The notes under the pieces are model-generated. The model did no database searches. It saw only the letters and a program-made list of their open reading frames with translations, and had not been told where the DNA came from. DNA of 43,397 nt from a virus. This document shows positions 1 to 43,397 of this stretch, piece by piece (the first letter of the stretch is position 1; every line of letters begins with the position of its first letter). The translations under genes were made by a program, and so were the position numbers. The stretch is taken from the IMG/VR virus record IMGVR_UViG_3300045120_000203, positions 1 through 43,397 of that record. The stretch is one strand, 5' to 3'.

Positions 1-81
1 CTCGAGGTCGAGCGCGATCAGACCGCCGCGCGGGATCTCGTCGGCCCAGGAGCGGAGGCCGTCGATGCCGGCCTGCAGCCC
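1..81 (-). pseudogene. Fragment of the small helical protein gene found whole at 41665-41877
   Basis: On the minus strand this stretch encodes an internal part of the 70-aa protein at 41665-41877. Its start is lost because the sequence jumps at 77-81 into the attachment region, and its end lies beyond the window edge. It is the broken left-hand image of an intact gene at the other end. Confidence 0.75.
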
Positions 82-170
82 AGTACCGCCCATCGCCGCA
101 ATCGCTGCAACCATCAGCGATTGCGGGAACAGCAGCCGCGCGATTAGACGCGGAATAGACGCGGCAGCCT
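82..170. other. Partial attachment region (left copy)
   Basis: This holds the right half of the region described at 42272-42546: the 3' arm of the first inverted repeat (to about 94), the complete second inverted repeat at 96-126 (12-bp arms, 7-nt centre) and the arm-type repeat at 142-162. The 5' arm of the first inverted repeat is missing because of the junction at 77-81. No coding sequence is seen. Confidence 0.7.
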
Positions 171-1415
171 TCAACTAGGCTCCACGAGGCCGAGCGTGGC
201 GGTCGCGGTCGACCTGGTGGACGGTCGCGCCGCCTGCTCGGCCTGCTCGTCGAGGGCGTGCCGCAGGCCGTGCGGCGTCTTCGCCGCGATCGCCCTGCGT
301 GCACGGGCGCCGCGGTCGCCCTGGTCGTAGACCTTGTCGAGCAGCTCGCCCGAGTCGACGTGGCCGAGCCGGTCTGCGGCCTCCTCACGTGAAAACCCGA
401 CCTCCCGCATCAGCGTCGCCGCGGTCGCGCGGAGGTCGTGCGGGGTCAGGTCGCAGAACGGCGTCTCGGCATCGTCGTCGAAGCCGCGCTCGTCGCGCCA
501 GATGTCGGCGGCGCGGGAGCAGGCCTTCGACCAGACGAGCTTGTGGAACTGCCCGTACCGCCACGGCTTCCCGGTCGCGGTCGGGAAGACGAGCCGGGTG
601 CCGGGGGCGCGCGCGAGGAGCTGCTCGCGGACGAGCAGCACCTGGTCGGCGTCGAGCGCGACGCGCTTCGGGAGGCCTTCCTTCGCGAGCGCGGCGGTCA
701 CGAGCGCGGAGCCGTGCGCCGGCACGTCGCCGTCGGCGCCGTGCAGGTCGAGCCGGTCGTCGGTCAGGGTGAACAGTTCGCCGATGCGGAACCCGGCGGT
801 GCCCTTGAGCATGAGCATCCGGCGGGCGTAGGCGGGGGCGCAGGCGGCGAGCAGGTCGAGCTCGTCGAGGGCGAGCGCCTTCCGCTGCCGCGGTTCGACG
901 TCGATCGCGGGGATCGCGAGGATCGTCTGGTCGGCGGTCGGCTCGGCGCGGATCACGGTCTTGAGAGCCTGCAGTTCGTTCCGGGCGGCGGTCGCCGCGA
1001 CGAGCGCCCGGTCGAGAATCCACGGCTCGACGGTCTGCCGGGTGAACAGGCTCAGCGGCGTCTCGGCGTGCTCGGAGTGGTCGCCGGAGAGCCACGGCTT
1101 GAGTGAGCGTTCCCAGTGCTCGACGCCGCGGGGGCGAAGCGCGCCGGTGCGGCCGGCGAGCCGCTTGTGCTTGAGCACGTTCGCGGCGGCCTGGCCGAGC
1201 GTGCGGCCGGCCGGGGTGGCGGTGAGAGGCGAGATGCCGGCGGCGCGCATCTGCTCGAGCTCCTGCCGGCGCACGAACGCGGCGGCCGGGGTCGTGAGGC
1301 CGGTCTCGATGTAGGTCCCCTTCGGCACGAGGTGCCTGGGGAACCGGACGCGGATCCGGTAGCCGGCGCCGTAGCGCTCGACTCCCGGGAGTTTGACTTC
1401 CGTGCTGGTGGTCAC
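171..1415 (-). CDS. int: Tyrosine-recombinase integrase
   Basis: A 414-aa phage integrase that would catalyse site-specific recombination between phage attP and host attB. The catalytic set is visible: Arg210 in TAGFRIGEL, a Lys in the 245-250 beta-hairpin region, His326 and Arg329 in HDLRATAATLM, His352 in RLGHVDSG and the nucleophile Tyr363 in KVYDQ. The N-terminal part (about 1-75) resembles an arm-binding domain and 75-150 a core-binding (SAM-like) domain. The start is GTG and overlaps the excisionase-like gene as GTGA, with SD GAAGGAG upstream. The gene ends next to the attachment site, the usual arrangement. A second, truncated copy at the right end differs by a 3-residue insertion. Confidence 0.95.
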   Translation of the reverse strand: MTTSTEVKLPGVERYGAGYRIRVRFPRHLVPKGTYIETGLTTPAAAFVRRQELEQMRAAGISPLTATPAGRTLGQAAANVLKHKRLAGRTGALRPRGVEHWERSLKPWLSGDHSEHAETPLSLFTRQTVEPWILDRALVAATAARNELQALKTVIRAEPTADQTILAIPAIDVEPRQRKALALDELDLLAACAPAYARRMLMLKGTAGFRIGELFTLTDDRLDLHGADGDVPAHGSALVTAALAKEGLPKRVALDADQVLLVREQLLARAPGTRLVFPTATGKPWRYGQFHKLVWSKACSRAADIWRDERGFDDDAETPFCDLTPHDLRATAATLMREVGFSREEAADRLGHVDSGELLDKVYDQGDRGARARRAIAAKTPHGLRHALDEQAEQAARPSTRSTATATLGLVEPS

Positions 1416-1651
1416 GGGTCACTCCTTCTGTCTATTGAATGGACAGAAGCCATCGTATCGGCAGGTAGGCACTGGCCCTGGGCGACGACGGCCCGGGCGA
1501 CGTGGGCCGGGATCCGGACGGTGCGGCCGAACCGGACGGTCGGGATCTCGCCGGTCTTGATCCGCCGCCGGATCGTCATGTGCGATATCTGCCAGAGCTC
1601 GGCGAGCTCGGCGATCGTCAGGAGCTGCAGGTCGCCGCCGTCGGGGATCAC
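1412..1651 (-). CDS. xis: Excisionase-like HTH (MerR/HTH_17 type) protein
   Basis: A 79-aa protein with a winged-helix excisionase-family fold: a first helix around TIAELAELWQ, a recognition helix around HMTIRRRIKTG, and a wing (PTVRFGRTVRIPA). Such proteins act as recombination directionality factors or small DNA-binding regulators. It overlaps int by 4 bp and begins (GTG) inside the stop of the gene at 1648, so it is translationally coupled to int. The role as excisionase is inferred from family and position. It could instead regulate the operon. Confidence 0.75.
   Translation of the reverse strand: MIPDGGDLQLLTIAELAELWQISHMTIRRRIKTGEIPTVRFGRTVRIPAHVARAVVAQGQCLPADTMASVHSIDRRSDP
1425..1449 (-). 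promoter_or_regulatory. Hairpin covering the integrase ribosome-binding site
   Basis: There is a perfect inverted repeat of 8-bp arms, CTTCTGTC (1425-1432) and GACAGAAG (1442-1449), with a 9-nt AT-rich centre. On the int transcript the downstream arm ends in AGAAG, and the next bases (GAG) complete the Shine-Dalgarno of int. Folding would therefore hide the SD, and ribosomes finishing the upstream gene would open it. This is an inference from position. It could also be a protein-binding site. Confidence 0.5.
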
Positions 1652-1842
1652 GCGGGCTCCTCGATCCGCTCGAGCAGGATGCCGGCGTCGTCGGCTGCGC
1701 GCTCGATCGCCTCGACGACGAGCGGCGCCGTCGTGTCGACGGCGAGCCGGACGTTCAAGCGGGCGGGGCTGATCAGGTCGAGCGCCCGGATCCGCCAGAT
1801 CGTGTGCGGCTCACCGGTGGGCTGCTGCGGGAAGTCGGTCAT
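1648..1842 (-). CDS. Small hypothetical protein (64 aa)
   Basis: The ATG at 1842 overlaps the stop of the upstream gene (ATGA) and its own stop overlaps the next start, so it sits in a tightly coupled operon with the HTH gene and int. The protein begins MTDFPQQPTG and ends with an acidic helical segment (ERAADDAGILLERIEEPA). The reading frame runs farther upstream, but that part is the shadow of the gene at 1839-2246. No family is recognised. Confidence 0.6.
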   Translation of the reverse strand: MTDFPQQPTGEPHTIWRIRALDLISPARLNVRLAVDTTAPLVVEAIERAADDAGILLERIEEPA

Positions 1843-2246
1843 GCGGCCACCGGCCCGGCGAGCCGGTCGAGGATCCAGTCGAGCGTCTCGACGTCGGGCC
1901 AGCCGGCGAGGACCTGCTCGACGGGCTGCTCGAGATGCCAGTCGTGCCAGGCATGCATGCCGAGCCCGTACGGGTACGCGCCGGTCGGCGGCACGTTGCC
2001 GAGCAGCAGCACGAGCGGCCGGCCGGCCTGCCGGGCCGCGTAGAGGTCGCCGGTCTCGCAGACCCACGAGACGCGCCAGTGCGGCCAGCGCGGCCCGTCG
2101 TCGCTGCTGCGCCACCAGACGCCGTAGTCCCATTCGGGGCTGTAGCGGCGGCGTTCGTCGTCGTCGTAGAACGCGTCGACTGACGGGAACCGTGGCAGCC
2201 GGGCTAGAGCTCCGGGGAGCGTCTCGGCCGTCGTGTCTGCATCCAT
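1839..2246 (-). CDS. Hypothetical protein, Trp-rich (135 aa)
   Basis: An unrecognised 135-aa soluble protein rich in aromatic residues (WDYGVWWRSSDD, MHAWHDWHLEQP), with an acidic Asp/Arg stretch near residues 28-34. It is the first gene of the leftward block that ends in int and overlaps the next gene as ATGA. A promoter for the block should lie in 2247-2569. No signal peptide or membrane segment is seen. Confidence 0.65.
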   Translation of the reverse strand: MDADTTAETLPGALARLPRFPSVDAFYDDDERRRYSPEWDYGVWWRSSDDGPRWPHWRVSWVCETGDLYAARQAGRPLVLLLGNVPPTGAYPYGLGMHAWHDWHLEQPVEQVLAGWPDVETLDWILDRLAGPVAA

Positions 2247-2569
2247 GCGAGGATCCCCCTTCCCGGTGACATAGGAACTGGCGGGGCTCGAGGAGGCGAG
2301 CCGAGCCGACGTTCTAGCCGCTCGCGGTCGCCGACGCGAATCCCTTCGATCTGCAGGAGATTGTCGCGCGAGGTCGTCGCCGGTCGCGCGAGTCGCGCTG
2401 CCCGTCGCGGTTCGTCGTCGCGGCCCCGATCACGAAAAAACGTGCATTTTGCGTTTTTCCGGCGGGGGGCCGTCTGCCGAGCCGGCGGGAATGGGGCTAG
2501 CGTTTCGATCTGCTCGGCGTTCTGCGGCGGTTCGAGCGCGTCCACCATCCACCAGGGGAGGGCCTCCCG
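2247..2569. promoter_or_regulatory. Divergent intergenic region with an A/T-tract inverted repeat
   Basis: About 320 bp between the leftward block and the rightward HTH/membrane gene, with no convincing gene. It contains an A/T island with inverted repeat AAAAACG (2436-2442) / CGTTTTT (2452-2458). The overlapping palindrome CACG-AAAAAA-CGTG lies at 2431-2444. It probably holds promoters for both directions. The CGTTTTTCC motif also occurs in the A/T-tract cluster at 32901-33075. Confidence 0.4.
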
Positions 2570-3097
2570 ATGGCCGCCGATTGGCTCACGCTCGCCGACG
2601 TCGCCGAGTTGCATCGCGTCAGCGTCCGAACGGTGCAGCGCTGGACGCACCAGGGGCTACGGACGACCCGGATCGGCCGGCGGCAGGTGACGCGGGTCGA
2701 GTGGCTCGACGAGTTCCTGCTCGGGCAGGCCGAGGATCGCGAGTTCGAGCATGCCCGGAGGCAGGTCGCGCGTCTGTTCGGCCGCACCGGGCCGCCGCGC
2801 TGGCTGACGGGGATGCGGCTCGTCCTGATCGCGTCGATCGCGATCGCGGTCGGCGAGGAGATCGCCGACGCGTGGATGGAGCCGTGGCAGCCGTTCGGGC
2901 TCGAGCTCGACTCGCTCGCCGCGATCGTGACCGCGGTCGCGCTCGTGCTGATCGGGGAGCGGTTGCTGCTCGACCGGCTCTCGCGGCAGGTCGGCCGGCG
3001 GGCGTTCGCCCGGATCCGGGCGGCTCGTGCCCGCGAAGCCGCCGACGAGGCGATCGCCGAGCCGGCAGAGCCGCTCGCTGACCACGAGCCGCTGTAA
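2570..3097 (+). CDS. HTH domain protein with two predicted membrane segments
   Basis: A 175-aa protein. Residues 5-50 form an HTH_17/MerR-like DNA-binding domain (TLADVAELHRVSVRTVQRW, wing TTRIGRRQVTR). Two hydrophobic segments follow at about 82-96 (LVLIASIAIAVG) and 118-132 (AAIVTAVALVLIG), then a basic/acidic tail. This suggests a membrane-tethered DNA-binding protein. It has a good SD (GGGGAGG) and stands alone on the plus strand among leftward genes, a position often taken by lysogeny regulators. No canonical repressor is otherwise obvious. Function is inferred only. Confidence 0.65.
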   Translation: MAADWLTLADVAELHRVSVRTVQRWTHQGLRTTRIGRRQVTRVEWLDEFLLGQAEDREFEHARRQVARLFGRTGPPRWLTGMRLVLIASIAIAVGEEIADAWMEPWQPFGLELDSLAAIVTAVALVLIGERLLLDRLSRQVGRRAFARIRAARAREAADEAIAEPAEPLADHEPL

Positions 3098-3204
3098 CGG
3101 CCCCTCTCGCCGGCCGGAGCACCGGTGACTGGTTATGAGCACCGACGGGCCGGACGACACCAGGGGAGCCGTGGCGAGCCCGGCGGCTGCGAGAACCCCG
3201 ACTT

Positions 3205-3516
3205 TCACTTCGCGACGCAGACCCAGAGGGTGATCTGCCCGCCGGGGTGGTTGAGGACGACGGCCTGGAACGTCGAGCCGGCCGGGCACTGCTCGGCGCC
3301 GCCGCTGCCGGCTGGCCCGGCCGGGCCGGTCGCGCCGACGGCGCCGTCTTTGCCGGCCGGGCCTTGCGGGCCGGTCGCGCCGACGGCGACGTTTATGGTG
3401 GTCGTCGCCGCCGGCGGCCCTGTCGATCCGGCAGAGAGCGCGATCGACGCGAAGACGCCGGTGCCGGCGGCGAGCACGAGCGACCCGCCGAGCACGAGCT
3501 TCTGCCAGAGGGTCAC
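3205..3516 (-). CDS. Small collagen-like protein with N-terminal membrane anchor or signal
   Basis: A 103-aa protein. Residues 5-30 are hydrophobic (signal peptide or anchor). Residues 45-72 are a short Gly-X-Y run (GATGPQGPAGKDGAVG...). The C-terminal domain contains two cysteines (QCPAGS, WVCVAK) that could pair. It overlaps the small membrane protein upstream by 4 bp and lies downstream of the endolysin, so it is expressed late. Possible roles are a spanin-like or surface-exposed accessory; neither is proven. Confidence 0.6.
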   Translation of the reverse strand: MTLWQKLVLGGSLVLAAGTGVFASIALSAGSTGPPAATTTINVAVGATGPQGPAGKDGAVGATGPAGPAGSGGAEQCPAGSTFQAVVLNHPGGQITLWVCVAK

Positions 3517-3698
3517 TGGTCGCGCTCCGGGTGCTCGATCTTCTCGGCGACGTCGACGCCCTTGAGCAGCAGCGCGATCCGCTCCTCGCAGTCCCGCACC
3601 ATCTGTTTACGCATCGACCGGATCACCACCCACGCGCCGAGCACCGACCCGGCCCCTGAGAGGAACGCGCCGGCGGCGGCGAGCGCGTCCGCGCTCAT
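3513..3698 (-). CDS. Small membrane protein, holin candidate
   Basis: A 61-aa protein with one hydrophobic helix (about 5-28, AAAGAFLSGAGSVLGAWVVI) followed by a basic, then acidic cytoplasmic tail. Size, topology and position immediately after the endolysin fit a holin or holin-associated membrane protein. It overlaps the next gene by 4 bp. No specific holin family is recognised. Confidence 0.5.
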   Translation of the reverse strand: MSADALAAAGAFLSGAGSVLGAWVVIRSMRKQMVRDCEERIALLLKGVDVAEKIEHPERDQ

Positions 3699-3719
3699 CG
3701 GTCACGGCCAGTAGAGAAG

Positions 3720-3884
3720 TCACGGCTCGGGCTCCGGTTCCTGCCCGGCCGCGGCTCGGAGCCGGAGCTGCTCGAGCTTCCGCGCGACCTCCGGCGAGAG
3801 CAGGTCGTCGGAGGGCTGCTCCTGCGACCAGTCGGCCGGGCCGGCATCGTCCGGGTCAGTCTCCGGGGTATCTGATGAGCGCAT
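3720..3884 (-). CDS. Small acidic hypothetical protein (54 aa)
   Basis: The minus-strand ATG at 3884 opens a 54-aa frame beginning MRSSDTPETDPDD, with a helical centre (PEVARKLEQLRLR) and a GluPro repeat at the C terminus. It overlaps the 3' end of the endolysin gene by about 29 bp and fills the gap before the holin candidate. Composition matches neighbouring real genes. No family is recognised. Confidence 0.5.
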   Translation of the reverse strand: MRSSDTPETDPDDAGPADWSQEQPSDDLLSPEVARKLEQLRLRAAAGQEPEPEP

Positions 3885-4791
3885 AGCCGTAGACCTCCGA
3901 TGGATAGCGGGTGCGGGCGTAGGCGCCGCCGCCGTTCGACTGCGAGCCGCTCGTGCCCGGCGACGTGTTGCCGCCGTAGGTGAGCGTCGACGACGACGTC
4001 GGTGCGGCCCTGACCATCTCGACGTGGACGCCGCGTCCGCCGATCACGACGAGGTCGCCGACCTTGACCTTGCCTCTGTCGTTCGTCCAGCCGCGGTAGC
4101 ACTTCTGGCCCTGCCGGGCGTAGTCCTCGATCTGCGCGACGGACGCGAGATGTGAGTCGATCTTCGCGACGTCGGCGCTCTCGAGCGCGTAGTAGCACCA
4201 GCAGCCGCACCAGGGCTCGCCGCGGAGCCAGGTGCCGTTCGCGCAGCGGTCCTGGCTCGTGCGGATCCCGTCGGGCCGCGAGTCGCTGTTCGAGTTGGCC
4301 GGGTTCTCGGTGTAGCCGACGCGGCCGCTCATATGGTCGAGCGCGACCTGGCGCGGCTGCTTCGTCGGTGCTGGCGGTGTCTTCGCGGCGTCGCGGATCA
4401 GGTTCGCGGAGTAGTCGTCGATCGCCGGCTCGCCGGCGTGCGGCCGGCCTTCCTGCACCCTGACGGAGCGGAGGAAGTTCCAGGTCGAGAGGCCGATGAA
4501 GCCGGTCGGCTGGATCTTCGCCCACTTCTGGATGCCGGCGATGCCGGGGCCGTTGCTCGAGCCGTGCGCGAACCCGTTCGAGAAGGACCGGTCGTAGCTC
4601 GGCGGGTCCCACGGCCACGCGCCGAGCCGGCCGAGCGTCCGCTTCAAGGCGACGAATACGTCGGAGTCCGGGCTCGGCGTCTTGCCCTGCTCGGCGGCGT
4701 CGGGCGGGTAGTACGGGCCCGTCCAGGGGACGTTGACCATCGGGCCGCCCTTCGGCGGCTGCGAGTTCCAGTTACGAGCCGTCTTCCTCAC
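3856..4791 (-). CDS. Endolysin: CHAP-type amidase/peptidase with peptidoglycan-binding-like region
   Basis: A 311-aa cell-wall hydrolase. Residues 45-108 resemble a peptidoglycan-binding segment (GIQKWAKIQPTGFIG). Residues 150-260 carry CHAP/NlpC-type catalytic features: Cys195 in GEPWCGCWCYYAL and His256 in GRGVHVEMV. It would cleave peptide or amide bonds of peptidoglycan at lysis. No signal peptide is visible, so release probably needs a holin, and a candidate lies two genes downstream. The start could be GTG 4791 or ATG 4740 (MVNVPW); the former overlaps the acidic gene at 4772-4879. Confidence 0.8.
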   Translation of the reverse strand: MRKTARNWNSQPPKGGPMVNVPWTGPYYPPDAAEQGKTPSPDSDVFVALKRTLGRLGAWPWDPPSYDRSFSNGFAHGSSNGPGIAGIQKWAKIQPTGFIGLSTWNFLRSVRVQEGRPHAGEPAIDDYSANLIRDAAKTPPAPTKQPRQVALDHMSGRVGYTENPANSNSDSRPDGIRTSQDRCANGTWLRGEPWCGCWCYYALESADVAKIDSHLASVAQIEDYARQGQKCYRGWTNDRGKVKVGDLVVIGGRGVHVEMVRAAPTSSSTLTYGGNTSPGTSGSQSNGGGAYARTRYPSEVYGYALIRYPGD

Positions 4792-4879
4792 CGTCTCCGT
4801 CTTCGTCGGGCTCGGCCTCGTCCGGCTGCGCCGGCTCGGGCTCCGTCGGTTCGGTCTGCGGTGTCTCGGTCGTGCTCAT
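4772..4879 (-). CDS. Tiny acidic protein (35 aa)
   Basis: A minus-strand ATG at 4879 with a near-perfect SD (AAGGAGGA) opens a 35-residue, almost wholly Pro/Glu/Asp protein beginning MSTTETPQTEP and ending DGEEDGS. It overlaps the start of the endolysin, suggesting translational coupling. The strong SD is the main argument that it is real. Function unknown. Confidence 0.55.
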   Translation of the reverse strand: MSTTETPQTEPTEPEPAQPDEAEPDEDGDGEEDGS

Positions 4880-4906
4880 GCGTCCTCCTTCGTCGATGGG
4901 TCGTTC

Positions 4907-5383
4907 TCAGAGTGTGACCGTCGTCGTGTCGGCATACCCGGCGGCGAGCTCCTCGCTCGAGAGCGCGAACGCGACGCCGTCGGTGCCGGTCAGCACGACC
5001 CTCGGCGGCAGGATCAACGCGGTACCGGTAGCCGTCTCGAGCTGCTCGGGCTCGGTGACCTCGCGCGCCTCGTAGACGGAAAGGACGGCGGCGTCGGGCG
5101 GCGTCGGCTCGCGCGGCGCCGGCTGCGGTGGAGGCGCCGGCGGGTTGACGGGCTCGATCGGCTCGGGCTGCGGCGGATCGCCCGGGTCGGCCACCCAGGC
5201 GGCGTGCGCCTCCTCCCATGCGGTGTGGACGGCCGCGCAGGCGGCCTCCCAGTCGGCCGTCGTCTGCGCGTTGAGCTGCTCGATGATCGTCTGCTGCTCG
5301 GCGTAGGCGTCGAGCGCGTTCTGGTAGTTGTCCTGCTGCGCCTGCCAGGAGGCGAGCGCGGTGTTCGCGTAATAGCTGCTCAT
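4907..5383 (-). CDS. Hypothetical tail-region protein with coiled coil and Pro-rich linker
   Basis: A 158-aa protein. The N-terminal 65 residues are Ala/Gln/Trp-rich and helical (SYYANTALASWQAQQDNYQ). Residues 68-95 are Pro-rich (PPQPEPIEPVNPP). The C-terminal part is a small beta-rich segment. It is located just after the collar-type fibre gene, where a fibre chaperone or tail-tip accessory would be expected. No family is recognised, so the role is inference from position. Confidence 0.6.
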   Translation of the reverse strand: MSSYYANTALASWQAQQDNYQNALDAYAEQQTIIEQLNAQTTADWEAACAAVHTAWEEAHAAWVADPGDPPQPEPIEPVNPPAPPPQPAPREPTPPDAAVLSVYEAREVTEPEQLETATGTALILPPRVVLTGTDGVAFALSSEELAAGYADTTTVTL

Positions 5384-5392
5384 TCTCGGCTC

Positions 5393-6151
5393 CTAGTCGT
5401 CGAGCTTCACGATCCATGGAACGTAGACCGTCGGCGGCACGTTCTCGTGGGCGCCGCCGCCGCCGGCCGAGGCGATCACAACTCCGGACGCGGCGGCGTA
5501 AAGGCTGATCCCGGTCGCGGCCCCGTTTAGACCGGCGGCCGAGAATCCCTGCACCGTCTGGTTCGTATTCGCGCCACGGTTGCCAGCGTTGTCGGCGGCA
5601 CCCGCGGCGGTCCCCCACGCCGCCGCATGCGTATGCGTCGGGTCGTAGGGGGTATGAGTGTGGCTGTCGGCGGCGAGGCCGTGCGCGTGCCCGGGCATCT
5701 CGGCGACCGCGATCGTGTGGTACTCCTCGCCCGTTCTGCCGGCGATCGTGATCGCGACCGCGCGCGTGGTGCGGTTCGCTCGTGCGCCTCCGGGCATCTG
5801 GTCGAGCCCGGTCGGCGAGAGGCCGCGCAGGTCGGGCACGCGGAAGTTGCCGGCACCGGGGTCGGCCTGCCCGTGCGCGGTCTTCCAGGCGGCCGCGATG
5901 TTCGCCGAGGCGAGCGGGTAGGTCGCCGTCACGTAGCTCGTGCCGTCGGCCCAGACCCAGTGGCCGTAGGTCGCGAGCGTCGGCAGCACTCCGCCGGGCC
6001 ACAGTTTGACCTCGCCGGGGATCGACCCCGACGCGCGCACCTGCGAGAGCACCGTCTCGAGCCGGACGCAGAGCTCCTGCATGTCGACCGGGACGTCGGC
6101 CGGTTCGGCCTCGAGCGGGTAGGGGAGTTGCCAGGTCGGGGTCGTCGGCAT
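5393..6151 (-). CDS. Phage tail-collar domain fibre protein
   Basis: A 252-aa protein with the collar-domain signature: PGEVKLWPGGVLP, then GHWVWADG, FRVPDLRG (residues 103-110) and the C-terminal NVPPTVYVPWIVKL. A His-rich stretch, MPGHAHGLAADSHTHT (about 152-167), resembles metal-binding receptor-tip segments of fibre proteins. The start is at 6151 with SD GAGGAGGA; the longer open frame is a shadow of the upstream gene. It probably forms part of the distal fibre. Confidence 0.85.
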   Translation of the reverse strand: MPTTPTWQLPYPLEAEPADVPVDMQELCVRLETVLSQVRASGSIPGEVKLWPGGVLPTLATYGHWVWADGTSYVTATYPLASANIAAAWKTAHGQADPGAGNFRVPDLRGLSPTGLDQMPGGARANRTTRAVAITIAGRTGEEYHTIAVAEMPGHAHGLAADSHTHTPYDPTHTHAAAWGTAAGAADNAGNRGANTNQTVQGFSAAGLNGAATGISLYAAASGVVIASAGGGGAHENVPPTVYVPWIVKLDD

Positions 6152-6162
6152 CGCGTCCTCCT

Positions 6163-6858
6163 CTAGACGGGCTGGTCGTCGCGGACGCCCGCGTAGGTCG
6201 GGTAGGCGGCCTTCACGGCGGCGTAGCTCGCATGGTTTGTGTGGAGCTGCTGGTAGGTCTGCCCGGTTGTGTGCTGGTAGGTGAGCACGATCCCGCCGGG
6301 CTTCTGCGCGAGCAGCGCCGCGAGCGTCGCCGCCGGGTTCGGCGTCTGCGAGTCGTAGGTCGTGACGGTCAGGTAGTAGGCGTAGTCGGGTGCGGCCGGG
6401 TGCCCTTGCGCTGCGCCGTCGCGCTCGCGGAAGATCACGGTCTGCGCGCCGGTCAAGGTGGCGCGGGCGGCGCCGATCAGGGCGTCGCGGGTGCCGCGCT
6501 TGAACCCGGCCGTCGACGCGATCCGCTGCCGCTGCTCGGCCGGCGTCGACCCGGGGAACAACCGGACGCCGACGAACTGGCCGAGCCACGGCAGCGCCTC
6601 GGCGGGGCAGCGGTCGAGGTCGAGCAGCAGCGACCAGCCGGGCCCGTCCGGCGTGTCGCGCACCCAGTCCTCGACGAGCTGGTACTCGCCGCCGATCGCG
6701 TTGCAGAGGATCAGCAGCGACCAGGCCGCGAACGGGTCCTGCTCCGCGACCGGGCCGAGCATCGCGTAGAGGCGGGCCGCGAACGAGTCGGGGGCGAGAT
6801 CCGGCGGCGGCGCCGGCACGTCCCGGGTCTGCGGCGGGATGCGGGCGATCGCGCTCAT
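6163..6858 (-). CDS. Tail protein I-like baseplate protein
   Basis: A 231-aa protein resembling the P2 gpI/tail protein I family: SFAARLYAMLGPV, then a central LPWLGQFVGVRL (about 89-100), as expected for a baseplate protein that contacts gpJ and anchors fibres. The ATG at 6858 overlaps the stop of the gpJ-like gene, the conserved J-I order of P2-like phages. Family assignment rests on motif and synteny. Confidence 0.75.
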   Translation of the reverse strand: MSAIARIPPQTRDVPAPPPDLAPDSFAARLYAMLGPVAEQDPFAAWSLLILCNAIGGEYQLVEDWVRDTPDGPGWSLLLDLDRCPAEALPWLGQFVGVRLFPGSTPAEQRQRIASTAGFKRGTRDALIGAARATLTGAQTVIFRERDGAAQGHPAAPDYAYYLTVTTYDSQTPNPAATLAALLAQKPGGIVLTYQHTTGQTYQQLHTNHASYAAVKAAYPTYAGVRDDQPV

Positions 6859-8036
6859 CCCGGGTGGGCGGCACCGGTGATCGAGCCGGGACGGGGAAGC
6901 GGCGCGGAGCCGGCGAGCGCGACGTCGGTCTGCCCGAACGTTCCTCCCGCCGGCCGGATCGCGAGCGTGTTGACGTAGTGGACGCCGTCGACGCGATTGA
7001 CCTGCTCGGCGACCTCGAGGTAGCGGACCTTCGTGTCGTTGATCCACGACCGCGCCGACGTGTCGCCGTACGGCGGCACCCCCCACGAGCCGGGCGAGAG
7101 GTAGGTCTGTATCTGCGCGATCACGCGGGCGGTCACGTCGGCCGGGTCGTAGCCGGGCCAGGTCTGCACGTCGAAGCTGACGTCGACGGTCGTGTAGGTC
7201 GGGTCGGCGACGAAGACGAGGAAGTTGACCTCGCGCTGCGCCTGCAGGAGCGCGTCGACGTCGGCTTTGACCTGGGCGGGCACCGGGTTTCCCTGCGAGT
7301 CGACGACGGCGACGGTGACGCAGCGCGGGCAGTTCGCGTCGATGGGCGGGCCGGGGTTGTAGAGGTCGATCGCGACGGCGCGGGAGACGCCCTCGACGCC
7401 GCGCTGCGCGAGCACCGCGAAGTCCTGCGGCAGGATCGGCCTCGGCGAGAGCAGCGTCAGGAGCGCGGAGAGGCGGGCGAGGTACTCGTCGGTCGTCTCT
7501 GCGTCCTGGCCGCCCGATGTGGGCTGGTCGAGCGTGACCGTCGAGATGAACGCGAGGGAGTCGATGACCGCGACCGTCCCGGTGATCCCGGACGGGGCGG
7601 CGCCGGCCTCGAGCGCCCGGCAGGCGACGCCGGCGATCTTCGTCGTGCCGGGCAGGATCGTCGCGTCACTGTCGACGGCGTACCCGTAGGAGGTCGCCGA
7701 CGCCGGCGGCGTGATCGCGATCACGGTGCCGGCCGAGATCGTGTAGCCGGCCGTGTCGCTGGCGGTCCAGGTCGTGAGCGCGGTCGCCTGCGTCGCCGCG
7801 TACGGCGGCAGGCCGAGGATCGACTCGCCGTAGTAGGCGAAGATCGCGTCGGGGACGAGGGCGGTCAGGACGCGCAGCTCGCCGGCGATCTGCGCGAGCG
7901 ATTCGATCAGCCACGCTTCGAGGTTCCCGGGGGCGGGCTGCCAGCCGGGCACCTTCTGCTGCAGGTAGTCGAATGCCTCGCTGGCGAGGTCGACCGGCTC
8001 GGTCTCGATCGGGACGGGTATGTAGCTCGAGCTCAT
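6855..8036 (-). CDS. Baseplate J-like protein
   Basis: A 393-aa baseplate wedge protein of the gpJ family. Visible traits are the N-terminal VPGWQPAPGNLEAWLIESLAQIAGE region, the beta-rich centre with AGTVIAIT and SGGQDAETTDEYLARL (about 185-200), RPILPQDFAVLA and ARGVEGVSRAVA-type core motifs, and a C-terminal domain ending near SITGAAHPG. It indicates a contractile tail. It overlaps the gpI-like gene and follows the gp25-like gene. Confidence 0.9.
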   Translation of the reverse strand: MSSSYIPVPIETEPVDLASEAFDYLQQKVPGWQPAPGNLEAWLIESLAQIAGELRVLTALVPDAIFAYYGESILGLPPYAATQATALTTWTASDTAGYTISAGTVIAITPPASATSYGYAVDSDATILPGTTKIAGVACRALEAGAAPSGITGTVAVIDSLAFISTVTLDQPTSGGQDAETTDEYLARLSALLTLLSPRPILPQDFAVLAQRGVEGVSRAVAIDLYNPGPPIDANCPRCVTVAVVDSQGNPVPAQVKADVDALLQAQREVNFLVFVADPTYTTVDVSFDVQTWPGYDPADVTARVIAQIQTYLSPGSWGVPPYGDTSARSWINDTKVRYLEVAEQVNRVDGVHYVNTLAIRPAGGTFGQTDVALAGSAPLPRPGSITGAAHPG

Positions 8037-8037
8037 C

Positions 8038-8358
8038 TCATGCCTCCGTTCTGACCTGGACGCTGACGCCGACGCGGGAGATCAGCTCGTCGAGCGCGTC
8101 GGGGTGCTGCTCGAGCAGGACGCCGGCGCGGTCGTCCCAGGTCGCGACGACGTCGCGGATCTCGTCGAGGTCGGGGGCGGGCATCGAGAACGTCGGGTCG
8201 GGCAGCCCGAACGCGGGCAGCTCGATGCGGAACCCGGCCGGGCAGATCAGGATCGCGTAGACGCAGTCGGCGATCTCGTCGAGCGAGTCCTGCTCGTTCA
8301 CCGCGGCCTGCGAGCCGGCGAACCGGAACGGCAGCGAGAAGTGCGGAACGTCAGCCAT
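8038..8358 (-). CDS. gp25/GPW-like baseplate wedge protein
   Basis: A 106-aa protein of the T4 gp25 / P2 gpW type: SLPFRF near the N terminus, NEQDSLDEIADCVYAIL (21-37), PAGFRIELPAFGLPDP and an acidic helical C terminus. It would join the baseplate wedge with the gpJ-like protein encoded immediately downstream. The start ATG at 8358 lies inside the end of the upstream gene; the longer open frame is a shadow. Confidence 0.85.
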   Translation of the reverse strand: MADVPHFSLPFRFAGSQAAVNEQDSLDEIADCVYAILICPAGFRIELPAFGLPDPTFSMPAPDLDEIRDVVATWDDRAGVLLEQHPDALDELISRVGVSVQVRTEA

Positions 8359-8662
8359 CGAACGGCGTCGCGATGTTGGGTGGCTCGCGTGTCGGCGGGT
8401 CGAGCATCGACTGCACCTGCGAGAGAATCTGGCCGTCGGTGATGACCGAGCCGTCAGCGCCGGGGTCGTAAGCCGGGTCGTCCTCATGCCCCGCCTTTGC
8501 CGACGCCCATGCGTTCTCCCAGCCGGGTGCCGCCGCCCACTCGCGGCGATGCGTGTGCGCCCAGCCGTCCGGGTCGGGTTCGCCCTGTTGCGCCGCGCAC
8601 TGCGCGACGCGCGCGAGCATCGAGCCGTTGCTGCCGATCTCAGATTGGTCGAGGTAGGTCAT
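8351..8662 (-). CDS. Hypothetical baseplate-region protein (103 aa)
   Basis: An unrecognised 103-aa protein located between fibre genes and gp25. It has a Trp-rich middle (DGWAHTHRREWAAAPGWENAW), a Pro/Asp linker and a C-terminal helix (ITDGQILSQVQSML). It overlaps the gp25-like gene by 8 bp. The composition and the C-terminal ITD..I...V pattern resemble small actinophage structural accessory proteins, but I cannot name a family. Confidence 0.6.
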   Translation of the reverse strand: MTYLDQSEIGSNGSMLARVAQCAAQQGEPDPDGWAHTHRREWAAAPGWENAWASAKAGHEDDPAYDPGADGSVITDGQILSQVQSMLDPPTREPPNIATPFDG

Positions 8663-8675
8663 CTCCTGTCCTCCT

Positions 8676-9866
8676 TTACGCGATCCTCAATGGCTGGACC
8701 GACATCGACATGCCGCCGCTGAACACGTCGCCGACGCTGCCGTAGCCGCACATCCCGAGGGGGGTTGAGACACTGAGCGCGGCCTTCACCTGCTGTGTCG
8801 TCAGTTGGTGCCACCACTGGACATTCTGGGTATCGAGGGCGTTCACGAAGTTGTTGCCGACCGAGGTCGCCCAGATCCCGAAGTAGTTGGTCGACGCGCC
8901 CGCCGCGCTGATCAGCGCGGTCGAGCCTGCCCAAAGCAGGTACTCGCCCGAGCGCGGGATCGTGAAAGGGCTTGGCGAAAAGTTCTGCCAGACGTTGCTT
9001 GTGGCGATCGTCTGGTTGGCGGGCTGCGCCTGATAGTAGGGCGAGCCGCCGACGAACTCCCACTTGTACGCCGACGAGTCGGCCGCGTTGTAACGGAACC
9101 GCCACGAAAACGTCGGGGCGACGCCGCTGTCAACAAGGATGATCTCCATCCCGTCATACGGCGTCGTGTAGGGCGCGCCGCCGAGCGCCGCCGCGCCGAC
9201 CTGCATCGGTAGCTGCCCGATCAGCATCCACGTCGAGCCGTCGGAGAGCCAACGTCCACCGGCGTCGGTCGCGAAGTACGTCGATCCGGGCGGCACCGCG
9301 TTCGCGGCGGGCCGCAGCGCGTAGGTGCCGGAGATGTTCTGTTGGCCACGACCGAGCAGACCGGGGCCGATATAGGTCATCGAGAACTCAGGTGTGTATT
9401 GCTGGCTTACGGCGGTGAGGACGTTTAGCCCCGCTCCCGAGGTCTGGTAGACGAGCACCTCGACGTAATCGCCAACGGCGAGGTCTTGGACGCACGAGAC
9501 GTGCATGTACGGGCCGTCCGCCCCGCTATTCGATGGCGAACTCACCAGGCCGAGATACGTCGCACCGTTCAGGTAGATGCTTAGCTGCCTCGTCCCGGCC
9601 GCCGTAGTTCCGAAGCCGAGGTTGGCGGTGATGAGGTACTTGCCCGCCGTGCGGCACGTCAGCCGCGAGTTGTTCGTGACGTTGTCGTGGATGTTGTCGG
9701 TGTCGTACCGCTCTGCGTCGAACGCGATGATGGTGTTCGTGGCAGTAGCGATAAGCTGATTCGTCGTCCGGTAGACGCGGCAGGCGGGCACGTTCGTCTG
9801 CACCGTCGCGCCGTAGGCGAGCGGCACCCAGTCGGTCGTCGCGGGATCGGGGATCGTGACGCTCAT
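8676..9866 (-). CDS. Tail fibre / receptor-binding protein, paralogue of the upstream fibre
   Basis: A 396-aa, beta-rich, Ser/Thr/Tyr/Asn-rich protein with no collagen repeats. An internal domain (about residues 225-290: DGMEIILVDSG, FSWRFRYNA, SSAYKWEFVGG) is clearly homologous to the C-terminal domain of the next fibre gene ([30 protein letters not shown]). Both then end in a jelly-roll-like segment beginning TIPRSGEYLL / [10 protein letters not shown]. Function as receptor-binding fibre is inferred from position and composition. Lower GC than neighbours is visible in places. Confidence 0.7.
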   Translation of the reverse strand: MSVTIPDPATTDWVPLAYGATVQTNVPACRVYRTTNQLIATATNTIIAFDAERYDTDNIHDNVTNNSRLTCRTAGKYLITANLGFGTTAAGTRQLSIYLNGATYLGLVSSPSNSGADGPYMHVSCVQDLAVGDYVEVLVYQTSGAGLNVLTAVSQQYTPEFSMTYIGPGLLGRGQQNISGTYALRPAANAVPPGSTYFATDAGGRWLSDGSTWMLIGQLPMQVGAAALGGAPYTTPYDGMEIILVDSGVAPTFSWRFRYNAADSSAYKWEFVGGSPYYQAQPANQTIATSNVWQNFSPSPFTIPRSGEYLLWAGSTALISAAGASTNYFGIWATSVGNNFVNALDTQNVQWWHQLTTQQVKAALSVSTPLGMCGYGSVGDVFSGGMSMSVQPLRIA

Positions 9867-10819
9867 GCGACACGCACCGGGGTTATCTCCAGGAAACGAC
9901 CGGAGAAATGTGCTGTAGGCGACGCCGTCGCGTTTGATCCGTAGCCGAGCTGAATGGTGGTCGAGGCGGCCAGACCGAAACGGCGAGTCGAGCCTGCCTG
10001 GTGAACGGCGACGGTCGTCGAGAATGATGCAGCGCCGCCCGACCCGCCGTAATAGTCGAGCGTCACGACGATCGCGCCAGCGATCACGAGGCCAAGCTCG
10101 GCTTGCTGCCCCCCCGCCGCCGCCGGTGTTACGACGTATGCGCGCGAGCCGAAACTAATCGTGTAGTCGCCGGCGCGGGGAATGGTAAGCGACGGCCCCG
10201 AAAGAGGGACCCACGCAGGCCATACCGCCGTCGTTCCCTCGTCGGTTTCGACGCGTTGCAACATAGACGCACCGCCGACGTACTCCCAGCGGTACGCGCT
10301 CGACGACTGCGCGTTGTAACGGAACCGCCACTGGTAGCTCGGGTTCGTCACGTTGTCGACGAGGATCGCCTCTTGCCCGTCGACGGGCGAGGCGGGCAGC
10401 GTCGTCCCGTAGGTCGGTTTGCCGGGGTACTGCGTCGTCGCCCACGGCTTCGGCGCGGCCGTCGTCGGACGCACCGCCATGTACGCGATGCCGTCGGAGC
10501 CGATCACGATGTCGCCGTCCTTGTAGTTCCCGGCGGCGTATGCGCCCCAGTAGACGAGGTCGGCTCCGGCGAGCGCCCACTGCGTGTCGTAGTCGGCGTT
10601 CGTTTTCTTGACGAGCGCCTGCCCGGTCGTGCCGCCCGCGGCGACGCCGGGGCCCGGCGGGCCGGTCGCACCGCCGGCGCCGGTCGCGCCCTGCGGGCCT
10701 TGCGCGCCGGTGACGCCTTGCGGCCCCTGGATGGCGAGGTCGGCCCAGCCGGCCGACGTCTTGACGCGGATCGCTCGAGGAGGTGCCTGCGTGAAGCGGG
10801 GGTCGATGATGTCGGTCAC
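9863..10819 (-). CDS. Tail fibre protein with short collagen-like repeat
   Basis: A 318-aa protein starting with GTG at 10819, which overlaps the stop of the collagen-like gene (GTGA). The N-terminal 40 residues ([20 protein letters not shown]) may attach to the tail. Residues 42-75 contain Gly-X-Y repeats ([13 protein letters not shown]). The C-terminal half shares a domain with the following fibre gene (see 8676-9866) and ends [11 protein letters not shown] distal fibre subunit is the likely role. Confidence 0.8.
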
Positions 10820-12069
10820 GGCCCGGTCGTCCTTCCGGAGAGCGCGGAGTACGGGACGGGGGCGACGGAGCCGACCGCGACCGGCGGCGGGTCGCTCGAG
10901 ATCCAGATCGACCCGATCGGAGCTGACGCGGCGGGCTCGGCGGCCTGCTCGTAGACGGCGAGGACGCCGGCTGCGCCTTGCGGCCCGGTCGCACCGGTTG
11001 CGCCGGCGGGGCCTTGCGGGCCGACGGTGCCCTGCGGCCCCTGGGCGCCGGTCGCGCCCGGGTCGCCCTTGACGCCCTGGATGCCCTGCGCTCCTGGGTC
11101 GCCCTTCGGCCCTTGGGCGCCGGTGGAGCCGGTCGCGCCTTGCGGTCCGGTCGGGCCGGCGGGGCCGGTGGCGCCGGTCGAGCCCTGCGCGCCGGGCGGC
11201 CCCTGGATCGACCCGCCGCTGACCCACTTCGTGCCGTCCCAGATCCAGAGCGAGTCGTCGGCCTGGACGAGGTAGGCGTCGCCCTGCACGTTGCCGGTCG
11301 GCGGCAGCGCCGCCGACGTCGCGATCTGGCCCTTCATCGTGATTCCGGAGCCGGTCGCGCCTTGCGGCCCTTGCGGCCCCTGGATACCCGTCGCGCCCTG
11401 CGGGCCCGTCGGCCCGGTCGCCCCGGTCGCGCCGACGTCGCCCTTCGGGCCCTGCGCTCCGGTCGAGCCCGTCGGGCCTTGCGCTCCGGTTGCGCCCTGC
11501 GGGCCGGTATTGCCGATCGGCCCCTGGATGCCGGGCGGCCCCTGCGTCCCGGTCGCGCCGGGATCGCCCTTCGGCCCCTGAGCTCCGGTGGCTCCGGTCG
11601 AGCCGGTCGCGCCCGGGAGGCCCTGCGGTCCCTGCGCGCCCGTCGAGCCCGTCGCGCCCGGATCGCCTTTGTCGCCCTTCGCGCCGGTCGATCCTGTCGC
11701 GCCGGTCGAGCCCTGCGGGCCGGGCGGGCCGGTGCTCCCGGTCGCCCCAGGAGGCCCCTGCGGCCCGGTCGGGCCCGGCGGGCCTTCCGGCCCGGGCTCG
11801 CCGCCCTGCGCGTACACGGGAGCCGTGGTGAGCACCCACGGCGTCTGGTCGTCGTCGGCGGTGACGAGCAGCACGTCGTCGCCCTTCGCCGGCAACGCGC
11901 TCGACGGCACCCACTGGCACGGACCCCACTCCTGCCGGGAACCGTCGAATGCCTGCACCGTCACGAGCAGCTCGGAGTCGACGTCGGCCGGCGCGGTCGA
12001 GACGCGCGCGCCGACGGCGGTGACCTGGCGGGCGGGCCGCTCGAGCAGCTCTGCGATCTCGCTCGTCAT
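10816..12069 (-). CDS. Collagen-like tail fibre protein
   Basis: A 417-aa protein. The first 100 residues form a folded tail-proximal domain ([35 protein letters not shown]). About 105-255 and 300-375 are Gly-X-Y collagen-like repeats ([16 protein letters not shown]), interrupted at about 255-300 by a short globular insert ending [14 protein letters not shown]. This insert matches a motif common in phage fibres. The ATG at 12069 overlaps the hub gene. A trimeric rod linking baseplate and distal fibre is likely. Confidence 0.85.
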
Positions 12070-13904
12070 ACCTTGCGGCACCCGAAGTGGACGTGGTTGT
12101 AGTGGTCGCCGCCCTCGGTCGTCCGGTAGATCAACTGGTACCGGTAGCCGCCCTTCGTCGCCGAGACGAGCCCGGCGCCGGTCCAGGGGATCCCGAACGT
12201 CGTCGAGAGATCCTTCGCGAGCGCGTCCATCTGCGGCGTCGGCGACGACCCGTTCGACATGTCGGACGCCCATGCGACCGATGGTGGCCCCTGGTGGTCG
12301 GAGCGGCTGCCGGAGACGGTCGGGCCGTGGCGGGCGTTCGCGGCCGCGATCGCGCCCGGAGACGTGCCGGTCACCATTCCGTGCTTCTGCGCGAGCGGGA
12401 CGACGCAGGTGTCGATGATCTGCTCCGGGGTGCCGGACGCGGTCGCCATCGCGCCGGGGATGACGGCGCCGCCGCTCGAGGAGCCGTCGCCGGTGGTGAC
12501 GGTCGTCGTCTCGGCGGCCGGCTCCGGCAGCGGCTGCGTCGGCCGCTTCAACGTCAGCGTTGCGTGGGCGTCGAAGACGCCGCGGGTGACCGACCGGACG
12601 AGCCAGCGGCCGTCGGCGGGGCCGCAGTCGGTCAGCTCGACGACCGTCCCGGGCGGGAACCCGAGCCGGGCCGCTCTCGCGTCGACGTTCGCCTCGGAGT
12701 TCGCCTTGCCGTTGTCGACGTCGAAGTCGATCGTGTCGACGCCGAGCGTCTCCTCGGAGAGCGCGGCGAGCGGCTTCGCCTTGATCAGCGTGGTCTCGGA
12801 GGCGAACCAGACGGCGCCGTCGGCGACGAAGCAGCGCCACTCGACCTCCTGCGCGAGCCGCTGCAGGCAGGCCCAGGAGTCCTCGCCGGCGCCGTCGGTA
12901 CCGCCCCGCTGGAACTGGTACGGCAGCGCTCTCGTCGACGAGACGGAGCCGAGCCCGCTGCCGGTCGCGCCGCCGTAGGCTGCGACCCACTTCGCGGCCT
13001 CTGCGCGCCACTGATCGTAGGCGCCCGGCACCCCGGAGCCCTGCGTGTTCTGCGCGACCTGCCCGGTGCTCATCGACGGGTTCTTCGCGGCGATCGTGAT
13101 CGCGCCGCCCTTGCCCCAGAACCCGCGGGTCAGGAACGCGTTGCAACACTGCTCGACGTCGCGGTTGTCGATCCCCATCGGGCCGGCCGTCGACGAGCGG
13201 ACCTGCAGGATGCCGAGCGAGTCGCGGTCGCCGTAGTTGAGGTTCTGCACCTGCGACTCGACGATCACGGCCTGCATGAGCGCCATCGTCGCCCGCTCTC
13301 CGGCGTTGAGCGACCCGGCGACGTCGAGGACGCGCTCGGCGTTCTGGCGTTGCAAGCTCGTCGCGGCGGCGCCCTTGACGGTCAGGGCTGCGCCGGGCGA
13401 GATCCCCTGCGCGGTCGTGCCCGTCTTCGATGGGGCGGTCGAAGCGGCGGTCTCGATCGCGACCTTCTGCGTCACGTGGAGGTCGGGGCAGAAGAACGGG
13501 ATGCCGCCGCCGGCCTTGACCTCACGGACGATCGAGAGCGCGAACTCGGCCCGGGTCATCTTCGACCGGCCGGCCTTCCGCGGCGTCTTGATCTGCCGCA
13601 GGTACGCGACGACGCGGTCCTCGAACGTGAGCGTGAGCGTGTCGGCCTGCTTCGACACCTGCACGAGCCGCCACCACTGGCCGAGCAGCGCGAGGTCGAT
13701 CTGCCGGTCGAGCAGGCCGGAGCGCAGCAGCGTCCGGTCGGCATCGTCGAGGGTCAGGGTGAGCGTGGAGGCGCCGTCCATCGTGCGCTCGAGCGTGCCG
13801 TCGGTGATCCGGTCGTCGATGCGGGTGCGCGGGCCGAGCTGCTTGCCGGCGGCGATCAGCAGGACGGCGCCGACGTCGACGTCGCTCGCGGCGCGCGCGC
13901 TCAC
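12066..13904 (-). CDS. Tail hub protein with lysozyme-like and peptidase-M15-like domains
   Basis: A 612-aa protein. Residues 1-135 resemble a tail-hub/baseplate domain. About 200-300 looks like a transglycosylase/lysozyme-like domain ([14 protein letters not shown], candidate catalytic Glu216, and [11 protein letters not shown]). About 325-455 returns to hub-like beta sequence. About 490-612 has a zinc peptidase M15-like pattern: His537 in SDHQGP, Asp548 in WASDMSNG and HYNHVHFG at 601-608. It would locally degrade host peptidoglycan during DNA entry. Domain names are from motif reading only; the E and H/D/H residues are seen directly. Confidence 0.75.
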
Positions 13905-13929
13905 CTGGAATCCCTGGAATCCCTGGTTT

Positions 13930-14661
13930 TCATGGGAGCCGGATCACCTGGCCGGGCCGGATCGCGCGCGGGTCGCGGAGCCCGTTGAGCTGGGCGATCT
14001 CGATCCACCGGTCGGCGTCGCCGAGCTCGCGGGCGGCGATCGAGAGCAGGTCGTCGCCGGCGCCGAAGTCCGGGTCGGCCGGCGCGGCGCGCGAGTGGCC
14101 GCTGCCCGTCTTCTTGCGGGCGGCGACGACGCGCTTCGACGCGGCTCCGGCCTTCGACTTCCCGCGCGCGGTCTGCTTGCGGCGGGTGTTCGCCGGTGAG
14201 GCCTCGGCGATCCTCGCGTCGGCGATGAATTCGAGCAGCGACAGGGTTGCCTGCTGCCGGGCCCGGTCGCCGCGGCGGTTCGCGAGCGCGTCGCCCCACG
14301 TGATCGTGTCGATCACCCAGGCGGTCCGCTGGTGCGGGACGCCGCCGCCGCGGCTCGTGATCCTGATCCGCGGCGGCTGCCCGTCGGCGGCCGTCGGCGT
14401 CGCGAGCCGCTCGAGCTGCGCGATCTGCCGCTCGACCGACGTGCCGGCCTTCCACTGGTCGAGCAGAATCGACAGAGTCATCCGCAGCCCCGGCGACCCG
14501 GCCCAGATCGAGAGCGGCCGGCGTCTCGGCCGGGTGACCTCCGTCCAGCCGCCGTAGCCGGCGGTGACGTCGGGCCGGTCGGGGCCGAGACGGGCGGTGA
14601 CGGTGATCGGCGGGTCGGTCGACACGATCCGGACCCAGCCGACCGGCAGCGTCCTCGTCAT
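13930..14661 (-). CDS. LysM-domain baseplate/tail protein
   Basis: A 243-aa protein with a beta-rich N-terminal half, a basic linker (KQTARGKSKAGAASKRV, about 165-185) and a C-terminal LysM domain (residues 203-243: DDLLSIAARELGDADRW and IRPGQVIRLP). In contractile tails such proteins sit between tape measure and hub and bind the spike/hub assembly. The ATG at 14661 overlaps the tape measure stop. Confidence 0.85.
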   Translation of the reverse strand: MTRTLPVGWVRIVSTDPPITVTARLGPDRPDVTAGYGGWTEVTRPRRRPLSIWAGSPGLRMTLSILLDQWKAGTSVERQIAQLERLATPTAADGQPPRIRITSRGGGVPHQRTAWVIDTITWGDALANRRGDRARQQATLSLLEFIADARIAEASPANTRRKQTARGKSKAGAASKRVVAARKKTGSGHSRAAPADPDFGAGDDLLSIAARELGDADRWIEIAQLNGLRDPRAIRPGQVIRLP

Positions 14662-16295
14662 CTGCGGGCCAGCCTGTCGGCGGCGACGCGGGCGACGGAC
14701 CGGCCGAGCTCGCGCCCGTCGATCATCACCGGCACGGTGATCTCGAGCGGCCGCATGCCGCCCGTAAGCGGCGAGACGGCGGCGCCGCCGGGGAGCGCGA
14801 GCAACTCTGGGCCGCGCTCGCCGACGAGCACCGTGCCCGGCCTGCGGATGACGCCGCCGGCGGCGAGCTCCGGGATCTGCGGCACCCCGATCGACTGGCC
14901 GCCGATCTTCCCGACGCCGGGGATATGCGTGTTGATCGCCGGCAGTTTGAACTGCAGCGCGTTCCAGCCGCGGATCACGTAGTTGATCGCGCCCTTGATC
15001 GCCCCGACGATCGTGTGGAAGTGCTTGATGATCATCGCGACGGCGAACCCGAACGGGCCGGTGAGGATGCCGACGAGGAGCGGCCAGTTCGCCTTGACCC
15101 AGTTCCAGACGTTCTGCATCGAGGAGAGCACGGACGCCCAGACGGTGCCGGCGAGCTTCTGGATCGCGCCCCAGTGCTTGTAGAGCTCGTAGCCGATGAA
15201 GACGAGCGCGGCGATCGCGGCGACGATCGCGAGCACGATCCCGACCGTCGGAAGCATCGCCACGGTGAGGCCGCTTTGCGCGATCGTCGCGGCGATCGTC
15301 GCGACCTTGTAGGCGATAAACGCCGTCGCCAGCGCGCCGATCGCGATCTTGAACAGGAGCGCGTTCTTCGTCAGCGGCTGCATGGCCCGCGTGATCGAGA
15401 CGATGATGTGCCCGAGCTGCACCATCACCGGGAGCAGCGCGACGCCGAGCTGCACCTTGACGCCGCGCATCGCGGTCTCCATCTCGCGTTGCTGCTCGAT
15501 CAGCTTCTTCGTGTCGCCGATGTTCTTGCCCGACAGGTAGTTGCCGTACTTCTTCTGTTGGTCGAGGAGCTCCTGGACGCCCTTGCGGCCCTTGAGCAGG
15601 ATCGGCAGGAGCGCCTGCCCGGAGCGGCCGAAGACCTGCTGCATGAGCGCGGCCCGGCGAGCCGGGTTGTGGATCTTCTCGAGCGCGTCGGCGACCTTGC
15701 CGAGCACGAGCTGCGTGTTGCCCTTGCCGACGTTCGCGGCCGAGATGCCGAGCAGCGCGAGCGTCTGCCGCGACTTCTCACCGGCCGTCTGGGCGCGCGC
15801 GATCGCCTTCGAGAGCTTGTCGATCTGCGCCGGCGCCTTCTTGCCGCCGGCGGCGGCGACCGCGTCGATCTGCTCGCGCAGCCCGCGCACCGTCGAGAGC
15901 TGCTTCGCGGTGCCGGTCCGCGAGGTCTCCATCGTCCTCGAGAGCTTCACGAGCGACGTCTGGAACTGCTTCGTCGAGATCCCGCGCTCCTTCGTCAGCG
16001 CCGCCCACTCCGACGCGGTCTGCGTGTCCATCCCGGTCGTGCGTTGCAGGGTGAGCGTCGACTTCGCGAGGTCTTCGGTCGCCCCGACGGCCGACTTGAC
16101 GTACCGAGACGCGGCGTACATGGCGGCGGCGCCGCCGGCCCACTTCGCGAGCCCCTTCCATCCGGCATGGGCCTTCTTGCCCGACTTCTCGGCGTCGCTG
16201 CCGACCTGCTCGATCGCCCCGGACGCGCTGCGGGCGCCGGAGACGAACTGCGAGACGTTCCGCAGCGCGAGGATGACCTCTACGACGTCGGCCAT
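14658..16295 (-). CDS. Tail tape measure protein
   Basis: A 545-aa protein with the expected mix of long helices and hydrophobic segments: helical N terminus with GAIEQVGSDAEKSGKKA, a conserved TMP-type stretch GMDTQTASEWAALTKERGIS (90-109), and transmembrane-like segments at about 313-332 and 340-372. The C terminus carries ELAAGGVIRRPGTVLVGERGPELLALP-like sequence (split here by description only), common in TMPs. It sets tail length; 545 aa implies a short tail. It is located after the chaperone frameshift pair. Confidence 0.9.
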   Translation of the reverse strand: MADVVEVILALRNVSQFVSGARSASGAIEQVGSDAEKSGKKAHAGWKGLAKWAGGAAAMYAASRYVKSAVGATEDLAKSTLTLQRTTGMDTQTASEWAALTKERGISTKQFQTSLVKLSRTMETSRTGTAKQLSTVRGLREQIDAVAAAGGKKAPAQIDKLSKAIARAQTAGEKSRQTLALLGISAANVGKGNTQLVLGKVADALEKIHNPARRAALMQQVFGRSGQALLPILLKGRKGVQELLDQQKKYGNYLSGKNIGDTKKLIEQQREMETAMRGVKVQLGVALLPVMVQLGHIIVSITRAMQPLTKNALLFKIAIGALATAFIAYKVATIAATIAQSGLTVAMLPTVGIVLAIVAAIAALVFIGYELYKHWGAIQKLAGTVWASVLSSMQNVWNWVKANWPLLVGILTGPFGFAVAMIIKHFHTIVGAIKGAINYVIRGWNALQFKLPAINTHIPGVGKIGGQSIGVPQIPELAAGGVIRRPGTVLVGERGPELLALPGGAAVSPLTGGMRPLEITVPVMIDGRELGRSVARVAADRLARR

Positions 16296-16508
16296 CTAGC
16301 GGCCCCCGTTGACCCGGTTCGTGATCGCGACGGCACGGTTTAGCGTGGCGACGAGCACCTGCCGCTCGACCGGATCGTCGGTCGTCAGGTAGCGCCACGC
16401 CGGCAGGCCGAGCAGCGCCATCGACGCTGCCCGATCAATGTCGCCGGCGCCGCTCAGGATTCCCCCGTGAACTGCTGGTCGACCTCCTCGTCGGCGTTGC
16501 TTCCCCAC
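16296..16508 (-). CDS. Tail assembly chaperone, frameshift extension (GT-type)
   Basis: This frame overlaps the end of the gene at 16454-17014 and has no SD. Reading it after a -1 slip on GGGGGAA (16460-16466) joins ...QQFTG to GILSGAGDIDRAASM and adds about 56 residues rich in helix. The arrangement directly before the tape measure gene matches the lambda G/GT type. The extended product would recruit tube protein to the tape measure. The independent start shown by the open frame is unlikely to be used. Confidence 0.7.
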   Translation of the reverse strand: MGKQRRRGGRPAVHGGILSGAGDIDRAASMALLGLPAWRYLTTDDPVERQVLVATLNRAVAITNRVNGGR

Positions 16509-17014
16509 TCCCGGTAGTCGTTGCTGACCGCGACGATCGCGGCCTCCGGGTTGTTCGCGAGGCTAAACACGAGCCGCATCGCTTCTCGGGCGGTCGATGC
16601 GCGCCCGAGATCGAGGACGTCGACGAGTTCCTTTAGCCCTGCGGGCTCGCCGTCGGGGCCGGGGATGATCTCGAGGTCGCCGCCGGCGACGGCCCTCCCG
16701 AGCGCGCACTGGAACGCGGCGATCAGCTCGTCGACGTTCGCGTTCGGAAGCTGCTTCGCCTTCGTCTGCATGATCCGGTTCGTGAGCGCCGTCTGCTGCC
16801 CGACCGAGAGCGGCCCGAGCCGCAGCACGAGGAACCCGCGCCAGCCCGGAACCTCACGATCGAGATGCCTGTCGGCATGGATCTCGTCTCGTTGCGCCTT
16901 GAGCGCGGAGAGCACGGAGTCGCCGGCGACCGGCGGCTCCGGCGCGAGGTCGGGCAGATCCGGGGCCGGGTCGTCGTCGTCGATCCACGGCTGGATCTCC
17001 TCGCGCGTCGTCAT
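16454..17014 (-). CDS. Tail assembly chaperone (G-type)
   Basis: A 186-aa acidic-N-terminal protein (REEIQPWIDDDDPAP) with a helical body: RLGPLSVGQQTALTNRI and NVDELIAAFQCALGRAV, then LVFSLANNPEAAIVAVS. Such proteins coat the tape measure before tube polymerisation. The start at 17014 overlaps the tube gene stop (ATGA). Its last codons contain the slippery run. Confidence 0.75.
   Translation of the reverse strand: MTTREEIQPWIDDDDPAPDLPDLAPEPPVAGDSVLSALKAQRDEIHADRHLDREVPGWRGFLVLRLGPLSVGQQTALTNRIMQTKAKQLPNANVDELIAAFQCALGRAVAGGDLEIIPGPDGEPAGLKELVDVLDLGRASTAREAMRLVFSLANNPEAAIVAVSNDYREWGSNADEEVDQQFTGES
16460..16466 (-). other. Predicted -1 ribosomal slippery site
   Basis: On the minus strand the sequence G-GGG-GAA lies one sense codon (TCC) before the TGA stop at 16454-16456. 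Slipping back one base keeps glycine in the P site and enters the frame of 16296-16508. It is not a perfect X XXY YYZ heptamer (A-site re-pairing is imperfect), so efficiency is uncertain. The overlapping frames and position argue for it. Confidence 0.55.
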
Positions 17015-17418
17015 GTGACGACTCCCTGCGGCGTGATCTCGATCTCGATCGTCGCGGCGTCGGTCGAGGTCGAGTCGACCTCGGGCGGCGTCACCCGCTT
17101 GAGCTTCCCGCGAGTCACGAGCGGCTGCCCGAACGCGTTGCCGTCCGGGTCGAGCACCGCCTTGTTGACGACGGCGTCGCCCTTCCCGACTCGCGAGAGC
17201 AGCCAGTGCACGAGCACGTGGTCGCGCTGCAGCGTGTAGAGCCGCGAGATCACGACCTGCCCGACGGTCACGACGCCGCCGAGCGAGAGCGCCGGCGCCA
17301 TCCCGCCCGGCTTGTAGGTCAACTCGTCGGTGTCGGTCTCGCCGCCGGTCAGGACGTCCCACACGCCGATGTTGCGGCCGTCGACGACGACGGTCACGCG
17401 GTGCTGGTCTTTACGCAT
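17011..17418 (-). CDS. Tail tube protein
   Basis: A 135-aa beta-rich protein that follows the sheath gene, where the tube protein is always found in myoviruses. Alternating hydrophobic strands are seen (HRVTVVVDGRNIGVWDV, GGVVTVGQVVISRLY), with a C-terminal strand (AATIEIEITPQGVVT). It would stack into the inner tube through which DNA passes. Assignment rests on size, fold-like pattern and synteny with sheath and chaperone. Confidence 0.75.
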   Translation of the reverse strand: MRKDQHRVTVVVDGRNIGVWDVLTGGETDTDELTYKPGGMAPALSLGGVVTVGQVVISRLYTLQRDHVLVHWLLSRVGKGDAVVNKAVLDPDGNAFGQPLVTRGKLKRVTPPEVDSTSTDAATIEIEITPQGVVT

Positions 17419-17436
17419 CGCTCAGAGCCCTCCTTC

Positions 17437-18681
17437 CTAGGCGGCGAGAGCCGCGGTTCCTGGTAGCGCCTGGTTCGACGCGACCTTGACGATCTCGATC
17501 ACGACCCACTCGGCGCCCGGCGACATACGGACGGTCAGCACGGCGTGCAGCTCGCCGTTCGCGATCGTCGTCGGGGTGTTGACGCTCGAGCTGACGTCGA
17601 CGGCGTAGGCGTCCTGCGGCGTCGCGCCGTAGAGCGAGTCCTCCTCGTAGTAGCCGGCGAGCATCGCCGAGAGCTCGCCTCCGAACTCGGAGATGGTGTG
17701 GCCGCGCCCGTCGATCTGCGAGAAGACGTAGTGCTCGCCGATCGCGTTCGCGTCGGCGGTGATCGCCATGTTCAACCGGGCCCAGCCGAACCACTGCCAC
17801 TGCGGCATGACGGCCGAGTCGACGACGGAGCGGTAGCCGTAGGTGCGGACGCCGCCGTAGATCACGCGTGCCATGTCGACGCCGGCTGCGTTGAGGTTCT
17901 GGTATTCGAGGTCGGTGTAGCGGCCGGCGATGTCGAGCGCGTAGAGCGACTGGCCGAGGTCGCCGGCTGCGGCCTGGTTCTGCGAGAACGAGACGTCGTT
18001 GCGGGCGATGATCCCGGCCTCGATCGCGGTGTAGGGGACGGTTCTCGTGGTGCCGGCGGTGACGCCGGGGATGACCGCCGACGGTGCGAACAGGGCGCCG
18101 TAGCGGGCGTTCGTGTCGGCGTGGAGCGCGGTCGCGGCCGCGGTCAGCGCCGCCGACGTGCCGTCGGTGGCCGAGAGGAGCGCGACCCGGTTGTTCGCGG
18201 CGGCGTGCGCGAGCAGCGCCGACTGGTTCGCTGGGTCGGCGGCGAGCAGCGGGTCGGCGAGCAGGATCTGCCCCGGCCCGAGCCCCTCGGTCAGCCGGCC
18301 GAGCGCCGCCGTGACGCCGGCGTCGAGCGCCTGCGTGTCGGCGCCGTTGCCGGACTTCCCCTTCCCCTTCGGCTCCGGCTCGGGCTCGGAGTCGGCGATC
18401 TCGACGCCGCTCTCGAGGATGAACGGGCCGACGGCGTTCGTCGGGGCGACGTAGAGCTGGTTGCCGCCCTCCTGGAAGTAGGCGTCGGCGGCGTCGTAGC
18501 AGGCGTTCCCGACGCCGGTGCGGGCGCCGAAGACGGCGACGTACTCCGTCATCGAGTGGACGAGCTTGTAGCTGATGTTCGTGGTGACGGTCGCGCCGAC
18601 GATGAACGCGACGCCGGTGTCGGTCGGCGCCGACCGCGGGGGCGGGAGCGCCCTCGAGATGACGTCTACTCCCGGTCTCAT
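17437..18681 (-). CDS. Tail sheath protein
   Basis: A 414-aa contractile sheath protein. The N terminus (RPGVDVISRALPPPRSAPTD) and the sequence TGVAFIVGATV are typical sheath starts, and NQLYVAPTNAV follows. The C-terminal sheath domain includes YRSVVDSAVMPQWQWFGWAR (about 305-324) and ISEFGGELSAMLAGYYEE. A charged linker (EPEPKGKGKSGNGADT) interrupts the middle. The start at 18681 has SD AAGGAGGA. Its presence is the strongest sign of a myovirus tail. Confidence 0.9.
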   Translation of the reverse strand: MRPGVDVISRALPPPRSAPTDTGVAFIVGATVTTNISYKLVHSMTEYVAVFGARTGVGNACYDAADAYFQEGGNQLYVAPTNAVGPFILESGVEIADSEPEPEPKGKGKSGNGADTQALDAGVTAALGRLTEGLGPGQILLADPLLAADPANQSALLAHAAANNRVALLSATDGTSAALTAAATALHADTNARYGALFAPSAVIPGVTAGTTRTVPYTAIEAGIIARNDVSFSQNQAAAGDLGQSLYALDIAGRYTDLEYQNLNAAGVDMARVIYGGVRTYGYRSVVDSAVMPQWQWFGWARLNMAITADANAIGEHYVFSQIDGRGHTISEFGGELSAMLAGYYEEDSLYGATPQDAYAVDVSSSVNTPTTIANGELHAVLTVRMSPGAEWVVIEIVKVASNQALPGTAALAA

Positions 18682-19322
18682 GTGTCCTCCTTCGTTAGGT
18701 CGTGCACGACGTCGACGTCGTAGGTCTCGACGGTCGGCCAGTCCGGCCACGGCTGCGTGTCGTCGGGGTCGAGCGGCTCGTCGGGGGTTGTCGGCCCGGC
18801 GTTGCCCCAGGCGACGTTCTCGACGTCGACGGCGAATCGCTCCTTGACGGCGTAGAGCGATCGGGAGTCGTCGTAGCCGAGGTCGTCGTAGGTCTCGCCG
18901 AGCCAGACGGTGCCGGCCGCGTGCCCGTCGAGCGACGGCCGCTGGATCAGCAGATCGAAGATCGCGGCGCCGTAGAGCATCGCGAGCGCGTGGCTCTCGT
19001 TCTGCGTGCGGGCCGAGCAGACGATGCCGGGCTCCATCGCCCAGCGGACCCGGTAGACGCCGTCGCCGTCGCGCTGCGGCGGCTGCAGCGTGCCCTGCGA
19101 GCTGACGAGCACCCCGGGCAGTTGATCCTCGGGCCACTTGTCGAACGACGGGCCGAGCGCCCACCCGCGCGGCCGTGGCAGGTCACGACCGCTAAGGCCG
19201 TGGTTACGTTCGACCTCGGCGAGGTAGGTCGAGAACCACTTCCGCAGCAGCGCGAGCACCCACTGCTCGACGTCGCCGCCGGTCACGATCGGCCCGAAGA
19301 TGCTCGGGGCGGCGACGCTCAC
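18678..19322 (-). CDS. Hypothetical tail protein, tail terminator position
   Basis: A 214-aa protein starting at GTG 19322 (overlap GTGA with the upstream gene) and ending 4 bp inside the sheath start. It contains FGPIVTGGDVEQWVLALLRKW near the N terminus and RSLYAVKERFAVDVENVAWG near the C terminus. Between the gpG/S-like gene and the sheath, phages normally encode the tail terminator/completion protein, so this is the likely role. No motif proves it. Confidence 0.65.
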   Translation of the reverse strand: MSVAAPSIFGPIVTGGDVEQWVLALLRKWFSTYLAEVERNHGLSGRDLPRPRGWALGPSFDKWPEDQLPGVLVSSQGTLQPPQRDGDGVYRVRWAMEPGIVCSARTQNESHALAMLYGAAIFDLLIQRPSLDGHAAGTVWLGETYDDLGYDDSRSLYAVKERFAVDVENVAWGNAGPTTPDEPLDPDDTQPWPDWPTVETYDVDVVHDLTKEDT

Positions 19323-19780
19323 GTCTGCGCCTTCGCGACGTAGGCCGAGATCAGCCGGGTGATCTCGTCGCGCTCGGCGGCGTTTAGCTCGAGCGGATCG
19401 CGGTGCATGCTGCCCTTCCCGAACGCGTGGTAGCCGGCGTAGGGGACGGTCGTGCCGAACCGGAACTCGGTCTTGTCGCGCCGGTCGATCTGGTTCGCCG
19501 CCCTGGGCGAGGTCAGGCTGCGATACAGGGCGCCGGTCGCTCCTCGGAGCGGCCGCGGGTCGATGTTGCGGCGAGACTTCCAGTCCTTCGTCGCCTGGTC
19601 GAGCGGCGCCCACGACCCGGCGCCGTCGCTCGCGAACCGGCGCTCGTTCGACTTGCGGTAGACCGACCTGACCTTCTCGGAGACGCGGCGGATGTCGGAG
19701 CCGCGCTCGCCGAGCTGGTGCAGATCGACGGCGGCCTTCGTCGCGCCGCGCACCTCGATCGACGGCTCGGTCGGCTTCAC
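19319..19780 (-). CDS. Virion morphogenesis protein (Mu gpG / P2 gpS-like)
   Basis: A 153-aa protein with a typical family pattern: basic N-terminal helix (VSEKVRSVYRKSNERRF), GSWAPLDQATKDWKSRR, LRGATGALYRSLT and the late VPYAGYHAFGKG. Members act in tail completion and head-tail joining. It overlaps both neighbours by 4 bp. Confidence 0.8.
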   Translation of the reverse strand: MKPTEPSIEVRGATKAAVDLHQLGERGSDIRRVSEKVRSVYRKSNERRFASDGAGSWAPLDQATKDWKSRRNIDPRPLRGATGALYRSLTSPRAANQIDRRDKTEFRFGTTVPYAGYHAFGKGSMHRDPLELNAAERDEITRLISAYVAKAQT

Positions 19781-20259
19781 GGGACGACCTCGCCGAGGTC
19801 GGGGTCAGGCTGCGCCCGGATCCACGAGTAGGGAATGCTCGTCCACGACCCGACCGGCATCGACGCCATGTCGTAGCTCGCGATCTCGCCGCCGGCGCCG
19901 GCGCTCATCGCTTCGGTGAACGCCTGCAGATCGTCGAGGTACTCCTCGCGAAGCTGCGGATACGCCGACCGGTCGGACCGGACCTGCTCGGGGAAGTAGG
20001 ACTTCTCGATCCGCAGCGCGGCCCGGTAGGCGACGAGCGCCTGGAACGCGCCGACCTGCTCGACGGTCATCGTGCTCGACGGCGGGAACCGGACGCCGAC
20101 CAATGCGAGCGCGACGTCGATCTGCTCCTCGACCTGGTCGCCGGTCGGCCGGGTGTCGTCGTCGAAGGTGCCGACCTCGTTCCCCGCCGAGTCCTTCGTG
20201 CGTGCACGGAGGAGGAGCGCGACCTGCTCGACGGTGGGGCGGGCGGGATCGACGCTCAT
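19777..20259 (-). CDS. Head-tail connector (gp6-like adaptor) candidate
   Basis: A 160-aa mostly helical protein, acidic in the first half (TVEQVALLLRARTKDSAG, DQVEEQIDVALALVG) with VGAFQALVAYRAALRIEKSY in the middle. Size, helical nature and position between capsid genes and the gpS-like gene fit an adaptor protein of the connector. The start at 20259 overlaps the next gene upstream (ATGA). The longer open frame is shadow. Confidence 0.6.
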   Translation of the reverse strand: MSVDPARPTVEQVALLLRARTKDSAGNEVGTFDDDTRPTGDQVEEQIDVALALVGVRFPPSSTMTVEQVGAFQALVAYRAALRIEKSYFPEQVRSDRSAYPQLREEYLDDLQAFTEAMSAGAGGEIASYDMASMPVGSWTSIPYSWIRAQPDPDLGEVVP

Positions 20260-20486
20260 GAGGCGGGCGGGTAGGGGAATCCGGGGACGCGCTGCATCCG
20301 GTCGGTCAGCGGCAGCGGGTCGGGCGCGTTGAACTCGTAGATCAGGTCGTAGTTGCGTTGCCACCAGTCGGCCGGCCAGTCGGGCATCGGGAGCCGCCGC
20401 CAGCCGAGCAGCAGCTCCGCCCGCAGCCCGACGCCCGCCCAGCGCGGAGCGCTGACGATCGGCGGGGTCGGGGCGGGCAGCGGCAT
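20256..20486 (-). CDS. Small Pro/Trp-rich hypothetical protein (76 aa)
   Basis: An unrecognised 76-aa protein rich in Pro and Trp (LLGWRRLPMPDWPADWWQRN). Its start overlaps the stop of the upstream decoration-like gene (TAATG) and its stop overlaps the connector start, so it is part of the coupled head operon. Possibly a head-completion accessory. Confidence 0.55.
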   Translation of the reverse strand: MPLPAPTPPIVSAPRWAGVGLRAELLLGWRRLPMPDWPADWWQRNYDLIYEFNAPDPLPLTDRMQRVPGFPYPPAS

Positions 20487-20674
20487 TAGGACGCCTTGCT
20501 CGTGCTGCGCTTCGCGGACTGCGCGCCGGCGCCGCCGCTCTCGACCGGGTAGCCGCGCGTCTCCTCGACGCGAGCGCCGGCCGGCGGGTTGTCGGGCAGC
20601 GGATCGACCGACGCGTACGTGGAGTGTTCGGAGTCGGTCGAGAGGAGCGGGTCTTCGGGTGCGTTGCTGCTCAT
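20486..20674 (-). CDS. Small capsid-associated protein sharing the decoration motif
   Basis: A 62-aa protein beginning MSSNAPEDPLLSTDSEHSTY. Its DP-L-STD-x-HSTY-x(3)-D motif and a later GYP repeat occur at the same spacing in the next gene upstream (DPTLSTDADHSTYEPLD, LGYP). It seems to be this shared N-terminal segment without the Ig-like domain. It may bind the capsid in the same way. Inference from paralogy. Confidence 0.6.
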   Translation of the reverse strand: MSSNAPEDPLLSTDSEHSTYASVDPLPDNPPAGARVEETRGYPVESGGAGAQSAKRSTSKAS

Positions 20675-21108
20675 GAGGCCTCCTTGCTTCGGCTTCTCGA
20701 CGCCGAGACGGTGAGCTCGACGCTGTTGGACACCGTCGCTCCGTCGCGGACGGTGATGGTCTGCGAGCCGGCCTGGTCGGCTTGGGCGTTGTAGCCGAGC
20801 TCGGTGCCGCTGACGACGGTGGTCGTCTGGCTCTCCTCGTCGGCCCACACCGTCGCGGCCGGTGTGAACCCGGAGCCCGTCACGGTGACCGGCACCGGAC
20901 CAACGCCGGCGACGATCGAGGCGGGCGCCAGCCCTGCGAGCACGACCGGCTCCGGCGGCGGCGGGTAGCCGAGCGTCTGGACGACCTGCGGGCCCGGCTC
21001 CGGGATCGGCGTCTCCGCGCCGTAGTCGAGCGGCTCGTAGGTCGAGTGATCTGCGTCCGTCGACAGGGTCGGGTCGGGCGGCGGCAGGTCGGTCGATTCG
21101 TCGGCCAT
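20671..21108 (-). CDS. Capsid decoration protein with IPT/TIG-like Ig domain
   Basis: A 145-aa protein. Residues 10-50 carry the shared DP-L-STD-HSTY-D and GYP motif. Residues 55-135 form an IPT/TIG-type Ig-like domain (GLAPASIVAGVGPVPVTVTG, SGFTPAATVWADEE, GSQTITVRDG). Such domains commonly decorate phage capsids. It is encoded immediately after the major capsid protein and ends with a basic Ser/Arg/Lys tail. Confidence 0.75.
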   Translation of the reverse strand: MADESTDLPPPDPTLSTDADHSTYEPLDYGAETPIPEPGPQVVQTLGYPPPPEPVVLAGLAPASIVAGVGPVPVTVTGSGFTPAATVWADEESQTTTVVSGTELGYNAQADQAGSQTITVRDGATVSNSVELTVSASRSRSKEAS

Positions 21109-21112
21109 CTGC

Positions 21113-22048
21113 CTAGGTCGCGTTCTTGATCCCCACGACCGCCCTCGCGGCGTCGTGGATCATGAACCCGAGCCGCGTCTCGTACCGGATCGCGGTCAGG
21201 TTCTCGGCGAACAGCTTCCGGTCCTGGACGCCATCATTGACGGTCGCCTCGCTCGAGGTCGTCAGGGTGACGTCCTTCCGGATCCGCACGTGCAGGTTCG
21301 GCCGGTAGACGACGAAGCCGAGCCAGTCGGTCGCCGCCGGCGCCGTCGCCACGTTCGTCAGGTTCGTGCTGACGAACGAGTTGAGGCCGTAGAGCGGGTC
21401 GCGGCCGGTGCCGGCACCGTAGATCGGCATCGACGGGTCGAGCGTGCTGCGGGCGTCGCGGAGGATCTGCGAGAACCCGAACCCGAGGAGGACGCCCATC
21501 TGCGACGTATCGCCGTACCCGTTCGCCTCGAGGATCCCCATCGCCTTCGAGATCGCGAGCTGGATCGCGTCCGGCTTCGTCTGGTCGTACTCGACCGTCG
21601 CGGTCGTCTGGGTCAGCCAGGAGTCGAACACGGACGAGATCGCGACGCCCTTCTGCAGGCCGACGCCGTGCGCGTCAATGACGTCATTGATCGCGGTCCG
21701 GACGCCCGAGTCGACGAGCACGTTGAGGTCGCCCGACTGGACGTCCTCGAGCATCTCGTCGGTGAACAGCACGATCGACGCGAACTTCTTGACGTTGACG
21801 TAGGTGATCCCGAACGAGGCACCGGTGACCGGCTTCGCTGCGCCCTCGCCGACCGCGGACGCGGTCGGCTGGCCGAGCCAGATCGGGAACTGCGTCTTGA
21901 CCGCGCCCGTCGCGCGCTTGTCGCCGGCGAGCGCGACCACGCCGGACTCGATCAGGATCGCCTGGGTGAGGATCTCGCCCTGTTCGGGCGGCAGCAGATA
22001 CCCGCCGGCGATCGGCGGGTTCTCTGCGAAGGGAATCTGGTTAGCCAT
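21113..22048 (-). CDS. Major capsid protein (HK97-like)
   Basis: A 311-aa HK97-fold capsid protein: N-terminal arm, then QFPIWLGQPTASAVGEGAAK (about 54-73), the E-loop and spine region VNVKKFASIVLFTDEMLED, a P-domain with DVIDAHGVGLQKG, and a C-terminal EATVNDGVQDRKLFAENLTAIRYE region typical of the family. Scaffold (22087), portal and terminase follow in the standard order. Confidence 0.9.
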   Translation of the reverse strand: MANQIPFAENPPIAGGYLLPPEQGEILTQAILIESGVVALAGDKRATGAVKTQFPIWLGQPTASAVGEGAAKPVTGASFGITYVNVKKFASIVLFTDEMLEDVQSGDLNVLVDSGVRTAINDVIDAHGVGLQKGVAISSVFDSWLTQTTATVEYDQTKPDAIQLAISKAMGILEANGYGDTSQMGVLLGFGFSQILRDARSTLDPSMPIYGAGTGRDPLYGLNSFVSTNLTNVATAPAATDWLGFVVYRPNLHVRIRKDVTLTTSSEATVNDGVQDRKLFAENLTAIRYETRLGFMIHDAARAVVGIKNAT

Positions 22049-22064
22049 CGTCTCTCCTTACGAG

Positions 22065-22081
22065 GCCCGGCACTGCCGGGC
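22065..22081 (-). terminator. Short hairpin between scaffold and capsid genes
   Basis: Perfect arms GCCCGGC (22065-22071) and GCCGGGC (22075-22081) with a 3-nt loop and no U tract. It lies in the only untranslated gap of the head operon, just upstream of the capsid start. It may attenuate transcription or mark an mRNA processing point that favours capsid over scaffold. Tentative. Confidence 0.35.
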
Positions 22082-22086
22082 GAGGG

Positions 22087-22626
22087 TCAAGACGCGCGGC
22101 GGCCGAGCGAGCGGAGGAGGAGGTCGTTATGGGCTTCCTCTGGTGACCTCTGCTCGGGCACGGTCGGCCGCGCTCCACCGTCGAATCCGGCGGCGGGCGG
22201 GCGTCCCTGTTCGGCAAGCAGCCGCTCGAGCTCCTCGGCGCGCAGCTCGATCTCCTCGCGGGTCGTGCCCGCGAGGAACGCTGCGGCGGCCATCCCGAGC
22301 CCCCGTTCGGCGGCGACCTCGTAGCGGAGGAGTCGCTCCTCGGCTACGGCGGCCTTCCGCTCGGCGGCGGTCAGGGTGTCCGTGAGGCGTTGCTGCTCGG
22401 TCTTGTCCCGGTCCTCGTACTCCTGCAAGCGTTCTTCGAGCTCGGAGAGCCGGGTGCGGGAGGACGCTGCCTCCCGCCGGAGCTGCTTGACGTAGGACTC
22501 GGAGTATTGGCGGCCCTGCTCGCCCTCCTGGGGCTGCGTGGGCTCGCCGCTGCTCTCGGGCTCCTGGCCCTCGCGGCTCGCAGACATCTGGTCTGCGGGC
22601 TGCTCGGCGGGCGATGGCTCATCCAT
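22087..22626 (-). CDS. Capsid scaffold protein
   Basis: A 179-aa highly charged protein: an acidic, Pro/Gln-rich N terminus, a long coiled coil at about 42-105 (SYVKQLRREAASSRTRLSEL), then an Ala-rich helix and a basic C terminus (LLLRSLGRRAS). Composition, length and position between portal and capsid fit scaffold proteins. The basic C-terminal helix probably binds capsid. Confidence 0.85.
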   Translation of the reverse strand: MDEPSPAEQPADQMSASREGQEPESSGEPTQPQEGEQGRQYSESYVKQLRREAASSRTRLSELEERLQEYEDRDKTEQQRLTDTLTAAERKAAVAEERLLRYEVAAERGLGMAAAAFLAGTTREEIELRAEELERLLAEQGRPPAAGFDGGARPTVPEQRSPEEAHNDLLLRSLGRRAS

Positions 22627-22638
22627 CTAGTGCCCTCC

Positions 22639-24141
22639 TCATTGCGGTGGGGGTGCGGGTGGGGGTGAAGGTTGGCCGGCGGGTGCGGGAGCCGGCTCGC
22701 CGGTCGCCGCCGCCGTCGCCTCCGACGCCGGCGTCGACTGCAACATCTCCCGGGCGCTGGCGGCCTGCGCCTGCGCCGCGGCGACGAGCGCCGCCTCGCG
22801 CTCGGACTCGGCGAGCTCCTCCATCTCGGCGACCTGCTCGGGCGTGTAGCCCAGCTCGAGCCAGATCACCGGCAGCGGCACCCCGAGCGTCTTCTTCTTG
22901 ACGGCCGCGTCGACGAGTTGGCCCTGCGCGATCCGCTCCGGGTTCGCCCAGATCGCCTCACAGTCGGCCGTGGAGACGTCGGTGCCGGCACCGGTCAGCG
23001 CGAGCGCGAGCGCCTCCTCCCACGAATCGGAGAAGAACAGCGTCTTCTGCCGGCACTTCGAGACGAGCCCGGCCTCGGCGACCGACAGCGCATCGCCGCT
23101 CATGTTCACGAGCTTCGCGAGCAGGTAGTGCGGCGGCGTCCGGGTCTGCGCGGCGAGATGCGTGACGAACATCTCGATCGCGGCGACGAAGTTCGACAGA
23201 TCGGCGGCGGCGAGATCCGTCACCCGCGCGTCGGCCGGCTTGAACGTCCAGAGCCGCGACATCGCCGACTTCAACTCGGCCGCGGCGAGCGGCTGCCCGG
23301 TCTCGGGATCCTTCGGCACCTCGACGCCGGTCACGACCCGCTGCGGAAACGCGCCGTACTCCGACGTCACGATCAGGTCGGTGCAGAGCTTGTTGATCGC
23401 GTTCTGCAGCGGGATCGCCGGCTCGAGATCGGAGTGCGCGACGCCGAGCACCCCCGGCTTGTTCTCGAGCGGAATCACCGGCACGACGCCGAGCGGGTTG
23501 CCGACCTCGGCCGGCTCGCCGCTACGCGGCACCCAGACCGTCTCGCCGACCCGGGACCGCGGCGCGTCGACCGGCTCGGCGCTCTCGTACTTGAGAACGA
23601 CGTCGGGCAGGTAGAGCGTCAGATACTGGTAGCCGTCGTCGCCGAGCCACCGCTTCAATGCCGCCAGCCGGCGGCGCCGGTTCGCCGGGTCGTGCGCGAC
23701 GATCACCTGCGAGGCGTGCTCGACGGTGATCATCGGCTCGCCGGCGTTCGGGTCGACGAGCAGGAACGCCCGGCCGTTCTTGCCGGCCTCGGTGTGCGCG
23801 ATCACGCTCTCGACGTCGAGCCCGTTCGCCTGCCAGAGCGCCCAGGCGTCCTCGGAGACACCGGCGTCGACGCGGAACCCGACGATCCGGAGCCGCTCGA
23901 CCGGCGCGTCGACGACGATCTGGCACCAGTTGTCGGCGAACGCCGAGAACAGCGCCCCGAATGCCTCCCGGAACTTCGACGTCGCGAACTGCAGCGGGTG
24001 GCGGCCGTCGTAGTAGCTCTCGTAGAACTCGGCGTCGACCGCGCGCAGGTTGAGCTGCGTCAGCAGGAACCCGCGCCAGTCGTCGGGCGTCCGCTGCGCG
24101 GCGCGAGGCAGACGAGCGGGGCGTCCGAGGATGCTGCTCAC
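22639..24141 (-). CDS. Portal protein (SPP1 gp6-like)
   Basis: A 500-aa portal protein starting at GTG 24141 in the terminase stop (GTGA overlap). It includes LLTQLNLRAVDAEFYESYYDG (about 27-47), FADNWCQIVVDAPVERLRI, PVIPLENKPGVLG, PAIPLQNAINKLCTDLIV and RTPPHYLLAKLVNMSGDAL, a characteristic order for this family. The C-terminal tail is Ala/Pro-rich. It forms the dodecameric DNA-packaging vertex. Confidence 0.9.
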   Translation of the reverse strand: MSSILGRPARLPRAAQRTPDDWRGFLLTQLNLRAVDAEFYESYYDGRHPLQFATSKFREAFGALFSAFADNWCQIVVDAPVERLRIVGFRVDAGVSEDAWALWQANGLDVESVIAHTEAGKNGRAFLLVDPNAGEPMITVEHASQVIVAHDPANRRRRLAALKRWLGDDGYQYLTLYLPDVVLKYESAEPVDAPRSRVGETVWVPRSGEPAEVGNPLGVVPVIPLENKPGVLGVAHSDLEPAIPLQNAINKLCTDLIVTSEYGAFPQRVVTGVEVPKDPETGQPLAAAELKSAMSRLWTFKPADARVTDLAAADLSNFVAAIEMFVTHLAAQTRTPPHYLLAKLVNMSGDALSVAEAGLVSKCRQKTLFFSDSWEEALALALTGAGTDVSTADCEAIWANPERIAQGQLVDAAVKKKTLGVPLPVIWLELGYTPEQVAEMEELAESEREAALVAAAQAQAASAREMLQSTPASEATAAATGEPAPAPAGQPSPPPAPPPQ

Positions 24142-25616
24142 AGGAACGCGAACTCCCCACGGTCGACCTCGGCCTCGGCAGACCCGATCACGTCGCAGCG
24201 GGCCTCGTAGGCGAGCACGGCCGCAACGGCCGCGTCGATGTTGCCCGCCGTGCCCGCCCGAGGTTTCTCGAGCCAGTACCCGGTCCGGGCCTCCCGGGTC
24301 TGCGCGTTCATGATGTGCCGCGAGAGCCGCTCGTCGCCGTCGTGATGGACGACGCCGGCCCCGACGTCGGTGCGGAACCGCTCGACCGCCGTCGTCATCC
24401 TGATACGCGACGTCGGGAACCGCTGCACGACCGCCCCGTACAGGCGGGCCCACTCGTCGATCTCGGTCTGCCAGAGCGGCGGGTCCGCGTAGAGCCGCTC
24501 GACCCGGTAGAGCTCCATCGCCCGCGCGAGCGCCGCCTCCACGCTGCCGGCCGGCACTTCCCACTCGCGGCCGTGGTGCTGCTCGGGCTCCTCCCAAATC
24601 TCGATCGGCGAGAGCAGCCCGTCCTCGATCCGGCAGGCGATCAGCGCGGTCGCGTCGTGGTAGCGCGACCCGTCGAACCCGACCGCGATCCGGTCGCCCG
24701 GCTCGAGCGCAGCCGACGGATCGTCGGCCCGCGCGGCCTGCCACGCCTCACCGGTGATCCACCACGACTCAGCGGCCATCCAGATACCGCAGGCGAACCG
24801 CGCCCACTGCCACGGCAGCGTCGACGGGGAGTCGTGCCGGCGGCGCAGCTTCGCGATCGTCTGCCAGCTCGCCGGGTTGACGAGCTTCACGACCTTGAGG
24901 TCGTCGACGTCGTCGCCCTCGAGCAGCGCCCACTCATGGAACGCGAAGCCGCCGTCGGCCGACCGGCCGCGCAGATACCGGCCCTTCGCCGAATCCGGCC
25001 GCTCGAGATCGCGGAGCCGATGCGCCGCCGCCCGCATCACCCCGAGCGGCGACCCCTCCGAGTCGCCGGCGGTCGAGATCGTGATCTGCTGCCCGTCGCG
25101 CGGGCCGAGCCCGTCGCGGAAGACGCCGTACAGCCCGGCCGACTTGTGCCGGTGCAGCTCGTCGACGAGCGCGAGCGTCGGGATCACGCCGTCGGCCGTG
25201 TCGACGTCGGCGGCGAGCACCCGGATCCGGCCGGAATCGCCGGGCCGCTTCGACCGGATCTCACGGAACCCCGACTTCGCGATCACGCGCTGCTGCAGCC
25301 CGTCCGAGCGGGCGACGAACTTCGTCGCCTGCCGGTAGAGCTCCGAGGCCTGGTCGCGAGACGCAGCGCCGACGACGCACTCGGCGTCGACGGTCGAGCA
25401 GAGATGGTAGAGCGCGAGCGCGGCGAGGAGCGTCGTCTTCCCGTTCTTCTTCGAGAGCAGGATCAGCGTCTCGGTCGCGCCGGCGAAGTAGTCGGCGAGC
25501 GCCTCGCGCTGGAACGGCTCGAGCTGCATCGCCTCGCCCGTGTCGAGCGTCAGCGCCGCGCAGAACCGCGCGAACTTCGCCAGCTCAGGAGGCGGGGCGG
25601 CGCCGGCGCTCGGCAA
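24138..25616 (-). CDS. terL: Terminase large subunit
   Basis: A 492-aa packaging motor. ATPase: Walker A SKKNGKT (55-61), Walker B LALVDELH (148-155), a coupling-type STAG motif (ITISTAGDS, about 179). Nuclease: Asp315 in VGFDGSRYHDA, Asp378 in YADPPLW and a late Asp in NIDAAVAAVLAYE. It cuts and pumps DNA through the portal. The start overlaps the small subunit end by about 30 bp. Confidence 0.93.
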   Translation of the reverse strand: MPSAGAAPPPELAKFARFCAALTLDTGEAMQLEPFQREALADYFAGATETLILLSKKNGKTTLLAALALYHLCSTVDAECVVGAASRDQASELYRQATKFVARSDGLQQRVIAKSGFREIRSKRPGDSGRIRVLAADVDTADGVIPTLALVDELHRHKSAGLYGVFRDGLGPRDGQQITISTAGDSEGSPLGVMRAAAHRLRDLERPDSAKGRYLRGRSADGGFAFHEWALLEGDDVDDLKVVKLVNPASWQTIAKLRRRHDSPSTLPWQWARFACGIWMAAESWWITGEAWQAARADDPSAALEPGDRIAVGFDGSRYHDATALIACRIEDGLLSPIEIWEEPEQHHGREWEVPAGSVEAALARAMELYRVERLYADPPLWQTEIDEWARLYGAVVQRFPTSRIRMTTAVERFRTDVGAGVVHHDGDERLSRHIMNAQTREARTGYWLEKPRAGTAGNIDAAVAAVLAYEARCDVIGSAEAEVDRGEFAFL

Positions 25617-26103
25617 GCTCGTCCACCTCCCCGAACGGATCGTGCTCGGTCCTCACCACGGGCTCGGGCTCGCTCTCCTCGCGCAGCCGCACGGACACCT
25701 TCCCCCAGCGCTCCGGGTACATCCGCTCGAGCAGCCACGCCGCCGCCTGCCAGCTCTCGCCGGCAGCCCGCGAGATCACCGCGACGTTGCGGACCTCGCC
25801 CTCGGCCTTCGCCCGCTCGACGCGCTCGCGGAAGTCGTGATGCGGGCCGCTGCTCTCGGCCTTGCCGCGCTGCATCCAGTCGCCGTAGGTCGTCGTCGAG
25901 ATCCCGGCCGCCCGGCAGGCGACCGTGACGTAGCCGCCGGTGCGGAGCGAGAGCACGACCGCCTCGACGACCTCCGGGGTCAGTTTCGTCCGGTTCCCGG
26001 CCGGGTTGACGTGCCGCGCGCAGAGCGTCGAGCCCCGCATCGCGTGCGCCCGGCACGGCCGGCCGCTTACGGTCGTGGCAACGCAGATCGTGTCGGCGGT
26101 CAT
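25585..26103 (-). CDS. terS: Terminase small subunit-like DNA-binding protein with zinc knuckle
   Basis: A 172-aa protein. Residues 7-32 contain Cys/His in a zinc-binding pattern (CVATTVSGRPCRAHAMRG, LCARH). Residues 38-80 form an HTH (LTPEVVEAVVLSLRTGGYV, ACRAAGISTTTYGDWMQRG). Then comes a helical part and an acidic tail. HTH plus position directly before TerL indicates the DNA-recognition subunit. The zinc segment is an unusual N-terminal addition; a similar Cys segment ends the protein at 36674-37177. Confidence 0.8.
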   Translation of the reverse strand: MTADTICVATTVSGRPCRAHAMRGSTLCARHVNPAGNRTKLTPEVVEAVVLSLRTGGYVTVACRAAGISTTTYGDWMQRGKAESSGPHHDFRERVERAKAEGEVRNVAVISRAAGESWQAAAWLLERMYPERWGKVSVRLREESEPEPVVRTEHDPFGEVDELAERRRRPAS

Positions 26104-26501
26104 ACGCGCCCGGCCCGATTCTGCGAATTTTTTTCGCGGCTACCGCGCAGCCTCTCCGCGCAACCTCGCGCGAGGGGTCCTACCCCTCCCGGCGTCGACG
26201 GCCTGGTCGACGGCCGGCCGGACGGCTCGGCCGTCCGCGTGTTGCAGCTCGAGCAGCGTGCTTCGAGCCGGTCGAGGGGGCAGAGCTCGGGGAAGCCGAG
26301 CGCGAGCTCGTCGAGGTGGTGCACGGTCGTCGCGCGCGCTCCGCATCTGCGGCACCGGTGGCGGTCGCGCTCGAGCACGAGGGCGCGGAGCTTCATCCAC
26401 TGGCGGCCGCCGCGCCGGCGATGCTGATCGCAGCGGCCGTCGCTGGTGGTCGCGATGTGCGGGCAGCGGGGGGCGCCGCAGATCGTGGCCGCGCGCGTCA
26501 T
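26100..26501 (-). CDS. HNH endonuclease
   Basis: A 133-aa HNH nuclease: ALVLERDRHRCRRCG (40-54), VHHLDELA (60-67) and LEARCSSCNTR (79-89) give the zinc cysteines and the His-His catalytic pair. HNH proteins next to TerL are often required for packaging cuts at cos-type ends. An extra Cys/His group at the N terminus (CGAPRCPH, CDQH) could bind a second zinc. It overlaps the small terminase gene as ATGA. Confidence 0.9.
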   Translation of the reverse strand: MTRAATICGAPRCPHIATTSDGRCDQHRRRGGRQWMKLRALVLERDRHRCRRCGARATTVHHLDELALGFPELCPLDRLEARCSSCNTRTAEPSGRPSTRPSTPGGVGPLARGCAERLRGSREKNSQNRAGRV

Positions 26502-26620
26502 CCCTTGCCCTTGCGCGGTCTGCCCTTCGCGGTGTTGGGGTGGGAGGTGTCGCGGCCGCCGCCCTTCTTGAACGGGGCGGCCTTCTTGCCGGCGAACGGC
26601 TTCGGCTTCTGCGCGGCCAT
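26498..26620 (-). CDS. Small lysine-rich basic protein (40 aa)
   Basis: An ATG at 26620 opens a 40-aa Lys/Gly/Pro-rich protein beginning MAAQKPKPFAGKK and ending GRPRKGKG. It ends inside the HNH start (ATGA), supporting translation in the packaging operon. Its basic composition suggests nucleic-acid binding. No family recognised. Confidence 0.6.
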   Translation of the reverse strand: MAAQKPKPFAGKKAAPFKKGGGRDTSHPNTAKGRPRKGKG

Positions 26621-26710
26621 CTAGCCCCAGCCGTTGAAGTAGGCGAGGACGACGAAGATCGCGATGATCACGAGCGCGACTTCGCCGATGGTGACGGTGC
26701 GGAAGTTCAT
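26621..26710 (-). CDS. Very small single-pass membrane protein (29 aa)
   Basis: An ATG at 26710 with SD GGAGG opens a 29-residue protein that is nearly all one hydrophobic helix (VALVIIAIFVVLAYF). It is the first gene of the leftward terminase operon. Function unknown; small phage membrane peptides may affect lysis timing or host envelope. Confidence 0.55.
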   Translation of the reverse strand: MNFRTVTIGEVALVIIAIFVVLAYFNGWG

Positions 26711-26787
26711 GACGGGCGGGCCTCCTAGGACCGGGCATGCGGTAGCGCGTGCGCGAGGTTCCCGGCCGGGGCTATCCCTCGTCTCGG

Positions 26788-26816
26788 AGTGTAGGGGTGG
26801 TGGCGGTCGAGCGCAA
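26788..26816 (-). promoter_or_regulatory. Candidate leftward late promoter
   Basis: The minus strand has a -10-like TACACT (26788-26793) 17 bp downstream of TTGCGC (26811-26816). It faces the packaging and structural genes that begin at 26710. The -10 matches 4 of 6 and the -35 only 3 of 6 of the sigma-70-type consensus, so the call is tentative. Confidence 0.35.
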
Positions 26817-26889
26817 AGACGAGCTCTCTTGTGGTTGAACGGTGGGCGCCGGCGGGTAGGGGCGGGAGCGTCAACCATGAGGGGAGGGA

Positions 26890-27066
26890 ATGATGGGAGA
26901 CAAGTACGCGGGCAAGTCGCGTGAGGAGCTGATGCAGGAGGCGCAGACGCGGGGGATCAGCGTCAGCGATCCGACCTCGGACGAGCAGATCCGGGAGCAG
27001 CTCGAGCGCCACGATCAGCAGCAGTCCGGCTCGACGCAGAGTCAGCCGCAGGGAGCGGCCCGGTAG
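26890..27066 (+). CDS. Small HeH/SAP-like protein on the plus strand (58 aa)
   Basis: ATGATG with SD GGGGAGGG opens a 58-aa hydrophilic protein. The pattern KSREELMQEAQTRGISVSDP then TSDEQIREQLERHD resembles short helix-extended-loop-helix DNA-binding motifs; the C terminus is Gln/Ser-rich and disordered. It is a lone rightward gene between leftward operons and is followed by two strong hairpins. The family resemblance is weak. Confidence 0.6.
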   Translation: MMGDKYAGKSREELMQEAQTRGISVSDPTSDEQIREQLERHDQQQSGSTQSQPQGAAR

Positions 27067-27081
27067 GGAGGCCTTCCCGTG

Positions 27082-27171
27082 TGCCCGGCGGCCGGCACCG
27101 CCGGGCAAGGTCATAGCCTGGCGTCTGGGTCGGAGAACGAGCGTAGAGACGGCCGCCTTGCGGCGGCCGTC
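27082..27171. terminator. Two strong hairpins between convergent genes
   Basis: Hairpin 1: TGCCCGGCGG (27082-27091) / CCGCCGGGCA (27098-27107). Hairpin 2: GACGGCCGCC (27148-27157) / GGCGGCCGTC (27162-27171) with a 4-nt loop. They lie between the plus-strand gene ending at 27066 and the leftward gene ending at 27201. They probably terminate transcription from both sides, although U tracts are absent. Confidence 0.6.
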
Positions 27172-27200
27172 CGGGGATCGTGCTCGTGCGCGGGTGGAGG

Positions 27201-27443
27201 TTAGCTGCGGGACCAGGAGGAGGCGGGTGAGCGGCCTGCGCCCTGGTGGGCGAGCGTGGTCGCGACGTTGTCGCGGAGCCCGTCGCGGAGGATGACGATC
27301 GACCTGCGTGCGGCGAGCGTCGCGCCCTGGCGGCGGCGTGCCTGCGAGTGGTCGTTGACGAGGGTGGCTGCTGCGACGAGAGCGCTGTCGAGGTCGTCGG
27401 CTTGTGCGCGGTCGCCGGAGGCGATGCAGACGATGTCGAACAT
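27201..27443 (-). CDS. Small hypothetical protein (80 aa)
   Basis: An unrecognised 80-aa protein: MFDIVCIASGDRAQADDLDS, a helix ALVAAATLVNDHSQARRRQG, then ARRSIVILRDGLRD. Beta-alpha alternation suggests a small folded domain. It is the last gene of the three-gene leftward operon that starts at 28095; its ATG overlaps the upstream stop (TGATG). Confidence 0.6.
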   Translation of the reverse strand: MFDIVCIASGDRAQADDLDSALVAAATLVNDHSQARRRQGATLAARRSIVILRDGLRDNVATTLAHQGAGRSPASSWSRS

Positions 27444-27862
27444 CAGACCTCCTCGACGAGCGGCGCGGTGATCGTGACGCGCTCGCTCGCTCCGTCGAGA
27501 CTGTTGCCAGAGGCGAGGTCTCCGGGTGCGCCTTCCATGCCGACCTCTAGAGCGGCGAGCACGAGGTCGCCGATCTCGTCGGCGTTGCGCGGGTCGTCTG
27601 CGTCGACCTCGACGTTGAGGTGGACGAGGATCGTGCGGACGAGTCCGCCGCCCTTGATCCATTCGTCGACGGCGGTCTGCAGGGCGTTCGCGAAGTCGAG
27701 GTCGAAGTCGGCGCGCTCGTCGGTCAGGCCGCCGTATTCGTTCGCGTCGACGTGGTCGTGCAGCTCGGAGAACGAGGCGACGCTGCGCGGGACGCGGCCG
27801 GCCTTGACGTCGGCGGTGACCTCGGTCTTCGCTTGTGCGATGGCGCGATCTAGATCGGTCAT
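27443..27862 (-). CDS. Hypothetical phage protein (139 aa)
   Basis: A 139-aa acidic protein with a distinctive conserved-looking block SVASFSELHDHVDANEYGG (27-45), then DFANALQTAVDEWIKGGG. The C-terminal half is acidic and beta-rich. It is the middle gene of the leftward operon from the divergent control region. I recognise the HDHVDANEYGG type of sequence from phage and actinobacterial hypothetical proteins but not a function. Confidence 0.65.
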   Translation of the reverse strand: MTDLDRAIAQAKTEVTADVKAGRVPRSVASFSELHDHVDANEYGGLTDERADFDLDFANALQTAVDEWIKGGGLVRTILVHLNVEVDADDPRNADEIGDLVLAALEVGMEGAPGDLASGNSLDGASERVTITAPLVEEV

Positions 27863-28095
27863 GCGATCACCTCATGGATCTCGTCGGGGTCGGCGCAGAG
27901 GATCGCGCCGTCGGTGAACTTGACGACGATCGTGCGCTCGGGCTGGTCGTCGGCGTAGCGGACGTGCTCCCAGTTCTCGTCGAGCGTGACGCTCTCGACG
28001 ATCCGGATCTTGCCGGGCATCGAGAGGAACGGGGTCGACCAGTAGCGGTCGCCCGCGACGAGGTCGGCGACGCGGATCTGCGTCGTGTGGGGCAT
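27859..28095 (-). CDS. Small hypothetical protein, first gene of the leftward control operon
   Basis: A 78-aa beta-rich protein from ATG 28095 (SD GAAGGAG, 5 nt spacing): HTTQIRVADLVAGDRYW, IRIVESVTLDENWEHVRYAD, TIVVKFTDG. It resembles small beta-barrel proteins but no family is named. An in-frame ATG at 28128 would add a peptide containing IHQTEG that is nearly identical to the alternative start of the divergent gene, so a leaderless start there is possible. The promoter/operator lies at 28129-28143. Confidence 0.65.
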   Translation of the reverse strand: MPHTTQIRVADLVAGDRYWSTPFLSMPGKIRIVESVTLDENWEHVRYADDQPERTIVVKFTDGAILCADPDEIHEVIA

Positions 28096-28128
28096 CGGTG
28101 CTCCTTCGGTCTGGTGGATGACTTGCAT

Positions 28129-28143
28129 GTCTACATAGTAGAC
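28129..28143 (-). promoter_or_regulatory. Operator/promoter palindrome, leftward operon (O1)
   Basis: On the minus strand GTCTACTATGTAGAC is a perfect palindrome with 6-bp arms and a 3-bp centre. It contains a -10-like TACTAT (28135-28140). It sits about 35 bp before the SD-preceded start of the leftward operon. The same element, leader and SD recur on the opposite strand at 28225-28274. Confidence 0.65.
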
Positions 28144-28193
28144 GCGCGGGTGGGGATCCGCGGTCTGGCGGGACTAGGATTCTGTAAGTCTTC

Positions 28194-28208
28194 GTCTACT
28201 ATCTAGAC
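28194..28208 (+). promoter_or_regulatory. Operator copy O2
   Basis: GTCTACTATCTAGAC, one base different from the perfect palindrome, located exactly 31 bp upstream of O3 (about three helical turns). Its TAGACG end (28204-28209) also lies 18 bp before the TACTAT of O3 and could serve as the -35 of that promoter. Confidence 0.6.
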
Positions 28209-28224
28209 GGCTCGCTGCCAGACC

Positions 28225-28239
28225 GTCTACTATCTAGAC
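28225..28239 (+). promoter_or_regulatory. Operator/promoter O3, rightward operon
   Basis: GTCTACTATCTAGAC containing TACTAT (28228-28233) as -10. It is followed by the same leader block (CCACCAGACAGAAGGAG) that follows O1 on the other strand. Bound protein would block RNA polymerase directly, so all three sites look like targets of one regulator. The regulator is not identified. Confidence 0.65.
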
Positions 28240-28271
28240 AGATGGCAATCCACCAGACAGAAGGAGTTGCA

Positions 28272-28487
28272 ATGCGCTCGATCACGAACTATGGGCTGAT
28301 CGGTCCGACCACGAATGGTCGCGTCAAGTGGCTGCAGACGCCAGAGGCGGTCGCTCAGGCATGGCTGCATGACGAGTATCCGATGAGCAGGTTGCGGGTG
28401 CTCGTCGATGGCCGGATCGGTCATGGCACGGCAGAGGAGTCGCAGCTCGTCTATGACGCGCTTCGCAGGCTTGAGGAGCAGTCATGA
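28272..28487 (+). CDS. Small hypothetical protein, first gene of the rightward operon
   Basis: A 71-aa protein from ATG 28272 with SD GAAGGAG at 5 nt: MRSITNYGLIGPTTNGRVKW, a helix PEAVAQAWLHDEYP and a helical C terminus. An in-frame ATG at 28242 gives an N-terminal extension with IHQTEG, as in the divergent gene. No family recognised. It overlaps the next gene by 4 bp. Confidence 0.6.
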   Translation: MRSITNYGLIGPTTNGRVKWLQTPEAVAQAWLHDEYPMSRLRVLVDGRIGHGTAEESQLVYDALRRLEEQS

Positions 28488-29104
28488 CCGCCTTCGTCGG
28501 CTATCTACAGGCCGTCGAGCATGAGCATCTGCCGACGGTCGACGGCATCCGCGTCGAGGTCGAGCCCGGCCTCGACGATATGGGGTTCCATCGCGTCTCG
28601 GTCTTCGGCCCGAGCCGCGAGGCCGTGATCGACTACGTGCGCGAGAACTGGGGCGATGACGACGAGGAATGGTTCGTCGACTACGTCGTGGATCGCGTCG
28701 GGGAGCTGCACGACTTCCTCGTCCAGGTCGAGGCGACCGGCGAGGTCTTCCCGCCGGCCGTCGACGACCGCGGCGATCTCCATTGCCCGGTCTGCGACCA
28801 GGTGCTGACCATGAGCCAGTGGGCCGACGACGGCGAAGCTGATCTCGCTGACTGGTGGGACTGCCAGACCTACGGCGGCGGGTGCGGCGCGAAGGGCGCG
28901 CTCGTGGTCGCGAGCGACCCGACGCTGACGCAGAACGGGCTGCCTGTCGCTGGTGAGGTCGCGGCCGGTCTGGTCGCGCTCGACGCGCTGCTCTCGCACG
29001 ATCCCGACGTGCTGCTCGGCGAGGATGGCGAGAGCGGGATCGTGACCGCGACCGATTACGACGCGCTCGTCGCGCTCGCGGCGGCGCTGCGGAGACGGCC
29101 GTGA
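28484..29104 (+). CDS. Hypothetical protein with zinc-ribbon-like cysteines (206 aa)
   Basis: A 206-aa acidic protein. Residues 1-80 are alpha/beta (VGYLQAVEHEHLPTVDGIRV, EAVIDYVRENWGDDDEEWF). Residues 98-135 carry CPVC and a later C-x(6)-C pair (DCQTYGGGCG), a likely zinc site. The C terminus is helical. It is coupled to both neighbours (4-bp overlaps). Function unknown; the zinc site suggests nucleic-acid or protein contact. Confidence 0.65.
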   Translation: MTAFVGYLQAVEHEHLPTVDGIRVEVEPGLDDMGFHRVSVFGPSREAVIDYVRENWGDDDEEWFVDYVVDRVGELHDFLVQVEATGEVFPPAVDDRGDLHCPVCDQVLTMSQWADDGEADLADWWDCQTYGGGCGAKGALVVASDPTLTQNGLPVAGEVAAGLVALDALLSHDPDVLLGEDGESGIVTATDYDALVALAAALRRRP

Positions 29105-29355
29105 ACATGGGCGAGAAGGTCGAGCGGTCCCGGGTCCAGGCCCGGGTCGCGCTCGACGCGTACCGGTCGACGGGGAACCACGACGAGGACGACCTCGCAG
29201 CGATCGGCGACCTGATCGCCGACCTGCTGCATCTGGCGGGCTCGCTCGCCGACGGCCGCAACGGCTGGACGGTCCGGCCCGCCGGGCTCGTCGAGCGCGC
29301 CCTGACCCACTACGACTACGAAGCGGACCCGGTCAACCGGGCCGAGGAGGTCTGA
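29101..29355 (+). CDS. Small helical acidic protein (84 aa)
   Basis: GTG at 29101 overlaps the previous stop (GTGA); an ATG two codons later is an alternative start. The protein is helical and acidic: EKVERSRVQARVALDAYRST, then DLAAIGDLIADLLHLAGSLA. No family is recognised. It belongs to the rightward operon. Confidence 0.6.
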   Translation: MNMGEKVERSRVQARVALDAYRSTGNHDEDDLAAIGDLIADLLHLAGSLADGRNGWTVRPAGLVERALTHYDYEADPVNRAEEV

Positions 29356-29356
29356 G

Positions 29357-29620
29357 ATGATGAGCCGCCCCTTCCGCGTCGGCCGCTCCTGGCCGGTCGG
29401 CGCCCGCGTCGAGTTTCTGGGCTTCGGCGAGGACGACCCGTATACGACTCTGCAGCCCGGCACCTGGGGCACCGTCGACCTCGTCGACGACACGGGCACG
29501 ATCCACGTGCGGTGGGACGACGGCCATCGTCTCGGCCTCGTCACCCGCCCGTTCGGCGGTCAGCATCAGCCCGGGTTCCGGCCCGACCGTTTCCGGCTCG
29601 TCAATGAGGAGGAGTCATGA
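29357..29620 (+). CDS. DUF4314-like small beta-barrel protein
   Basis: An 87-aa protein with the family-like pattern GARVEFLGFGEDDPYTTLQP, GTWGTVDLVDDTGTIHVRWD and a C-terminal DRFRLV. Such KOW/SH3-like small domains are widespread in actinobacterial mobile elements, usually without a proven role. It follows the previous gene by one base and overlaps the next by 4 bp. Confidence 0.7.
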   Translation: MMSRPFRVGRSWPVGARVEFLGFGEDDPYTTLQPGTWGTVDLVDDTGTIHVRWDDGHRLGLVTRPFGGQHQPGFRPDRFRLVNEEES

Positions 29621-29808
29621 GCGAGAGCGATCAGGTCAAGGCGCGCAGGCGTGTCGAGCGCGCGAAGTCGAAGTCGGACGCGGCGAGAGCCGAGCTGGAC
29701 GCGGCGATCGTCGCCGGCCGTGGCGCAGGGCTCTCGCTGCGGGATCTGGCGGGGGCGTCGGGGTTCGCGGTCGAGTGGGTGCGGCGGATCTCGACCCGCG
29801 CAGCCTAG
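29617..29808 (+). CDS. Small HTH-like protein (63 aa)
   Basis: A 63-aa basic protein: a charged helix (KARRRVERAKSKSDAARAEL) followed by an HTH-like GLSLRDLAGASGFAVEWVRR. It is the last gene of the rightward operon. It is a candidate for the regulator that binds the operators at 28129-28239, but too small to be certain. Confidence 0.55.
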   Translation: MSESDQVKARRRVERAKSKSDAARAELDAAIVAGRGAGLSLRDLAGASGFAVEWVRRISTRAA

Positions 29809-29840
29809 AATCCGAGCCGCGGATCGGTGGATCTCATCAA

Positions 29841-31814
29841 TCAGCTAGTCCGCATGGGGGCGGCCTTCGGGCCGCCCTTCTTCGTTTTGCGGAGGAGCGG
29901 CGCGAGCGCCTTCCCGACCCCGCGCGACATCGGCGGGCAGACGGAGTTGCCGAGCTGCGCCCACTGCTCGTGGTACTTCCCGGCGAGCTCGTAGTCGTCG
30001 GGGAACCCGAACAGGCGCTTGACCTCAAGGATCGTGAACTTCCGCTTGAGCGTGACGCCGTGCTCGTCCTCCCGTACGACCTTGAAGTGCTGGCCGGCTC
30101 CGCCGCCGCCTTCGATGCCTGCGAGCGTGATCGTCGGCGAGGGGCGGTCGGTGATCTCGCCCGGCGTCGCGAACCGGCCGCGGGTGTCGTGCTCGACGCG
30201 GGTCTGCAGCTCGCCGCTGGTGCGGGCCCCGCTCGCGGTCAAGGTGGGGGTCGGCTCGTCGAGCGGCCCGAAGCGGGGCTCGAACGCGTCGTTCCCGACG
30301 ATCATCTCGACGGAGCCGATCGACGGTGCCTGCGCCGGGATCGCGGGGAACGGCTCGTCGGTCACTTCGCCCTGCGCCCCGTACCAGCCGCCGTGGCCGT
30401 CGTGGTGGACGCGCTGCTCGACCTGGAAATGCTCGGCGTTCCAGCCGCGAGAGCCGCCGGTGACCGCCGGCGCCGGGGTATCGAGCACGTCTTTCGGCGG
30501 TCCGGCGTGGTCGCCGCCCTGCGTGTCATGCATGACGCGCACCTCGACGTCGGAGAACGGGCCCGAATACTTCTCGGCCTCGCCGGCGACGATCGTCGGC
30601 GACGGGCCGTCGATGATGTCGCGCGCCGGCCGCTGCGGGCGCTGCTTGTCGTGGATGACGCGTAGCTCGATCTGGTCGTGCCCCTCGGAGACGGCGGCGA
30701 TCGTCATCGCGGGCCGCTCGAGGATCTCCTGGGCGGGCTCGTTCGGCCGGCCGTTGTCGTGCACGACCCGCACCTCGAGCTTCGACGGCTCCGTGACCGT
30801 CTTCGCCGGATCGCCGTCGTCGAGCTGCACCTCGGTCGGTGTCCCGTTCCCGGCCGCGACCCGTTCCGGGTCGCCCCACGGCGTGCCGCGCTTCGCGACG
30901 ATCGCCGCGTCCGGGTCGAGCCAGGGGAGCGCCTCACGGACGGAGTACCGGTAGCCGAGCGGCTTCGGCCACGGGATCTGCGCGAGCTTCGCCTTCTGCC
31001 AGACGTCGTGGCGGACGCCGGCGAAGATCACCCGCTGCCGCGCCTGCGGCACCCCCATCCACTGCGCGTCCAGGGTGCGGACCTCGACGTGGTAGCCCTG
31101 CTGCTCGAGCGCCGCCCGGATCGCCCGGAAGTAGCCGACGGAGACCCCTTTGGCGAGCCCGGTCACGTTCTCGGCCGCGAACGCTCGCGGCTGCATCTCG
31201 CCGAGCAGCCGCGCGTATTCGAGGAACAGGTCGTCGACGACCTGGCGGGTGCCGGCATGCGCGCGCTCCTGCCCCCACGTCTTCTGCCGCCGGCCCGCGC
31301 TCGAGAACGGCGTGCACGGCGGCGACCCGTCGAACAGATCGAGCTCGCCCTTGCGAACGCCGGCGGCGCGCAGCAGCTCGCGCCCGGAGAGCTTCCTGAT
31401 GTCGCGCTCGAGCACGACCGTCTCGGGGAAGTTGAGCCGGTAGCTCTCGACGGCGAGCGGGTTGACGTCGACGGCGGCGGCCACGCGGTAGCCGGCGAGC
31501 CGGTAGCCGATCGAGGAGCCGCCGGCACCTGCGAACGTCGAGATGCAGACGAGCCCGTTCGACCTCGCGCTCCGGACCTGGGCGAGCGTCGGGGTCTGGT
31601 AGGGCGGCTTCCCGCCCGGCGGCGGCTTCGTGCCGCGCTTCGGCGCGCGCCGGCGCACGTCGCGCATCAGATCGCCCGGCTCGAGATCGACCTCGATCCA
31701 GCCGAACTCGCGCTCGTGCCGGATGGCGGTCGCCGCGATCGTGGGCGCCGGCCGGTCGGTGTCCTGCCATTCGAGCGCGAACCGGGAGCCGGCCCGGGAG
31801 ATCCTGATCTCCAC
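29841..31814 (-). CDS. DNA (cytosine-5) methyltransferase with expanded repetitive target region
   Basis: A 657-aa C5-methyltransferase. Motif I STFAGAGGSSIGY (92-104), motif IV GSPPCTPFSSAG with catalytic Cys167, motif VI AAENVTG (214-220), motif VIII QARQRVIFAG, and C-terminal FTILEVKRLFGFPDDY plus QLGNSVCPP (620-628). Between them, residues 345-565 hold six imperfect repeats of about 33-42 aa, each with a V-x-HD-like start and a PxPTI-like element (PAMTI, PSPTI, PAPAV, PTPTL, PSPTI); a further RPAPTI lies at 21-26. Ordinary single-target enzymes have one such segment. The start is GTG. No cognate endonuclease is seen, so it is probably self-protective. Confidence 0.9.
   Translation of the reverse strand: MEIRISRAGSRFALEWQDTDRPAPTIAATAIRHEREFGWIEVDLEPGDLMRDVRRRAPKRGTKPPPGGKPPYQTPTLAQVRSARSNGLVCISTFAGAGGSSIGYRLAGYRVAAAVDVNPLAVESYRLNFPETVVLERDIRKLSGRELLRAAGVRKGELDLFDGSPPCTPFSSAGRRQKTWGQERAHAGTRQVVDDLFLEYARLLGEMQPRAFAAENVTGLAKGVSVGYFRAIRAALEQQGYHVEVRTLDAQWMGVPQARQRVIFAGVRHDVWQKAKLAQIPWPKPLGYRYSVREALPWLDPDAAIVAKRGTPWGDPERVAAGNGTPTEVQLDDGDPAKTVTEPSKLEVRVVHDNGRPNEPAQEILERPAMTIAAVSEGHDQIELRVIHDKQRPQRPARDIIDGPSPTIVAGEAEKYSGPFSDVEVRVMHDTQGGDHAGPPKDVLDTPAPAVTGGSRGWNAEHFQVEQRVHHDGHGGWYGAQGEVTDEPFPAIPAQAPSIGSVEMIVGNDAFEPRFGPLDEPTPTLTASGARTSGELQTRVEHDTRGRFATPGEITDRPSPTITLAGIEGGGGAGQHFKVVREDEHGVTLKRKFTILEVKRLFGFPDDYELAGKYHEQWAQLGNSVCPPMSRGVGKALAPLLRKTKKGGPKAAPMRTS
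29858..29888 (+). terminator. Rho-independent terminator of the rightward operon
   Basis: Perfect stem GGGCGGCC (29858-29865) / GGCCGCCC (29870-29877) closed by a stable TTCG tetraloop and followed by TTCTTCGTTTT. It ends the rightward operon 50 bp after its last gene. It lies inside the last codons of the convergent methyltransferase gene, so the same bases encode part of that C terminus. Confidence 0.85.
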
Positions 31815-31815
31815 G

Positions 31816-32397
31816 TCACGCCGCCTCCCCCGACTCGGGTTCGTGCTCGTGGACGCCGGGCGCCTGCAGCCCCGACCACTCGTAGCCGCACGACGGGCAG
31901 CGGTACTCGCTCGACGGGTTGACCTCCGGGAACTCGGCCGGCGGCTCGAGCGGCTCCAAGCTCGCGAGCAGCGCGGCGAGCTCGCCGTCGTCGTAGCCGG
32001 TGCCGGCGAGCCCGGCCGCCGCCTCGCCCACCTCCGCCAGCAGCGCCGCGAGCGACGCGTCGTCGTACAGGCCGAGATCCGAGAGCCGGTTGTCGGCGAG
32101 CAGGTACGCCTCGACCTCGTGGTCGGTCAGATCGGAGCGGATGACGGCGACGTGCGTCCAGCCATTCGCGTCGGCCGCGCGCCAGACGTGATGGCCGGCG
32201 ACCAGCGTGCCGTCGGGGAGCGCGAGGACGGGCTTCTGCTGCCCGAACCGCTCGAGCGAGCGGCGCAGCTCGTCGACGGCGCCGCGGCGCGGGTTGCGGG
32301 GGTGCGGGTGGAGGTCGCCGACCTCGATCAGGAGCGGACGCAGGTCTTCGGCGCCGTGCCAGACGGCCTCCGGTGGTGAGGCCTCGACCGATGCCAT
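31816..32397 (-). CDS. ParB/Srx-domain protein with C-terminal zinc ribbon
   Basis: A 193-aa protein. Residues 20-105 match the ParB N-terminal (sulfiredoxin-like) fold: LLIEVGDLHPHPRNPRRG, QQKPVLALPDGTLVAGHHVW, AYLLADNRLSD. C-terminal YRCPSCGYEWSG is half of a zinc ribbon. Such proteins are common beside phage DNA methyltransferases, as here (1-bp gap). Some act as nucleases or nucleotide-dependent switches. A GTG one codon earlier is also possible. Confidence 0.8.
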   Translation of the reverse strand: MASVEASPPEAVWHGAEDLRPLLIEVGDLHPHPRNPRRGAVDELRRSLERFGQQKPVLALPDGTLVAGHHVWRAADANGWTHVAVIRSDLTDHEVEAYLLADNRLSDLGLYDDASLAALLAEVGEAAAGLAGTGYDDGELAALLASLEPLEPPAEFPEVNPSSEYRCPSCGYEWSGLQAPGVHEHEPESGEAA

Positions 32398-32402
32398 CAC
32401 GG

Positions 32403-32900
32403 TCAGGCTACCTCCGGTGCCGGGCGATCGTCGTCGAGCGCGAGCTGCTCGACGATCACGTGCGCGCAGGCCGGCTGCCCGTAGTGCTTCTCGGCTCGGC
32501 AGATCACGATCTGCGAGTCGTCGCGAAACACGATCCCGGTCAACGCGTCGCCGACGGCGCGGAGGAGCTTGTCCAGGTCGGGCCGCTTCGGAACGTAGAG
32601 CGGCGACGACGGCTTGAGCGTGCCGGCGTTGCGGCCGGTGCCGAAGTGGCCCTTCGGCCGCTGGAAGACGAAGACGGCGCGCAGCTCGACCGGGCCGGTC
32701 AGAACCAGCGAGCCGGCCGAGGCCTGCCGGATCGCGGCGAGCGCGGCGGCGGCGACGGCGTTCCGCCACGGCACCGTGTCGGGGTTGTCCTCGATCACCC
32801 GGGGGCGGCGGCCGCGGGCCTGCACGATCGTCTTCGACCCCTGCGGCTGCGGCTCGCCGAGCACCGTGAACTCGACCCTCGAGACGGACTCGGAAGTCAT
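32403..32900 (-). CDS. rusA: RusA-family Holliday junction resolvase
   Basis: A 165-aa protein: GEPQPQGSKT near the N terminus and the catalytic acidic block PDLDKLLRAVGDAL (107-120) followed by FRDDSQI (125-131). These supply the Asp residues (108/110, 118, 127, 128) that bind metal in RusA enzymes. It resolves branched DNA during replication or recombination. The start is uncertain: ATG 32900 lacks a clear SD and an in-frame GTG at 32936 lies in the A/T-tract region. Confidence 0.88.
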   Translation of the reverse strand: MTSESVSRVEFTVLGEPQPQGSKTIVQARGRRPRVIEDNPDTVPWRNAVAAAALAAIRQASAGSLVLTGPVELRAVFVFQRPKGHFGTGRNAGTLKPSSPLYVPKRPDLDKLLRAVGDALTGIVFRDDSQIVICRAEKHYGQPACAHVIVEQLALDDDRPAPEVA

Positions 32901-33075
32901 CGTCGAGAGGGGCAGGTTTTTGGGATCGCAAAACACCGACTCGGAGGGCAGGGGGGTGTTTTCCCGTTGCCCGTTTTTCCCTTAAGGCGAAAAACGGGAA
33001 AAACGGGCATCGGGACCCCTTCACCCCCCAAGGTCAAAACCCGAGGTTTTTGGATTCGTTTCGGTCCCGGAAAAA
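32901..33075. other. A/T-tract inverted-repeat cluster, candidate replication origin
   Basis: Within GC-rich DNA this stretch contains at least nine A4-5/T4-5 tracts. Inverted repeats: AAAACACC (32930-32937) / GGTGTTTT (32955-32962); GCCCGTTTTTCCC (32969-32981) / GGGAAAAACGGGC (32996-33008); and an imperfect CCGAGGTTTTT (33042-33052) / AAAAACCCTCGG (33071-33082). AAAAACGGG occurs twice in tandem (32990-33007), with CTTAAG at the centre. It sits between the helicase-primase and RusA genes. An origin or strong regulatory structure is inferred. Confidence 0.5.
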
Positions 33076-34727
33076 CCCTCGGAGGGGTCGTCGACGACCA
33101 TCGGCCGGGCGGGGTCGTCGCGGTGCCAGAGAGCGAACGAGCCGCCACGGCCGGCGTTGATCAGGACGCCCTCGTCGAGCATCTGATCGCGGCGCCGGCC
33201 GAGGTAGGTGAGATCGCCTCGGACGATCTTCGTGCCGTCGTCGTTCTTCGTCGTGAGGACCGCCTTCCAGGTGCAGCCGGGATGGGCGAGCACGAACTGC
33301 TCGAGCGTCTCCCAGACCGCCTCGGGCCGGTTCGCGGCGGCCTCGACGAGCGAGAACGAGTCGCCCTCGGCCCAGGCGAGCTGCAGCGTCGTCGCGTGCT
33401 GCTCGCTCGCCCATCGGGCCTTCTGGAAGTAGAGGCGGACCTGGCCGTGCCCCTGCTGCTGGACGTGCAGGAGCGTGTCGCCGGTGCCCTCCCAGGCACC
33501 GGACACCTTGCCGCCCTTGTTCTCGTGGTGGACGAGCAGGACGGCGACCGGCCGGCCAGACCGTGTGCGAACGTCGCCGACGAGCGCCAGGAACGCGCGC
33601 GCCTCGGCGATCGTGCCGGCGCCGTCCATGCCGGCGCTCGTGACCGGGCCGACGACGAGCACGTCGATCTGGCGGGCGGCGACCTCCTGCACGAGCGCGT
33701 CACGCCACGCCGGGGAGGCGAAGTCGAGCTGCCCCCACGGCTCCTCGAGCACGACGATCCGGCCGTCGAGCGGCGAGCCTTGCCAGCCGGCGAGCTTCCG
33801 CTCGAGCTTGCGGCGGAACAGCGGGCGCGGCCCTTCGTTCTCGACGAGCAGGATGCGGCAGGCGCTCGGGACGTTGAGGCCGAGCCAGTCGTCGCCGGCG
33901 GCGAGATGGCAGGCGAGGTCGATCACGAGCGTCGTCTTGCCGACGCCGCCGTCGCCGTAGACCATCGCGTCACCGCCCTCGGGGATGATCGCGTTGTCGG
34001 CGGTGCCGAGGATCGCCTGCGCGCCGGGCTCGTCGACGGCGGCGAACTCGTCGACCGGGACGATCCGGAGCGCGAGCGTGCCGGCAGCCGGCTCGGGCCG
34101 GTAGAGCTCGACGTCGTCGGCGATCGCCTGCAGCACCTGGGCGGCGTCGTCGCGGTAGAGCGTGAAGTCGGTCAGGTCGTACCCGTCGGCCCGGTCGGGT
34201 GAGAGGTCGACGATACGTGCGTCGCCTCCTGCCTGGACGATCGCGGCTGCTGCCGCTCGAGCGCCGGCCCGGCCGGGGTCGTCGCAGTCGAAGCAGACGA
34301 GCATCGTCCAGCGGCGGCCGGTGAACCGGCCCGCCCATTCGTCGCGCCAGCTCTGGGCGCCGGGGACGGCGACGGCGGGGACGCCGAGCGACCAGAGCCG
34401 GATCGCGTCGGGCTCGCCCTCGACGAGCCAGAGGCGGCGGCCGGGGAGGTCGTCGCCGAGCAGCTCCGGTGGCGGGAACAGCGCGCGGGGGGTGCCAGCG
34501 CCGGCGAGCATCTTCGGGCGCAGCCGGCCGGTCGGGTCGTAGTGGAGCTCGCCGACCTCGCCGCCGGTCTCGTCGCGGACGGGGATGCCGACGCGGTGCT
34601 CGTCGGCGAGGTAGGCGAGCTCGAGCCGGGCGATGGCGTCTTCGGTCCAGCCGCGCAGGTCGGCGATCGCGGCGAGCGCGACGTCCGTCCAGCCGAGAAG
34701 CTCGGCGGCGCCGAATCCGTCAGCCAC
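33021..34727 (-). CDS. Toprim-helicase (primase/RepA-like) replication protein
   Basis: A 568-aa protein. Residues 97-165 form a Toprim domain (LWLVEGEPDA with Glu103; CFDCDDPGRAGA with Asp147/Asp149). Residues 250-420 form a RecA/AAA-25-type ATPase: Walker A GDGGVGKT (258-265), Walker B DVLVVGPV, and a sensor-like LLVHHENKGG. The C-terminal part is a winged-helix-like extension. It lacks an obvious zinc finger, so primer synthesis may be limited. Probably the replicative helicase of the phage, adjacent to the candidate origin. Confidence 0.85.
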   Translation of the reverse strand: MADGFGAAELLGWTDVALAAIADLRGWTEDAIARLELAYLADEHRVGIPVRDETGGEVGELHYDPTGRLRPKMLAGAGTPRALFPPPELLGDDLPGRRLWLVEGEPDAIRLWSLGVPAVAVPGAQSWRDEWAGRFTGRRWTMLVCFDCDDPGRAGARAAAAAIVQAGGDARIVDLSPDRADGYDLTDFTLYRDDAAQVLQAIADDVELYRPEPAAGTLALRIVPVDEFAAVDEPGAQAILGTADNAIIPEGGDAMVYGDGGVGKTTLVIDLACHLAAGDDWLGLNVPSACRILLVENEGPRPLFRRKLERKLAGWQGSPLDGRIVVLEEPWGQLDFASPAWRDALVQEVAARQIDVLVVGPVTSAGMDGAGTIAEARAFLALVGDVRTRSGRPVAVLLVHHENKGGKVSGAWEGTGDTLLHVQQQGHGQVRLYFQKARWASEQHATTLQLAWAEGDSFSLVEAAANRPEAVWETLEQFVLAHPGCTWKAVLTTKNDDGTKIVRGDLTYLGRRRDQMLDEGVLINAGRGGSFALWHRDDPARPMVVDDPSEGFSGTETNPKTSGFDLGG

Positions 34728-34735
34728 CGGGCCGG

Positions 34736-35911
34736 TCAGAAGCCTTCCGGGAACCCGTCGTCGTCGGGCGGCGGGTCGGCAGGGCCGGATTCGGCATGCT
34801 CGGCCTCACCAGGTGGCCCAGGATCGCCTCCCGGCTCCGGCGCGGTTGGTTGCTCACCGGTGGCCGGCCCAGAATCCTGGGGCGTCTGGGGGCCTCCGGG
34901 CTCGGGGGTGGCGTCGAACGTGGCGATCAGCTCGTCGAGCATCGCCTTCTCGCCAGCGAGCCTCGCCTTCTTGTCGGCGTCGAGCTGCTCGATCACCTGG
35001 CCGGCCTCGCTGATCGTGAGGTCGTTCGACGAGTCGATCGTGCGGCCGACGACCTTGGAGACGTAGGCGAGGCGGCGGGCCCGGGCGGCGGGCTCGTCGA
35101 GGCCGGCCGCGAAGCCGAGGTCGCGCATCGTCGCGAAGATCCTCCGCTTGTAGGCGTCGGTCGCGAGCGGCTCCGGCGGGATGTCGGGCGTAGGCTGGTC
35201 GTCGGGTGGCGGTGTCGGCGGGACCGGCTGCGCCGGCTGCGGCTCCGCCGGCGCCGCCCCTGCAGCAGGAGCGGCGGGCTGCCGGCGGCGAGTGCGGGCC
35301 GGCTTCGGCGGCGGCGCGTCCGGGGCAGGGTCGAGCACGACGGCGCCGTTCTCCGTGTCGCCCTCGAGCTCCTCGCTCGCCGGGATCCCCAAGGTGACGT
35401 CGGCGAACATCGCCCGGGCCAGCGCCGCCGACGCGCGAGCGCGGAGCATCTCGGCCGGGTACTTCTGCCAGTTGTTGCCGCCGGAGATCCCGGCGCGCTT
35501 CGCGTCGTCGAGCGTCCAGGTGACCCGGCCGACGCGGTCGGAGCCGCGGCGGCGGCCGGCGGCGATCGCTCTCGTCACGGTCGACTCCTCGAACCAGAGC
35601 TCGTGGCCGGCACCGGTCACGAGGCCGCGCTGCGCCTCGGCGGTCAACGTCGGGCGGCCCTGGATCACGGCGACCATCCGCAAGGCGGCCATCGGTTTGA
35701 GGCCGACCTCTGCGCCGGCCAACATGGCGGCGGCGATCGCGGCGGGGTTGCCGCGCAGCGCGGCGGGGACGAACTCGGTGCCGGCGATGAACCCGGCGTA
35801 CTCGGCGGCCGCGCGCAACCTCGCGACGTCGCCGACCGGCCCCTCGATCAGCTCGTCGCCGGGCCGTGAGGCGGGCAGCGGGACCGGGGCTTCGTACTGG
35901 ATGACGGTCAT
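34736..35911 (-). CDS. RecT-like single-strand annealing protein
   Basis: A 391-aa protein. Residues 25-175 are RecT-like: IAAAMLAGAEVGLKPMAALR (59-78), IQGRPTLTAEAQRGLV, VTWTLDDAKRAGI and WQKYPAEMLRARASAALARA (148-167). It would anneal complementary strands exposed by the exonuclease encoded at 37386. The C-terminal half is a Pro/Ala-rich linker plus a helical segment (SEAGQVIEQLDADKKARL), longer than in classical RecT. The ATG at 35911 overlaps the upstream stop. Confidence 0.8.
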   Translation of the reverse strand: MTVIQYEAPVPLPASRPGDELIEGPVGDVARLRAAAEYAGFIAGTEFVPAALRGNPAAIAAAMLAGAEVGLKPMAALRMVAVIQGRPTLTAEAQRGLVTGAGHELWFEESTVTRAIAAGRRRGSDRVGRVTWTLDDAKRAGISGGNNWQKYPAEMLRARASAALARAMFADVTLGIPASEELEGDTENGAVVLDPAPDAPPPKPARTRRRQPAAPAAGAAPAEPQPAQPVPPTPPPDDQPTPDIPPEPLATDAYKRRIFATMRDLGFAAGLDEPAARARRLAYVSKVVGRTIDSSNDLTISEAGQVIEQLDADKKARLAGEKAMLDELIATFDATPEPGGPQTPQDSGPATGEQPTAPEPGGDPGPPGEAEHAESGPADPPPDDDGFPEGF

Positions 35912-36405
35912 CGGTTCTCCTTCGTCAGCTCGCGGCGCCATCGCACCTTCGGGCCCGGTGCCGCTACCGGGTCGCCGAACAGGTCGGTCTCGTATCGCGG
36001 GCGGGTTGGCATGTTCCAGGTCTGGCCGCCGCGGGCTCCTCTCGGCTCGGCGTCGGCGGTGAAGCCGGCGGCGCGCAGGCTCGAGCCGTTCTCGCTCTCG
36101 AGGGTGTAGGTGACGGCGGCGGTGTAGCCGAGCGCGGCGGCGGCCCGGCAGGCGGCTCCGTAGAGCCTTGAGTTCGCGTTCCGGTCGCCGAGCGTGCAGA
36201 CCCGGACGATCTCGATCGTGCGCGGCTCGGCGGCCTGCAGTTTCCGGGCGACGGGGCGGGAGAGGACGGCGACGCCGCGAAGCTCGCCGTTCGAGATCCC
36301 GACGCCGACCTTCCAGCCGACGAGCCGCGGCGCGTGCCGGTGGTGGGTCGCGATGAACAGGCGGGCCTCGGCGAGCGTGATCGGGACGAGCTCGAGCCGG
36401 GTCAC
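35908..36405 (-). CDS. XF1762-like acetyltransferase-fold phage protein
   Basis: A 165-aa protein starting at GTG 36405: RLELVPITLAEARLFIATHH, VGWKVGVGISNGELRGVAVL, RTIEIVRVCTLGDRNANSRLY, SLRAAGF. This order matches the XF1762 family of phage proteins, which look like GNAT-type folds but lack a known substrate. It lies in the recombination/replication cluster with 4-bp overlaps on both sides. Confidence 0.7.
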   Translation of the reverse strand: MTRLELVPITLAEARLFIATHHRHAPRLVGWKVGVGISNGELRGVAVLSRPVARKLQAAEPRTIEIVRVCTLGDRNANSRLYGAACRAAAALGYTAAVTYTLESENGSSLRAAGFTADAEPRGARGGQTWNMPTRPRYETDLFGDPVAAPGPKVRWRRELTKENR

Positions 36406-36677
36406 GGCTCGATCACCGGCCGGCGGTGTCTGGTGGTGAGCGCCATCGGGAACCCGTCGCGGGCGGCCGGTGTCGCTCGGAGCGTGCGCGCCTGGTTCTG
36501 CAGGTCGGTGACCTCGGAGCGCAGGGTGGCGGCGAGCGCCCGGATCTCGTGGCAGGCCTTCTGGCGGCCGAGCGTCTCGAGCACTTCGTGGGCGTCGTCG
36601 AGCTGGTCGAGCGCGGCCTGGATCGCGGCGGCCTGGGCGTCGATCGCGTCGGCGGCTGCGGTGCGCCAGCCGGTCAC
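36402..36677 (-). CDS. Small coiled-coil protein (91 aa)
   Basis: GTG at 36677 with GAGG upstream gives a 91-aa mostly helical protein: IDAQAAAIQAALDQLDDAHE, then ATLRSEVTDLQNQARTLRAT. A dimeric coiled coil is likely. It is coupled to the upstream HTH gene and downstream XF1762-like gene. Function unknown. Confidence 0.6.
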   Translation of the reverse strand: MTGWRTAAADAIDAQAAAIQAALDQLDDAHEVLETLGRQKACHEIRALAATLRSEVTDLQNQARTLRATPAARDGFPMALTTRHRRPVIEP

Positions 36678-37177
36678 CGTGAGCCTCTGCGCGCGCGTGC
36701 GCGGGCGAGGTTCTCGTCGCGCCAGACGGCCCGGGCCGGGTCGTGCGAGACGCAGAAGTCCGAGCCGGCCACGGCCGGCCGCCGGCACCGCTCGCCCTTG
36801 CGCGGATACTGCGTGCGGGCGCCGGCACATCTGACGTCACGGACGTCGCCGCGCTCGCGGCGCAGCTTCCGCCGATGCTCGAGATAGGCCGGCGACGAGC
36901 GGGAGCCGCGAGCCCCGAGGCCGTGCACCGTCGACCGGGCGACACTGGCGGCGACGCGGTCGCGGAGCACGTATCCCTCGGCGTGGAACGCGGCGAGCAG
37001 CGCCATCGCCGCCGATCCCGGCGACGCGAACCCGTGCCGCTCCCAGATCAGCGCCCCGATCTGCCGCAGCGACAGGCCCGTCTCGTAGAGCTTCCAGGCG
37101 GCTTTGACCTGGGCGACGGTGAGGCGCCGCTTGTAGCGGGAGCGGCCGTCCGGCCGGCGGCTGATCGACGTCGTCAT
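36674..37177 (-). CDS. HTH DNA-binding protein with C-terminal zinc motif
   Basis: A 167-aa basic protein. Residues 10-65 form a resolvase-type HTH (RLTVAQVKAAWKLYETGLSL, RQIGALIWERHGF). The C-terminal 40 residues have Cys/His spaced as a zinc knuckle (RCAGARTQYPRKGERC, DFCVSH). The small terminase subunit has a similar Cys segment at its N terminus. A transcription regulator or recombination accessory is possible. Confidence 0.65.
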   Translation of the reverse strand: MTTSISRRPDGRSRYKRRLTVAQVKAAWKLYETGLSLRQIGALIWERHGFASPGSAAMALLAAFHAEGYVLRDRVAASVARSTVHGLGARGSRSSPAYLEHRRKLRRERGDVRDVRCAGARTQYPRKGERCRRPAVAGSDFCVSHDPARAVWRDENLARARARRGSR

Positions 37178-37389
37178 CCCTTCCGCCTCTGCGACGGCCT
37201 CGCGACCTTCGAGGTGATGATCGCGGGCCCGTCGTGATGCGCTCGACTGACGTGCGGATTCTCGACCTCGATATAGCCGCGGTAGCGTTCTTCGATCGGG
37301 AGCTCTGACGCGAGTCTCGCGCAGCGCACTGAGCAGAACTCGTCGCCCTTTGCCGGTCGGCGTCCGCAGTGAGCGCAAAGCGTCGTCAT
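37174..37389 (-). CDS. Small zinc-finger protein (71 aa)
   Basis: A 71-aa protein with CAHCGRRPAKGDEFCSVRCA (5-24), a treble-clef-like C-x2-C ... C-x3-C site, followed by a basic tail (ARPSQRRKG). It overlaps both neighbours by 4 bp in the exonuclease/RecT operon. Probably binds DNA or a replication protein. Confidence 0.65.
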   Translation of the reverse strand: MTTLCAHCGRRPAKGDEFCSVRCARLASELPIEERYRGYIEVENPHVSRAHHDGPAIITSKVARPSQRRKG

Positions 37390-38210
37390 GCCGCCTCCTG
37401 CTCGAGCAGCGGCGGCCGCAGCGGCGCGTAGACCCAGTCGTCGCGGTCGGCCTTCGTGAACGTCGCGACCTCCTGCGCCGCCGTGAATATCTCGAGCGCC
37501 CGCTCGTCGGCCTCAAGCGGGACGAGGTCGTAGGTGCCGTCGCCGCGGAGCCAGACGATCCCGCACCGGTCGGCCCATGGCATCGGATGCTCGACGAACT
37601 GCCCCTGCTCGTCGAGCGCGTCGGTGATGTAGAAGTCGGCGTTCCGGTAGGCGGCGAGCTGCAACGCGTTGTCGGGGTAGACGCCCTTGAGGTTCGTCTT
37701 CCAGTCGAGCAGCCAGAGGTCGCCGTCGGCGAGCCGGGCGAGCAGGTCGGAGCGGCCGCCGTAGGCTCTCGGCCGGCCGATCTCGGGGTTCGCCCGCGCG
37801 AAGACGGCGAACTCGATCGCGACCTCGACGGGCTGCCATTCCTGCTCGAACAGGCAGCCGGCGTCGAAGTGCCCCTGCAGGTCGTCGGGGGCGGCGACCT
37901 CTTCGCCGGCGAGGTAGCGGTGGACGAGCCGGTGGACTTCGGTGCCGCGCTCGCCCGCCTCGGAGCGTGCACGGTCGGGGGCGGTGCGGATCTGCTCGAG
38001 CCGCTCCGAGATCGCGATCGCGGAGAGCGCGTCCCAGTTGTCGACGGCATACTCGCCGGCGACTCTCGCGGCCCAGTTCGTGAGGGCGTTCTTCGGGACG
38101 CCGTTGTTGAGGACGGTCGTGACGCCCTGGATCTTCTCGCCGTCGAGCTCGTAAGAATGGCCGCGGCCCCGGTTGACGGACCGGGTGCGCGGCTTCTGCT
38201 TCGCGGTCAT
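37386..38210 (-). CDS. PD-(D/E)XK exonuclease (RecB/Cas4-like), RecT partner
   Basis: A 274-aa nuclease. Key residues: His93-type GTEVHRLVH, Asp155 in GGRSDLL, Asp169-x-Lys171 in LLDWKTN, and Gln184/Tyr188 in QLAAY, the standard PD-(D/E)XK order. N-terminal SVNRGRGHSYELDGEKIQGV resembles phage exonuclease openings. With the RecT-like protein three genes away it forms a two-component recombination system. ATG 38210 has GGAG upstream; a TTG at 38222 is the alternative. Confidence 0.85.
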   Translation of the reverse strand: MTAKQKPRTRSVNRGRGHSYELDGEKIQGVTTVLNNGVPKNALTNWAARVAGEYAVDNWDALSAIAISERLEQIRTAPDRARSEAGERGTEVHRLVHRYLAGEEVAAPDDLQGHFDAGCLFEQEWQPVEVAIEFAVFARANPEIGRPRAYGGRSDLLARLADGDLWLLDWKTNLKGVYPDNALQLAAYRNADFYITDALDEQGQFVEHPMPWADRCGIVWLRGDGTYDLVPLEADERALEIFTAAQEVATFTKADRDDWVYAPLRPPLLEQEAA

Positions 38211-38413
38211 TGCGAGCTCCAACTCTCGACGAGGCGGCAGCGCGTGCAGTACCAGCGGCGCAGGAAGTTGGGGCGACCGTCGGGGGTATCGGGTTCCTCT
38301 CGGATCCGCTCCTCGCTCATCAGTCGCCAGTCATGCGGTCCCTCGATGCAGGCATCGAGGTATTCGTCGCGGTCGCGGTATTCGCCGTTCTCGTAATCGT
38401 GCAGCGTCGTCAC
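38207..38413 (-). CDS. Small CxxC protein (68 aa)
   Basis: GTG at 38413 (SD GGAGGA; GTGA overlap with the upstream gene) gives a 68-aa acidic protein with YCTRCRLVESW at the C terminus, one half of a zinc ribbon. The N-terminal part contains repeated Tyr/Asp (HDYENGEYRDRDEYLD). Function unknown. Confidence 0.6.
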   Translation of the reverse strand: MTTLHDYENGEYRDRDEYLDACIEGPHDWRLMSEERIREEPDTPDGRPNFLRRWYCTRCRLVESWSSQ

Positions 38414-38649
38414 TGCTTCCTCCATCGGTTCGCGTCGGGGCAGGTCGCGAAGTGCGACCGGTAGACGGGCTCGCCGGGGAACGCGTCCGGGGTGACCGCG
38501 ATCGCGAGCACCTTCCCGTCGAGGACACGGATCACGAACAGGCCGGCCGGGTGATCGCCGTCGTAGGGCTCTCGGTCGAGCAGCATGCGGTTCCCCTTCT
38601 CGGTGCCGACCCAGAGGACCGGCGCGCTGCAGGACCGGCAGACGCTCAT
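38410..38649 (-). CDS. Small CxxC protein (79 aa)
   Basis: A 79-aa protein beginning MSVCRSCSAPVLWVGTEKGN, with a zinc-ribbon half at the N terminus and a second Cys in SHFATCPDANRW near the end. A central beta region (GLFVIRVLDGKVLAIAV) fills the rest. It resembles small phage DNA-associated zinc proteins. The start overlaps the previous stop (TGATG). Confidence 0.62.
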   Translation of the reverse strand: MSVCRSCSAPVLWVGTEKGNRMLLDREPYDGDHPAGLFVIRVLDGKVLAIAVTPDAFPGEPVYRSHFATCPDANRWRKQ

Positions 38650-39143
38650 CAGAACCCGTCCATGAGCTCGCGGTAGTCGAACTTGTCGCCGAGCGCGTCG
38701 ACGACGGTGACCGGCTCGCCGTGGAGCCCGAGAAGGCGGCTGTCGTAAATGTGGGCGTATTTCGGGACGGCGAGGTCGTGCCGGACGAACTTCGCACCGC
38801 GCTCGGTGACGCGCCACCATCCGGCCGGCCCGCCGTCCTCACGCTCGACGTCTGCTTCGACCATCAAGCCCCAATAGCGGAGCTTCGCCGAGTCGCCGGT
38901 GTAGGCCCGTCGCTTCCCGCTGACCTCACCGGAGAGGAGCGGCAGGTCGAACCACTCGAACCGGGCGCGGCGGTAGAAGTGGATCAGCTCGCGCGCCATC
39001 GTCGAGTGGATCTTCCGGCGATAGACCTTCGCGAACTGCGTGCAGCACGGGCAGCGAGCACCATCGTCGACCTGCTCGCGCAGCCACCGGGTCGCGTCGG
39101 CGAGCGACACGATCTCTGGGTCCCCATCGAACGTGAACCTCAC
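38649..39143 (-). CDS. Hypothetical phage protein with zinc site and winged-helix-like body (164 aa)
   Basis: GTG at 39143 begins a 164-aa protein: CPCCTQFAKVYRRKIHSTMA (31-50) followed by ARELIHFYRR, then RYWGLMVEADVERED and GWWRVTERGAKFVR, a winged-helix-like order. Versions of this GARCPCC..Y.RK protein are common in phage early regions; the biochemical role is not known to me. Possibly a DNA-binding regulator. Confidence 0.65.
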   Translation of the reverse strand: MRFTFDGDPEIVSLADATRWLREQVDDGARCPCCTQFAKVYRRKIHSTMARELIHFYRRARFEWFDLPLLSGEVSGKRRAYTGDSAKLRYWGLMVEADVEREDGGPAGWWRVTERGAKFVRHDLAVPKYAHIYDSRLLGLHGEPVTVVDALGDKFDYRELMDGF

Positions 39144-39358
39144 GGCTGCCGCTCCGACGGCCAGACGACCTGGGTGTCGGCCTCCTCCGGCCCGTCGTCG
39201 TCGTAGCGGCTGCGGTCGATGTAGAACCCGAACGACGTCCGGGCGACGTTGCGGTCGCGGGTGAGCGCCCAGATCAGCAGCAGCACGAGCGCGACCATCA
39301 CGACGATCGCGACCACGATCACGACCGGGAGGCTCGTCAGGCTGCCGGCGGCGGTCAT
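39140..39358 (-). CDS. Single-pass membrane protein (72 aa)
   Basis: A 72-aa protein with one strong hydrophobic helix (LPVVIVVAIVVMVALVLLLI, residues 10-29) and an acidic, probably cytoplasmic tail (RYDDDGPEEADTQVVW). It overlaps the transglycosylase gene upstream by 4 bp. It could assist export or action of that enzyme, or act as a small envelope protein. Confidence 0.6.
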   Translation of the reverse strand: MTAAGSLTSLPVVIVVAIVVMVALVLLLIWALTRDRNVARTSFGFYIDRSRYDDDGPEEADTQVVWPSERQP

Positions 39359-39870
39359 CTGCACGCCCACTCGCCGCCGCGCCCCTGCGCGTGCATCCAG
39401 CCGGCCGCCAACGCGGCGGCGGTCGGGTCGAACGGCGAGAACACCCGGTACGGCGTCGACCGCCAGGTCGAGCCGAGGAACTGGAACAGGCCGGCGGCAC
39501 CTGACCCTGAGTTGCTCGCTCGGGGGTCGAAGGTGCCGCCGGTCTCGCAGCGCGCCTTGCGCCACAACGTGTCGCAGAACCCGTAGGTCGCGCAGGCGAG
39601 GTTGACGGCCTCGACGACCGTCGGATGCCGGAGCACGATCCGGCGCTCGCGGCGCAGCTCGAGCCGCGCCTGGGCGAGCTGCCGGCGGGCGGCCCGGGCG
39701 CGTGCGGCCCATCGTTCGGGGCCGGCGCCGTCGAACCGGATCTGGCCGTGCCCGATCACGCGGCGATGATCGACCGGCCGGCCGGGATCGGTGTGGGCGC
39801 GCACGGCGAGCAGCAGCGCCACGAGCGCGAGCGCGAGCACGACCAACATCACCGGCCGCTGCTCCTTCAC
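39355..39870 (-). CDS. Secreted transglycosylase (SLT/lysozyme-like)
   Basis: A 171-aa protein. Residues 7-23 are a signal peptide or anchor (VMLVVLALALVALLLAV). After a basic linker, residues 90-160 form a lysozyme-like domain with candidate catalytic Glu109 in ARCETGGTFDP, GAAGLFQFLGSTW (124-136), and C-terminal ALAAGWMHAQGRGGEWAC; several Cys could form disulfides. It lies in the early region, far from the endolysin, which is unusual. Confidence 0.78.
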   Translation of the reverse strand: MKEQRPVMLVVLALALVALLLAVRAHTDPGRPVDHRRVIGHGQIRFDGAGPERWAARARAARRQLAQARLELRRERRIVLRHPTVVEAVNLACATYGFCDTLWRKARCETGGTFDPRASNSGSGAAGLFQFLGSTWRSTPYRVFSPFDPTAAALAAGWMHAQGRGGEWACR

Positions 39871-40064
39871 CCGTCGTCCTCTGGCATGCCGAGCCGGCGG
39901 CGCCGCTCGTTACGCTCCCGGCGGGCCTCCTCCCGCTCGGCCGCGCTGCGGCGGCGCCGTTCGGCTGCGGCATGCCTCTCCCGTCGCCGGGAGACTTCGA
40001 GGATCAGGAACCAGACCGCGACGACCACGGCGAGCAGGACGAGCGTCCAGACGAGCCAGGTCAC
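39867..40064 (-). CDS. Single-pass membrane protein with Arg-rich tail (65 aa)
   Basis: GTG at 40064 begins a 65-aa protein: one hydrophobic helix (WLVWTLVLLAVVVAVWFLIL) followed by a very Arg/Glu-rich helix (RRRERHAAAERRRRSAAERE). It overlaps the transglycosylase start by 4 bp. With the other membrane protein it flanks the enzyme, suggesting a three-gene envelope unit. Confidence 0.58.
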   Translation of the reverse strand: MTWLVWTLVLLAVVVAVWFLILEVSRRRERHAAAERRRRSAAEREEARRERNERRRRLGMPEDDG

Positions 40065-40225
40065 GCAGCGACCCGGGCGGCGGTGGCTTGCCGGCGGTCG
40101 TCGCGGATCCGGCGAAGCTCCTTGTTCGTCGGGTAGAGCCGAAACCCGCAGCGGTCGCACTCACGCGAGGCGGGCTCGCTCGTGACCTCGCAGAACGGGC
40201 ACCAGGGGCGGAAGCCGCCGGTCAC
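40061..40225 (-). CDS. Small zinc-ribbon protein (54 aa)
   Basis: GTG at 40225 gives a 54-aa protein with WCPFCEVTSEP and RECDRCGFRLYP, two CxxC knuckles forming a zinc ribbon, then a basic helix (NKELRRIRDDRRQATAARVA). It directly follows the DpdA-like gene (4-bp overlap). It might serve that modification module or act independently. Confidence 0.6.
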   Translation of the reverse strand: MTGGFRPWCPFCEVTSEPASRECDRCGFRLYPTNKELRRIRDDRRQATAARVAA

Positions 40226-40833
40226 TCGGCCTCCTCGTCGAGCATGAGTTGGACGTCGGCGGCGGCGTGGTCGGTGAACGCGTCGAGCCAGCGGTCGCGG
40301 AACCAGGAGAGGCTCGTGCCGTCGAACGAGTCGCAGCCGATCGCCTTCGCGTACCGGACGCGGCGGTGCCCGTTGACCCGCCCCATGTGCGTCCAGAGCC
40401 CGCGGTAGTTCGCCTCGCGGACGAGCCGGCGGGCCGGGTCGCCCATCTTCCATTCGTCGCCGCCGCCGACGAAGACCGCCCGGATCTTGTCCCACGGCAT
40501 CCAGTCGGCCGGCTGGCCGTCTTGGATCACGTAGGCGACCGGCAGGTCGAGCTCGGCGAGGATCGGCTGCCAGACCTCGAACCGGTCGAAGGTGTCCTCC
40601 CAGTCGCCGACGACGTCGGGGGCGGTCACGAACAGGCAGCCGGGCAGGCCGGCGATCCCGTCGAGCATCTGGCAGTAGCGGGTCTCGTCCCAGGCTGAGT
40701 AGGCGTCGTTGTCGGCCGCCCACGGCCAGGCGCCGAGGTCGGTGTAGAACCGGCGCGGCGAGGAGAGAACGCCGAGGTTCGGACGCCAGTGCGCCGCGAG
40801 CGTGACCGGGCTCGAATGGACGAGAACCATCAC
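40222..40833 (-). CDS. dpdA: DpdA-like DNA 7-deazaguanine transglycosylase
   Basis: A 203-aa protein of the TGT-like phage DpdA type: FVTAPDVVGDWEDT with Asp73 (68-81), LPVAYVIQDGQ, VFVGGGDEWKMG (120-131), WTHMGRVNGHRR and GCDSFDGTSLS (166-176). Family members exchange guanine in DNA for a 7-deazaguanine precursor (preQ0 or preQ1). The short length is usual for phage versions. It is translationally coupled to a QueF-like and a YhhQ-like gene (4-bp overlaps), which supports the role. Assigned by motif reading; the exact base made is unknown. Confidence 0.78.
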   Translation of the reverse strand: MMVLVHSSPVTLAAHWRPNLGVLSSPRRFYTDLGAWPWAADNDAYSAWDETRYCQMLDGIAGLPGCLFVTAPDVVGDWEDTFDRFEVWQPILAELDLPVAYVIQDGQPADWMPWDKIRAVFVGGGDEWKMGDPARRLVREANYRGLWTHMGRVNGHRRVRYAKAIGCDSFDGTSLSWFRDRWLDAFTDHAAADVQLMLDEEAE

Positions 40834-41123
40834 GTGTGCCCGTGCTCCGACCGTTCCGGGTCGAGCGGCTCCGGCCAGGCGGTGCAGCGCGTCTCGACCC
40901 CGGAGTGGCGGCCGGTCGTGATCACCTTCGCCCCGATCTCGTCGGCGAGCGTCTGAGTCAGGTTCTCCTGGTAGACCGGGTCGCCGGTCGCGGCGGCGAT
41001 CGTCGCGAGGATCTCCTCGACGGGGATCAGCCAGTCGCTGCGGATCGTGACCCGGTAGATGTCTCTCGACCCGTCGACGGGGCAGATCGCCGCGATCTCG
41101 GTGCGGTAGACGACCTTGATCAT
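40830..41123 (-). CDS. T-fold protein resembling QueF / QueF-like
   Basis: A 97-aa protein. AAICPVDGSRD (11-21) places Cys14 and Asp21 at the spacing of the QueF nucleophile Cys and acidic residue (CPxxGxxD). DPVYQENLTQTLA gives Glu53 where QueF has FHED. The NADPH-binding ESK motif of true QueF is not clear here (IPVEEILATI instead). In known families this combination is seen in QueF-like amidinotransferases, but GTP-cyclohydrolase-type T-folds are also similar. It likely modifies the deazaguanine handled by the neighbouring enzyme. It is shorter than usual QueF. Confidence 0.55.
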   Translation of the reverse strand: MIKVVYRTEIAAICPVDGSRDIYRVTIRSDWLIPVEEILATIAAATGDPVYQENLTQTLADEIGAKVITTGRHSGVETRCTAWPEPLDPERSEHGHT

Positions 41124-41668
41124 GTGAGCACCGGCAGCAGGCGGCGGCGGCCGGCGGTCACGAGCCCGCCCGCGGCGACCATGTAGACCTTCGCGATGAA
41201 CGTGCCGGCGAAGAACGCGGCCAGCGACGAGCTGCCGAACGCGAGCACGAGGAACACGTAGGTGTCGAGCGCCGACCCGGCGACCCCGGACGCGATGACG
41301 CCGGCCGTCAGGTTCCGGTTCCGCAGCGGCGTAAAGACGACCGCTTCCAATGTCTCGGAGCACGCGAACGCGCAGACGGACGCGACGGCGATCTTCTGCA
41401 GGCTCGTCCAGCCGGCGGCGATCCCGACGATGTAGGAGAGCGCGCCGGCGGCGACCATGAGCGGGATCGCCCAGCCGAGCCCTCGGAGCTGCTGCAGCCA
41501 GTCGCGGATCACGAGCACCGCCCCGACGGCGAGGACACCGGCCGGCACCGTGTACGACCGGCCGATCCAGGGGATCGTGACGAGGTACCTCGAGGCGAGC
41601 CAGTTCGCGAGCACGACGAGCGCGACGTAGACGGCGGCGAGCAGAGTGAACAGGCGGGTCTGGGTCAT
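41120..41668 (-). CDS. YhhQ/VUT-family transporter (queuosine precursor transporter)
   Basis: A 182-aa polytopic membrane protein with about six hydrophobic segments. Family-like motifs are VLANWLASRYLVTIP (18-32), LVIRDWLQQLRGLGW, and the long signature SETLEAVVFTPLRNRN followed by TAGVIASGVAGSALDTYVF. YhhQ members import preQ0/preQ1. It is the first of three coupled genes (ATGA overlap with the T-fold gene), so it probably supplies scavenged precursor. Substrate is inferred from family and neighbours. Confidence 0.78.
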   Translation of the reverse strand: MTQTRLFTLLAAVYVALVVLANWLASRYLVTIPWIGRSYTVPAGVLAVGAVLVIRDWLQQLRGLGWAIPLMVAAGALSYIVGIAAGWTSLQKIAVASVCAFACSETLEAVVFTPLRNRNLTAGVIASGVAGSALDTYVFLVLAFGSSSLAAFFAGTFIAKVYMVAAGGLVTAGRRRLLPVLT

Positions 41669-41877
41669 CGTTGGGCCTCCTGTAGGGCTCGGTCGAGGTG
41701 TCTGGCGGCGGCGGCGATCCTGATCAGGGCGCGCTCGAGGTCGAGCGCGATCAGACCGCCGCGCGGGATCTCGTCGGCCCAGGAGCGGAGGCCGTCGATG
41801 CCGGCCTGCAGCCCGTAGAGCGTCTCCTGGGCGCGCTCGATCCCGCCGGCGACCTCCTCACGCGTCGGGACGCTCAC
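41665..41877 (-). CDS. Small helical protein (70 aa), also truncated at the left end
   Basis: A 70-aa helical protein: REEVAGGIERAQETLYGLQA, SWADEIPRGGLIALDLERAL and a basic C terminus. The start overlaps the upstream gene by 4 bp and the stop overlaps the transporter start, so it is part of the modification operon. A fragment of the same gene reappears at 1-81. Function unknown. Confidence 0.62.
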   Translation of the reverse strand: MSVPTREEVAGGIERAQETLYGLQAGIDGLRSWADEIPRGGLIALDLERALIRIAAAARHLDRALQEAQR

Positions 41878-42119
41878 CGGTCGCCGCCTATCGGCCGTTT
41901 ACACCCGTTCGAGTCCGCAAGGAGTTGCTCCAGCCGCTCGCAGGCGTCCTCCATCCAGGTCAGGTTCACGGCTAGCACGTCGTAGTGCTCCGTGTCGTCG
42001 CCTTCGCGAAGCTCATAGTTGTCGAGCCGACGCTGCTGCTTCTTCACCCGGGCGCGAGCGAGGCCGAGCAACCAGCCGAGAGCGCGTTCATCGAACGTCT
42101 TGTGGGTGTCGGTGCTCAC
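41874..42119 (-). CDS. Small helical protein (81 aa) ending in a repeat-encoded tail
   Basis: GTG at 42119 (GTGA overlap) begins an 81-aa mostly helical protein: FDERALGWLLGLARARVKKQ, then VNLTWMEDACERLEQLLADS. The last residues DSNGCKRP come from a 22-bp repeat that also ends the upstream ORF. Thus the C terminus is repeat-derived. It is a possible cassette-like gene (see the array). Function unknown. Confidence 0.6.
   Translation of the reverse strand: MSTDTHKTFDERALGWLLGLARARVKKQQRRLDNYELREGDDTEHYDVLAVNLTWMEDACERLEQLLADSNGCKRPIGGDR
41897..41918. repeat. GTTCGAG-core repeat, copy 1
   Basis: Contains TTACACCCGTTCGAGTCCGC, identical in three places (41899-41918, 42126-42145, 42249-42268). 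This copy is at the 3' end of the small gene at 41874-42119. The core GTTCGAGTCC resembles a tRNA T-arm and the loop of the first inverted repeat at 42434-42470. Confidence 0.8.
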
Positions 42120-42250
42120 GGTCGTTTACACCCGTTCGAGTCCGCTAGGCGTGGCCCTGACCCGACGCAGTGCCCGCAGCCCTTGCCGCCGCAGATCGAG
42201 CAGACGGTCGGGAACGTCTTGGGTGTCGTGGTCGTGTTGAACGGATGGTT
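42116..42250 (-). CDS. Small zinc-knuckle ORF, start uncertain
   Basis: The frame contains TVCSICGGKGCGHCVGSG, a C-x2-C-x4-C-x2-C DnaJ-like zinc knuckle, then the repeat-encoded RLADSNGCKRP tail and a stop overlapping the next GTG. No ATG/GTG/TTG lies in the short segment itself; the open frame continues upstream through the repeats and attachment region (possible ATG near 42469, in the inverted repeat). Coupling to the next gene argues that the 3' part is translated. The 5' end is unresolved. Confidence 0.4.
   Translation of the reverse strand, partial: NHPFNTTTTPKTFPTVCSICGGKGCGHCVGSGPRLADSNGCKRP
42124..42148. repeat. GTTCGAG-core repeat, copy 2
   Basis: Second copy of the 20-bp identical repeat, with a shared flank extending to GCTAG. 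It lies at the 3' end of the zinc-knuckle ORF at 42116-42250, directly before the GTG start of the next small gene. Confidence 0.8.
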
Positions 42251-42271
42251 ACACCCGTTCGAGTCCGCTAG
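42247..42271. repeat. GTTCGAG-core repeat, copy 3
   Basis: Third copy; it lies upstream of the zinc-knuckle ORF and next to the attachment region. Spacing between copies is 227 and 123 bp, each interval holding one small ORF. Confidence 0.8.
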
Positions 42272-42283
42272 CCGCGCAGCCGC

Positions 42284-42304
42284 GATTAGACGCGGAGTAG
42301 ACGC
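42284..42304 (+). repeat. Arm-type direct repeat, P-side copy
   Basis: A 21-bp sequence built of two TAGACGC units, differing by one base from 42518-42538 in the same orientation. Probable arm-binding site for the integrase N-terminal domain. Confidence 0.6.
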
Positions 42305-42433
42305 AGGAGCGGCCCCGGAGCCTGATCGCGGCAGTTCGTCCGGGTTCGCTCCTGATCGCTCAGGTGATCTCGGATCTCCTGGTCTGGTGCGGGATCTGAT
42401 CGCCCGAGAGCACCCCAGTTCGCTCCTGTTACG

Positions 42434-42470
42434 GATGGGCGGTACTGGTTCGAGCCCAGTACCGCCCATC
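42434..42470. other. Inverted repeat 1: tRNA acceptor/T-arm minihelix-like core
   Basis: Perfect 15-bp arms GATGGGCGGTACTGG (42434-42448) and CCAGTACCGCCCATC (42456-42470) around TTCGAGC. Read as RNA it equals a 7-bp acceptor stem stacked on a 5-bp T stem with a canonical 7-nt T loop. A full tRNA (D and anticodon arms) is absent. Likely the attP core matching a host tRNA 3' end, with crossover in the T loop. Confidence 0.65.
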
Positions 42471-42471
42471 G

Positions 42472-42502
42472 CCGCAATCGCTGCAACCATCAGCGATTGC
42501 GG
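42472..42502. other. Inverted repeat 2 with 7-nt centre
   Basis: Perfect 12-bp arms CCGCAATCGCTG (42472-42483) and CAGCGATTGCGG (42491-42502) around caaccat, one base from the first inverted repeat. The 12-7-12 plan resembles recombinase core sites; as RNA it is a terminator-like hairpin of the int transcript without U tract. Intact also at 96-126. Confidence 0.6.
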
Positions 42503-42517
42503 GAACAGCAGCCGCGC

Positions 42518-42538
42518 GATTAGACGCGGAATAGACGC
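42518..42538 (+). repeat. Arm-type direct repeat, P'-side copy
   Basis: Twenty of 21 bases match 42284-42304. Located between the second inverted repeat and the int stop. It is also present in the left-end copy at 142-162. Confidence 0.6.
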
Positions 42539-42546
42539 GGCAGCCT

Positions 42547-43397
42547 TCAACTAGGCTCCACGAGGCCGAGCGTGGCGGTCGCGGTCGACCTGGTGGACGG
42601 TCGCGCCGCCTGCTCGGCCTGCTCGTCGAGGGCGTGCCGCAGGCCGTGCGGCGTCTTCGCCGCGATCGCCCTGCGTGCACGGGCGCCGCGGTCGCCCTGG
42701 TCGTAGACCTTGTCGAGCAGCTCGCCCGAGTCGACGTGGCCGAGCCGGTCTGCGGCCTCCTCACGTGAAAACCCGACCTCCCGCATCAGCGTCGCCGCGG
42801 TCGCGCGGAGGTCGTGCGGGGTCAGGTCGCAGAACGGCGTCTCGGCATCGTCGTCGAAGCCGCGCTCGTCGCGCCAGATGTCGGCGGCGCGGGAGCAGGC
42901 CTTCGACCAGACGAGCTTGTGGAACTGCCCGTACCGCCACGGCTTCCCGGTCGCGGTCGGGAAGACGAGCCGGGTGCCGGGGGCGCGCGCGAGGAGCTGC
43001 TCGCGGACGAGCAGCACCTGGTCGGCGTCGAGCGCGACGCGCTTCGGGAGGCCTTCCTTCGCGAGCGCGGCGGTCACGAGCGCGGAGCCGTGCGCCGGCA
43101 CGTCGCCGTCGGCGCCGTGCAGGTCGAGCCGGTCGTCGGTCAGGGTGAACAGTTCGCCGATGCGGAACCCGGCGGTGCCCTTGAGCATGAGCATCCGGCG
43201 GGCGTAGGCGGGGGCGCAGGCGGCGAGCAGGTCGAGCTCGTCGAGGGCGAGCGCCTTCCGCTGCCGCGGTTCGACGTCGATCGCGGGGATCGCGGGGATC
43301 GCGAGGATCGTCTGGTCGGCGGTCGGCTCGGCGCGGATCACGGTCTTGAGAGCCTGCAGTTCGTTCCGGGCGGCGGTCGCCGCGACGAGCGCCCGGT
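42547..43397 (-). CDS. int: Integrase, second copy, cut by the window edge
   Basis: Same gene as 171-1415, with the N-terminal part beyond the edge; the frame is open to 43397. All catalytic motifs are present and identical. The only difference seen is an extra 9-bp unit giving IPAIPAI instead of IPAI before the catalytic domain, at about 43279-43296. It is the overlapping contig end and not a separate integrase. Confidence 0.92.
   Translation of the reverse strand, partial: RALVAATAARNELQALKTVIRAEPTADQTILAIPAIPAIDVEPRQRKALALDELDLLAACAPAYARRMLMLKGTAGFRIGELFTLTDDRLDLHGADGDVPAHGSALVTAALAKEGLPKRVALDADQVLLVREQLLARAPGTRLVFPTATGKPWRYGQFHKLVWSKACSRAADIWRDERGFDDDAETPFCDLTPHDLRATAATLMREVGFSREEAADRLGHVDSGELLDKVYDQGDRGARARRAIAAKTPHGLRHALDEQAEQAARPSTRSTATATLGLVEPS

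Follow-up and report, generated by a model that had tools for sequence, protein, structure and literature searches.

Three overlapping genes of a viral genome probably form a salvage cassette for 7-deazaguanine modification of DNA, by which a precursor would be imported, inserted into DNA and then converted at its nitrile group. They encode a VUT/COG1738 (YhhQ-type) membrane transporter, a small T-fold protein of the QueF-Like type and a DpdA-like guanine transglycosylase, and lie in an IMG/VR virus record of 43,397 bp (termed here the window, that is, the whole stretch of DNA analysed), the completeness of whose ends is unproven. The proposal is built upon gene families, predicted folds, active-site residues, gene linkage and the lack of synthesis genes in the record; from these we infer the substrate, the DNA target, the order of the steps, the product and a protection from restriction.

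In the proposed mechanism, the VUT transporter would first bring preQ0 (or preQ1) into the infected cell; the DpdA-like transglycosylase would then exchange guanine in phage DNA for this precursor; and Cys14 of the T-fold protein would attack the nitrile of the inserted preQ0, with Asp21 acting as acid/base and Glu53 anchoring the base. With ammonia, the most plausible product would be the amidine of deoxyarchaeosine (dG+), an amide (dADG) or an amine (dPreQ1) being less plausible. An earlier note on this DNA had placed the chemistry before insertion (import-modify-insert); the order import-insert-modify now appears likelier, because the T-fold protein resembles QueF-Like, an enzyme that works on nucleic acid once the base has been inserted, more than it does QueF, whose substrate for reduction is free preQ0.

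Results

The gene run and its surroundings

The three genes are transcribed from the minus strand in the order VUT (41120-41668; 182 aa, ATG start), T-fold (40830-41123; 97 aa, ATG start) and DpdA-like (40222-40833; 203 aa, GTG start, with an alternative ATG one codon later), with a 4-bp overlap at each junction. The coordinates, strands and overlaps are as the earlier note had them, and every motif that it quoted (FVTAPD, GGGDEWK, HMGRVN, GCDSFDGT, CPVDGSRD and YQEN) is present. Such overlaps are not peculiar to these genes: they recur at two small upstream genes--one at 41665-41877 on the minus strand, for which no family was found, and its overlapping neighbour at 41874-42119--and at a zinc-ribbon-like small gene directly downstream (40061-40225, minus strand; sub-threshold zinc-ribbon matches). 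Because the overlaps run on into small genes on both sides, overlap by itself cannot delimit the cassette; the genes at 41665-41877 and 40061-40225 lie outside the claimed pathway. No promoter or terminator consensus was found within the gene cluster, nor any DNA-level match of the cassette to a phage record. An integrase frame is truncated at the right end of the record, so that a gene absent from the record may still exist in the phage. The portal protein is closest to those of phages of Thermobifida, Streptomyces and other actinobacteria, and the host is therefore probably an actinobacterium; the virus is probably one of soil actinobacteria.

The window holds other genes associated with DNA modification: a Mom-like DNA modification protein at 36034-36405 on the minus strand, inside the ORF 35908-36945 (phrog_1384, E 7.8e-25), and a DNA methyltransferase gene at 29841-31814. 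The phage may thus carry three kinds of DNA modification (cassette, Mom-like and methyltransferase). A gene that looks similar to the Mom-like one stands just upstream (4503-4955) of the DpdA-VUT pair of another locus, L130, described below. Three near-exact copies of TTTACACCCGTTCGAGTCCGC, where none would be expected by chance, occur at 41898-41918 (within the small gene 41874-42119), 42125-42145 and 42248-42268. They resemble a tRNA T-arm and lie near the cut-off integrase gene, and are possibly remnants of att sites; no tRNA gene is present in the record.

The transporter and its linkage to DpdA-like genes

The transporter (41120-41668) is, on its sequence, a member of the VUT family, as had been claimed: it passes the Pfam Vut_1 model (33.7 bits against a cut-off of 27.2), is assigned to phrog_4899 and has five hydrophobic segments in a simple hydropathy scan. 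Against the NCBIfam queuosine precursor transporter it scores 24.5 bits, below the equivalog cut-off of 50.95; hence it is named here for the VUT family only, and its predicted substrate--a 7-deazaguanine precursor (preQ0 or preQ1)--is taken from its linkage to neighbouring genes.

This linkage recurs. In 16 distinct loci a VUT gene and a member of the DpdA-like family stand side by side, whichever of the two comes first, a count that includes the window, the locus L128 and Arthrobacter phage Aoka, where a T-fold or QueF-type gene intervenes. VUT mostly comes first; the DpdA-like gene does so in L012, L128 and L129. Among these loci are those of the cultured phages StevieRay and ReqiPine5, whose VUT is annotated merely as a hypothetical or membrane protein. 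All three families of the window recur in L128, where DpdA comes first, then T-fold, then VUT, and the junctions once more overlap by 4 bp. In Aoka (ON755180), gp38, gp39 and gp40 correspond to VUT, QueF-type and DpdA-like proteins in the order seen in the window; gp38 passes the Pfam Vut_1 cut-off, while gp39 passes that of Pfam QueF and retains the QueF motif almost whole, as ELHSLRAYF. (Aoka gp39, at L148:4643-4972, is annotated as hypothetical; searches of viral contigs and of other phages, at the sensitivity applied, brought up no relative of it.) A pattern search of the remaining VUT-DpdA loci turned up no T-fold neighbour. At L130, a Pfam DpdA gene (E 2.5e-82) is followed by a VUT gene that belongs to the window's subfamily, at 56% identity; there the importer is kept while the transglycosylase family differs. 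Gene linkage in unrelated phages thus supports a common pathway that does without synthesis genes.

In two loci (L018:5709-5972 and L024:5702-5944), the place expected for VUT, immediately upstream of the DpdA-like gene, is taken by a small membrane protein; it is PnuC-like by eye, with no Pfam match over cut-off, and is possibly another type of precursor importer.

The DpdA-like protein

The product of 40222-40833 is predicted to be a small guanine transglycosylase that exchanges a base in DNA. It is recognised by no model of Pfam (TGT and DpdA included) or NCBIfam, and belongs to phrog_15826; homologues at about 34 to 49% identity occur in 24 phage records, and many of those from mycobacterial and Arthrobacter phages are annotated 'DpdA-like tRNA-guanine transglycosylase'. 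The predicted structure is a confident TIM barrel (pLDDT 93.5), with Zymomonas TGT among its best fold matches (Z 14.6 over 192 residues, rmsd 3.0); pyruvate kinase and ribulose epimerase score level with TGT, so that the fold alone cannot decide the protein's identity. A profile built from 19 relatives finds a match in phrog_887, a family of phage queuine-transglycosylases (hhalign E 4.2e-10, probability 97%); comparison of the family with three bacterial TGTs was not significant. Positions that never vary include Asp73, Gln104, the pair Gly123-Gly124, the run HMGRVN and Asp171. Of the two aspartates, which are candidates for catalytic residues, Asp171 sits 21 residues past the Met of HMG, a spacing near that of the TGT nucleophile. 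The DpdA-like assignment of the earlier note is upheld by the homologues, the predicted fold and the profile match taken together.

The name borne by these homologues, together with the archaeal QueF-Like enzyme's action upon tRNA (PMC5485725), raises the question of whether the cassette targets host or phage tRNA (for a queuosine- or archaeosine-like mark) instead of DNA. This is improbable: the DpdA-like protein, at 203 aa, is much smaller than TGT and is tied by profile comparison to DpdA-type families of phages, the VUT partner at L130 belongs to Pfam DpdA, a DNA-modifying family, and Mom-like and DNA-methyltransferase genes also occur in the window.

Apart from a prophage T-fold-DpdA locus (L127), the genome of Pseudomonas duriflava encodes a DpdA-like bacterial protein that matches TGT weakly (L143). 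In Escherichia phage SHIN8 (L008:5932-6524) and also in phiG7, which are Seuratvirus relatives, the DpdA-like gene is broken into two frames that overlap; next to it are a complete preQ0 pathway and a classical DpdA. PAPS-reductase-like genes adjoin or lie near DpdA-like genes in unrelated phages (L006:5514-6431, L009:7367-8410 and L002:6488-7318).

The T-fold protein

The product of 40830-41123 is a single-domain protein, predicted to be an enzyme that handles nitriles (with Cys14, Asp21, Glu36 and Glu53). It is likewise recognised by no Pfam or NCBIfam model, QueF included; it is assigned to phrog_37496. A single-sequence search of viral contigs with this protein (P0002) gave no close relatives, and its family was reached only through an alignment that included the Mae-JY30 and Epa33 homologues; a match in RcTiptonus was dropped, since it sits within a protein that reads as a genuine glycosyltransferase. 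PDB sequence searches returned a true relative of neither this nor the DpdA-like protein. Structure prediction, which the earlier note had proposed as a check, yields a T-fold: the AlphaFold2 model (pLDDT 90.1, from an alignment of 23 sequences) has the strand-strand-helix-helix-strand-strand order typical of that fold, and its nearest solved structures are of archaeosine synthase QueF-Like, which fills ranks 1-13 of a Foldseek search against the PDB (E 4e-5 to 2.5e-4, TM about 0.75; best matches 5k0p/5jyx). With a second aligner, QueF-Like scores Z 13.1 over 88 residues; human GTP cyclohydrolase I, at Z 12.2, is less than one unit behind and so ties with it, and unimodular QueF reaches Z 9.4. 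Together with the Aoka relative that passes Pfam QueF, the predicted structure sustains a T-fold/QueF-type assignment. GTP cyclohydrolase I and QueD T-folds have zinc-binding Cys/His ligands. The family of the window protein has just one conserved Cys and one conserved His, and the GTP cyclohydrolase and QueD readings were accordingly ruled out for want of metal ligands.

Residues 1-88 of the model align on residues 8-105 of the QueF-Like chain, an offset that, provided no gap occurs there, sets Cys14 upon Cys21, the thioimide-forming catalytic cysteine of QueF-Like (PMC5485725). Cys14, Pro15, Tyr23, Glu36, Glu53, His73 and Gly75 are invariant across the 23 family members; and Cys14, Asp21 and Glu53 line up with the QueF catalytic Cys and Asp and substrate Glu--in the B. 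subtilis enzyme, Cys55, Asp62 and Glu97 (PMC5372742). Asp21 occupies the place of the QueF general acid and is kept in the window, L128 and Aoka; in most family members this position is Ile, and an Asp is found instead at C+3. Profile comparison of the family with two Pseudomonas QueFs was not significant, though the Cys and Glu fell in register.

Might the protein nonetheless be a true QueF-type reductase, which within the same salvage cassette would convert free preQ0 to preQ1 before insertion and so give dPreQ1 DNA? Aoka gp39, at the equivalent position, passes Pfam QueF with its near-complete motif, and phage Dp-1, which has a predicted QueF-L, contained dPreQ1, not dG+ (PMC6884629). The NADPH-binding motif of QueF, E(S/L)K(S/A)hK(L/Y)(Y/F/W) (PMC5372742), is missing from the window protein, however, with Glu36 (in VEEILATI) its sole remnant, and the model is closer to QueF-Like than to unimodular QueF by the Z scores above; the reductase reading is therefore considered unlikely. 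With the motif lost apart from its first Glu, a QueF-Like mode of action, which proceeds without NADPH, is favoured over reduction.

The T-fold gene is directly followed by a DpdA-family gene of the phrog_887 type in 76 of 80 viral loci, the other four being broken or cut at a contig end, and likewise in 18 of 18 Pseudomonas genome loci and in seven further loci. Most of these loci belong to one group of related Pseudomonas prophages, so that the independent cases are few: this prophage group, Microcystis phage Mae-JY30 (where the two genes are adjacent in reversed order) and the actinobacterial trio. The near-constant adjacency, the very small size of the protein and the failure of most of the family to retain Asp21 are what one would see if it were a non-enzymatic binding or delivery subunit that passes preQ0 to the DpdA-like protein. 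That role is quite unlikely, given that the Cys at the catalytic position and the substrate-anchoring Glu are invariant and that most small DpdA-like proteins have no T-fold neighbour.

The source of the precursor

The claim that preQ0 synthesis genes are lacking is borne out within the record: FolE, QueD and QueC are absent from its 43,397 bp, as is any radical-SAM match that would point to QueE. QueC is found in 0 of 17 VUT-DpdA records, many of which are fragments, and neither QueC nor VUT in any of the 32 T-fold-DpdA records tested, as would be expected if the hosts of the latter supply preQ0. Four other records with a DpdA-like gene do contain QueC, namely Sonali, SHIN8 (which also has a weak VUT match), R29Z and the L020 contig. 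At L020 the DpdA-like gene comes after QueD, behind QueC and QueE, and at L021 it follows QueE; VUT is absent from both. In Sonali, SHIN8 and R29Z the DpdA-like gene is beside preQ0 synthesis genes, and Sonali and SHIN8 additionally carry a classical DpdA; the role of the DpdA-like protein in these phages could therefore be other than primary insertion.

These patterns bear upon the most sceptical explanation, that three unrelated genes happen to adjoin in a dense phage operon and that VUT carries another vitamin. The 4-bp overlaps extend throughout the gene cluster, VUT is a broad family and the equivalog cut-off was missed, all of which would suit such a view; yet VUT and DpdA-like genes adjoin in 16 distinct loci in either order, VUT is paired with a different DpdA family at L130, and QueC, QueE and QueD replace it elsewhere, which makes chance proximity very improbable.

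The salvage reading can be sharpened, tentatively and with less than even confidence, into deoxyarchaeosine salvage by three proteins, in which a miniature QueF-Like enzyme would act on preQ0 in DNA and in which modules that make or import the precursor would be freely swapped beside the same transglycosylase family. For the salvage mechanism as a whole, caution is counselled by the Dp-1 result cited above and by the DpdA-only phage Orion, whose DNA, after growth in M. smegmatis, was wholly free of 7-deazaguanine (PMC6884629). If the sharper reading is true, the T-fold protein would be the first T-fold enzyme shown to act on DNA.

Discussion

Several DpdA subfamilies have reportedly been defined in a 2023 NAR paper on further 7-deazaguanine derivatives and in a 2024 review. 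Phages 9g, CAjan and Rosebush (dG+/dPreQ0; Hutinet 2019, PMC6884629) likewise use a DpdA-type transglycosylase to place 7-deazaguanine in DNA, but encode FolE, QueD, QueE and QueC, whereas the window record has none of these and has an importer instead. A phage VUT/YhhQ in a 7-deazaguanine cluster or genome has also been described, as a preQ0 transporter, from Vid5 (PMC6266253), EC151/Seuratvirus (PMC8310023) and haloviruses HCTV-1/16 (PMC8651126); in those viruses the transporter accompanies the synthesis genes, while in the window it replaces them and overlaps the T-fold gene. The DpdA-only phages Orion and Salmonella 7-11 (PMC6884629) resemble the window in having DpdA without synthesis genes but, unlike it, have no importer or nitrile enzyme described alongside, and Orion DNA is unmodified. 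Pyrobaculum calidifontis QueF-Like (5k0p/5jyx; PMC5485725) shares with the phage T-fold protein its predicted fold, its length of about 100 aa and the catalytic position of its single conserved Cys; the two are about 20% identical, and the archaeal enzyme acts on preQ0-tRNA. Closest of all in layout is Aoka, where gp38-gp40 are of the same three gene types in the same order within a genome that lacks QueC, the difference being that gp39 both passes Pfam QueF and has the near-complete motif and that the window T-fold protein does neither. Phage VUT transporters and DpdA-only phages are thus already known; what is new relative to the cited systems is the compact VUT/T-fold/DpdA-like combination and its recurrence. 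The suggestion of a compact form of the pathway is in keeping with this recurrence in relatives, that is, in L128, in the Aoka trio and in VUT-DpdA pairs.

The proposal has several consequences. A function is suggested for PHROG families 4899, 37496 and 15826, all three of which are listed as unknown. YhhQ homologues had been noted in some phages as uncorrelated with any group (PMC6884629); contrary to that view, a correlation of phage VUT genes with a DpdA subgroup is seen here. Because Aoka is a cultured phage, the cassette idea is testable; and a precursor-poor medium may, it is suggested, explain why DpdA-only phages look unmodified in the laboratory. More generally, import of a precursor would let phages without preQ0 genes modify their DNA, even in hosts that possibly lack such genes themselves; the cassette would offer a compact disguise against bacterial defences, with the building block taken up ready-made.
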